Of a DNA stretch of 37,628 nt, positions 1 to 37,628 are shown one piece after another (position 1 is the first letter of the stretch; every line of letters begins with the position of its first letter). The position numbers and the translations under genes are program-made. The stretch covers positions 1-37,628 of the forward strand of contig JAJZPM010000039.1 in assembly GCA_021811105.1 (NCBI GenBank), written 5' to 3'. Under the pieces are notes generated by a model, which saw only the letters and a program-made list of their open reading frames with translations, searched no databases and was not told the origin of the DNA. This stretch comes from Nitrospirota bacterium (GTDB lineage Bacteria > Nitrospirota > Thermodesulfovibrionia > Thermodesulfovibrionales > UBA6898).

Positions 1-124
1 CTATCGCTCCTCCTACTTTCTTGTTCAAAAGTGCCTTCCGGTACTTTACCGTTATCTGTATATGGTAGTAACACTCCGATATGTTGTGATACCAGCGCCA
101 GATATCTTTCTCAATATCTACCAT
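1..124 (-). CDS. IS200-like transposase, N-terminal part (runs off window)
   Basis: On the minus strand an ATG at 124 opens a frame that runs without stop to the window edge. It reads MVDIEKDIWRWYHNIS, then a stretch containing CYYHIQITVKYRKALL. The pattern of aromatic/His residues followed by a KYR-K motif is the usual start of IS200/IS605-type Y1 transposases (TnpA, HUH nucleases). These cut single-stranded DNA at hairpin-bearing element ends. A TAA lies in frame 15 bases upstream, so the start is well bounded, although no strong ribosome binding site is visible. The catalytic HUH and Tyr residues would lie outside the window. A palindromic repeat (183-214) lies about 60 bases upstream and may be the element end. 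Only 41 residues are visible, so the family call is moderate. Confidence 0.55.
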   Translation of the reverse strand, partial: MVDIEKDIWRWYHNISECYYHIQITVKYRKALLNKKVGGAI

Positions 125-182
125 CTCGTAGATATTTTATCAGCCTATAGCTTTTCCCTCAAAAACTTTACGTACATCGGAA

Positions 183-214
183 CTGCGGCAGAGACCGCAG
201 GGTGTATTTGTTAT
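183..214. repeat. 32-base repeat with internal palindrome, copy 1
   Basis: This 32-base stretch is found again, identical, at 18558-18589. Its core CTGCGGCAGAGACCGCAG is a hairpin (six paired bases, six-base loop). It lies just upstream of the IS200-like transposase gene. It may be a recognition hairpin of that element or an independent dispersed repeat. Confidence 0.7.
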
Positions 215-242
215 AAATTTGGGAATATGGCTTGACCTGCAA

Positions 243-1274
243 CTATGCTTTTCTTTGTCTCCTGAGATAAAATACAGAGCATAACCCTGCAAGCGTCATA
301 AATATTATTATTCCCCATTCGTTCAAAGTAGGAACACCGACAGAAGCTGACGTCCCGTTGTATACAGCCACCCCGGCGGGAGAACTCAGGGTAGTGGCAG
401 CCCCCTGGATGGAACGTGTAGGCGCAATATCGCCTGTCCCATCTATCGGAAATACATTAATGCTGTTATCCTCTATAGAAGACGCATAAATCCAGCTTGC
501 ATCAACCGCAATTCCATTAGGATTGATCAGGGAGGTAATGGCACGCGTAGGCGCAATATCGCCTGTCCCGTTTATCGGAAATACATCTATATTGCCTGCA
601 TTAAAGTCAGCCACATAAATCCAGTTTGCATCCACTGTCATTGCGTGAGCTACATCTAAGGTAGTGGCAGCCCCCTGGATAGAACGTGTAGGTGCAATAT
701 TGTCTGTCCCGTTTATCGGAAATACAGCTATATTGCCATTATAGGTATTATTCACGTAAATCCAGTTTGCATCCACTGCAACTCCAATGGGACCAATGCT
801 GTCACCGAGAGTAGTGTTTGAGCCCTGGATGGCACGGGTAGGTGCAATATTGCCTGTCCCGTTTATCGGAAATATATCTACGCTTTGATTGCCGTGGTTA
901 GCCACATAGATCCAGTTCGCATCCACTGCAATTCCCCAAGGATAATTCAGGGTAGTGGCGGCCCCCTTGATGGAACGGGTCGGTGCAATATTGTCTGTCC
1001 CGTTTATCGGAAATATATCGATGCTGTTATTGTCGGAATTAGACACATAAATCCAGCTGCCAGCCACTGCAACTGCCTGAGGTTGATTGAGGGTAGTAGC
1101 AGGGCCGTTAATGTTTGCTGTCGGAGAAGTGTCGCCAGTAGCATCATCAGACCATGTCACAACACTATTCTGATTAGCTACAAAAATCGTTGCACAAACC
1201 TGAGGGGCATTAATAAGAATGTAACTCATCAAAAACAAAAGACCGATTAGAGTAAACCGTATTCTTTGCTGCAT
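243..1274 (-). CDS. Repeat-rich secreted protein with IPTL-CTERM sorting signal
   Basis: An exported protein of about 343 residues made of near-identical units of roughly 45-50 residues (WIYVAN..., then FPINGTG, then IAPTR). It resembles NHL or SMP-30-like beta-propeller repeats; about six units are visible. The start is placed at ATG 1274 because AAGGAGGG lies just upstream; a longer frame to 1361 lacks such a site. An N-terminal hydrophobic signal (FTLIGLLFLMSYILI) is followed by the repeats. The C-terminus reads VPTLNEWGIIIF, then a hydrophobic helix, then RRQRKA. That is the IPTL-CTERM sorting signature, normally processed by an exosortase-like enzyme and linked to surface or matrix proteins. 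No sorting enzyme is encoded here. The ligand or role of the propeller cannot be told. The repeats are similar at DNA level too, suggesting recent internal duplication. Confidence 0.8.
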   Translation of the reverse strand: MQQRIRFTLIGLLFLMSYILINAPQVCATIFVANQNSVVTWSDDATGDTSPTANINGPATTLNQPQAVAVAGSWIYVSNSDNNSIDIFPINGTDNIAPTRSIKGAATTLNYPWGIAVDANWIYVANHGNQSVDIFPINGTGNIAPTRAIQGSNTTLGDSIGPIGVAVDANWIYVNNTYNGNIAVFPINGTDNIAPTRSIQGAATTLDVAHAMTVDANWIYVADFNAGNIDVFPINGTGDIAPTRAITSLINPNGIAVDASWIYASSIEDNSINVFPIDGTGDIAPTRSIQGAATTLSSPAGVAVYNGTSASVGVPTLNEWGIIIFMTLAGLCSVFYLRRQRKA

Positions 1275-1478
1275 GTTTCCCTCCTTCTGATTCGCATTTA
1301 TTTTTACAGCCTTATTCCAAAAAAATTGCGTAATATTACCAAGACTACGCCTTAGTGTCAAGTAAGATGTTTATTTATGTTTATTTAGGGTAGAAGAACT
1401 AAACCGCTGCGCGGTGGTTTCGGAGTTTGTATTAGGGATAAAGTTCAGAGTTTTATCAAGGCCAAATGTGATAGAGAC
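1275..1478. other. Intergenic stretch, no gene seen
   Basis: AT-rich leader of the IPTL-CTERM gene, then about 100 bases up to the AraC fragment. No convincing gene or terminator was seen. The leader should hold the promoter of the minus-strand gene, but no clear -35/-10 pair stands out. Confidence 0.4.
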
Positions 1479-2142
<664 letters not shown>

Positions 2143-2304
2143 GCAGCCGTCATGACGATCGCATCCAGCCATTGACAGACGGGCTGACGATCTAATTGAG
2201 GGTCTTTTTAGTTGCATGCCTTCACTTCCGATGAATATTCATCAAATCAATAAGAAAGTCGCCACCCTATAGGTTTGCAATCCTGCTGCCGGACGAATAG
2301 AGAT

Positions 2305-2332
2305 TTGCTTTTTATACCCAAATGGATATAAT
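2305..2332 (+). promoter_or_regulatory. Promoter of the higBA-like pair
   Basis: TTGCTT at 2305-2310 and a perfect TATAAT at 2327-2332 are separated by 16 bases. They lie 25 bases upstream of the toxin start, with AGGAGG at 2340-2345 between. In such pairs the promoter is normally repressed by the antitoxin. No operator palindrome was identified with confidence. Confidence 0.6.
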
Positions 2333-2356
2333 AGATAACAGGAGGCAAAAAACGAC

Positions 2357-2701
2357 TTGAAAGCCCTGTACTGGGTGGGTTCACCAAAGAAGGACCTCTT
2401 GGAAATGCCGGCAACAGTTGTTGATGTTGTCGGCTATGCTTTATATTTGGCGCAGAGCGGACTGAAGCACCAGCAGGCCAAGCCGCTCAAAGGCTTCGGA
2501 TCCGCAGGTGTGCTCGAAGTAGTAGAGGATTACGACGGCAATACCTATCGCGCGGTGTATACCGTCAGGTTCAGCAACGGCGTTTATGTACTGCATTGCT
2601 TTCAGAAGAAATCGCGCAAGGGCATTGAGACGTCCACGCAGGACAAAGAAATGATCGAGGCGAGGCTGAAATTAGCCCGCCGGCATTCAAAAGGAGTATA
2701 G
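2357..2701 (+). CDS. higB: HigB/RelE-type toxin (phage Gp49-like)
   Basis: A 114-residue protein of the phage-derived Gp49-like/HigB group of RelE-fold toxins. Members cleave mRNA on the ribosome. Visible family features are the early KDLLEMP stretch, the helix GYALYLAQSGLKH, the substrate-facing YRAVYTVRF strand, the VYVLHCFQKKSRKG strand with basic residues, and a C-terminal helix ending RLKLARRHSKG. The length matches the family. The start is TTG at 2357, preceded by AGGAGG. The stop is followed after two bases by the antitoxin ATG, so the genes are co-transcribed toxin first, the usual order for HigBA. It is the only intact unit in a region otherwise full of broken genes, as expected for an addictive module. 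Toxicity is inferred from family. Confidence 0.85.
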   Translation: MKALYWVGSPKKDLLEMPATVVDVVGYALYLAQSGLKHQQAKPLKGFGSAGVLEVVEDYDGNTYRAVYTVRFSNGVYVLHCFQKKSRKGIETSTQDKEMIEARLKLARRHSKGV

Positions 2702-2703
2702 CC

Positions 2704-3024
2704 ATGAGCAAGATTACAAAAGGAAGCGGGAATGTGTATGCCGATCTCGGACTGGCCGACGCCGGCGAGATGCTGGTCAAGGCCCAGCTTGCCGCAAAGA
2801 TTTCCGAGATCATCAAGCTTCGCAAACTGACCCAAACCGAGGCTTCGGCGCTTCTCGGTATGACTCAACCCAAACTGTCCAACATGCTGCGGGGGCGTTT
2901 CCGGGGTATTTCAGAAACCAAGATGCTCGCATGCCTGACGCTCTTAGGCCGCGACGTGCAGATCGTCGTGAAGCCCGGCACCCGCTCGCGCAAGACAGGC
3001 CATATGTCGGTGATCTTTGCCTGA
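2704..3024 (+). CDS. higA: HigA-type antitoxin, XRE-family HTH protein
   Basis: A 106-residue helix-turn-helix protein that pairs with the upstream toxin. The HTH runs from about residue 40 to 75 (KLTQTEASALLGMTQPKLSN, with recognition helix TQPKLSNML), followed by strand VQIVVKPG. This is the HTH_37/XRE antitoxin type. It would bind and neutralise the toxin and repress the 2305-2332 promoter. The ATG lies two bases after the toxin stop, so translational coupling is likely. The end of the gene is followed by about 45 bases before the next start, so the downstream restriction-protein fragment may share this transcript. Confidence 0.85.
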   Translation: MSKITKGSGNVYADLGLADAGEMLVKAQLAAKISEIIKLRKLTQTEASALLGMTQPKLSNMLRGRFRGISETKMLACLTLLGRDVQIVVKPGTRSRKTGHMSVIFA

Positions 3025-3069
3025 TCGGGAGCCGAATAATTATGAAATTAATTGCGCTCAGGAGTGGGC

Positions 3070-3666
3070 ATGGGACTTCCGAAAGAAATCTCTGATCTGA
3101 TAGAACGCTTTGAGCGTAACAGGGAGTCCTATCTGTCCGGGCAATATAACGAAACTCAGCTCAGGCGTGAGTTCCTCGATCCGTTCTTAGGAGCACTGGG
3201 CTGGGATGTAGACAACAAACAGGGCTACGCCGAAGCGTATAAGGATGTAATTCACGAAAACGCGCTCAAGATCGGCGGCGCAACCAAGGCCCCGGATTAC
3301 TGCTTCCGCATAGGCGGCGTCAAGAAATTCTTCGGCGAAGTGAAAAAGCCCTCAATCAACCTCAAGGAAGATGTCAGTCCGGCCTTCCAACTCAGGCGCT
3401 ATGCCTGGTCTGCAAAGCTGCCGCTAAGCATCTTGACAGACTTCGAGGAATTTGTCGTCTACGACTGCCGCATAAAACCCAGCCAGACCGATAAGGCATC
3501 AACCGGCAGGGTTCTTTACCTGACCTATAAAGACTATCAGGCCAAGTGGGATGAACTCGCCTCTATCTTCTCACGAACGGGGGATAATGGGGACAGGCTG
3601 CTTTACCGCTCAGCCACTGTGACACGGAAGCCAAATCGGACAGATATCAGGAGGTCGATGGAATGA
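3070..3666 (+). CDS. Truncated type IIG restriction-modification protein (N-terminal nuclease domain)
   Basis: The frame from ATG 3070 (AGGAG five bases upstream) gives 198 residues. They match the N-terminal part of Eco57I-like type IIG restriction-methyltransferase proteins: DLIERFERNRESYLSGQYNE, FLDPFLGALGWDV, then APDYCFRIGG and FFGEVKKP. The D...ExK arrangement is a PD-(D/E)xK nuclease core. Full-length relatives continue for many hundreds of residues with a SAM-dependent N6-adenine methyltransferase and a specificity domain. Here homology stops near residue 180 (after LASIFSR) and a short unrelated tail follows. Without methyltransferase and target recognition it is unlikely to act as a restriction enzyme. 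It is best read as a remnant, or possibly a stand-alone nuclease domain. It overlaps the next gene by four bases. Confidence 0.75.
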   Translation: MGLPKEISDLIERFERNRESYLSGQYNETQLRREFLDPFLGALGWDVDNKQGYAEAYKDVIHENALKIGGATKAPDYCFRIGGVKKFFGEVKKPSINLKEDVSPAFQLRRYAWSAKLPLSILTDFEEFVVYDCRIKPSQTDKASTGRVLYLTYKDYQAKWDELASIFSRTGDNGDRLLYRSATVTRKPNRTDIRRSME

Positions 3667-4247
3667 ATAAACTGTTGTATGTCTTGAAAGTTTCACTCGT
3701 CGGCATTAAGCCGGAGATATGGCGAAGGTTCGTTGTTCCTGCTGATATCACACTGGACCGTCTTCATGACGTGATTCAGATTGTTATGGGCTGGCAGGAT
3801 TACCACCTGCATCAATTCGCTATCGGCGACAAGAGGTATACAGAGGACCCTGAATCTCCGGAGGACGGGAAGGACGACGGCCGCTATCGGCTCGGCAATC
3901 TGCTAAAGCGTAAGGGGATGTCATTCGAGTATGTGTATGATTTCGGTGATGACTGGGTTCATCAGGTGACGCTTGAGGAGATTAACCATGCGCTGGGACC
4001 TCGGGAGGAAGCGGTCAGATTATTAGCGGGTGAAGGGGCGTGTCCTCCGGAAGATGTCGGCGGGGTTGGCGGATACGCTGAATATTGCGAGGCGATGAAG
4101 GACAAAAAACATCCCAGACATGATGAGTATGTTGAGTGGCGAGGTGAAACTTTCAATTCCGAAACGGTTGACATAGACGAAAGAAACATAGAACTGCTCA
4201 AGTATCTGCGATGGTCGAGGCCGAGACTTGCAATGTGGGATGTTTGA
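3663..4247 (+). CDS. Plasmid pRiA4b ORF-3-like protein
   Basis: A 194-residue protein of the pRiA4b ORF-3-like family (PF07929). Hallmarks are LKVSLVGIKPEIWRRFVVPA at the N-terminus, LHDVIQIVMGWQDYHLHQF, then FEYVYDFGDDWVHQVTLE, then CPPEDVGGVGGYAEYCEAM. The length is typical. Family members are widespread on plasmids, mobile islands and defence-rich regions, but no biochemical role is established. The ATG overlaps the stop of the restriction-protein fragment (ATGA-type overlap) and AGGAGG lies upstream, so the pair is translated together. The gene appears intact and belongs to the same acquired block as the toxin-antitoxin pair. Confidence 0.85.
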   Translation: MNKLLYVLKVSLVGIKPEIWRRFVVPADITLDRLHDVIQIVMGWQDYHLHQFAIGDKRYTEDPESPEDGKDDGRYRLGNLLKRKGMSFEYVYDFGDDWVHQVTLEEINHALGPREEAVRLLAGEGACPPEDVGGVGGYAEYCEAMKDKKHPRHDEYVEWRGETFNSETVDIDERNIELLKYLRWSRPRLAMWDV

Positions 4248-4680
4248 TATCGGCGCGCGAGGGGATTTTTGGGGGCGTAATGTCCTAAGTGTCCTTTTCA
4301 GCCAGGGCAGACTGTTTTGATGCCTGGTATTTGAAAGGAACTGGCGCACAAATTCCGGGGCCGCTAAAATTACGTTTCTACGATGATCATCTGCCCCGCC
4401 TTTATCGGTTCATCGGGCAATGCTCTTTCCCAAAGCTTCGAGCGCAACTTCCATGCGCTGATTCTCAAACGCCTGCTTTGACAGGCTGCATACGCATTTG
4501 TATCTCCTCCCGTATATATTGCTACCCCACTTAGCTGGCGACCTCATTTATTGATGCTTTCGTACGATTAGGCAAGAAATGAACAGGATCGGTCTACCTG
4601 CTTTTGTTCTTTCAGAAGTACGATATAAGTGTGACAAGGCAACATAAAGATGTGAGCAAAAGGAGGAATAGACCATTACA
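4248..4680. other. Non-coding or eroded stretch
   Basis: No intact gene is evident. On the minus strand around 4420-4510 a short frame reads SKQAFENQRMEVALEALG and ends at a stop. It looks coding but has no clean start and may be a gene tail. Near the end, AAGGAGG at 4660-4666 is a good ribosome binding site in front of the alcohol dehydrogenase remnant. Confidence 0.35.
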
Positions 4681-4909
4681 ATGCCTCCTGAGCTCTGTTC
4701 CGTTGGTAATGGGCCGGAGAGCGGTCGCGGGGTCCGTCATCGGCGGCATTGCCGAAACCCAGGAATTGCTCGACTTCTGCGGCAAACACGGTATTACTTC
4801 AGATGTTGAGGTGATCAAAATCCAGGATATCAATCAAGCGTATGAACGCATGCTGAAGAGCGACGTGAAATACCGTTTTGTGATCGATATGGCATCGCTG
4901 AAGGCCTGA
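4681..4909 (+). pseudogene. Zinc alcohol dehydrogenase, C-terminal remnant
   Basis: The last 65 or so residues match the C-terminus of NADP-dependent YahK/cinnamyl-type alcohol dehydrogenases: [20 protein letters not shown], then [20 protein letters not shown], then [11 protein letters not shown]. Everything before this is missing: the catalytic zinc site, structural zinc loop and most of the Rossmann fold. The sequence just upstream (MPPEL) fits the same protein in another frame, so a frameshift lies near 4690. A strong ribosome binding site at 4660 precedes the remnant, consistent with an internal deletion that joined the gene's first codons to its end. It lies directly before the FMN reductase remnant, suggesting one former operon. 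Confidence 0.8.
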
Positions 4910-4939
4910 TACTGATAAAATATGAAGAGGATGGTGCAT

Positions 4940-5478
4940 ATGGCAAAGAAGGTATTGGTATTGTCTGCAAGCCCGAGAAAGGGTGGAAATTCCGATCTGT
5001 TATGCGACCAGTTTCTGCGTGGGGCCAAAGAAGCGGGCAATCAGGCGGAGAAGATATTCTTGCGAGACAAAAAGATCAATTATTGTCGTGGATGCGGCAC
5101 CTGTCAGGGCAATGGAGGCAAGTGTATTCAGAAAGATGATATGGCTGAGATCCTCGATAAGATGTATCTGCCGATGTAATTGTGATGGCGACCCCTGTAT
5201 ATTTCTACACCATGAACGCACAGATGAAGACGCTTATCGACAGGACCTGCGCCCGTTATACCGAGATCAGGAATAAGGATTTCTATTTCATCGTGGCAGC
5301 TGCAGTTACCAGCAAACGGGCAATGGGAAGGACGCTGGAAGGATTCAGGGCATTCACGTCCTGTTTGAGCCGACCGAAAGAAAAGGGGATCATTTATGGA
5401 ACCGGTGCCTGGAAAGCGGGAGATATCAAAGGGAGCAAAGCAATGACACGGGCATACGAAATGGGAAGACAAGTATAG
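4940..5478 (+). pseudogene. NAD(P)H-dependent FMN reductase (flavodoxin-like), frameshifted
   Basis: Two consecutive frames together make one flavodoxin-fold reductase of about 180 residues. The first (from ATG 4940, with AAGAGG upstream) reads KVLVLSASPRKGGNSDLLCD, the FMN-phosphate loop, then YCRGCGTCQGNGGKC, a cysteine-rich loop typical of this subgroup. It hits a stop at 5179. The second, one frame over, picks up at DVIVMATPVYFYTMNAQMKT and runs to TAA 5478. The break lies close to 5170, where one base appears lost. Apart from that the protein is complete, including the SKRAM and GIIYGTGAWKAGDI segments. The family transfers electrons from NAD(P)H via FMN to quinones or other acceptors. 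It is inactive if the frameshift is real. Confidence 0.8.
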
Positions 5479-5521
5479 GTATAATCCGCATTCCGAACTA
5501 GCAACAAAGGAGGAGGATAAC

Positions 5522-5942
5522 ATGAAGACGATCAGCATCTCGCGAAGCGGCTCGCAGCCTTCCAGCAAGGGCGCGGCCGAATACTTTACCGGCTCCGTAC
5601 GAATCGATTACTTGTTCAACGCCAACGAGCCATTGCACGCATCCGGCGGTCGAGTCACTTTCGAGCCCGGCGCCCGGACGGCATGGCATACCCACCCGTA
5701 CGGGCCAGATACTGATCGTAACGGACGGTACCGGCTTGGTCCAGCAATGGGGCCAGCCGATCGAGGGAATCAGGGAAGGCGACGTTGTCAGGATCCCGCC
5801 GGGTGTGAAGCACTGGCACGGGGCCACGGCAACGACGGCTTTGACGCATATCGCAATTCAGGAGCCGCTCGAGGATAAGGCTGTCGAATGGATGGAACAC
5901 GTCAGCGATGAACAGTACGAGGCCGAATCGGGGGCACAATAA
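5522..5942 (+). pseudogene. Cupin-domain protein, frameshifted
   Basis: AGGAGGAGG precedes ATG 5522. The first frame gives a cupin start with [15 protein letters not shown], which contains the metal-binding HxH motif. Homology then moves to another frame: [39 protein letters not shown], ending [10 protein letters not shown] before TAA 5942. The shift lies near 5703-5708, where one extra base sits after the HPYG codons. The two parts make a normal small cupin of about 139 residues, of the kind often encoded beside aldo/keto reductases and carboxymuconolactone decarboxylase-like genes. All metal ligands are present across the two frames. It is non-functional as a single chain unless the frameshift is a sequencing error. 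Confidence 0.8.
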
Positions 5943-6213
5943 GAAAACCAAACTCATTGCGTATACCGGTCAGTCAAGCTTTTCCGAAGGTTTTCCTCCG
6001 ACTTTTATTACCGTAAGCGCAAATGATGGTATCGCGAATGTGGCGGTCGTCGACAAGCGCGTCGAGAATCTGCGAAACGCCGGAGTAGAGGTCTAATATC
6101 GTAGATACAGAACGGCGGGTCACGGCTTCGGGCTCGGCATAGGCACCGATGCAGAAGGATGGTTAGGCCACGCTGTTCGGTTTTGGGAGAAGCATTTGTC
6201 AAAAGGACATTGA
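5943..6213 (+). pseudogene. Alpha/beta hydrolase, C-terminal fragment with internal stop
   Basis: Directly after the cupin stop, one frame reads LIAYTGQSSFSEGFPPTFIT, NDGIANVAVVDKRVENL, then a TAA at 6094-6096. The same frame then continues with GHGFGLGIGTDAEGWLGHAV and FWEKHLSKGH before TGA 6213. These are the catalytic Asp region and the GHGFG catalytic His loop of acetyl-xylan-esterase/BD-FAE-type hydrolases. The N-terminal two thirds, with the nucleophile Ser, is missing. The stop replaces what is usually a Glu codon, a one-base change. It is the last member of the decayed gene set that starts with the AraC/aldo-keto reductase fragments. Confidence 0.75.
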
Positions 6214-6288
6214 AAAGAGAATGTTAGGGAGACCCCAACATCCTAAATTCTAGATGAGCGCTGACGGGTCGGTTATCAGCTCACACAC

Positions 6289-7380
6289 TCAGTCCTTCAG
6301 GTCTTCGATGGTGAGCCCCACATCTGCGGTTGCAGGATTTTCGACGCTCCATCTCAATGCCCATCGCGAGACCGGGGTCTGTGCCGTTATAGAAGAGCCG
6401 GAAGGCCGATATTCAGCCCACGCCGCAAGCTCGAACCTCCAGTTCAGGGCCGCACGGTATCCGAACATATGGATCTTGCTGGCTGTCCCCGAGTGTGCAG
6501 GAATGAGGAGGTCGTATACGTCCCAGTCGGCGGCCCCGCCCGGGGGGATGGACGAATGGGCCGATTGTGAGAACGAACTGCTGACATCCTGGACGGTCCC
6601 TCCCTCCTGGCCGAGTGTGGCGTGCGGCAGAATGTCGACCACTTCGGAATCACACATATTGCGAATAGTCAGAACCGCTTTGGTAAAAGGGATCTCCCTG
6701 CCGTCACTCGCCCGTATGTGTGAAGCCGCAGACTGAAGTGAGATATCAAGACAGCTCTTCCTTTCACCGGTTGAAGATAACGAAAGAAAGATATGTCCCT
6801 TCCCTGACAACCATGCCGAGTCCGGCAACTCGCCGGAGGCCAAAGGTTTACCATCGAGGGTGATTCGTCTGCATCCCTGCCGGAAATCCTGAGATTGCCC
6901 GGTCGCGAAGCGGATGAAATCTTCGCTGCTGATGACAACACCCCTTTGCAACAGGCCGGGGCCCAACTCAGCCATAAGGAGATTGAAGACTTTAATATGT
7001 ACAAGACCCTCTCCCTTAATACACTCTTCCTGTGTCTCGTGGTAGGTGATCGCATTGCGGAAAGAGGAGTATGTACCTCCCCGCCTGAGTGTCGCGCCGA
7101 CGAGTCCGGGCATGGCAGCTGAGAGAGCGAGGACCGAGCCGTCTTTTATCACCGCTGATTCCAGGTCATCGACCGGACTCCCATCAAGGATGACTGATTG
7201 TATCTTTTCGATCGTCTCACTGTCCGCCCCGATTTCTTCCCTGAGAAACGCGGCCACGCTGCAGCCGGTGCGGGACCTGATCGTCACCCCCTGTTGCAAA
7301 AGCAGAAAAAAATGTGAGACAAGCGGCCCGTCCACGTCAAACGTGATACGAGGCCACAATTCGATATTCTTTATGTCCAT
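6289..7380 (-). CDS. Conserved protein of unknown function beside aldehyde oxidoreductase
   Basis: A 363-residue soluble-looking protein with no signal peptide or membrane helix, and no catalytic motif that I recognise. The first 100 residues contain TGCSVAAFLREEIGADSETI, then IQSVILDGSPVDDL, then SVLALSAAMPGLVGATLRRG. This reads like a small ubiquitin-like (ThiS/MoaD-type) fold without a C-terminal GG, but that is only a suggestion. The middle is rich in alternating hydrophobic residues, and the end (FGYRAALNWRFELAAWAEY) looks beta-rich. It lies downstream of, and on the same strand as, the tungsten-type aldehyde oxidoreductase, but a terminator at 7604-7638 separates them. The ATG at 7380 has no good ribosome binding site, so the start is uncertain. 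No function is assigned. Confidence 0.65.
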   Translation of the reverse strand: MDIKNIELWPRITFDVDGPLVSHFFLLLQQGVTIRSRTGCSVAAFLREEIGADSETIEKIQSVILDGSPVDDLESAVIKDGSVLALSAAMPGLVGATLRRGGTYSSFRNAITYHETQEECIKGEGLVHIKVFNLLMAELGPGLLQRGVVISSEDFIRFATGQSQDFRQGCRRITLDGKPLASGELPDSAWLSGKGHIFLSLSSTGERKSCLDISLQSAASHIRASDGREIPFTKAVLTIRNMCDSEVVDILPHATLGQEGGTVQDVSSSFSQSAHSSIPPGGAADWDVYDLLIPAHSGTASKIHMFGYRAALNWRFELAAWAEYRPSGSSITAQTPVSRWALRWSVENPATADVGLTIEDLKD

Positions 7381-7417
7381 GTCAGTGTGAATATTCCGGA
7401 TTGAATTGACTCGGTCT

Positions 7418-7453
7418 GAAAATCTCCCCTAACCCCTCTTTGCCAAAGAGGGG
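7418..7453. repeat. Dispersed palindromic repeat, family A copy 1
   Basis: A 36-base segment, starting GAAAATCTCCCCTAACCCCT and containing a CCCCTCTTTG...AGAGGGG hairpin, recurs with one mismatch at 25258-25293. The copy here is shorter than the second, which carries an extra CTCCCTTT...AAAGGGAG arm. The remainder of 7454-7603 shows no gene. Confidence 0.7.
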
Positions 7454-7603
7454 CAACGGTCTGTCACACCCATTGTTATCTCCTTGGCTAAAATATCCCA
7501 TCCCTATCTTACAAGGGGTATAATTCCTCAATGTTGTCATTATGTTGAGACTGTTTAAATATCTTCCTTTAGGTAAGAGACAATGCTCATCTGCGTCTGC
7601 GCG

Positions 7604-7638
7604 GGACACAAAAAAGGAGGGACGCCGGTCCCTCCTTT
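7604..7638 (-). terminator. Terminator after aldehyde oxidoreductase gene
   Basis: An 11-base perfect stem (AAAGGAGGGAC at 7613-7623 with its complement at 7628-7638, four-base loop) is followed on the minus strand by a run of T residues (complement of 7604-7612). It lies about 20 bases after the oxidoreductase stop. Confidence 0.85.
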
Positions 7639-7659
7639 TATTAAAACGAATGTTCAGGG

Positions 7660-9396
7660 TCACCAGTTGAAGACCTTGTCCAGATCTTCGTCCTTTACCC
7701 CGAAGGTGACATTGTGCGGAGCAAACTTCTCTGACTTGAAATACTCCGGCAACCGGTCCTGGGCGGCGGTAAAGCCGGCCTTTGCATTGAAATCCCGCTC
7801 CAGCGAGAGGACCTTTTTCCCGAGATCGGTCACGCCGTCACCGGTCAGATTCATGCCGTAGAAGGAATTGAGGAGATCGAGAAGCGCTTGGAAGGTGTCC
7901 GGCTGGTCGAGCACTGCAAAGGCTATGAAAAGACACATGCCTGTAGAGTCGATCGCAGCGGTAGCTATCTGGAGATTTCTGGATAGCTCGACCTGTCCCT
8001 CGGGCTTGAGCGCGTTTACGTCGCCTCCCACCTTCAGGACGTTCTGGGCAACCGCGTATCCTGCCGTGTGGTCTGCGCCCATCGGGCTTGTAGCATAGGT
8101 GACGCCGATACCCTGAACAGCGCGGGGGTCATAGGCAGGCATCGCCTGACCCTTGACCACAGGCACCCTCTCGACACCATAAGCCTTACCGGTAACAGCA
8201 GCGCCGCTGCCCAGTATGCGACCGAGATGCGTACCTTTGCCGACCTCATGTATCATCTGGACCGCTGCATCGGCATCGCCGAACTTGGCGATGCCCGCCT
8301 CCATGGCGACGGCGATGGTTGCGCCCATCTCAATGGTGTCGATGCCGTAATTGTCATCCAGGAAATCCATCATCGCAATTTTGTCCAGGTCGCTGATGCC
8401 GCAATTGCCTCCATGGGCCCAGACGGTTTCGTACTCGGGCTGTTTGGTGAGGAAGTGGCCGTCCTTGTCATTATATGTGCCGGAACACTGGATGACGCAG
8501 CCGCGGTGGCAGCCATGGGTCGGATTCGCCCCGCGCGTCTTCTCGGTTTCGGCCTGGGTCTCACCACTGATCTTCGCGGCGCCGTCGAAGCGGCCCTGTT
8601 TGAAGTTATACGTGGGATAACCTCCGACCTCATTGAGAATGTTCGTCAGCACATTCGTGCCATAGGCCGGAAGTCCCTGGCCTGTTACTGCATGGCTTTT
8701 GAGGCCGTCGACGAACCTCTTGTTTGCATCCTTGAATTTTTCAGGGTCTTTTGGGGACCGCATCGGCATGCCGGTATCGTCAAGGACAATAACCTTAACA
8801 CCCTTTGAACCCATGACCGCGCCCAGGCCGCCGCGTCCGGCATGGCGGGTAGGCCGTAATTCCATATCGGTAAATGCCACTGTCGCGGAGGCCATCTTCA
8901 TCTCTCCGGCAGGTCCGATCGAGATACAGGAGATCTTATCGCCGTATTCAGCCTTCATCTTTGCGATAAGATCATAATTGGGGAGCATTTTAAGACTGTT
9001 GTCGACTGAGATCTTTACCCCGTCCTTGTTGATAAAGACCTTGTAAAGGTCGTTGTTCTTCGGTTTCCCTTCAAGCACAATTGCGGCATACCCCAGCCGG
9101 GCCAGCACCTGGGAAGGCTGCCCTCCGGAGTTTGCCTCCTTAATACCGCCGGTAAGCGGACTCTTGCCGCCCACCGAAATTCGGCCGGACATGGCGCTTG
9201 CGGTCCCGCTCAGGAGTCCGGGGGCTATGACCAGCTTATTTTCGGCCCCCATCGGATGGGATAACGGCGGAACTTCCTTCGAAACAATCGCCGAGGTCAT
9301 GGCCCTGCCCCCAAACCCGGCATACTGGCCCAAAGGTGCTGTACTTGCCTTGGGGCCGCCGTCGGCCCCCATGTCGATTCTCAGAATCTTATCCAT
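7660..9396 (-). CDS. aor: Aldehyde ferredoxin oxidoreductase (tungsten-pterin enzyme)
   Basis: A 578-residue member of the aldehyde:ferredoxin oxidoreductase family. These cytoplasmic enzymes carry tungsto-bispterin and one 4Fe-4S cluster and oxidise aldehydes to acids, reducing ferredoxin. Visible hallmarks are the N-terminal LRIDMG...GQYAGFGGRAM, PLSHPMGAENKLVIAPGLLS (pterin-binding region), LRPTRHAGRGGLGAVMGSKG, cluster cysteines GCHRGCVIQCSG near residues 294-303, the fourth cysteine in DSTGMC near 487, and GVTYATSPMGADHTAGYA. The cysteine spacing is C-x3-C-x3-C rather than C-x2-C-x3-C as in the archaeal enzymes. The length fits the shorter bacterial type. GGGAGGA lies five bases before the ATG. 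The gene has its own promoter (9514-9542) and terminator. The physiological aldehyde is not deducible. Confidence 0.93.
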   Translation of the reverse strand: MDKILRIDMGADGGPKASTAPLGQYAGFGGRAMTSAIVSKEVPPLSHPMGAENKLVIAPGLLSGTASAMSGRISVGGKSPLTGGIKEANSGGQPSQVLARLGYAAIVLEGKPKNNDLYKVFINKDGVKISVDNSLKMLPNYDLIAKMKAEYGDKISCISIGPAGEMKMASATVAFTDMELRPTRHAGRGGLGAVMGSKGVKVIVLDDTGMPMRSPKDPEKFKDANKRFVDGLKSHAVTGQGLPAYGTNVLTNILNEVGGYPTYNFKQGRFDGAAKISGETQAETEKTRGANPTHGCHRGCVIQCSGTYNDKDGHFLTKQPEYETVWAHGGNCGISDLDKIAMMDFLDDNYGIDTIEMGATIAVAMEAGIAKFGDADAAVQMIHEVGKGTHLGRILGSGAAVTGKAYGVERVPVVKGQAMPAYDPRAVQGIGVTYATSPMGADHTAGYAVAQNVLKVGGDVNALKPEGQVELSRNLQIATAAIDSTGMCLFIAFAVLDQPDTFQALLDLLNSFYGMNLTGDGVTDLGKKVLSLERDFNAKAGFTAAQDRLPEYFKSEKFAPHNVTFGVKDEDLDKVFNW

Positions 9397-9513
9397 ATGT
9401 TCCTCCCATAGTTCGAAAAGCTGTTTTCAGAATTCCCGTTATCGCGTAACAAACTGGAATTTACCCATTAAAGAATTGATATTCATGTAAAAAGCTATAA
9501 GCCCTCTCTTCAA

Positions 9514-9542
9514 ACTATAGATGAAGGGAATCGCTTTGTCAA
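9514..9542 (-). promoter_or_regulatory. Promoter of the aldehyde oxidoreductase gene
   Basis: On the minus strand TTGACA (complement of 9537-9542) and TATAGT (complement of 9514-9519) are exactly 17 bases apart, near sigma-70 consensus. Transcription would start near 9507, leaving a leader of about 110 bases. I see no known riboswitch fold in the leader. Confidence 0.8.
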
Positions 9543-9570
9543 ATGCAAATAATTCATATAACATAAACGC

Positions 9571-9595
9571 AAAAAGACCCACCAAAAAGGGGTCT
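9571..9595 (-). terminator. Second terminator-like hairpin downstream of the SWIB gene
   Basis: AGACCC (9575-9580) pairs with GGGTCT (9590-9595). On the minus strand the stem is followed by TTTTTG. It lies about 85 bases beyond the main terminator at 9681-9714, so it may back it up or end a small transcript arising between them. Confidence 0.5.
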
Positions 9596-9680
9596 CACAT
9601 CGATATCTCGCCGGAGAGTCGTGAACCGCACCGCAAGCTTTCCCCTGATTCGGGGATAGATAAGAAGGGCCTCAGCACGA

Positions 9681-9714
9681 AAAAAAGGCAGGAGGGGCGA
9701 GCCTTCCTGCCTTT
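9681..9714 (-). terminator. Terminator of the SWIB-domain gene
   Basis: A ten-base perfect stem (AAAGGCAGGA at 9684-9693, TCCTGCCTTT at 9705-9714) with an 11-base loop. On the minus strand it is followed by a seven-T run. It lies 16 bases after the stop codon. Confidence 0.85.
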
Positions 9715-9729
9715 GTCGCAACTTGTTTC

Positions 9730-10116
9730 TTAACTGAGGTGTTTATTTACCAGCTTCGTCATCTCGAACATCGAGACCTGTTTTTTTCCGCCGAATACGG
9801 CAGCAAGGTTTGCATCGGCGTTGATGTTCCTCTTGTTCGTCGCATCCTGAAGCTTGTTCTTCTTGATGTACGCCCAGAGCTTCTTGGTGACCTCGGTCCT
9901 CGGAATCGCTTTACTTCCTACGATCTTCGCAAGCGCTTCACTCGGCTGCATCGCCTTCATAAATGCGGGATTCGGAGCTCTCTTCTTTGCGACCTTCTTC
10001 GCGGGAGCCGCCTTTTTTACAGGCTTCTTGGCTGCCGCTTTCCCCTTCGCCGCTGTCTTCGCAGCTGTTGCCTTCTTGACCGGCTTCTTCGTCGCTGTCT
10101 TCCCCTTTGCTGCCAT
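9730..10116 (-). CDS. SWIB/MDM2-domain protein with histone-H1-like basic tail
   Basis: A 128-residue protein in two parts. Residues 1 to about 50 are almost only Lys, Ala, Pro and Thr (KKPVKKA repeats), like histone H1 or bacterial HU-type tails, and would bind nucleic acid without sequence preference. From about residue 55 to the end is a SWIB/MDM2 domain (PSEALAKIVGSKAIPRTEVT, LWAYIKKNKLQDATNKRNIN, LAAVFGGKKQVSMFEMTKLV). That fold is found in eukaryotic chromatin remodellers and in small proteins of Chlamydia and some other bacteria. The start is set at 10116 because AAGGAGG lies six bases upstream; an ATG at 10119 is adjacent. Longer frames lack a binding site. A role in nucleoid organisation is inferred from composition. 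A TATAAT (complement of 10186-10191) may be its -10 element. Confidence 0.88.
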   Translation of the reverse strand: MAAKGKTATKKPVKKATAAKTAAKGKAAAKKPVKKAAPAKKVAKKRAPNPAFMKAMQPSEALAKIVGSKAIPRTEVTKKLWAYIKKNKLQDATNKRNINADANLAAVFGGKKQVSMFEMTKLVNKHLS

Positions 10117-10409
10117 CATTTTCCTCCTTGATGATTTGGGATTAAGGATTCTGCTCTCCCGGTGTCCGGAGTGCATTTGCATAGAATTATACAACAATTC
10201 CATTCGAAAATCTCCCAAAAACTGTAAAGCTGCCGGTATCGCGGGGGCCGGCCCATCCGATGCGAGAAATACGCGCCCGGGCCTCCTTACTTCCGCAAGC
10301 CGCAGCAGGCAGTACGTTGTCCAGGTAGCGCCCGGCTGTATTGCGTGATATAAGTAACTAAGACCGACCGATCAAACTGTCAGTGCAGTGCTTAAGAAGA
10401 GGAGGAGAC

Positions 10410-10931
10410 ATGAAAAGATTACTTTGTATCGCCGCAATATTGGCGGTTTTTTTTGCTTTAGCGGTAACGCAAGCCGAGTCCCAGGATGATTACACTTTTA
10501 TCTCGACCCCGGGGGGCACCCGGATCTGTCTCGGCACATGGGTACCGCCGCGCTCCGTAGGTCTGGCCGGCGAATGCGAAGGAGAGATCATGACTTTTTC
10601 TCAGCTCTCCGCAGTGTCGAACAAGCAGAGCGTAGACAGGCTCGATCAGGTAGTTCTGTCTCTCGAGGCGATCGACCAGAAAATGGCGATCAACAACGAG
10701 CAGATCAGCAGGCTTATCAATGCCACCGTCAGCACCCAGGCGTCGATCGACCGGCAGGTCAGTCAGGCCGGTGATTTTCTGCGTGGGGCTATTGCACGGA
10801 GATTCGATGCGCTGCCCAAAGAACTGCTCTCAAATGAGTCATTCAAGGAAGCGCTGTCAAAGCTGAAAGCAGACATTCTGGCTGAAGTCGAGAAGAAGTT
10901 CCCGGCCAGGCAGTCTCCGCCGGCAAAATAA
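10410..10931 (+). CDS. Secreted coiled-coil protein of unknown function
   Basis: A 173-residue exported protein. The ATG at 10410 follows GGAGGAG, and the N-terminus MKRLLCIAAILAVFFALAV is a clear signal peptide with cleavage likely near AES. The mature part starts with a small domain carrying two cysteines (ICLGTW and GECEGE), perhaps a disulfide. It then turns into a long polar helix rich in heptads (LDQVVLSLEAIDQKMAINNE, ISRLINATVSTQASI) with coiled-coil character, ending in a Pro/Lys tail. I do not recognise a family. It lies 68 bases upstream of sorA on the same strand, but sorA has its own promoter, so a functional link is only possible. Confidence 0.7.
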   Translation: MKRLLCIAAILAVFFALAVTQAESQDDYTFISTPGGTRICLGTWVPPRSVGLAGECEGEIMTFSQLSAVSNKQSVDRLDQVVLSLEAIDQKMAINNEQISRLINATVSTQASIDRQVSQAGDFLRGAIARRFDALPKELLSNESFKEALSKLKADILAEVEKKFPARQSPPAK

Positions 10932-10949
10932 GCGCGCTCCGTCGGATTG

Positions 10950-10978
10950 TTGTCAACTCTTCTTTTCTGTGCTATATA
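10950..10978 (+). promoter_or_regulatory. Promoter of sorAB
   Basis: TTGTCA at 10950-10955 and TATATA at 10973-10978 are separated by 17 bases. They lie 21 bases ahead of sorA, whose AAGGAGG ribosome binding site follows directly. Confidence 0.65.
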
Positions 10979-10999
10979 GAGAACAATAAGGAGGACACC

Positions 11000-12190
11000 A
11001 TGGGCCCAGCGAATTTTTCCCGCAGGAATTTCCTGAAGGCGGCCGGGGCGGTCAGCGCGATGGCGGCGGTGCACGGGTTTCCGGCAGAACTTTTGGCATA
11101 TGAACGGAGGATGGCGCGGTTTCCGGAGAAGACCGACTTGATTCTCCTCACTTCGAGACCGCCTCAGCTCGAAACCCCGCTTTCGTATTTTAAAGAGATG
11201 ATCACCCCGAACGAGGCGCTTTTCGTCCGCTGGCATATCGCCAACGTCCCCACCTCGGTCGACGTGAACGAGTGGAGGCTGAAGGTGGGGGGCAATACCG
11301 AAAAAGAACTGGCACTTTCGCTGGCCGACCTCAAGAAGTTAGAAAAGGTCACCTTCACCGCAGTCATCCAGTGCTCGGGCAACGGACGTAGTTTCTTCGT
11401 ACCTCCGGTCGCGGGAGGCGAATGGGGCGACGGGGCTATGGGCAACGTCACATGGACCGGGGCCAGGTTACGGGACATTTTGAATTCCGCCGGGCTTAAG
11501 GCAGGCACGGTCGACGTCTCCTTTAACGGCCTCGACAAACCGCCGCTTCCGACCGTCCCTGACCTTGTCAAGAGCCTTCCCGTGGACAAGGCGATGGAAG
11601 AGGACCTAATCGTCGCATACGAGATGAACGGTAAGCCCCTGACGATGCTGAACGGCTTCCCTGCGAGACTGATCGTGCCGGGCTGGTACGCTACCTACTG
11701 GGTAAAATCACTTAGCGACATTACCGTGCTTTCAAAACCATTCGAAGGCTTCTGGGTAAAGTCGGCGTACCGCATCCCCGAGACCGATTGCGGCTGCGTA
11801 CCCCCGGGGACCACGCCGAAGAAGACGGTACCGATCAACCGGATGACTACCAGGTCGCTGATTATCGATCCGTCCGCTTCATCAGAACTCACCCTGAACA
11901 AACCGGTCACGATCATGGGCGTCGCCTTCTCGGGCGGACGGGGCATACAGGACGTGATCGTTTCGGTCGACGGAGGAAAGAGATGGGAGGAAACGCGGCT
12001 GGGTGAAGACAAGGGCAAGTATTCCTGGCGACAGTTCTTCTATGAATGGAGGCCGGCAAAGCCGGGCAGATATGCCTTGATGGCGCGTGCTACAGACACG
12101 ATCGGCGAATCGCAGCCATTCGAGGGCCTCTGGAACCCCGCCGGCTACCTCTGGAACAAAGTGGAAAAAACCGAAGTCGTGGTGAAATAG
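11000..12190 (+). CDS. sorA: Sulfite dehydrogenase-type molybdopterin oxidoreductase
   Basis: A 396-residue periplasmic molybdenum enzyme of the sulfite oxidase family. The N-terminus has a Tat motif (SRRNFLK, residues 7-13) followed by an Ala-rich helix, so it is exported folded with cofactor. Family motifs in order: NEALFVRWHIANVP, VIQCSGNGRS with the molybdenum-binding Cys near residue 125, WGDGAMGNVTWTGARLRDIL, GFPARLIVPGWYATYWVKSL, then the C-terminal dimerisation domain (PVTIMGVAFSGGRGIQDVIV, YALMARATDT). Length and domain order match SorA-like proteins. A c-type cytochrome follows after nine bases, as in SorAB, so electrons from sulfite would pass to that haem. The true substrate could be another oxyanion or sulfoxide; sulfite is the family default. 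Confidence 0.88.
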   Translation: MGPANFSRRNFLKAAGAVSAMAAVHGFPAELLAYERRMARFPEKTDLILLTSRPPQLETPLSYFKEMITPNEALFVRWHIANVPTSVDVNEWRLKVGGNTEKELALSLADLKKLEKVTFTAVIQCSGNGRSFFVPPVAGGEWGDGAMGNVTWTGARLRDILNSAGLKAGTVDVSFNGLDKPPLPTVPDLVKSLPVDKAMEEDLIVAYEMNGKPLTMLNGFPARLIVPGWYATYWVKSLSDITVLSKPFEGFWVKSAYRIPETDCGCVPPGTTPKKTVPINRMTTRSLIIDPSASSELTLNKPVTIMGVAFSGGRGIQDVIVSVDGGKRWEETRLGEDKGKYSWRQFFYEWRPAKPGRYALMARATDTIGESQPFEGLWNPAGYLWNKVEKTEVVVK

Positions 12191-12199
12191 GAGGGGGCC

Positions 12200-12517
12200 A
12201 TGAAAAAACTCATTATTCTATCGCTCATGCTCGCAGTCGCCGGGTTCGCGTATGCGGCAGAAAAAGACGCCGTACACTCTATTGAGATCCCCGTTGTCAA
12301 GACCGAACTGAGGGCCGGGGAAGGCATGGACACGACCGAGAAGTATTGCTCTATCTGCCACAGCCTCGACTACATCACTATGCAGCCGAAATTTCCGAAG
12401 GCCACATGGGTCGTAGAAGTAAACAAGATGATAAAGGTGATGGGAGCGCCGATCCCCGAAGCAGACGCAAGAGTAATAATCGACTATCTGTCCGCGCAGT
12501 ACGGGACGGGAGGTTAA
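12200..12517 (+). CDS. sorB: Monohaem cytochrome c subunit of sulfite dehydrogenase
   Basis: A 105-residue periplasmic cytochrome. MKKLIILSLMLAVAGFAYA is a signal peptide. One haem site, CSICH, lies at residues 50-54, and a candidate distal Met is in VMGAPIPEADA. The pattern GEGMDTTEKYCSICHSLDYI followed by MQPKFPKATWVVEVNKMIKV is the SorB-like form. AGGAGG precedes ATG 12200, nine bases after the sorA stop, so the genes are one operon. It should take electrons from the molybdenum subunit and pass them to the respiratory chain or another periplasmic carrier. Confidence 0.87.
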   Translation: MKKLIILSLMLAVAGFAYAAEKDAVHSIEIPVVKTELRAGEGMDTTEKYCSICHSLDYITMQPKFPKATWVVEVNKMIKVMGAPIPEADARVIIDYLSAQYGTGG

Positions 12518-12641
12518 ATCTAATATTGGACAAAAGCCGGGCAGCAACGCCGAAAAAGTCTTGTAATGACGACATGATTTTGTATTGCTTTCACGTGGCC
12601 GCAGTAGTAATATCAGGCACCTGTGAGGTAAACTCTGATGC

Positions 12642-12820
12642 TAGAGGGCGGATATGCTGAAAAACACCATACAATCGGCAGGATTAGATTATGATTCACG
12701 TAAACGCAAATCTGACGCATAGTGTTTTCTTCAAAAGGAGGTCTGGTAAGTCCGTTGTTTTTATCCCGAAAGCCTTCGGGACTCAACTATGGCTGTTTTT
12801 CAGCCCATCCGCCCTCTTTT
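12642..12820. mobile_element. MITE-like element with imperfect terminal inverted repeats
   Basis: The left end (from 12642) reads TAGAGGGCGGATATGCTGAA and continues AAACA-CCATA. The right end, read backwards from about 12820, is the same with two mismatches and one gap over some 28 bases. The 175-180 base interior has no gene but holds a CCCGAAAGCCTTCGGG hairpin. TA lies at the left tip and near the right tip, as for IS630/Tc1-type targets, but no exact target duplication could be fixed. The 12518-12641 flank shows no gene. Confidence 0.6.
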
Positions 12821-12882
12821 AGATATTTTTGTGTACAATTGAACGGTAAACACCAAATCCAAAGGAAGAGCTGGGGGGGCAA

Positions 12883-13515
12883 TTGAATATCGGGATAATA
12901 GGCTCTGGCAAGATGGGAAGCGGCCTCGGCAAATTGTGGGCACAGAAGGGACACCACGTCTTCTTCAGTTTTTCGAGGGACCCGAAAAAACTGGCGGCGC
13001 TCGCGGAATCAAGTCCCGGGTGCCGCGCCGGGACGCCGGCTGAGGCGGTCGCCGCAAGCGAGGTCGTGCTCCTCTCTACAGTCTGGGCCGCAGTGGAAGA
13101 GGCACTGAAGGCTGCAGGCGAAATAAAGGATAAGATCGTCATTGACTGTACCAATCCCCTGAAACCCGACCTGAGCGGCCTCGCTGTGGGGACCACAACC
13201 TCGGCGGGCGAGGAGGTCGCAAAACTCATTCCGTATTCCAGGGTGGTAAAGGCATTCAACACCGTCTTCGCTGAAATCTACCATTCCGAAACACGCCTGT
13301 TCGGATCGCGCAGACCTACCATGTTTTTCTGCGGCGATGACGCAAGGGCAAAATCGACCGTGTCGGCGCTTGCAAACGAGATCGGATTCGAACCGATAGA
13401 TGCGGGCACTCTTGCCTGTGCGCGGTACCTCGAACCTCTTGCGATGCTCATGATCCAGCTGGGTCACAAACAGGGTCTGGGCACGAACATCGCACTCAGT
13501 CTCATCCACCGCTGA
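12883..13515 (+). CDS. NADP/F420-dependent oxidoreductase-like protein
   Basis: A 210-residue Rossmann protein of the NADP oxidoreductase/F420-dependent group (relatives of archaeal Fno). IGIIGSGKMGSGLGKLWAQK is the dinucleotide loop. FSFSRDPKKL after strand two has the Ser/Arg pair expected for NADP. KIVIDCTNPL, VVKAFNTVFAEIY and ARYLEPLAMLMIQLG are family blocks. The start is TTG at 12883 after a G-rich site (GGGGGG, seven bases upstream); no ATG is available near it. In bacteria without coenzyme F420 such proteins are uncharacterised reductases, so the electron partner is open. It appears monocistronic, with an upstream mobile element and a hairpin-rich gap downstream. Confidence 0.8.
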   Translation: MNIGIIGSGKMGSGLGKLWAQKGHHVFFSFSRDPKKLAALAESSPGCRAGTPAEAVAASEVVLLSTVWAAVEEALKAAGEIKDKIVIDCTNPLKPDLSGLAVGTTTSAGEEVAKLIPYSRVVKAFNTVFAEIYHSETRLFGSRRPTMFFCGDDARAKSTVSALANEIGFEPIDAGTLACARYLEPLAMLMIQLGHKQGLGTNIALSLIHR

Positions 13516-13811
13516 GGGGCGGATCGTCTCGTCTCAAACCGTAATAAGGCAGTCGGAAGAGCGCCCCTCGCTCTAAAGGCCGCTCTTCGCCGCTTTTCCG
13601 ACCGCAGGAATCTAGGTTCAACGCTCCTCTGTCTGGTGTATAATACTTCATTCTCTTAATTGGAGTCTGTGCATAAATTCAAAGTTGTCATCCTCGGGCT
13701 TGACCCGGGGATCCAGACTTCCCGGAAAACACTGGATTCCCGCTTACTGACTGCGGGAATGACAAACAAAAAAAAGACTTTGTACACAGACACTAATTAT
13801 CCTTATGGGTT
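13516..13811. other. Intergenic region with hairpin, possible promoter and repeat
   Basis: An imperfect hairpin (GAAGAGCG...CGCTCTTC, about 13556-13590) may end the preceding gene. TATAAT at about 13638 with a weak TTCAAC 16 bases earlier could drive the P-type ATPase gene. The 13685-13765 repeat lies between that promoter and the ATPase start. Confidence 0.4.
13685..13765. repeat. Dispersed inverted-repeat element, family B copy 1
   Basis: The element starts TTGTCATCCTCGGG and ends CGGGAATGACAA, with internal GGATCCAG and CTGGATTCCCGC arms, so it folds on itself over 81 bases. The right arm (GATTCCCGC...GCGGGAATGAC) recurs in inverse form at 33288-33367. Confidence 0.7.
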
Positions 13812-16367
13812 ATGAAGACACAATCGGATATCGCGTATGACATCCCGGGCCTTTCCGAGACAGAGGCAGCGGAGAGGCTGAAAAAAGAGGGGTATAACGA
13901 ACTCCCCTCGGCAAAGAGCCGCAGTTTCTTCGCGATCGCCTTCGAGGTGGTGCGGGAACCGATGTTCCTGCTTCTGATCGGGGGCGGTGCGATCTATCTG
14001 ATGCTCGGAGACGTGCGGGAGGCGGTGATGCTGCTCGGGTTCGTCTTCGTGGTGATGGGGATAACACTTTACCAGGAACGGAAAACGGAGAGGGCGCTCG
14101 AGGCCCTGCGGGACCTTTCGAGCCCGCGGGCACTGGTGATGCGGGACAGCCTGCAAAAAAGGATCGCCGGCCGTGAAGTCGTTCGCGGAGATATCATCGT
14201 CGTGTCCGAGGGAGACCGGGTACCTGCCGATGCCGTATTGATCTCTTCGGTGAATCTCTCTATCGACGAATCGCTGCTGACCGGGGAATCCGTACCTGTC
14301 CGGAAGACCGCTGCGACAGGACCCGTCGCGATCACGCGGCCGGGAGGGGACGACCTGCCGTTCGTCTATTCCGGGACCCTTGCGGTGCAGGGATACGGCG
14401 TAGCCAGGGTCGAAGCGACCGGCCTGAACACGGAACTCGGCAAGATCGGAAGGGCGCTGCAGTCGATCGAGTCCGAGCAGACCCTGCTCCAGAAAGAAAC
14501 AGGATCGCTCGTGAGAAGGCTCGCCCTGATAGGCCTGACCCTCTGCACGCTCGTAGTGGTCGTATACGGACTGACGCGGCACAACTGGCTGAACGGACTG
14601 CTTGCCGGCATCACCCTCGCGATGGCGATGCTGCCGGAGGAGTTTCCCGTGGTGCTGACGATCTTTCTCGCCCTCGGCGCCTGGAGGATCTCCAAAAAGC
14701 GCGTGCTTACGCGGAGAGTTCCCGCGGTCGAGACCCTCGGGTCGGCCGGCGTACTCTGCGTGGACAAGACAGGCACCTTGACGCTCAACCAGATGGCGGT
14801 GCGCGCGGTATTCGCAGGCAACAGGCTTTATGCCATTGACGGTACGGCCGGGGCCATCCCCGAAGACCTCCACGAGACCGTCGAGTTCAGTATCCTTGCG
14901 AGCCAGATCGACCCTTTCGATCCGATGGAGAAAGCACTCAGGGACCTCGGGGACAAAACGCTCTCCAACACAGAGCACCTGCACGCGGACTGGACGCTCG
15001 TGCAGGAATATCCCCTCTCGAAGAACCTCCTCGCCATGTCCCGCGTCTGGAGGTCCGTTGACCGCAAAAACTACGTGATCGCTGCCAAGGGCGCCCCCGA
15101 GGCGGTCTTCGATATCTGTCACCTGGATGAGACGCAGATCAGAGCGCTTTCGGAAAAGATAAACGCAATGGCCTCCGAAGGTTTGAGGGTACTCGGCGTC
15201 GCAAAGGCCGCCTTCGACGAATCCGCCCTGCCTGACGGCCAGCATGATTTCCGGTTCGTCTTTCTCGGGCTGATAGGACTCGCCGATCCGGTACGTCCCG
15301 GCGTCTCCGAAGCGATAAAGGAATGTTACGCGGCCGGCATCCGCGTCGTGATGATCACCGGCGATTATCCGGTCACGGCGCAGAACATAGGGAAACAGGT
15401 AGGGCTGACGGGGCTGGAGAATGTGATCACCGGCCCGGAACTCGACTGCATGGACGACACTGAACTGCAGAGAAGAATCGGGGGGGTGAATATCTTCGCC
15501 CGGGTGGTTCCGGAGCAGAAGCTCAGGCTTGTCAACGCGCTCAAAGCTGTCGGCGAGGTCGTCGCGATGACCGGCGACGGCGTAAATGATGCTGCGGCGC
15601 TGAAAGCGTCCCATATCGGCATCGCCATGGGCGGCAGGGGCACGGACGTTGCCCGTGAGGCCTCAGCGATAGTCCTTCTCGACGACGATTTCTCCTCGAT
15701 CGTCCAGGCCGTGAGGATGGGCAGGAGGATATTCGACAACCTCAAAAAAGCGATGGCCTATATTCTGGCGGTGCATGTGCCGATCGCGGGCATGTCGCTG
15801 CTGCCCGTTCTTTTCAACTGGCCGCTTGTGCTTCTGCCGGTGCATATCGTATTCCTCGAACTCATCATCGATCCGGCCTGCTCGATAGTCTTCGAGGCGG
15901 AGGCGGAGGAAGCCAACGTCATGCACAGACCCCCGCGGAACCTCAGAGACCCGATGTTTAACAAACGTACGATCGCCTTCAGCCTCCTTCAGGGAGTCAG
16001 CGTGCTCTGCATCGTGCTGGCAGTGTTTGTTGTCGCGATCTACCGCGGGCAGGGCGCCAACGAGGCGCGGGCGCTCAGTTTCACGACGCTTATCATCGCG
16101 AACCTCGGCCTCATCCTGACCAACCGTTCATGGTCGCGCACCATCTTCGACACGCTCAGGTCGCCGAATACCGCCTTCTGGTCGGTACTGGCCGGCGCCC
16201 TTCTCGTCCTCGGCTTCGTAATCTATGTCCCCTTTCTCAGGGAGCTTTTCCGATTCAGTTATCTTCATGCGGCAGACCTCGCGATCTGTCTGGTTGCGGG
16301 CGCGGTGAGCGTCTTGTGGTTCGAGGGGTTCAAGGTGATCAACAGGGAAAAGAACATCCTCACCTAA
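13812..16367 (+). CDS. P-type cation-transporting ATPase (P2-like)
   Basis: An 851-residue P-type ATPase resembling Ca2+/Mn2+-type P2 pumps. Order: an N-terminal actuator stretch ending ERLKKEGYNELPSAKSR, two helices, TGES near residue 157 (dephosphorylation loop), the ion-site helix MLPEEFPVV near 273-281, DKTGTLT with phospho-Asp near 318, a nucleotide domain, TGDGVNDAAALKASHIG near 587, then six C-terminal helices. The Pro-Glu of MLPEEFP keeps the acidic ligand of the PEGL motif in Ca pumps. There is no N-terminal CxxC metal domain and no CPC motif, which argues against heavy-metal P1B pumps. The ATG at 13812 lacks a strong binding site. The transported ion cannot be fixed from sequence. 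Confidence 0.9.
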   Translation: MKTQSDIAYDIPGLSETEAAERLKKEGYNELPSAKSRSFFAIAFEVVREPMFLLLIGGGAIYLMLGDVREAVMLLGFVFVVMGITLYQERKTERALEALRDLSSPRALVMRDSLQKRIAGREVVRGDIIVVSEGDRVPADAVLISSVNLSIDESLLTGESVPVRKTAATGPVAITRPGGDDLPFVYSGTLAVQGYGVARVEATGLNTELGKIGRALQSIESEQTLLQKETGSLVRRLALIGLTLCTLVVVVYGLTRHNWLNGLLAGITLAMAMLPEEFPVVLTIFLALGAWRISKKRVLTRRVPAVETLGSAGVLCVDKTGTLTLNQMAVRAVFAGNRLYAIDGTAGAIPEDLHETVEFSILASQIDPFDPMEKALRDLGDKTLSNTEHLHADWTLVQEYPLSKNLLAMSRVWRSVDRKNYVIAAKGAPEAVFDICHLDETQIRALSEKINAMASEGLRVLGVAKAAFDESALPDGQHDFRFVFLGLIGLADPVRPGVSEAIKECYAAGIRVVMITGDYPVTAQNIGKQVGLTGLENVITGPELDCMDDTELQRRIGGVNIFARVVPEQKLRLVNALKAVGEVVAMTGDGVNDAAALKASHIGIAMGGRGTDVAREASAIVLLDDDFSSIVQAVRMGRRIFDNLKKAMAYILAVHVPIAGMSLLPVLFNWPLVLLPVHIVFLELIIDPACSIVFEAEAEEANVMHRPPRNLRDPMFNKRTIAFSLLQGVSVLCIVLAVFVVAIYRGQGANEARALSFTTLIIANLGLILTNRSWSRTIFDTLRSPNTAFWSVLAGALLVLGFVIYVPFLRELFRFSYLHAADLAICLVAGAVSVLWFEGFKVINREKNILT

Positions 16368-16423
16368 CCGGACCGGCGCCGGCAGGCCCGTCCCGCCACC
16401 CCGGGTCTGTGATACAATTACCT

Positions 16424-18328
16424 ATGCCGTACGTCGATATCGTATTCCCTGTCAATCTCCATCCCCTGACATATAAATGTCCCGAAGGCCTTGAGGGACA
16501 GGTGAAAGAGGGCATGATCGTTTCCGCTCCTCTCAGGAACAGACTGGCAACGGGCATTATCGCAAAACAAAACGCCGCTCCTCCTTCCGGGCCGGCCAGG
16601 GAGTTTGCAGCGCTCGTCGGGGATTCCCCGGCATTCAGCAAGAGTCTGCTTAAACTCCTCTTCTGGATGTCGGACTATTATCTCGCCTCCGCGGGAAGCG
16701 TGCTTCAGCAGACGATGCCGAAGGAACTGTTTGCCAGGACAAAGGCAAAGACCATCAGGAGAGCGTCTTCAGGAAAGACAATCGGAATTTCCGACATCCC
16801 GCAGGAGGAAATCTCGCCGATATTGAGTGCTGCGGCAGAAAAAAAATACCGCGCTTTCCTCGTCCATGCGCCTTCCATTGCCCACGAGTATTCCATGGTG
16901 ACAAGTCTGCTCCGTTCTTCGCTGAAAAACGTCCTGGTGATTCTTCCCGAGATATCCGGAGCAGACGCCTTTTACCGTTCGGTCAGGGAGGTCCTCGGGG
17001 AAAGGGTCTGCCTTCTCCACAGCGGCATCTCAAAAGGGCTGCGGTCCGAGGCGATAGAAGGGATCATCTCCGGAAGACACGACATCGTCGTCGGGACACG
17101 TGCCGCTCTCTTCGCGCCGATGAAGACCGTCTCCCTCATTGCGGCCCTCCAGGAACATTCCGCTTCATACAAACTGGAAGAGGGCATCAGATACAACATC
17201 CGGGACGTGGCGGTTATGAGGGGGTTCCTCGAAAAAGCACCTGTGGTGCTCTCTTCGGTCACCCCCTCCGTCGACTCTTACTTCAACGCCTTAACCGGAA
17301 AATACGTCCTGTTGTCCCCCCCTCCCCTCACAGAACGGCCGCGGATCACGATCGTCGACATGAGATATGCGAAGAAAGTCCGGCCCGGAATTTCGAAAGA
17401 GGTGGTCGATGCGGCGAGGAGCAGAATCAAATCTGACAGGAAGATCATGTTCGTCATCAACAGAAGGGGCTACTCGACCCTTCTGCTCTGCGCGGAGTGC
17501 GGCCACCGGGAGACCTGCGACAACTGTGAGATCCCGCTCGTCATGCATAAGGATGAAAAGACGCTCAGATGCCATTACTGCGGATCGGTCCGCGGCGTGC
17601 CCAACCGGTGTGCGCGGTGCGGAAGCATCCACCTGGAACTGCTCGGGGCAGGCACACAGAAGATGCAGGAGGAACTCGAAGGCCTCTTCGGGGTCGAGGC
17701 AGTCAGGTTCGACAGCGACGAGGTAAAGAAGAAGACAGGCGCCCGCGCCCTCCTGAAGCGTCTTTCGGAAGATCCGGCGAGTGTGATCGTCGGAACGAAG
17801 ATGATGACGAAACGTATCGGCGCGACCGGGGATTTCTCGATGGCCGCTGTCATGAATACCGATGTCTCGCTCAACTTCCCGGATTTCAGAGCGTCGGAGA
17901 AGGCGTATAGGGAATTGTCGGTGATAGCCGGCCTCATCGAACCCGGCGGCGAAGTTCTGGTCCAGACGAGGTTCGCCCGGCACAGCCTCTTTAAATACCT
18001 GCGGTCGGGCGATTATCCGTCTTTTGTGAAGGAGGAACTCGCGGCCCGAAAGGAGCTTTCCTATCCGCCCTATTCGAAACTCGTGAATATTACAGTCACG
18101 GGGGATGCGAAGCTTGCAGAGCCCCTGATGCGGAAAATCAAGGGACTCTCCGGAGACATAGAGTTGCTCGGGCCGACGCGCTCGAAGAGCAGGAAGGGAG
18201 AGGAGGAATTCTCTATCCTCCTCAAGTCACACAGCAGAAAGGCGCTGAATCAGACCGCACGGTCCGTAATGGAGAAATACGGCGAAGTGAAGGGGATAAA
18301 GCTCGTGATCGACGTGGACCCGGCGTGA
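16424..18328 (+). CDS. priA: PriA-like primosomal protein lacking helicase motifs
   Basis: A 634-residue homologue of primosomal protein N'. The N-terminal 3'-DNA-end-binding domain (YVDIVFPVNLHPLTYKCPEG) and the eight zinc cysteines (CAECGHRETCDNC and CHYCG...CARCG, residues about 355-400) are present. So are LHSGISKGLRSEA, IVVGTRAALFAP and GAGTQKMQEELE. Where PriA has its Walker A loop this protein reads VHAPSIAHEYSM (about 146-157). The DEEH box is replaced by AALQEHSASYK (240-250), and the QVAGRAGR motif by SVIAGLIEPGG (about 499-509). ATP hydrolysis is therefore unlikely, while fork-DNA binding may remain. Similar helicase-dead PriA is known in Actinobacteria. The start at 16424 is the first Met of the domain; no clear ribosome site is seen, so a leaderless start is possible. 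Confidence 0.88.
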   Translation: MPYVDIVFPVNLHPLTYKCPEGLEGQVKEGMIVSAPLRNRLATGIIAKQNAAPPSGPAREFAALVGDSPAFSKSLLKLLFWMSDYYLASAGSVLQQTMPKELFARTKAKTIRRASSGKTIGISDIPQEEISPILSAAAEKKYRAFLVHAPSIAHEYSMVTSLLRSSLKNVLVILPEISGADAFYRSVREVLGERVCLLHSGISKGLRSEAIEGIISGRHDIVVGTRAALFAPMKTVSLIAALQEHSASYKLEEGIRYNIRDVAVMRGFLEKAPVVLSSVTPSVDSYFNALTGKYVLLSPPPLTERPRITIVDMRYAKKVRPGISKEVVDAARSRIKSDRKIMFVINRRGYSTLLLCAECGHRETCDNCEIPLVMHKDEKTLRCHYCGSVRGVPNRCARCGSIHLELLGAGTQKMQEELEGLFGVEAVRFDSDEVKKKTGARALLKRLSEDPASVIVGTKMMTKRIGATGDFSMAAVMNTDVSLNFPDFRASEKAYRELSVIAGLIEPGGEVLVQTRFARHSLFKYLRSGDYPSFVKEELAARKELSYPPYSKLVNITVTGDAKLAEPLMRKIKGLSGDIELLGPTRSKSRKGEEEFSILLKSHSRKALNQTARSVMEKYGEVKGIKLVIDVDPA

Positions 18329-18356
18329 GTCTTCGAAGGCTTTCGGGACACCTCCT

Positions 18357-18390
18357 CTTTTCTCCTCGGCGGATCCGCCGAGGAGAAAAG
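18357..18390. repeat. Perfect 34-base palindrome after priA
   Basis: CTTTTCTCCTCGGCGGATCC at 18357-18376 is exactly mirrored to 18390. It could form a 14-17 bp hairpin in the priA 3' region. No T-run follows, so it is not a classic terminator. Confidence 0.75.
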
Positions 18391-18479
18391 ATTACTCCCC
18401 CGGCTTTGCCACCCCCTCTTAAGGTAAGAGGGGGAAGGGGGAGTTATTATTATCGAAGGGGAAAGGGGAGTTATGATTT
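18391..18479. repeat. Dispersed repeat, family C copy 1
   Basis: It contains the palindrome CCCCCTCTTA-AG-GTAAGAGGGGG at 18412-18434, followed by two GGGGGAGTTAT-like blocks. The palindrome recurs at 28621-28643 with a different two-base centre, again preceded by ACTCCCCC. Confidence 0.7.
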
Positions 18480-18545
18480 CCGGGCGAGGTCTATGATTCG
18501 TAGAGGAAGATTTTTCCGCTTAATGTAAGTTCAATTATGAGAATC

Positions 18546-18878
18546 TTAGTGAATACCCTGCGGCAGAGACCGCAGGGTGTATTTGTTATCAAATTCGGGG
18601 TCGCCAATTTCGATGCCTCGGATGCCAAGCCTCTTTGCAAACCGTGAAAGGATTCCCGTATTATAAATACGAATAGTAATGTTTCCTCGGTTAGTGCCAT
18701 AGAGTATGAATCGGGTAAAAAGCTGTGGTATTTTTGCCCCACCATTAAAAAAAAGGAAATCTGCGCGGGTATGTCTTTTCTATCGATATAAACATTAGGC
18801 ATTCCTTTCCATGGGCCGCCTCTTTCTAATCTTCCATTCAAACCCAAAGCCAGATCTTCCGCGACGCTGTCGAGTGTC
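18546..18878 (-). pseudogene. Broken gene of a conserved unknown family
   Basis: Directly after the hicA stop the minus strand reads TLDSVAEDLALGLNGRLERG, then GPWKGMPNVYIDRKD. It shifts frame at an eight-T run near 18750 and continues FTRFILYGTNRGNITIRIYN, RFAKRLGIRGIEIGDPEFDN, ending in the 32-base repeat and TAA at 18546. The W-KG-P-VYI and IGDPEFD motifs belong to an uncharacterised family of about 200 residues. Its beginning and its middle strands are missing. The reading past hicA in a single 177-residue frame is not a real protein. It is a remnant only. Confidence 0.6.
18558..18589. repeat. 32-base repeat with internal palindrome, copy 2
   Basis: Identical to 183-214. In this copy the palindrome extends to nine paired bases (ACCCTGCGG and CCGCAGGGT, 18555-18578). 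It sits inside the 3' end of the broken gene 18546-18878. Confidence 0.75.
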
Positions 18879-19067
18879 TTATTTTGTTTGTTGTATCCCG
18901 AGATCTTTACAAATCTTTCGTGCAAGATGATCATCAATTTCATTATGCCTTGGGACAGAAGATCTTTTATTTTGACTCGGGTTCCCCCACCAGGAATGAC
19001 GGCTACCTTCTCTGATAAATTCACAGCCTTGTGACCGCAGATATTTCAGCAGGTCACTTCGTTTCAT
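18879..19067 (-). CDS. hicA: HicA-type mRNA interferase toxin
   Basis: A 62-residue HicA toxin. It shows the compact dsRNA-binding-like fold pattern MKRSDLLKYLRSQGCEFIRE, then GSRHSWW with the catalytic His at residue 24, then RHNEIDDHLARKICKDLGI. HicA proteins cleave mRNA and are held inactive by HicB. The ATG overlaps the end of hicB by four bases (ATGA type), giving tight translational coupling. Length and residues are normal, so it appears active. Its 3' end abuts a broken gene. Confidence 0.88.
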   Translation of the reverse strand: MKRSDLLKYLRSQGCEFIREGSRHSWWGNPSQNKRSSVPRHNEIDDHLARKICKDLGIQQTK

Positions 19068-19276
19068 ACTGCAATTTTTTCTTCTGTGTATCCTGAGCCC
19101 ACGGCGGCAATGGCGTCTTGACGGTTAAATTCAAGTGCTTCTTTTAGAGTAAGCCGAAGCGTCTCAATTAAATCTTCGCGAGTTCGTTCTTGACAGTTTA
19201 CGCCCGGAATTTCCTCGATCCAACCGATCCACCATTCTCCGGCCTGTTTTATTATTGCAGTAAATTCTGTATTCAT
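19064..19276 (-). CDS. hicB: HicB-type antitoxin
   Basis: A 70-residue HicB antitoxin of the short type: FTAIIKQAGEWWIGWIEEIP, GVNCQERTREDLIETLRLTL, then EALEFNR. This is the degenerate RNase H-like fold that binds HicA. It lacks a separate C-terminal DNA-binding domain, so autoregulation would depend on the complex or be absent. GGAGG lies nine bases before ATG 19276, and TATAAT (complement of 19300-19305) is a likely -10 element with a weak -35. Antitoxin first, toxin second, on the minus strand. Confidence 0.88.
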   Translation of the reverse strand: MNTEFTAIIKQAGEWWIGWIEEIPGVNCQERTREDLIETLRLTLKEALEFNRQDAIAAVGSGYTEEKIAV

Positions 19277-19366
19277 ATCTTTGCCTCCGCTATGTCCAAA
19301 TTATAACGTATTGCCGGAGATTATTTATATATATCTCGACTATACTGACGCTGATGTGCAGAGACT

Positions 19367-20188
19367 TCACTCCTCCCCGGTCTCATCCGGCAACTCATAG
19401 ACCTCATCTTCCAGGATATCAACGGTCTCTCCCCTTTCGCCGAGTTCTTTGAAAATAAACGGCTTTGTCGACGTCGGGACCTTCGGGTCTGCGTAAAGGT
19501 CCTTGAGGTCCGGGGTCCTTATGCCCCTGATGAACTGCTCGACCTGTCCCATCGGCGTGTAGAAGTTCCTGATCAGCGCGAACCGGATGTAATAGCTCAG
19601 TGCCCATTTCGAATGAGACGCTATCATTCTGACGACCGCCGGCTTCACACCGGCCTTGTTGATGAGTTTGTAAAGATGGGCCTCGGTCAGCGCCGGACTG
19701 TCGAGGCAGACGCGGATCACCCTCTCATCACCGCTTGCCATGAGCGACAGCAGGACATTAGTGCCCGCCCTTCTTGCCAGTGCGGTCTTGTTTCCCATCG
19801 GCATGGCGGTTATCTTTTCGGAGATCAGCTGCTCCACCTTCTGACGTATATTGATATGGATGCGCTGGTCTTTCGCGATGTCGGCCAGATCGAATATCCG
19901 GATGAACTTCAGAAGGGAAAGGGCCGTCTTCTGCGGCGTCTTGGGGTTTTTGCATATGGCAAGCTTCAGCGGATAGCTGTTTTTGAACCGCACGTCAGAG
20001 GCGAAAAAACCGAGCGTCTCGGCGGCGACGGTCTTTCTCTTGGCGATGAAGACCGCCATTTCATCGGTAAGGTTTCTGTTCAGGGCGGCCCTCGATACGA
20101 CTTCCGGGTTAGCGTCCCTTACCGCGTTCCAGAGCTCTTCACCCTGCCCTGCTGAAGCGGCCCTCATTCTCTCTTCGGGAGTCAGCAT
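19367..20188 (-). CDS. HEAT-like repeat protein of unknown function
   Basis: A 273-residue, nearly all-helical protein without signal peptide. The repeating pattern (NPEVVSRAALNRNLTDEMAV, then VRFKNSYPLKLAICKNPKTP, then SGDERVIRVCLDSPALTEAH, then HSKWALSYYIRFALIRN) resembles HEAT or leucine-rich-variant superhelices that serve as protein-binding scaffolds. The C-terminus is acidic (ILEDEVYELPDETGEE). No enzymatic motif is seen. The ATG at 20188 is followed by MLTPEERM. It is divergent from the rubrerythrin-like gene, with about 130 bases between. Function unknown; interaction scaffold is an inference from fold. Confidence 0.7.
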   Translation of the reverse strand: MLTPEERMRAASAGQGEELWNAVRDANPEVVSRAALNRNLTDEMAVFIAKRKTVAAETLGFFASDVRFKNSYPLKLAICKNPKTPQKTALSLLKFIRIFDLADIAKDQRIHINIRQKVEQLISEKITAMPMGNKTALARRAGTNVLLSLMASGDERVIRVCLDSPALTEAHLYKLINKAGVKPAVVRMIASHSKWALSYYIRFALIRNFYTPMGQVEQFIRGIRTPDLKDLYADPKVPTSTKPFIFKELGERGETVDILEDEVYELPDETGEE

Positions 20189-20322
20189 TATCTATTCTAC
20201 CCAAATTTTCCACAGTTTTCCCGCTTGTCATTTTGATGATTTATCACTACCATGTAAGAAAGAGGGTACGGTCCGGAGCGAAGAGAAATGGCCGGCCCAT
20301 CATCTCACACGGGAGGAATGAC

Positions 20323-20802
20323 ATGGATATCTATGAGTACGCGATGCAGATGGAGAAAGACGGCGAAAACTTTTACCGCGAGCTGGTGACGAAAACATCA
20401 AACCGCGGCCTAAAGACGATCCTCGGGATGCTCGCAGACGCCGAAGTGAAGCATTACAAGCTTTTCGAGAATATGAAGCGTCATGACACGGTGCATATAG
20501 CAGATACGCCGATACTCGCCGACGTAAAAAATATTTTCACCGAGATGAGACAGAAGAAACAGTTCGATGTCGACGTCTCACAGGCCGAACTCTACCGCAA
20601 GGCCGAAGAGATAGAACAGAAGACGCGCGATTTTTATCTTGAAAAGGCGGAGCAGGTCGACGCTTCACAGAAGGAGGCATTCCTGAAGATAGCCGATGAG
20701 GAGAGGAGGCACTACATCGTCCTCGAAAACCTCATCAACCTGGTAAACCGGCCCGATATCTGGCTGGAAAACCCGGAGTGGTACCACCTGGAAGATTATT
20801 GA
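20323..20802 (+). CDS. Rubrerythrin/ferritin-like diiron protein
   Basis: A 159-residue four-helix-bundle protein. Helix one carries EYAMQMEKDGENFYREL and helix two DAEVKHYKLFENM (ExxH). The second half repeats the pattern: AEEIEQKTRDFYLEKAE and DEERRHYIVLENL (ExxH). These are the two ligand pairs for a diiron centre as in rubrerythrins. The C-terminal rubredoxin domain is absent, so it is the erythrin-only form. The likely role is peroxide or oxygen reduction or iron handling in an anaerobe. GGGAGG lies about six bases before ATG 20323. It converges on the PilZ gene, with a GC-rich hairpin (20821-20835) at its end. Confidence 0.85.
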   Translation: MDIYEYAMQMEKDGENFYRELVTKTSNRGLKTILGMLADAEVKHYKLFENMKRHDTVHIADTPILADVKNIFTEMRQKKQFDVDVSQAELYRKAEEIEQKTRDFYLEKAEQVDASQKEAFLKIADEERRHYIVLENLINLVNRPDIWLENPEWYHLEDY

Positions 20803-20820
20803 CGAAGGCGGCGGCAACGT

Positions 20821-20840
20821 GGGCGCTACGCGCCCCTTTT
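20821..20840 (+). terminator. Probable terminator of the rubrerythrin-like gene
   Basis: GGGCGC-TAC-GCGCCC followed by CTTTT. The stem is short, and the element overlaps the last codons of the converging PilZ gene. Confidence 0.5.
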
Positions 20841-21515
20841 CTCTGCGGTGCGGACATTGCCGGTGATAAAGTCCGTTAAATCTCTGTTGTCCTCTTCTGT
20901 CATTTTATGGAATGCCGCCCCGTAGGCATACAGCGCGCCGGGATGGTCCGACGTCTTTCGCATGATCTCGGCCTCCAATATGAACCTCCTCCTCGTCTTC
21001 GGACTGACAAAGGTCACCATCACCCGCTGACCTGCGGCCAGACTCTCGTTGCATTCGAAGGCGACACCGGTCTCACTGAAGTCCAGGGATTTCCCGAAAT
21101 ACTTTATCCCGCCCCGCTCCGTCTGCACGCCGATCAATATCTCAGAAAGGCGACGGTGCTCCCTCTTTCGGATCCCGGCAAGTCTCGAAAGCACTTCCGC
21201 TGTGTCTACCGGCAATCTGAGGGCGCTTTCCTGCTCGATCTCTGCGGCCTTCAGGGAAAGGGCTGAAACATCGGGGGGCAGGAAAACGATCCGCGGAATC
21301 TTAGCATAAAAAGAATTCCCTCTGAGAAACGACAGGTCCCTCTTCAGATGCGCAGGATCGGCATCGGCAACCAGCAGAATCACGTCAGGCGTTTCGCCCG
21401 ACCTCATCGCCTCCATCACCGAACCGAACTCCAGGCACTGCGCCACATCCGAAAGATATGACCTGATCGGTTTCAGATCATCCCCGGACGGGTCGATAAA
21501 AAAGATCTTCTCCAC
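20826..21515 (-). CDS. PilZ-domain protein with degenerate receiver-like domain
   Basis: A 229-residue protein. Residues 1 to about 115 have the alternating pattern of a response-regulator receiver (IFFIDPSGDDLKPIRSYLSD, then DVILLVADADP), but the phospho-acceptor position and the conserved Lys (LRLPVDT in place of a KP) look lost. Residues 117-220 are a PilZ domain: RKREHRRLSEI as the Arg-rich loop, LDFSETGVAFEC as the D-x-S-x-x-G motif, then a barrel (VMVTFVSPKTRRRF). PilZ binds cyclic di-GMP. The protein would be a phosphorylation-independent, c-di-GMP-responsive adaptor in motility, adhesion or polysaccharide control. The target is not indicated by neighbours. Confidence 0.85.
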   Translation of the reverse strand: MEKIFFIDPSGDDLKPIRSYLSDVAQCLEFGSVMEAMRSGETPDVILLVADADPAHLKRDLSFLRGNSFYAKIPRIVFLPPDVSALSLKAAEIEQESALRLPVDTAEVLSRLAGIRKREHRRLSEILIGVQTERGGIKYFGKSLDFSETGVAFECNESLAAGQRVMVTFVSPKTRRRFILEAEIMRKTSDHPGALYAYGAAFHKMTEEDNRDLTDFITGNVRTAEKRGA

Positions 21516-21588
21516 TGCGTCCCTCCAGGAACGGAACTACCGTGCCATCTTCCCTAATCAACCGCCAGGTGTCACCGTGTCTTGCGGG

Positions 21589-24500
21589 CTATCCCTCCAG
21601 CGTCCACTTTGCGAGATGTTTGAGGTATTTCCATCTCCTCTTGACATTCGCCTCGGCCTGCTTCATGAGTTCGGCAGCAAGGTCGGGATTGCTCATCTTC
21701 AACGCGCGGTAGCGGTTTTCCCTGTACGCATACTCTTCGAAAGAGATCGTCGGCTCGGCGCTGTCGATAATGAAGGGCGGCTTGCCCTGGGCCTCGAGTT
21801 CCGGGTTGTAGCGGAAAAGCGGCCAATGGCCGCAGGCGACCGCCTTCTTCTGCTCCTCGATGCCCTTGCCCATATCAATGCCCTGGGCGATGCAGGTCGC
21901 GTAGCAGACTACGAGGGAAGGTCCGGGGTACGCCTCGGCTTCGGCCAGTGCCCTGACCGCCTGCGCCTGGTTTGCACCGAAGGCGACCTGCGCCACATAG
22001 ACATTGCCGTACGTGGTCATGATTGCGCCGATACTCTTTTTCGGGGTCCTCTTTCCACCCGCGGCAAACTGCGCCATCGCACCCAGCGGCGTGGACTTGG
22101 ACATCTGGCCGCCGGTATTGGAGTAGACCTCAGTGTCGAGGATCATGACATTGATGTTCTCGCCTGAGGCAAGGACATGGTCCAGGCCGCCGTAACCTAT
22201 GTCATAGGCCCACCCGTCACCGCCGATCGTCCAAACAGACTTTTTCACGAGATAGTCTGCAAGCGAGAGCAGGCTCTTCGCCTCAAAAGACCTGTCAGCT
22301 GCAATCAGCTTCTTCAGCTCATCAACGCGGCTGCGCTGCTCTTCTACGCCTTTCTGGTTTGACTGGTCCGCCGCAGAGAGGGCTTCGAAAAGCGCCTTCG
22401 CGCCGGAATAGGCAGGCATGGAGGCAACTCTCTCCACCAGTTCGAGGGCCTGTGCATTGAACTTGTCCACCGTCTGCCGCATTCCGAAGCCGAATTCGGC
22501 GTTGTCTTCGAAAAGGGAATTCGACCACGCAGGGCCCCTCCCGTCGGACCTCGTCGTATACGGCGTCGTCGGGAGGTTGCCGCCGTAAATCGAGGAGCAT
22601 CCGGTTGCATTGGCGATCAGGAGGCGATCGCCGAAAAGCTGGGACAACAGCTTGATATAGGGTGTTTCGCCGCATCCCGCGCATGCGCCGCTGTACTCGA
22701 AAAGAGGCCTCACGAGCTGGCTTCCCTTTATTGTCATCGCATTGAACCGCGAAGGATCGGTTTCGGGCAGGGAAAGGAAAAACTTGTAGTTCGCCGCCTC
22801 CGTCTCCCTCAGGGGCTCCTGGAGACTCATGTTGATCGCCTTGAAACCGGGGATCTTGTTCCCCTCCGCGTCCTTCTTGCTCGCGGGACAGACGAATACG
22901 CAGGAACCGCAGCCGGTGCAGTCTTCGGGCGCCACCTGGACGGTGTATTTGAGTCCCTTGAGGTCCTTGCCGGTCGCATCGACCGACTTGAAGGTCTTGG
23001 GCGCGTCCTTCAGAAGCGAAGGCTCGTAAGCTTTCAGTCTGATCGTTGCATGGGGGCAGACAAAAGAACACTGGCCGCACTGTATACAGATATCCGGCTC
23101 CCAGACGGGGATATGGATCCCGATATTCCTCTTTTCGTACCGTGTCGTTCCCGTGGGCCATGTGCCGTCTTCAGGCATGGCCGAAACCGGCAGGGAATCG
23201 CCATTGCCCGCGATCATCTTTGCGGTCACATTCTTTATGAATTCCGGCGCATCCTCCGGCACAGGCTGCCTCATCCTCTTTTTGCTCGTCACCTTGCCCG
23301 GCACCGGGACTTCGACGATATTTTTGAGCGCCTCGTCTACGGCGGCGTAGTTCATATTCACCACCTGCTCGCCCTTTTTCATGTAGGTCTTCTTGATCTG
23401 TTCCTTTATCGACTTGATCGCATCTTCCTTCGGGATGATCCCGGCGATCACGAAAAAGGCGGTCTGCATGATCATGTTGATCCTTGTGCCGAGCCCCAGT
23501 TCCTCGGCGAGGGAAACAGCATCGATAATGTAAAACTTCATCTTCTTGGAGATGAGCTGTTCCTGGACTTCGGCAGGCAGGGTATCCCATACCTCGTCTT
23601 TCTTGTGCAGCGTTGTCAGGAGAAACGTCGCTCCCTCCTCCGCCTTTGAGAGCATGTCGTACTTTTCGAGGAACGAGGTGTTATGGCAGGCGATAAAATT
23701 CGCCGCGGGCACGAGATAGGGATTGTGGATCTTTTCCTTGCCGAACCTGAGATGCGATATGGTGATCGCACCGGACTTCTTCGAGTCATAGACGAAATAA
23801 CCCTGCGCGTAATTTTCCGTCTCGGTCCCGATTATCTTGATCGTGTTCTTGTTCGCTCCGACTGTGCCGTCAGCGCCGAGTCCGTAGAACAGCGCGCGGA
23901 ACACCCCCTTCCCCTCGATGCGGAAGGACTCGTCATATGCGAGACTCGTGCCGGCTACGTCGTCGTTGATTCCGACGGTAAAGTGGTTCTTCGGAGAGGA
24001 TGCCGACAGGTTGTCTAATACCGCCTTGACCATGGCGGGGGTAAAGTCCTTCGAGCCGAGTCCGTAACGGCCCCCGACTATCTTCGGATAATTCGTAAAC
24101 GGCGCGGTCTTCTTTTCCATCGCCTCGCCGACTGCGGTCCTCACGTCAAGATAAAGGGGCTCCCCTATCGCTCCCGGCTCCTTAGTGCGGTCAAGCACGG
24201 CGATTGCCTTGACTGTGGCAGGCAGCGTCCTGACGAAATCATCGATCGAGAAGGGCCTGAACAGTCTCACGCTCACGAGGCCCAGTTTCTCTCCCTTTGC
24301 GTTCAGGGCATCGACCGTGCTCTCCACCGTTTCGGCGGCAGAGCCCATGACAACGATGACCCGCTCCGCTTCCGGCGCGCCGTAGTAGTCAAAGAGGTGG
24401 TACTTGCGTCCTACGACAGCCGCAAATTTGTCCATGGCCTTCTGCACGTTCGCCGGCGTAGAGTTGTAGTAACGGTTGACCGTCTCCCTGCCCTGGAAAT

Positions 24501-25173
24501 AGACGTCCGGGTTCTGCGCGGTTCCGCGGATTACCGGACGGTCAGGGGTGAGGCCCCTCTGCCGCTGCGTTATGACGAGATCGTCGTCGATCATCGCCCT
24601 CATGTCGTCGAAGGTGAGCTCCTCGATCTTCTGGATCTCGTGGGAAGTCCTGAACCCGTCGAAGAAATGGATGAAGGGTATCCTCGATTCGAGCGTGGCC
24701 GCCTGCGAGATCAGGGCGAAGTCCATCGCCTGCTGGACATTTTCGGAACAGAGCATCGCAAACCCGGTCGACCTTACCGCCATGACGTCCGAGTGATCGC
24801 CGAATATCGAAAGACCCTGGCATGCAAGCGAGCGGGCAGTGATATGAAAGACGGTCGGAGTGAGCTCGCCGGCTATCTTGTACATGTTCGGGATGATCAG
24901 GAGAAGGCCCTGAGAGGCAGAGACGGTCGTCGCAACCGCGCCGGTCGTGAGAGAGCCGTGGACCGCGCCGGCAACGCCTGCCTCGGACTGCATCTGGCTG
25001 ATCTTCGGGACCGAGCCCCATATGTTGACCTTTCCTGCCGCCGACTTGGCGTCGCAGATCTCCGCTATCGGCGAGGAAGGGGTGATCGGATAAATCGTGA
25101 TGATCTCATTCGTGGCATGCACCACATGAGCACATGCTGTGCAGCCGTCTACCGTAACCATTTTTCGAGCCAT
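21589..25173 (-). CDS. nifJ: Pyruvate:ferredoxin (flavodoxin) oxidoreductase, single chain
   Basis: A 1194-residue one-chain enzyme that converts pyruvate and CoA to acetyl-CoA and CO2 while reducing ferredoxin or flavodoxin. Order: N-terminal half with TVDGCTACAHVVHATNEII and IYPITPSSPIAE, a transketolase C-like part, then the gamma domain (YGLGADGTVGANKNTIKIIG). The ferredoxin insert has two 4Fe-4S sites (CIQCGQCSFVCP near 694-705 and CTGCGSCVFVCP near 749-760). Then come CAGCGETPY and NATGCSSIYGG, which bind the proximal cluster, and the TPP motif GDGWAYDIGYGG near 980 with DTEVYSNTGGQ. The length is normal. The start at 25173 is set by GGAGG five bases upstream; a GTG at 25188 is possible but worse. 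A cytoplasmic enzyme of anaerobes. Confidence 0.96.
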   Translation of the reverse strand: MARKMVTVDGCTACAHVVHATNEIITIYPITPSSPIAEICDAKSAAGKVNIWGSVPKISQMQSEAGVAGAVHGSLTTGAVATTVSASQGLLLIIPNMYKIAGELTPTVFHITARSLACQGLSIFGDHSDVMAVRSTGFAMLCSENVQQAMDFALISQAATLESRIPFIHFFDGFRTSHEIQKIEELTFDDMRAMIDDDLVITQRQRGLTPDRPVIRGTAQNPDVYFQGRETVNRYYNSTPANVQKAMDKFAAVVGRKYHLFDYYGAPEAERVIVVMGSAAETVESTVDALNAKGEKLGLVSVRLFRPFSIDDFVRTLPATVKAIAVLDRTKEPGAIGEPLYLDVRTAVGEAMEKKTAPFTNYPKIVGGRYGLGSKDFTPAMVKAVLDNLSASSPKNHFTVGINDDVAGTSLAYDESFRIEGKGVFRALFYGLGADGTVGANKNTIKIIGTETENYAQGYFVYDSKKSGAITISHLRFGKEKIHNPYLVPAANFIACHNTSFLEKYDMLSKAEEGATFLLTTLHKKDEVWDTLPAEVQEQLISKKMKFYIIDAVSLAEELGLGTRINMIMQTAFFVIAGIIPKEDAIKSIKEQIKKTYMKKGEQVVNMNYAAVDEALKNIVEVPVPGKVTSKKRMRQPVPEDAPEFIKNVTAKMIAGNGDSLPVSAMPEDGTWPTGTTRYEKRNIGIHIPVWEPDICIQCGQCSFVCPHATIRLKAYEPSLLKDAPKTFKSVDATGKDLKGLKYTVQVAPEDCTGCGSCVFVCPASKKDAEGNKIPGFKAINMSLQEPLRETEAANYKFFLSLPETDPSRFNAMTIKGSQLVRPLFEYSGACAGCGETPYIKLLSQLFGDRLLIANATGCSSIYGGNLPTTPYTTRSDGRGPAWSNSLFEDNAEFGFGMRQTVDKFNAQALELVERVASMPAYSGAKALFEALSAADQSNQKGVEEQRSRVDELKKLIAADRSFEAKSLLSLADYLVKKSVWTIGGDGWAYDIGYGGLDHVLASGENINVMILDTEVYSNTGGQMSKSTPLGAMAQFAAGGKRTPKKSIGAIMTTYGNVYVAQVAFGANQAQAVRALAEAEAYPGPSLVVCYATCIAQGIDMGKGIEEQKKAVACGHWPLFRYNPELEAQGKPPFIIDSAEPTISFEEYAYRENRYRALKMSNPDLAAELMKQAEANVKRRWKYLKHLAKWTLEG

Positions 25174-25257
25174 ATTCTCCTCCTTCACATATCGTTTATT
25201 AACTTACCAGTGTATGCAATTGATCACACATCTCTTAGATTGAATATATATTTAACG

Positions 25258-25330
25258 GAAAATCTCCCCTAACCCCTCTTTGCCAACGAGGGGTCTTATT
25301 CCTCCCTTTGGAAAAGGGAGGATAGGATGG
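25258..25330. repeat. Dispersed palindromic repeat, family A copy 2
   Basis: The first 36 bases match 7418-7453 with one difference. A second arm, CTCCCTTTGG-AAAAGGGAG, follows. It lies upstream of nifJ. The remaining gap to 25482 holds an odd palindrome CCTGTCCCGGACAGG (25433-25447) and no gene. Confidence 0.7.
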
Positions 25331-25482
25331 ATTTTCAAATCAATGTTGTCAGTATTTTGAACCTGTCAATATTTCATCCACTGTCCACAATAAGAAACGG
25401 CACGGCATCAAAAAAACGCATATATACGGTTCCTGTCCCGGACAGGCATGCAGTACATTATAATAGAAATGCGGCCCGGCCG

Positions 25483-26931
25483 TCACCCCTCCCGTATGCC
25501 TATCCTCCTCGTAACGAGCATAACAATCCCTGAAAGACCGAGAGAGATGCCGAGAAGCCCGCCGGTCACGGCCACATTATTGAGGAGTTCCGGCCTCGCT
25601 AGAAGAACTCCCCCGAGGCATAGCATCATCATGCCGGAGATGAGTTTAAGCACCTGTCCCTGCTGTGCCGTCAGCTTTTTCGCGCCGAGCGTGGCGGCAA
25701 AGAAGAGTACGATCATGGCGAGCGGCATCACATAGACCACATTGTAGAGGACGAGGTAGAGATAATACTCGAACTTCGAAAGATTATGGAGAGTCAGTAT
25801 CCGGGCGTAGACCATCGGGAACCCGGCGGTGCAGAAGAGTTCATAGGCATTCGCCGCCACCGCGAGCACCACGGTGCCCGTGATCACGGACAGAAGCGAG
25901 GTCGCCTTCATCAGCTTTCTCATGCGGTCGAAAAGTTTCGGCTTCGCGCTTTCAGGGATGACGAGCGAGACCCCTTTCTTAAAGAAAAAGAAGTCCTTGA
26001 TATTGATAACAGCTATGACGAGCGCAACCGCCCCTGCGGCGACGGTCACCGCCGCGATCCTGCCGGTGAGCAGGAAGATGTTCAGCCATGCAGCCATAAA
26101 AATGAAATAAATGAACCCCGAGAAAAAGACAAAGATGCCGCCGACCAGCAGCAGCCTTTTCCGGGAATGCACATGAAGGAGAAGCCCGAGGAGCGCAAAG
26201 AGCACGAAGAACGCGCACGGGTTGAACCCGTCAAGTCCCGCGATCGCCACTGTCTGATAAAGAAGCGATTCCTTCGACGTGTCAACCTTGCCGAGAAGAG
26301 GCAGTTCTACGACTGATTCCTTCTTCTCCACCGGACCGGTCACAGATGTTCTAGGAGCAACGGCCGTCTTTCCGGCAGCCTGCGGTTTGGGGACGGGAGA
26401 AGCGGTGCTCTTTGCCGGAGCCTCTTCAGGACATTCCTCATCCTGGAGACATACGCCCTGCTCTCCGCCGGCCGGGCCGGTAAGGTCCGGCTGCGGAAGG
26501 AGGAGTTGCCCGCCCGGCCGGTCCAGTCTTTCGTGCGGATCGGGACAACCGTCCCGAATGCACCCCTGTATCCTTTCCTCGATATCCCTCCCCGTAGTCC
26601 CATCACCCCGATAGCCTACAATCGGCTCCGCATCGCCGATAAAGGTCGCGGGCACGCCCGTGAGCTTTACCCCGTAGGCCTCCGCCATATCCGAAAAGAG
26701 CTTCGCGTTTGCCGGGTTCTTCTTCACCTCGAGATAGTTGACGTCGAGTTGGGGATATCGCTTCGCCATCGCGTCGAGAAACGCCTTCTCGTCCCTGCAG
26801 TGGGGACAGCCTTCGGACCAGAAAAGGTACACGACGACCTTATCGGCCGCATGGGAGCCGGCCTGGACCAGAAGGCATTCCGCCAATGCGAAGGCGACGA
26901 TAAACACTCTTATGCGCAGAAGTCTTTTCAT
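25483..26931 (-). CDS. Thioredoxin/DsbD-like membrane thiol-transfer protein
   Basis: A fusion of about 482 residues. A signal peptide (MKRLLRIRVFIVAFALAECL) precedes a periplasmic thioredoxin-fold domain with CPHC at residues 42-45 and the cis-Pro loop TGVPATFIGD. A flexible linker of Pro/Ala/Lys follows, carrying two more cysteine pairs (GCIRDGC, VCLQDEEC). Six or more membrane helices follow, containing GFNPCAFFVLFALLGLL (Cys near 239) and ELFCTAGFP (near 366), the paired membrane cysteines of DsbD/CcdA. The protein would carry reducing power from the cytoplasm to the periplasm, for cytochrome c maturation or disulfide isomerisation. The start is uncertain: ATG 26931 opens the signal peptide but its AAGGAG is 14 bases away; ATG 26970 lies further upstream. 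Confidence 0.85.
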   Translation of the reverse strand: MKRLLRIRVFIVAFALAECLLVQAGSHAADKVVVYLFWSEGCPHCRDEKAFLDAMAKRYPQLDVNYLEVKKNPANAKLFSDMAEAYGVKLTGVPATFIGDAEPIVGYRGDGTTGRDIEERIQGCIRDGCPDPHERLDRPGGQLLLPQPDLTGPAGGEQGVCLQDEECPEEAPAKSTASPVPKPQAAGKTAVAPRTSVTGPVEKKESVVELPLLGKVDTSKESLLYQTVAIAGLDGFNPCAFFVLFALLGLLLHVHSRKRLLLVGGIFVFFSGFIYFIFMAAWLNIFLLTGRIAAVTVAAGAVALVIAVINIKDFFFFKKGVSLVIPESAKPKLFDRMRKLMKATSLLSVITGTVVLAVAANAYELFCTAGFPMVYARILTLHNLSKFEYYLYLVLYNVVYVMPLAMIVLFFAATLGAKKLTAQQGQVLKLISGMMMLCLGGVLLARPELLNNVAVTGGLLGISLGLSGIVMLVTRRIGIREG

Positions 26932-27114
26932 CTTAGAGACCGGTCGCTCCTTCTTCCTACATGATACCATCTCAGCTATCGGGAATAATGCACGGGGTCG
27001 GATTCATCAAACAGGTTAGAATGCACTGGAAAGACCTGCGCAGACCTTCCCGATGGAAACAATGCTTCATGCAAATCTCCGCTGCCGTGAAAGACAAAAA
27101 AGGCAAAAAAAATC

Positions 27115-27143
27115 TTGACCTTTTTCTCCTTCACGTGTAATAT
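27115..27143 (+). promoter_or_regulatory. Promoter of the cold-shock gene
   Basis: TTGACC at 27115-27120 and TAATAT at 27138-27143, exactly 17 bases apart. The transcript would start near 27150, giving a leader of about 120 bases before the csp ATG, a length typical of temperature-sensing cold-shock leaders. Confidence 0.75.
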
Positions 27144-27271
27144 TTTTCAGAAGTTTCGGAAGTTTTTGTAATAGGGAGCGGCCGCAAAGACTTTGAGCTT
27201 TGTGGCTTTTTTTGTCGGCATTTTCCGGAACTCGAAAAATATCTTTATTTTCTACAGGAGGAGAAAGTCGC

Positions 27272-27475
27272 ATGCAGCAGAAAGGAACCGTGAAGTGGTT
27301 TAACGAAACCAAAGGGTATGGATTCATCACCAGGGAAGACGGGGGAGACGTCTTTGTCCATTATTCGGAGATTCAGGCCAATGGTTTTAAAACACTTGGA
27401 GAAGGCCAGGCTGTCGAATTCGAGGTGGCAGACGGCCCGAAGGGCCCCAAGGCGGTCAACGTGGTGAGAATTTAA
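27272..27475 (+). CDS. csp: Cold-shock protein, CspA family
   Basis: A 67-residue single cold-shock domain. RNP1 is KGYGFI (residues 14-19) and RNP2 VFVHY (27-31), flanked by [13 protein letters not shown] and the closing [10 protein letters not shown]. Such proteins melt RNA secondary structure and can be constitutive or cold-induced. AGGAGGAG lies eight bases before ATG 27272. The long leader from the 27115 promoter suggests post-transcriptional control. A strong terminator follows 30 bases after the stop, so it is monocistronic. Confidence 0.96.
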
Positions 27476-27504
27476 CCGGTACTACTTCAGCTTACCATAA
27501 CTTC

Positions 27505-27533
27505 AAAGGCCCCTTGAAAAAAGGGGCTTTTTT
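27505..27533 (+). terminator. Terminator of the cold-shock gene
   Basis: AAAGGCCCC and GGGGCTTTTTT form a GC-rich stem with a short loop and a six-T tail. Confidence 0.88.
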
Positions 27534-27545
27534 CGCCCGGCGGGT

Positions 27546-27791
27546 TTAAGCCTTTATCGCCTTCATCAACCGGTCATACTTCTCAGCCCCTACGCAGTCC
27601 CTGGCGGCCGGACACCATTCGATGCAGGAGGGCCTCATCTCGCGGGTCACCTTCTTGCCGCACTTCTTGCAGTCGGCCTCGACCTCGTCGGTCCAGATCT
27701 CGTTCACAGTATCGCACCAGAAACACCTCACCTCTTCAGGATAGGGGGTCCTGATCTCTCTGCTTCCCGGACATGATTCTTTCAGTGCCAT
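27546..27791 (-). CDS. Small cysteine-rich (zinc-ribbon-like) protein
   Basis: An 81-residue protein with CFWC and CKKC pairs (about residues 23-26 and 41-44), plus three more cysteines in RPSCIEWCPAARDCVGAEKY. The two CxxC pairs suggest a zinc ribbon; the last three cysteines may form a second site. Close relatives occur in sulfate-reducing and Nitrospirota-type genomes and are sometimes labelled phosphohydrolase-associated, without evidence I can verify. It ends 13 bases from the csp terminator and converges on that gene. No ribosome binding site is visible before ATG 27791, yet the sequence is too well formed to be chance. Confidence 0.75.
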   Translation of the reverse strand: MALKESCPGSREIRTPYPEEVRCFWCDTVNEIWTDEVEADCKKCGKKVTREMRPSCIEWCPAARDCVGAEKYDRLMKAIKA

Positions 27792-27931
27792 GATTCTATT
27801 TTAACAAATAGCCGGACAGAGGGTATGAGATAGATCATAAATGCGGAATCCGCCCGTTTATTTTCCCAATGCATTTCCCATCTTATTTGTTCTAATATAT
27901 GATTTAGGACTTATTTTTTCAGGAGGAATCG

Positions 27932-28525
27932 ATGAAAAGACATCTCAGGTACATTATCTTTATCATCCTTGCCGCGATGGTGCTGGGTCTCACAGGCTGC
28001 GGGTACAACCAGATGCAGGCGAACGAGGAAGCAGTGAAGGCGGCATGGGGAGACGTCGAAGCCTCGTACCAAAGGAGGAGCGACCTTGTCCCCAACCTCG
28101 TGGAAGTGGTAAAGGCATACGCGAAGCATGAAAGGGAGACCCTTACGGCGGTGACCGAGGCGCGGGCAAAGGTCGGATCGATCCAGATGTCCAAAGACAT
28201 GCTCAACAACCCACAGGCTTTTGAGCAGTTCCAGCAGGCGCAAGGGGCCTTGAGCAGCGCCCTCTCCCGTCTTATGGTCGTTGTCGAGCGGTATCCTGAC
28301 CTGAAGGCGAACCAGAATTTCCAGGACCTTCAGAACCAGCTCGAGGGCACGGAAAACAGGATCAACGTTGCTCGCGTACGGTATAACAAGACGGTGGAGA
28401 CGTTCAATACTTCCATCAGGATATTCCCGAACAGTCTCACGAACAGCCTGCTGCTCCACCTGAAGCTGAAGGAACCCTTCAAGGCAGAGGCGGGAGCGGA
28501 AAAGGCGCCGAAGGTGCAGTTTTAG
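27932..28525 (+). CDS. lemA: LemA-family lipoprotein
   Basis: A 197-residue LemA protein. The N-terminal signal ends in the lipobox LTGC (Cys 23), so it should be lipid-anchored. The family core follows: [77 protein letters not shown] and [10 protein letters not shown], a three-helix coiled-coil-like bundle facing the periplasm. LemA is often encoded with TPM-domain membrane proteins, as here; the complex is poorly understood but linked to envelope maintenance. AGGAGG lies five bases before ATG 27932. The next gene follows after about 35 bases, though its start is altered by an inserted repeat. Confidence 0.93.
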
Positions 28526-28559
28526 TGAGGGTGAGGATGAATAGGCCGGCATCTCAATA

Positions 28560-29573
28560 ATGGATAGACGTCATCCGGAATATCTCCCCTCCCACTATGG
28601 GAATCATAACTCCCCCTGTACCCCCTCTTATCGTAAGAGGGGGCGAGTCTCCCTGCCTGCCGGCAGGCAGGGAGCCTGGGGGCGTTACTTCAAAAAGGTA
28701 TCACTGATAATCATTGCCTTTCTCCTGGCGCTTGCATCGGCCGCATACTGCCTTGAGGTCCCTAAACTTGAGGGCTACGTGAACGACTATGCGGACATGA
28801 TATCGCCGCAGGCAAGGGCAGAACTCGAAAATGAGCTGAGGAGCTTCGAGCAGACCGACTCGACGCAGATCGTAATACTTACCGTCCCCTCCCTCGAAGG
28901 AGACCCCATTGAGGACTTCGGCATCAAGGTGGCCGATGCATGGAAGATCGGCCAGAAGGGGAAAGACAACGGGGCGATATTTATCGTTGCGAAGCAGGAC
29001 CGGAAGATGAGGATCGAGGTAGGCCGCGGGCTCGAAGGCAAGTTGACGGACCTGATGTCTGGAAGGATAATAGACCTCGTGGTAAAACCGAGGTTCAAGA
29101 GGGGCGATTATGACGGAGGATTTATCGCGGGCGTCTCCGCGATAATTGACACGACGCGGGGCGAGTTCAAGGCGGACGGCAATCATAACCGTCAGAAAGG
29201 CGATAGGGCGTCCCGCTTCATGTCGCTTCTTATCTTCGGGGCATTCGCGATGCTGTTTCTCGGAAGCATGTCGAGACCCCTTGGCGCGGTGGCAGGCGCG
29301 GCGGGGCTTCCCCTTATGGCCTATCTTTCGGCGATCTCCCTGAGCGCAACCGGTTTTCTCATCCTTGCCGGCGTAGGCCTGGTGGCCGGGCTTCTTCTTC
29401 CCGCACTCTTTTCCTCCGGGGGCCGGCGCGGCGGAGGCGGAGGATTCTGGCCCGGAGGGGGCTATTACGGCGGCGGATTCGGCGGTTTCGGAGGCGGCAG
29501 CGGGGGGTTCGGCGGGGGCGGCTTCAGCGGAGGAGGAGGCTTCGGCGGAGGCGGCGCCTCGGGAGACTGGTAA
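28560..29573 (+). CDS. TPM-domain (YgcG-like) membrane protein with repeat-derived N-terminus
   Basis: A 337-residue protein; the conserved part begins near residue 45. VSLIIIAFLLALASAAYC is a signal peptide, then the TPM domain (PKLEGYVNDYADMISPQARA, QIVILTVPSLEGDPIEDFGI, GAIFIVAKQDRKMRIEVGRG, MSGRIIDLVVKPRFKRGDYD), two to three membrane helices near 230-290, and a Gly-rich C-terminus (FGGGSGGFGGGGFSGGGG) ending GASGDW. TPM proteins of this type pair with LemA. The only in-frame ATG, 28560, has no ribosome binding site. The first 40 or so codons are read through a dispersed palindromic repeat (28575-28686). The original start was probably lost or displaced by that insertion, so expression is doubtful or altered. 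Confidence 0.85.
   Translation: MDRRHPEYLPSHYGNHNSPCTPSYRKRGRVSLPAGRQGAWGRYFKKVSLIIIAFLLALASAAYCLEVPKLEGYVNDYADMISPQARAELENELRSFEQTDSTQIVILTVPSLEGDPIEDFGIKVADAWKIGQKGKDNGAIFIVAKQDRKMRIEVGRGLEGKLTDLMSGRIIDLVVKPRFKRGDYDGGFIAGVSAIIDTTRGEFKADGNHNRQKGDRASRFMSLLIFGAFAMLFLGSMSRPLGAVAGAAGLPLMAYLSAISLSATGFLILAGVGLVAGLLLPALFSSGGRRGGGGGFWPGGGYYGGGFGGFGGGSGGFGGGGFSGGGGFGGGGASGDW
28575..28686. repeat. Dispersed repeat, family C copy 2, inside TPM gene start
   Basis: It holds CCCCCTCTTA-TC-GTAAGAGGGGG (28621-28643) shared with 18412-18434, then the perfect palindrome CCTGCCTGCCGGCAGGCAGG. It lies between lemA and the conserved start of the TPM protein and is open in its frame. Confidence 0.75.
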
Positions 29574-30208
29574 TGAGACACAGGGCTGAACACTTTTTTA
29601 CGAAGGACGAAAAGGAGCGGATCGCGAAGGCCACCGGCGAAGTGGAGACGCGCACCATCGGAGAGATCGTGGTGATGGTGGTCGACAGAAGCGACGAATA
29701 TCCTGACGGCGAGATCGTCGGGGGTGTTCTTTTCGGAAGCCTTCTTGCAGTGGTATTGACCGGCCTCTTCTTCCATTCATCGATGTGGTTCTTCATTCCG
29801 CTTTCGTTTGTCTTCTTCTTCCCCTTCAGGGTCATTTTGAAGAAATACCCGCCGCTCAGGACCGCCTTTCTCGCAGCAAGGAGAAGGGAGCACGCGGTGC
29901 GGCATCGGGCGGTTATGGCATTTCATGAAAAAGGGCTGAACAGGACAAAGGAGCATACAGGCGTCCTCTTCTTCATATCTCTGCTCGAACACAAGGTCTG
30001 GGTGCTGGCGGACAAAGGCATTCATGAGAAGATCGGTCAGGAGACGCTGAACAAGTTCGCGGCGAAGGTCTCCTCGGGAATCCGGGAAGGCCGCGCCTGC
30101 GAGGCACTCTGCGAGTCAGTCAAAGAGGCGGGCGATCTTCTTGCAGCCCACTTCCCTATGAAACCGGGCGACACCGACGAACTTCCGAACCACGTAATCA
30201 CGGAATAA
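29573..30208 (+). CDS. Second TPM-domain membrane protein
   Basis: A 211-residue protein of the same TPM superfamily in its membrane-inserted variant. It begins FFTKDEKERIAKATGEVETR, GEIVVMVVDRSDEYPD, then two adjacent hydrophobic helices (GVLFGSLLAVVLTGLFF and MWFFIPLSFVFFFPF), then the second TPM half: EHTGVLFFISLLEHKVWVLA, DKGIHEKIG. The ATG overlaps the stop of the preceding TPM gene by one base (TAATG), so the two are translationally coupled. With lemA the three genes form one operon. The role is unknown beyond the family association with envelope complexes. The downstream gap to 30258 shows no clear terminator. Confidence 0.88.
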   Translation: MRHRAEHFFTKDEKERIAKATGEVETRTIGEIVVMVVDRSDEYPDGEIVGGVLFGSLLAVVLTGLFFHSSMWFFIPLSFVFFFPFRVILKKYPPLRTAFLAARRREHAVRHRAVMAFHEKGLNRTKEHTGVLFFISLLEHKVWVLADKGIHEKIGQETLNKFAAKVSSGIREGRACEALCESVKEAGDLLAAHFPMKPGDTDELPNHVITE

Positions 30209-30258
30209 ACCCAAACGCCCCGTGGTATTTTCTTTTCGGAATAGCCTAAACAATAAGG

Positions 30259-30615
30259 TTAGTCATCACCTTTATTTCCAACATCAAGGTGAAATCTATG
30301 CAGGAACCGGTGATACACAGGCGCAAACAGAACACCGACAAACGTAAGGAAAGCCACACCACTAAAAAGCGCATAGAGTGCTGAAAAAACCTTGCCTCCA
30401 TCGGTCTCCATCTTGTCTACCGGCCCCATGCCCGTCAGAATCATGGAGGCATTAAGAAATGAATCAAGCCATTTCAGATTACCGAACACATGATATCCAA
30501 CAGTCCCGATGCCGATAGAAAGCAATAAAATCACAAGCGCAAACGCAAGGTACTGAATTTGTCTGGAGACAAACTCCTTACGGGGCTTCAGGGGTTCTTG
30601 ATAATGCTCAAACAT
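30259..30615 (-). CDS. Small two-helix membrane protein, ion-channel-like
   Basis: A 118-residue membrane protein with helices near residues 22-44 and 77-100, and between them a stretch LDSFLNASMILTGMGPVDKM. This arrangement (helix, pore-loop-like segment, helix) resembles potassium channels of the two-helix type, whose filter is TxGYG. Here the position reads TGMGPV, so selectivity is not K-like and conduction is uncertain. Relatives are common as hypothetical proteins. AAGGGA lies upstream of ATG 30615. It is the last gene of a minus-strand run after fthC, with a 40-base gap, but no promoter could be fixed. Confidence 0.65.
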   Translation of the reverse strand: MFEHYQEPLKPRKEFVSRQIQYLAFALVILLLSIGIGTVGYHVFGNLKWLDSFLNASMILTGMGPVDKMETDGGKVFSALYALFSGVAFLTFVGVLFAPVYHRFLHRFHLDVGNKGDD

Positions 30616-30658
30616 GCGTCATCCCTTTATATGATATCATCGCAGGCCTTGGCCGGCA

Positions 30659-31237
30659 TTACCCGGTGCACCTGATCACCCTTCTGTCAGTGACGATCAT
30701 ACTGATCTTGATATCGTGAGGCTCGGACGGGATCGCGCCGACGACTTGTTCCTCATAGGCAGGCGCGATGATCGGCATCTCTCTTCCGGGCGACGTAAGC
30801 AGCCTGTCATAATATCCGCCGCCGTATCCGATCCTGTTGCCGGCCGTATCGAAACCCGCGCCGGGGATAACGACCGCGTCGATGTCATTCATTGCCATCG
30901 CCCTTTCTTCGGACATGACCGACGGCTCCGGAATCCCCATATATCCCGGCACAAGCTCTTCAAGGCCCTTTATCTCATAGAGAAGAAGGAGATGGTTCTC
31001 CCTGTCCACCTTAGGAAGCACTACGCGCTTGCCTTCAGCGAGAAGCGACTTCATCGGTTCGAGGGTGTCGACCTCGGACCTGAATGAGGCGAAGAAGAAG
31101 AGCATCTTCGCATTCCTGACCTCATCGAGGGAAACAAGACGCTCCCGGATCAGCCTGTCCTTCGCCCTTCTTACCTCCGGCGGGATGGCGTCCCTCTTTT
31201 TCAGAAGCTCCGCTCTGACTTCGCTCTTATCGCTCAT
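30659..31237 (-). CDS. fthC: 5-formyltetrahydrofolate cyclo-ligase
   Basis: A 192-residue enzyme that uses ATP to turn 5-formyl-THF into 5,10-methenyl-THF in the cytoplasm. Motifs: the N-terminal KSEVRAELLKKRDAIPPEVR, KMLFFFASFRSEVDT, IDAVVIPGAGFD, and the folate/ATP loop GNRIGYGGGYYDRLL, ending MIVTDRRVIRC. The length is typical. It lies about 17 bases after cooC on the same strand, so the two are likely co-transcribed. That pairing suggests a place in one-carbon metabolism, for example alongside a Wood-Ljungdahl pathway. Confidence 0.93.
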   Translation of the reverse strand: MSDKSEVRAELLKKRDAIPPEVRRAKDRLIRERLVSLDEVRNAKMLFFFASFRSEVDTLEPMKSLLAEGKRVVLPKVDRENHLLLLYEIKGLEELVPGYMGIPEPSVMSEERAMAMNDIDAVVIPGAGFDTAGNRIGYGGGYYDRLLTSPGREMPIIAPAYEEQVVGAIPSEPHDIKISMIVTDRRVIRCTG

Positions 31238-31253
31238 GGCCTCGGCAAGCGCC

Positions 31254-32036
31254 TCATCCCGCGCCCAGCATCTTTTCTATCGCCGATTTGATCGCCCTGA
31301 TCTCCTCCACCGTGCGCGGCGCATGACCAAAGGGAGAGGCGCCCTTGATGTCCGCCTCCATCACCTCATTGCTGAAGGATATCGCCCCGGCGAGTTCCAT
31401 GTCCCCGATCCCTTTTCTTATGAAGGCAAGGTCTTCATCCCCGCGCACCTTGTTCGCCACCACAAACACGTTCTTCACCCCTAGCCCCTTTGCCAACTCC
31501 TTTACGACGCCGGCGGTCTGGATGCTCCTCTGGCCTGGTTCGACCACCACGATAAAGGCGTCCACGGAATCCGCAGTGCCGCGCGTGAGATGTTCGATGC
31601 CTGCCTCCATGTCCACGATCACCACCTCGTCCCGTTCGACCACCAGATGCCTGAGGAGACGTCTGAGCAGAACGTTTTCAGGACAGTAGCACCCCGACGA
31701 AGCAGCCTTTGATTTGCCCATGATCAGCAGCGTGATGCCGTCGAGCCTGTAGCCCAATCCCTCGGGCAGGTCGTCCACCTTCGGGTTCAGCTTGAAGATC
31801 CCTCCCATCCCCCCGGGCTTCGTCCCCATGCGCTCCTCGATAAGTTCTCCTATCTCGGCGATCGGCCTGATCTTTTCCGCATCCTCACGCGGCACCCCGA
31901 GAGCCGAGGCAAGGTTGGCGTCAGGGTCGGCGTCCACCTCTATCACCTTTTTCCCCTCGGATGCATAGAGATGGCCCAATACCGACGACAGCGTCGTCTT
32001 TCCCACCCCGCCTTTTCCCGTTACCGCAATTTTCAT
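31254..32036 (-). CDS. cooC: CooC-type nickel-insertion ATPase
   Basis: A 260-residue deviant-Walker ATPase (MinD/SIMIBI class). GKGGVGKTT at residues 7-15 is the P-loop with signature Lys, followed by VIEVDADPDANLASALGVP and IVDMEAGIEHLTRGTAD (switch II). The CooC-specific GCYCPEN near residues 115-120 contains the CxC that binds nickel or zinc at the dimer interface. CooC delivers nickel to carbon monoxide dehydrogenase. No CODH gene lies in the window, so the partner is elsewhere. The gene precedes fthC in one unit. The 32037-32099 leader shows no recognised element. Confidence 0.93.
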   Translation of the reverse strand: MKIAVTGKGGVGKTTLSSVLGHLYASEGKKVIEVDADPDANLASALGVPREDAEKIRPIAEIGELIEERMGTKPGGMGGIFKLNPKVDDLPEGLGYRLDGITLLIMGKSKAASSGCYCPENVLLRRLLRHLVVERDEVVIVDMEAGIEHLTRGTADSVDAFIVVVEPGQRSIQTAGVVKELAKGLGVKNVFVVANKVRGDEDLAFIRKGIGDMELAGAISFSNEVMEADIKGASPFGHAPRTVEEIRAIKSAIEKMLGAG

Positions 32037-32099
32037 TTCACATATTATCCTTTTATTTTTAATTTACCACATGCGGGCTTTTGAAGTGTTTTTCATGCA

Positions 32100-32222
32100 A
32101 CCCTCACCCCACCCTCTCGCGAGCCCGGTAGAGGAATCTTCATCCCGTTGTCATCTTCTTCCATAGCCCGGTGGGAAAGACCCCTTTGATTCTCTCGCCC
32201 TTTGGGAGAGGGTTAGGGTGAT
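32100..32222. repeat. Inverted-repeat element of the CCCTCACCC/AGGGTGA type
   Basis: The left end CCCTCACCCCACCCTCTC (from 32102) is mirrored at the right by GAGAGGGTTAGGGTGA (ending 32222), with about 90 bases between and an inner CCCTTTGGGAG hairpin. It lies directly before a truncated kinase gene. Such CACCCTAACCCTCTC palindromes are common dispersed repeats. Confidence 0.65.
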
Positions 32223-32252
32223 GGGCTTATTGACTCATCCAGCCTTTCAGGA

Positions 32253-32801
32253 ATGAAAACCAGCATTCGGCAAAATATTCGTAGCGAACACCGAACCGTG
32301 GCAGGGACAGCCTTCGGCACGCCGCCATACATGCCGCCTGAGCAGTTTGAAAACGCTGCAGGTTGCGATGAAAGAAGCGACATTTATAGTTTCGGCATTG
32401 TTTTGTATCAGATGGCATCTAGTGGTAACCTCCCGTTTTATCCGGAAATGACTGGGCACAAGACTGATAGCCAGCTCCAGGCTTGGTATAGATTGCACTG
32501 TAATGCAGCGGTTCCCGAAATAAAATCGCCGCTATCCTTGGTAATACAGAAATGTATTGAAAAGAAACCGAGGAAGAGATATCAGGCATTTACAGAATTG
32601 CGCACAGACCTTGAGCCAATACTTAAGAGACAAACAGGAGAAATCATTGCGCTGCCCAAACAAGAAGAATTCGGAATATTGCAATGGATGTCTGCTCTTC
32701 CGGCAAACTGTCCTCTACCTCCGGCAACCCCGCTCGACTCCGTGTTAAACCACGTGGCTTCCCAGGCTCCTCATAGCTCCTCTCACAAAATCAGGATATA
32801 A
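32253..32801 (+). pseudogene. Serine/threonine protein kinase fragment
   Basis: From about 32290 one frame reads VAGTAFGTPPYMPPEQFENA, then CDERSDIYSFGIVLYQMASS, then IQKCIEKKPRKRYQAFTELR. These are the P+1 loop/APE motif, the D-x-x-S-F-G helix F motif and the final Arg helix of a PknB-like kinase. The N-lobe, the catalytic HRD loop and the DFG motif are missing, so it cannot phosphorylate. Past IIALPKQEEFGILQW the reading turns into low-complexity sequence antisense to the next gene, so both ends are cut. A repeat element abuts its 5' side. Confidence 0.75.
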
Positions 32802-33047
32802 ATTTGCCTTTATCCATCTGTCGGCTTTTGAAATAGTATCGTCTGCGCTTTTCTCGGAGTAGAACTCTTTAAGGGACGTGCCGCCTTCTTTGGGGAAATA
32901 TATGAGTACCCCATGGAAAATACCTCCTCCACGGATATCGAAGCCCAATGGATGGAAAATACCTTCTTCATCGATATCTTCCCCAACTACAAGGAAACCG
33001 AAAAAAAGACCACCGACTTTTGTAAAACAGTCATACGCTTGTTTCAT
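32745..33047 (-). CDS. Hypothetical protein
   Basis: A 100-residue protein that I do not recognise. AGGAGG lies six bases before ATG 33047 and a plausible promoter lies at 33228-33255, so it is probably expressed. It begins MKQAYDCFTKVGGLFFGFLV, continues DIDEEGIFHPLGFDIRGGGI and HGVLIYFPKEGGTSLKEFY, and ends with a basic/aromatic helix (ADRWIKANLYPDFVRGAMRS). No signal peptide, membrane helix or metal motif is evident. Its end overlaps the tail of the kinase remnant on the other strand. Confidence 0.6.
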   Translation of the reverse strand: MKQAYDCFTKVGGLFFGFLVVGEDIDEEGIFHPLGFDIRGGGIFHGVLIYFPKEGGTSLKEFYSEKSADDTISKADRWIKANLYPDFVRGAMRSLGSHVV

Positions 33048-33227
33048 AAATACCTCCTCGTGGATGATGCCATCGGCCTCGAATAATACAAATAGCCGTT
33101 ACATGTCTAACTTGACAATAAGAATTTTGTCCAGTTACTGAAACTGTTAATCGGCCTCCAAGTATTGCTGAAGACTATTTTTCGCCCCGATTCCCTCCTT
33201 AAGAAGCTGTATTTTATCCTTTCCCTC

Positions 33228-33255
33228 ATTCTATCTACTTAACCCTATAAGTCAA
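33228..33255 (-). promoter_or_regulatory. Promoter for the 33047 hypothetical gene
   Basis: TTGACT (complement of 33250-33255) and TAGAAT (complement of 33228-33233) are 16 bases apart on the minus strand. The leader would be about 170 bases. Confidence 0.5.
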
Positions 33256-33287
33256 CCCTAACGTTGCATAAAGTGTGTGTATTTAGG

Positions 33288-33367
33288 CCGTCATTCCCGC
33301 AGTCTTTAGGCGGGAATCCATTCTTAAGAAAACATGGATGCCCGACTGAGAACCTCGGGCATGACGG
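33288..33367. repeat. Dispersed inverted-repeat element, family B copy 2
   Basis: It begins CCGTCATTCCCGC and ends GGGCATGACGG, with GGCGGGAATCCA inside. It shares the GTCATTCCCGC arm and overall design with 13685-13765. Confidence 0.7.
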
Positions 33368-33482
33368 AAAAAGAACTATGACATGGAGGTAACATTCGGA
33401 GAAAGTGTCACTGTCTCAAAATCGCGCCAATGTCGATTAGTCCCGTGAAACGCGTCAGTCAGGTCAGGCGACGCCGGCCTAC

Positions 33483-34202
33483 CTAAAAAGCCGTCGCCTT
33501 CAGATTTTTTTCCGTGATGTATCTGACGTGTTCGTCGAGCACCGTCAAAAGCTCGGTAATGAGGAATTCGGAAGGCTTCAGTCTGTCTAATTTTGCGGGG
33601 TCCCAGCCGAGCAGACTGGCGTAAAGGCTAGATACTCCCGCGGAAAGGCCGAAAGAGGATTCATATCCCGCCGCGCATCCTTCGCAGAGCACGGTGCCGT
33701 GTGAGAGATAGAAGGCATCCCCCTTCCTGCCGCACCTGCCGCAACTGTGAAGCCTCGGAAGATAGCCGGTAATCTCGAGAAGTTTCAGCTTGTAATAGAC
33801 GGGGAGCAGCCTTTCCTCACAGTCGCCCTCCATTACGCGCAGCGTTTTCATGAGGAGCGTGTAGACCCGTGTATTGGCGTCCCTTTCCGGGACGAAATGC
33901 AGCGTCAACTCGATCATCTCCGAGGCCCTCAGAAAACACTTCAATGAGCTCCGCACGGTATGAAAGGGATGGATGATGTCCGACTGGGTAAGGCGGGGCA
34001 GGGCCGCATCCTCCTTGCCCCAGAAGGCGATCCGCGCGTGCGTGAGGGGTTCGAGGCTGCTGCCGAATCTGCTTTTGATCTTGCGGGGGCTCTTAGCGAA
34101 GGCCCTCAGGACACCGTATTCCCCGGTAAGGTACGTCACGATAAGGTCGGCTTCGCCATAAGGAAAGGTCTTTAAGACGATGCCTTCTGTCCGATGCAGC
34201 AT
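33483..34202 (-). CDS. recO: DNA repair protein RecO
   Basis: A 239-residue RecO, which loads RecA and anneals single strands together with RecR. The N-terminal OB fold starts LHRTEGIVLKTFPYGEADLI and continues LTGEYGVLRAFAKSPRKIKS. The helical part (FLRASEMIELTLHFVPERDA) and a zinc finger with CGRCGRKG and LCEGC follow. The start is ATG 34202, which overlaps the stop of the preceding gene (TAATG); a longer frame to 34247 would lie inside that gene. It is the last member of the aspC-era-nuclease-recO operon. Confidence 0.93.
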   Translation of the reverse strand: MLHRTEGIVLKTFPYGEADLIVTYLTGEYGVLRAFAKSPRKIKSRFGSSLEPLTHARIAFWGKEDAALPRLTQSDIIHPFHTVRSSLKCFLRASEMIELTLHFVPERDANTRVYTLLMKTLRVMEGDCEERLLPVYYKLKLLEITGYLPRLHSCGRCGRKGDAFYLSHGTVLCEGCAAGYESSFGLSAGVSSLYASLLGWDPAKLDRLKPSEFLITELLTVLDEHVRYITEKNLKATAF

Positions 34203-34654
34203 TACATAATGTTGCCGAAGTCTTCGGGCTTCAGGTTTTTCAGCCACTCATCGAGCTCATCGGCCGTCCTCGTGGCCATGATGCTGTCCTCCACAAAAAT
34301 CGGCGCGCTCGACCTGAGCGCAACCGCCACCGCATCACTCGGCCTCGAATCGATGAGCGTCTCTTTTCTTCCGTCGTTCAGGTGAATGAGGGAATAATAG
34401 GTATTGTCGATGATCTCGGTGACCACGATCCTCGTGATCTTGATCTTCAGCCCGTCGGTAATATTCTTGACAAGGTCGTGGGTCAACGGCCGGGGTGTTG
34501 CAACCTTCCCGAGGGCAAGGGCGATCGAGTCGGCTTCCGGTTTTCCGATCCATATCGGGAGTGTCCCGGGACCGTCGAGTTCCTTGAGGAGAAGGATGTA
34601 CATGTTGCTTCGCGGATCAAAGAGGAGGCCTTCGACCTTCATTTCTACCAACAT
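34202..34654 (-). CDS. Bifunctional nuclease family protein (DUF151)
   Basis: A 150-residue member of the bifunctional nuclease/DUF151 family: MKVEGLLFDPRSNMYILLLK, LPIWIGKPEADSIALALG, PLTHDLVKNI, then DSRPSDAVAVALRSSAPIFV and the acidic C-terminus. Related proteins have been described as RNases/DNases; the bacterial role is not well defined. Its ATG follows the era stop without gap (TAG-ATG), and its stop overlaps the recO start, so it is embedded in the operon. Confidence 0.9.
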   Translation of the reverse strand: MLVEMKVEGLLFDPRSNMYILLLKELDGPGTLPIWIGKPEADSIALALGKVATPRPLTHDLVKNITDGLKIKITRIVVTEIIDNTYYSLIHLNDGRKETLIDSRPSDAVAVALRSSAPIFVEDSIMATRTADELDEWLKNLKPEDFGNIM

Positions 34655-35542
34655 CTACCTGTACCCCAAATCATGCAATATTTTTTTGTCATCACGCCAT
34701 CCCCTCTTCACCTTCACCCACAGCTGCAGAAAAACCCTGGTGCCGAGAAGTCTTTCGATATCGATACGTGCGAGTATGCCGACCTCTTTGAGCATCCTGC
34801 CTTTTGCTCCTATTATTATACCTTTTTGCCCCTCTCTTTCAACATATATATTCCCGGCGATCGCCACAACCCCGTCCGGCCGTTCGGCCCAGGAATCGAT
34901 ATCCACGGCGACCGAATAGGGGACCTCCTCGCCCGTCTTCTCCATGATCTTTTCACGGATGATCTCGGCAGCCATGAACCGTTCGATCTGGTCCGTCAAG
35001 ATGTCGTCCGGGTAATATTTCGGCCCCGCGGGAAGGTGCTCCAATATTTTTTGGAGGACGATGCCGATCCCGTCTCCCTTGAGGGCGGAAACTGGAATGA
35101 TCTCGCTGAAGTGAAACAGCTCACTATACCGGTCCATCATCGGCAGAATATCCTGTTTCTTCACCTCGTCTATTTTGTTGATTATGAGAAAAACCGGCTT
35201 GGCGACGCGGGCAAGCGATTCTATAATGATGCGGTCTTTTTCGGCCTGCCTGCCGGCCTCGGCAACGAAGAGCACTACGTCTATTTCCTCCAGGACCTCG
35301 CGTGCCGAACGGACCATCGCCTCGCCGAGAAGGTTTTGGGGTTTATGGATGCCCGGGGTATCGATGAAGATGATCTGGGCTTCGGGAAGGTTCTTAATGC
35401 CGAGGATCCTGTTTCTGGTGGTCTGGGGCCTCGCGGCCACGATTGATATCTTCTGGCCCAGAAGTGCGTTCAGGAGCGTGGATTTCCCGACATTCGGCCT
35501 GCCGATTATTGAAACATATCCCGAGCGGAAAGATTCTTGCAC
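34655..35542 (-). CDS. era: GTPase Era
   Basis: A 295-residue Era GTPase, acting in 16S rRNA processing and 30S assembly. G1 is GRPNVGKST (residues 14-22), G2 is RPQTTRNRI, G3 is DTPGIHKP, G4 is NKID and G5 is VSALKG. The C-terminal KH domain carries GNIYVEREGQKGIIIGAKGR, which binds the 3' end of 16S rRNA. The start is GTG 35542 with AGGAG four bases upstream. It follows aspC by 38 bases. Confidence 0.96.
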   Translation of the reverse strand: MQESFRSGYVSIIGRPNVGKSTLLNALLGQKISIVAARPQTTRNRILGIKNLPEAQIIFIDTPGIHKPQNLLGEAMVRSAREVLEEIDVVLFVAEAGRQAEKDRIIIESLARVAKPVFLIINKIDEVKKQDILPMMDRYSELFHFSEIIPVSALKGDGIGIVLQKILEHLPAGPKYYPDDILTDQIERFMAAEIIREKIMEKTGEEVPYSVAVDIDSWAERPDGVVAIAGNIYVEREGQKGIIIGAKGRMLKEVGILARIDIERLLGTRVFLQLWVKVKRGWRDDKKILHDLGYR

Positions 35543-35580
35543 CTGTCTCCTGAAAAAAGTTGCGACTCCGGGCCGGATTT

Positions 35581-36774
35581 TCAGGCAGTGAGTCCGCCTA
35601 CCGCCCCTTTTATTCTTTCGACGCCCCTCTTGATATCGGCGAGGGATGTCGCGTACGAAAGCCGTATATAATTGTCGTCGCCGAAGGCGGAGCCGTGCAC
35701 TAGGGCGACCCGCGCCTCTTCGAGCAGATAGAGTGCGAGATCGGCCGAAGAGGATATCTGTCTCCCGCCGGCTTTTTTCCCGTAGAGTTGCGACGTATTC
35801 GGGAACGCATAGAACGCGCCGGCAGGCATGAGGCAGTGCATCCCCTCTATCCTGTTCAGCTCTTCCACGAGATACTTTCTCCTCTTGTCGAATTCCTCAC
35901 GCATCCTGACGACGAAATCCTGGGGTCCTCTCAGCGCCTCTATCGCGGCCTTCTGTGTGATCGAGGTCGGGTTGGACGTCGACTGGCTCTGGATATTCGT
36001 CATCGCCCTGACGATCTCCGCCGGACCCGCGGCATAGCCGATCCGCCATCCCGTCATTGCGTGCGATTTCGACAGCCCGTTGATGAGGACCGTCTTCATC
36101 TTCACCTCTTTATCGAGAGAGGCGACGCTGACATGCTCCGCCCCCCCGTAAATGAGCTTCTCATAAATCTCGTCGGAGACGATATAAAAGTTGTGCTTCA
36201 GCGCAAGCTCGGCTATCTTCTCCAGCGTCTTCCGGTCATAGATCATGCCGGTCGGGTTCGAGGGCGAATTAAGGATCAGGGCCTTCGTTTTCTTTGTGAT
36301 CCGTTCTTCAAGGGCCTCGGGTCTCACCCTGAAGGAATCGGCCTCAAAGGTCTCGACGAAGACTGGGACCGCATCATTCAACAGGACCTGGTCGGGGTAG
36401 GACACCCAGTAGGGAGAAGGGATGATCACCTCGTCTCCCGGTCCGTAGAGGGCCTGGGCAACATTGTATAGAGAGTGCTTCGCACCCGTCGATACGATGA
36501 TCTCTTCTCTCCTGTAGGAAAGTCCGTTGTCGCTCTTCAGCTTATCGATAATGGCGTCTTTCAGCGGGTCTATCCCGCCGACAGCCGTGTACTTCGTAAA
36601 GCCGTCCTTCATCGCCTTTCCCGCGGCCTCTTTTATATTGTCCGGCGTGTCGAAGTCGGGCTCTCCGACGCCGAAACTTATCACGTCCTCGCCGGCCGCC
36701 TTCATCGCCTTCGCCTTTGCGTCGATCGCGAGCGTCGGTGACGGCTTGATCTTTTTTGCCCTTTCAGAAAGCAT
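35581..36774 (-). CDS. aspC: Aspartate aminotransferase (class I, PLP)
   Basis: A 397-residue class I aminotransferase of the Ib type. The N-terminus is MLSERAKKIKPSPTLAIDAK. ISFGVGEPDFDTPDNIKEAA and KYTAVGGIDPLKDAI are substrate-loop blocks, SNPTG binds the cofactor, SDEIYEKLIYGG carries the pyridine-N Asp, and NGLSKSHAMTGWRIGY carries the PLP Lys near residue 235. RLSYATS near the end holds the carboxylate-binding Arg. It transfers amino groups between aspartate or a similar donor and 2-oxoglutarate. GGGAG lies seven bases before ATG 36774. It is the first gene of the operon; a group II intron ends about 65 bases upstream. Confidence 0.93.
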   Translation of the reverse strand: MLSERAKKIKPSPTLAIDAKAKAMKAAGEDVISFGVGEPDFDTPDNIKEAAGKAMKDGFTKYTAVGGIDPLKDAIIDKLKSDNGLSYRREEIIVSTGAKHSLYNVAQALYGPGDEVIIPSPYWVSYPDQVLLNDAVPVFVETFEADSFRVRPEALEERITKKTKALILNSPSNPTGMIYDRKTLEKIAELALKHNFYIVSDEIYEKLIYGGAEHVSVASLDKEVKMKTVLINGLSKSHAMTGWRIGYAAGPAEIVRAMTNIQSQSTSNPTSITQKAAIEALRGPQDFVVRMREEFDKRRKYLVEELNRIEGMHCLMPAGAFYAFPNTSQLYGKKAGGRQISSSADLALYLLEEARVALVHGSAFGDDNYIRLSYATSLADIKRGVERIKGAVGGLTA

Positions 36775-36838
36775 AGGTTCTCCCTCTCCAAAAAACGTTT
36801 CGATATATTAGCACATGCGGATATTTTAAGAAAAACTG

Positions 36839-36916
36839 ATCGAGTAGGAGGCAGGGGATTAGTTCGCCTGCCGTCCTCTCACACCACCGTACGTGCCGTT
36901 CGGCATACGGCGGTTC
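36839..36916 (-). mobile_element. 3' end of a group II intron (domains V and VI, outer intron)
   Basis: On the minus strand, after the reverse transcriptase stop, the sequence GAACCGCCGTATGCCGAACG continues GCACGTACGGTGGTG. It pairs as a domain V hairpin (about 36883-36916). It is followed by a second hairpin (GGCAGG...CCTGCC) and the terminal CCTACTCGAT. The intron boundary is therefore close to 36839. The next bases belong to the aspC leader. Confidence 0.8.
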
Positions 36917-36921
36917 GTAAA

Positions 36922-37505
36922 TTATAAAGACCTGTAGACATCGAGAAGTCCGATAAGACCCGCGCGACGAAAGTAACGGTTGTTCAGGGTCGTCGATAAG
37001 ACAGGGCTATTGGATACGTGCCAGCAGCCTTTCCTTGTATTGGCAAACTGCCACGCCTTACGGTTGTCCAATCCGAGACGTACGAGGTTATCGTGCTTCG
37101 TCCCGATCTTCTTCCATTGCTTCCAATAGCACATGCGCAAACGCCTTCTTATCCACTCATCGAGTCTCCCGCAGTGCCCTCGCATGTCCGCTATCCGAAA
37201 GTAGCCGAGCCAGCCATGTACCGCCTGATTCAGCCTTCTAATTCGAGCCTCCATGCTCCGTGCCTTGCTCCTCGACGTGATTGCCCTTATTTTGTCCTCA
37301 AACCGCTTCAGGGACTTCGGATGTGTTCTCACCCGTGCTTCCCCTTCCTTCTGGTAAAAGGAAAAACCGAGAAACTTCCGCCTTTGAGGATAATCCACCG
37401 CGCTTTTCTTCTGGTTGACCTTCAGCTTCAATCGCTCTTCGAGGAACTTGCCTATACCGGCCATTACCCGCTGACCTGCCCTCATGCTTTTGACGTAGAT
37501 ATTAC
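36922..37505 (-). pseudogene. ltrA: Group II intron reverse transcriptase/maturase, C-terminal part, interrupted
   Basis: From about 37505 the minus strand encodes NIYVKSMRAGQRVMAGIGKF, LKVNQKKSAVDYPQRRKFLG, then the maturase X domain (RRLNQAVHGWLGYFRIADMR, LDEWIRRRLRMCYWKQWKK) and ends DVYRSL. This is the end of a bacterial group II intron protein, starting just after where the YADD active-site motif should be. The preceding bases do not continue the reverse transcriptase; they are the domain V/VI end of another group II intron. The catalytic palm and N-terminus are therefore separated from this part. No HNH endonuclease domain follows. The frame extending to 37623 is a readthrough of intron RNA sequence and not protein. 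Confidence 0.85.
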
Positions 37506-37628
37506 GGTGAGTAGACCGGCGGAGCTGCCCCGCCAGTCCCTCGCAGAACCGGACGTGAACCTCTCGGCTCATCCGGCTCCCATCATCCAGCCGCAGGAAG
37601 CGTTCCCATCTGCCAGTGCGCAAAAAGT
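37506..37628 (-). mobile_element. 3' end of a second, inner group II intron (runs off window)
   Basis: On the minus strand GAGCCGGATGAGCCGAGAGG continues TTCACGTCCGGTTCT (37545-37579). This is a domain V hairpin with AGC triad and GAGA tetraloop. A GC-rich domain VI-like hairpin (GGCGGGGCAGCTCCGCC) follows, ending CTACTCACC near 37506. It abuts reverse transcriptase codons on the 3' side. The body of this intron is outside the window. Confidence 0.75.

Follow-up and report, generated by a model that had tools for sequence, protein, structure and literature searches.

The end of a 37,628-nucleotide contig of a Nitrospirota bacterium carries, on its minus strand, the 3' part of what we read with a probability of about 0.88 as a twintron: a class C (IIC) group II intron whose reverse transcriptase (RT) gene is split at the codons of the YADD motif by a class D intron, which has an RT of its own and homes to those same codons. 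The window, i.e. the whole stretch of DNA that was analysed, comprises this entire contig (C28), and the contig end falls inside the inner intron's own protein gene. An earlier note, made from the letters of the window, had already suggested one intron nested in the RT gene of another, and that reading has gained considerably: the N-terminal half of the outer RT was found elsewhere in the assembly, a sister genome carries an empty site that joins the contig in question to the window, and the inner hairpin scores as domain V (DV). The architecture, the position, the restoration of the reading frame, the empty site of the outer intron and the match between EBS1 and IBS1 across relatives can all be read from the sequences themselves: the outer halves lie in frame around the inner DV, and complete relatives exist, from which the 5' boundary of the inner intron is taken.

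Read 5' to 3' along the minus strand, the features at the window's end follow each other as the end of the protein (IEP) of the inner intron, the inner domains V and VI (DV/DVI), the C-terminal part of the outer RT and the outer DV/DVI (Table 1). The earlier note had placed two DV/DVI modules on one strand some 590 nt apart, and indeed both Rfam matches are on the minus strand with the right gap between them; it had also taken the downstream module to close the intron that encodes the RT C-terminus, which agrees with the GIIM match and the C-terminal TIGR04416 match upstream of that module. Two further features had escaped that note, namely the C-terminus of the inner IEP and a second copy of the junction in the genome.

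Table 1. Features at the end of the window (contig C28)
Feature	Positions	Strand	Basis
Inner IEP C-terminus, 14 codons LFAHWQMGTLPAAG and stop	37583..37627	-	translation
Inner intron domains V and VI	37506..37581	-	Rfam RF00029, 58.2 bits, E 4.4e-9
Outer RT/maturase 3' exon, maturase domain X	36922..37505	-	GIIM, TIGR04416, reading frame
Outer intron domains V and VI; 3' end at 36839 (CTACTCGAT)	36839..36915	-	Rfam RF00029, 46.4 bits, E 3.5e-6
Outer intron 3' flank	36779..36838	-	blastn against sister genomes G018 and G017

Compared with shuffled sequences, the fold of the inner DV/DVI has a z-score of -5.6 and that of the outer DV/DVI one of -6.9, and the inner module could be aligned with those of relatives. 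The inner intron ends with CTACTCACC, the bulged A of DVI lying 7 nt upstream of that end, and RT codons resume directly behind it, just as had been proposed from the letters: the outer 3' exon opens with GT|AAT ATC TAC GTC, in which GT finishes the Cys codon after YADD, and then runs as NIYVKSMRAGQ... for 193 amino acids to a stop. This exon matches Pfam PF08388 (GIIM) at 81.6 bits and positions 217-353 of the NCBIfam model TIGR04416, i.e. the C-terminal part of that model, and its frame agrees with the YADDCNIYV of relatives that are uninterrupted or were spliced in silico. On the other side of the inner module, the 14 codons and stop of the inner IEP align with LFAHWKIGILPSAG and stop of Enterococcus avium and with the ends of other inner IEPs.

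The 5' half of the outer RT, which the earlier note had expected beyond the window, is present on other contigs. A profile search of the genome gave three RVT_1 matches, namely the outer 5' halves on C45 (minus strand) and C11 and a further RT on C52. The RTs on C45 and C11 both read ...GHRFCRYA and then meet the contig end, the break falling two codons short of a complete YADD, and the 3' half of the outer RT together with the inner DV occurs at exactly two places in the genome, C28 and C3. The ends of C45 and C11 have exactly 127 bp in common and so do the ends of C28 and C3, as would be expected if one identical repeat, i.e. the inner intron, had been collapsed in both outer copies; the same figures point to a de Bruijn assembler with k = 127. 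No contig for the inner-intron repeat was found in the assembly in searches by RT family, by inner 3' end and by outer halves, which gave only C45, C11, C28, C3 and the RT on C52. In the sister genome G018 the 2000 nt upstream of the outer intron on C45 adjoin the downstream flank of C28 base to base (blastn), the joint reading ...CCGGCCTGTCCCTTTCTCTT|CAGTTTTTCTTAAAATATCC, and the flank listed in Table 1 is there the immediate continuation of the terminator found in front of the outer 5' half on C45. The genome G017 supports the same joint, with a few bases unaligned there (blastn). The empty site of the outer intron thus lies at 36838/36839. Because the sister genomes show an empty site that joins their flanks, C45, the inner intron and C28 can be taken as one element, and once these are paired, C11 and C3 form the other by elimination. 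In a third genome (G019) an uninterrupted relative reads YADDCNIYVKS straight through the site.

The outer element can be assigned, by its insertion point, RNA and protein, to the class C (IIC) group II introns that sit just downstream of a transcription terminator. On both C45 and C11 it begins GTGCGCCC right after a terminator hairpin and T-run, its RNA matches the Rfam families D1D4-3 (150 bits) and D1D4-1 (about 70 bits), and its protein ends after domain X, i.e. it is of the RT-X type without endonuclease. Ordinary class C introns share all three characteristics, but they are uninterrupted, whereas the IEP gene of the outer element here is split at YADD. Between the two outer copies of this genome the divergence is about 9%, and both frames are open, with dN/dS values of 0.16 and 0.18; they appear to have been under purifying constraint, and the low ratios may predate insertion.

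Other group II sequences occur in the same genome (G000). At about 22261-22990 of contig C12 (L022) lies an ORF-less class C intron with D1D4-3, D1D4-1 and a DV that is 83% like the outer DV. It is placed between a cobalamin riboswitch, whose terminator it directly adjoins, and a gene, which follows shortly after its 3' end; this intron may use the protein of the outer element in trans, and it might link termination at the riboswitch with splicing. A second group II 3' end (DV/DVI) is found in near-identical copies on C55 (55-124 and 1046-1115), C66 (72288-72357 and 75306-75375) and C61 (153-222), forming pairs with a spacing of 1-3 kb and lying close to contig ends. No RT was found near these copies, which probably belong to a second intron family that is fragmented or collapsed.

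In the case of the inner element, this assembly holds the last 14 IEP codons and DV/DVI; it lacks the 5' 1.8 kb as well as the GAYGAYT heptamer, and both EBS1 and the 5' splice site are in this genome predicted from relatives. The inner introns of relatives are about 1.86 kb long, have their own RT of about 420 aa and, in all complete relatives, contain D1D4-2 RNA. DV follows immediately upon the end of their IEPs and leaves no space for an endonuclease domain; the identity of these IEPs to IEPs encoded on plasmids, among them those of rhizobia, is 60-69%. We take the inner IEP to be of class D from its resemblance to RmInt1. All in all the inner element would be a class D (IIB3, RmInt1-like) intron without endonuclease domain and with its own IEP, an assignment that for the copy in this genome runs partly via the relatives.

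Relatives were recovered as follows: the pattern of the 3' junction (inner DV followed by the NIYV codons) was run on 84,980 species genomes, in which it matched 24 loci, most of them true, and plasmids were searched by tblastn with the inner protein, i.e. in a manner that is not tied to any insertion site. Three loci of E. avium (L051, L053 and L055) show the order outer RT N-half, inner RT, inner DV and RT C-half, and the same four-part order is found in Paenibacillus (L054), Ureibacillus (L062), a Nitrospira MAG (L065) and Alicyclobacillus (L069). Rfam recovers, in this order, the outer D1D4-3 and D1D4-1, the inner D1D4-2 and the inner DV in L051, L054, L062, L065 and L069, followed by the outer DV in all of these except L051. 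The 5' junction reads GAYGAYT|GTGYGCCAYGA in complete copies and GAYGAYT|GTGYGCCAYGAA at the loci found by the pattern, the 3' junction reads CTACTYRNY|GYAAYATH, and the split codon is the TGY after YADD. Joining the exons in silico yields an uninterrupted outer RT in 9 of the 11 evaluable relatives (L051, L054, L055, L065, L069, L083, L085, L087 and L088), whereas the outer frame stays broken in L062 (by a stop) and L059, and the inner IEP of L054 is frameshifted. Judged by these lesions in the outer (L062, L059) or inner (L054) gene, some twintron copies are dead. Within the phylum, the 3'-junction pattern gave no further genome among 396; a genome of the same order as that of the window (G125) has the 5' junction in a host intron of D1D4-7 type (L081).

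The genes that are interrupted at the YADD site are RT genes of quite different kinds (class C, class D, other group II and defence-type) from several phyla. Class C hosts occur also in S. meliloti pSymA (L084) and Peribacillus (L085). The host on the Alkalihalophilus plasmid pBpOF4-01 (L087) is an IEP of 621 aa with a long extension at its C-terminus and has been annotated as three separate genes; that on Vibrio pVPH2 (L088) is an RT that continues ILIFCR, and that of Bradyrhizobium (L089) is itself of class D, both RNAs being D1D4-2. On two viral contigs (IMG/VR 2698536665_000003, L082, and 2636416106_000016, L083) the intron splits an RT at YADD around which no other group II RNA was detected and whose best-scoring PADLOC models are those of defence RTs (RT-Protease_XI at 88.7 bits over the N-half; RT_XI/XII-like); in L083 the two host RT exons form one open frame. 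Among the 18 plasmid records retrieved, the YADD 5' junction is present in 8, a fraction that is somewhat biased by the 2 records that were chosen for a junction-crossing match; the remaining introns lie in IS-type transposase genes or elsewhere. We considered whether the YADD site might be an artefact of a pattern in which NIYV was fixed, and rejected this, as plasmid searches with the inner IEP and with the inner 3' end recover the YADD site as well, some of the hosts being without NIYV.

Two loci depart from the general arrangement. In a Firmicutes MAG (UBA3567; L059) the inner intron at the YADD site measures 758 nt and has lost most of its ORF, which marks it as a putative ORF-less derivative of the inner lineage. 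In a Spirochaetales MAG (L061, 2434-3035) the first half of the RT is class C-like and the second half class D-like, and behind it come a class D DV and then a C-terminus of class C type. This may be a product of recombination between an outer and an inner intron.

The site preference has a plausible basis in the intron RNA. About 250 nt into each inner intron there is a stem-loop, the loop of which aligns across all of them. In the introns at the YADD site the loop is AGTCGTT, which is complementary to GAYGAYT and has a G opposite both third codon positions, and hosts that spell the Asp pair GAC/GAC, GAC/GAT, GAT/GAC or GAT/GAT face the same loop. It is present in all YADD-site introns examined but one (L085), which has TGTCGTT and an exon that ends in A, while introns at other sites have other loops, each matching its own exon. 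In a matrix of loops against exons, AGTCGTT pairs at 7/7 positions with every GAYGAYT exon and at 5 or fewer with the exons of other sites; the exons of L088 and L089 end in A and G, respectively, leaving the last IBS1 base unpaired (6/7). These matches strongly support an identification of the loop as EBS1 with a specificity for the aspartate codons: an AGUCGUU EBS1 would pair with GAYGAYU and would accept either Asp codon through G-C or G.U wobble.

Some class D introns elsewhere have different guides. The introns L086, L090, L093 and L095 combine an EBS1 TGATGTT with sites of the form GA(C/T)AT(T/A/C)A, and in the first three the downstream frame is like that of an IS-type transposase (GWLYLAVV-like); as a general type of target, class D introns may use conserved motifs in the proteins of mobile elements. 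A related class D intron on Neochlamydia pS13 (L091) follows TATGCAGACTAAG and has EBS1 CTTAGTT; its site resembles a YAD codon run that has become a stop, which may reflect a shifted specificity.

Traces of movement can be recognised both in this genome and in E. avium. Here, the visible inner end is identical between the two copies despite the divergence of the outer introns. On the 5' side, C11 and C45 differ by 1 mismatch in the 225 nt next to the break and by 57 mismatches in 400 nt further out (positions 227 to 626), and on the 3' side divergence is there from the start (11 in 100). Similarity confined to one side is what co-conversion of the 5' exon in the course of homing would leave, and a plain gene-conversion tract is possible as well. 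In E. avium the three twintrons stand behind three different terminators, and their inner introns show 0 differences in 1864 positions while the outer introns differ at 4-14 positions. As the inner introns are identical while the outers differ, homing of the inner intron would here have been independent and recent. Movement of the twintron as a unit was considered for E. avium, and the same counts speak against it; independent homing or conversion of the inner intron into already dispersed outer introns fits better. When the insertion site is mapped on a tree of 25 class D proteins, five state changes are required for the YADD site, and monophyly of the YADD-site introns is unsupported. Given these five changes, the YADD specificity would be recurrent, or old and sometimes lost, rather than the property of one clade.

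The mechanism that we propose starts from the position of the split. The outer RT gene would be interrupted one nucleotide after the GAYGAY of YADD (YADD T|GY N IYV) by the intron of about 1.86 kb, and the unspliced outer protein would end just after YADD (TGT GCG CCA...), because of which the outer intron would need splicing of the inner intron for a working RT. The retromobility of the outer intron, and of any ORF-less relative that uses its protein, would then depend on the inner element, and the inner element would gain a dispersed and conserved landing site. Class D introns of the RmInt1 type need their own protein to splice in vivo. We consider it quite probable that the outer intron depends on the inner one in this way, with splicing in vivo as a predicted step. 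The wider proposition, i.e. that a widespread class D lineage has specialised on the YADD codons of RTs by means of a guide that tolerates either third base and parasitises many unrelated retroelements (group II introns of several classes and a phage RT of defence type among them), each of which depends on its splicing, we hold to be likely, if somewhat less firmly.

Selection at another level could also have shaped the arrangement. The inner intron might act mainly as a brake, its inefficient splicing limiting the outer intron to the benefit of the cell and not of either intron, as has been argued for RmInt1 in its IS transposase (PMC4238363), and sister introns do occur in IS-type transposase genes too; as a main explanation this remains tentative, since the codon-tolerant guide and the independent recent insertions are explained by selfish homing alone. 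It is also conceivable, but unlikely, that the composite is dead, i.e. that the inner intron no longer splices in the outer gene and both decay without any dependence. The visibly broken relatives (the outer stop of L062, the outer break of L059 and the inner frameshift of L054) and the poor exon ligation of RmInt1 itself in vivo (PMC4238363) would agree with such decay, whereas in this genome both outer frames are open under the low dN/dS given above, the inner DV and as much of the inner IEP as can be read are intact, and the full outer frame is restored in most evaluable relatives. A recombination or assembly chimera of two unrelated intron copies is very improbable, for although the feature lies at the very end of the window and chimeric contig ends can arise from collapsed repeats, the junction is present at two diverged loci of this genome and has base-exact equivalents in complete sequences (e.g. 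pBpOF4-01, Vibrio pVPH2 and the E. avium supercontigs), and the empty site shows the outer element to be a clean insertion.

The twintron reading would imply that selfish RNAs can take a protein motif instead of a gene as their target, by placing a G opposite the third codon positions. It would furthermore provide an example in which an obligate dependence between retroelements can be put to the test, and an intron at this site could switch a phage or defence RT on or off by splicing. Such arrangements are easily missed, because annotation splits the genes concerned into two or three 'reverse transcriptases'.

Bacterial twintrons have been described as rare and from a few genomes, and a 2003 paper by Dai and Zimmerly is, by its title, said to concern homing into related intron ORFs. 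Whereas nesting as such is already known, a lineage that homes to an active site is apparently unreported: we found no account of homing to YADD codons in a partial search of the literature, which did not extend to that paper. The earlier note had pointed to Thermosynechococcus, and the comparison holds in part. In T. elongatus TeI3 lies inside TeI4 (PMC2882425), and as in our case a group II intron has homed into the protein gene of another, with identical inner copies and diverged outer ones. The inner intron there, however, is ORF-less and lies between two start codons of the outer gene, so that the protein can be made without splicing (PMC2882425), whereas the inner intron described here is of class D, has its own IEP and interrupts the catalytic motif, and is in this respect not of the Thermosynechococcus type. 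In Methanosarcina acetivorans arrays of up to five nested introns occur and the archaeal introns include lineage D (Dai and Zimmerly 2003, via the summary in PMC4424553); the sites there may overlap with the YADD site. Twintrons are also mentioned for Wolbachia (PMC8919778). The T.e.I7/T.e.I8 twintron of Trichodesmium, for which sequential splicing was shown in vivo (PMC4649490), is likewise a bacterial group II twintron, but there the inner intron interrupts the ribozyme part of its host intron, and the whole is located in a cellular gene, whereas here the inner intron lies in an RT gene. The inner element itself is most readily compared with RmInt1 of Sinorhizobium meliloti, a class D/IIB3 intron that homes into the IS transposase gene of ISRm2011-2 (PMC4238363). 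The two share the IEP class, the RNA type, the lack of an endonuclease domain and a mobile-element protein gene as target, and the IBS1 of RmInt1, GAUGAGA, resembles GAYGAYU; yet RmInt1 targets an IS transposase with EBS1 UUUCGUC, whereas the inner intron described here targets RT genes with EBS1 AGUCGUU.
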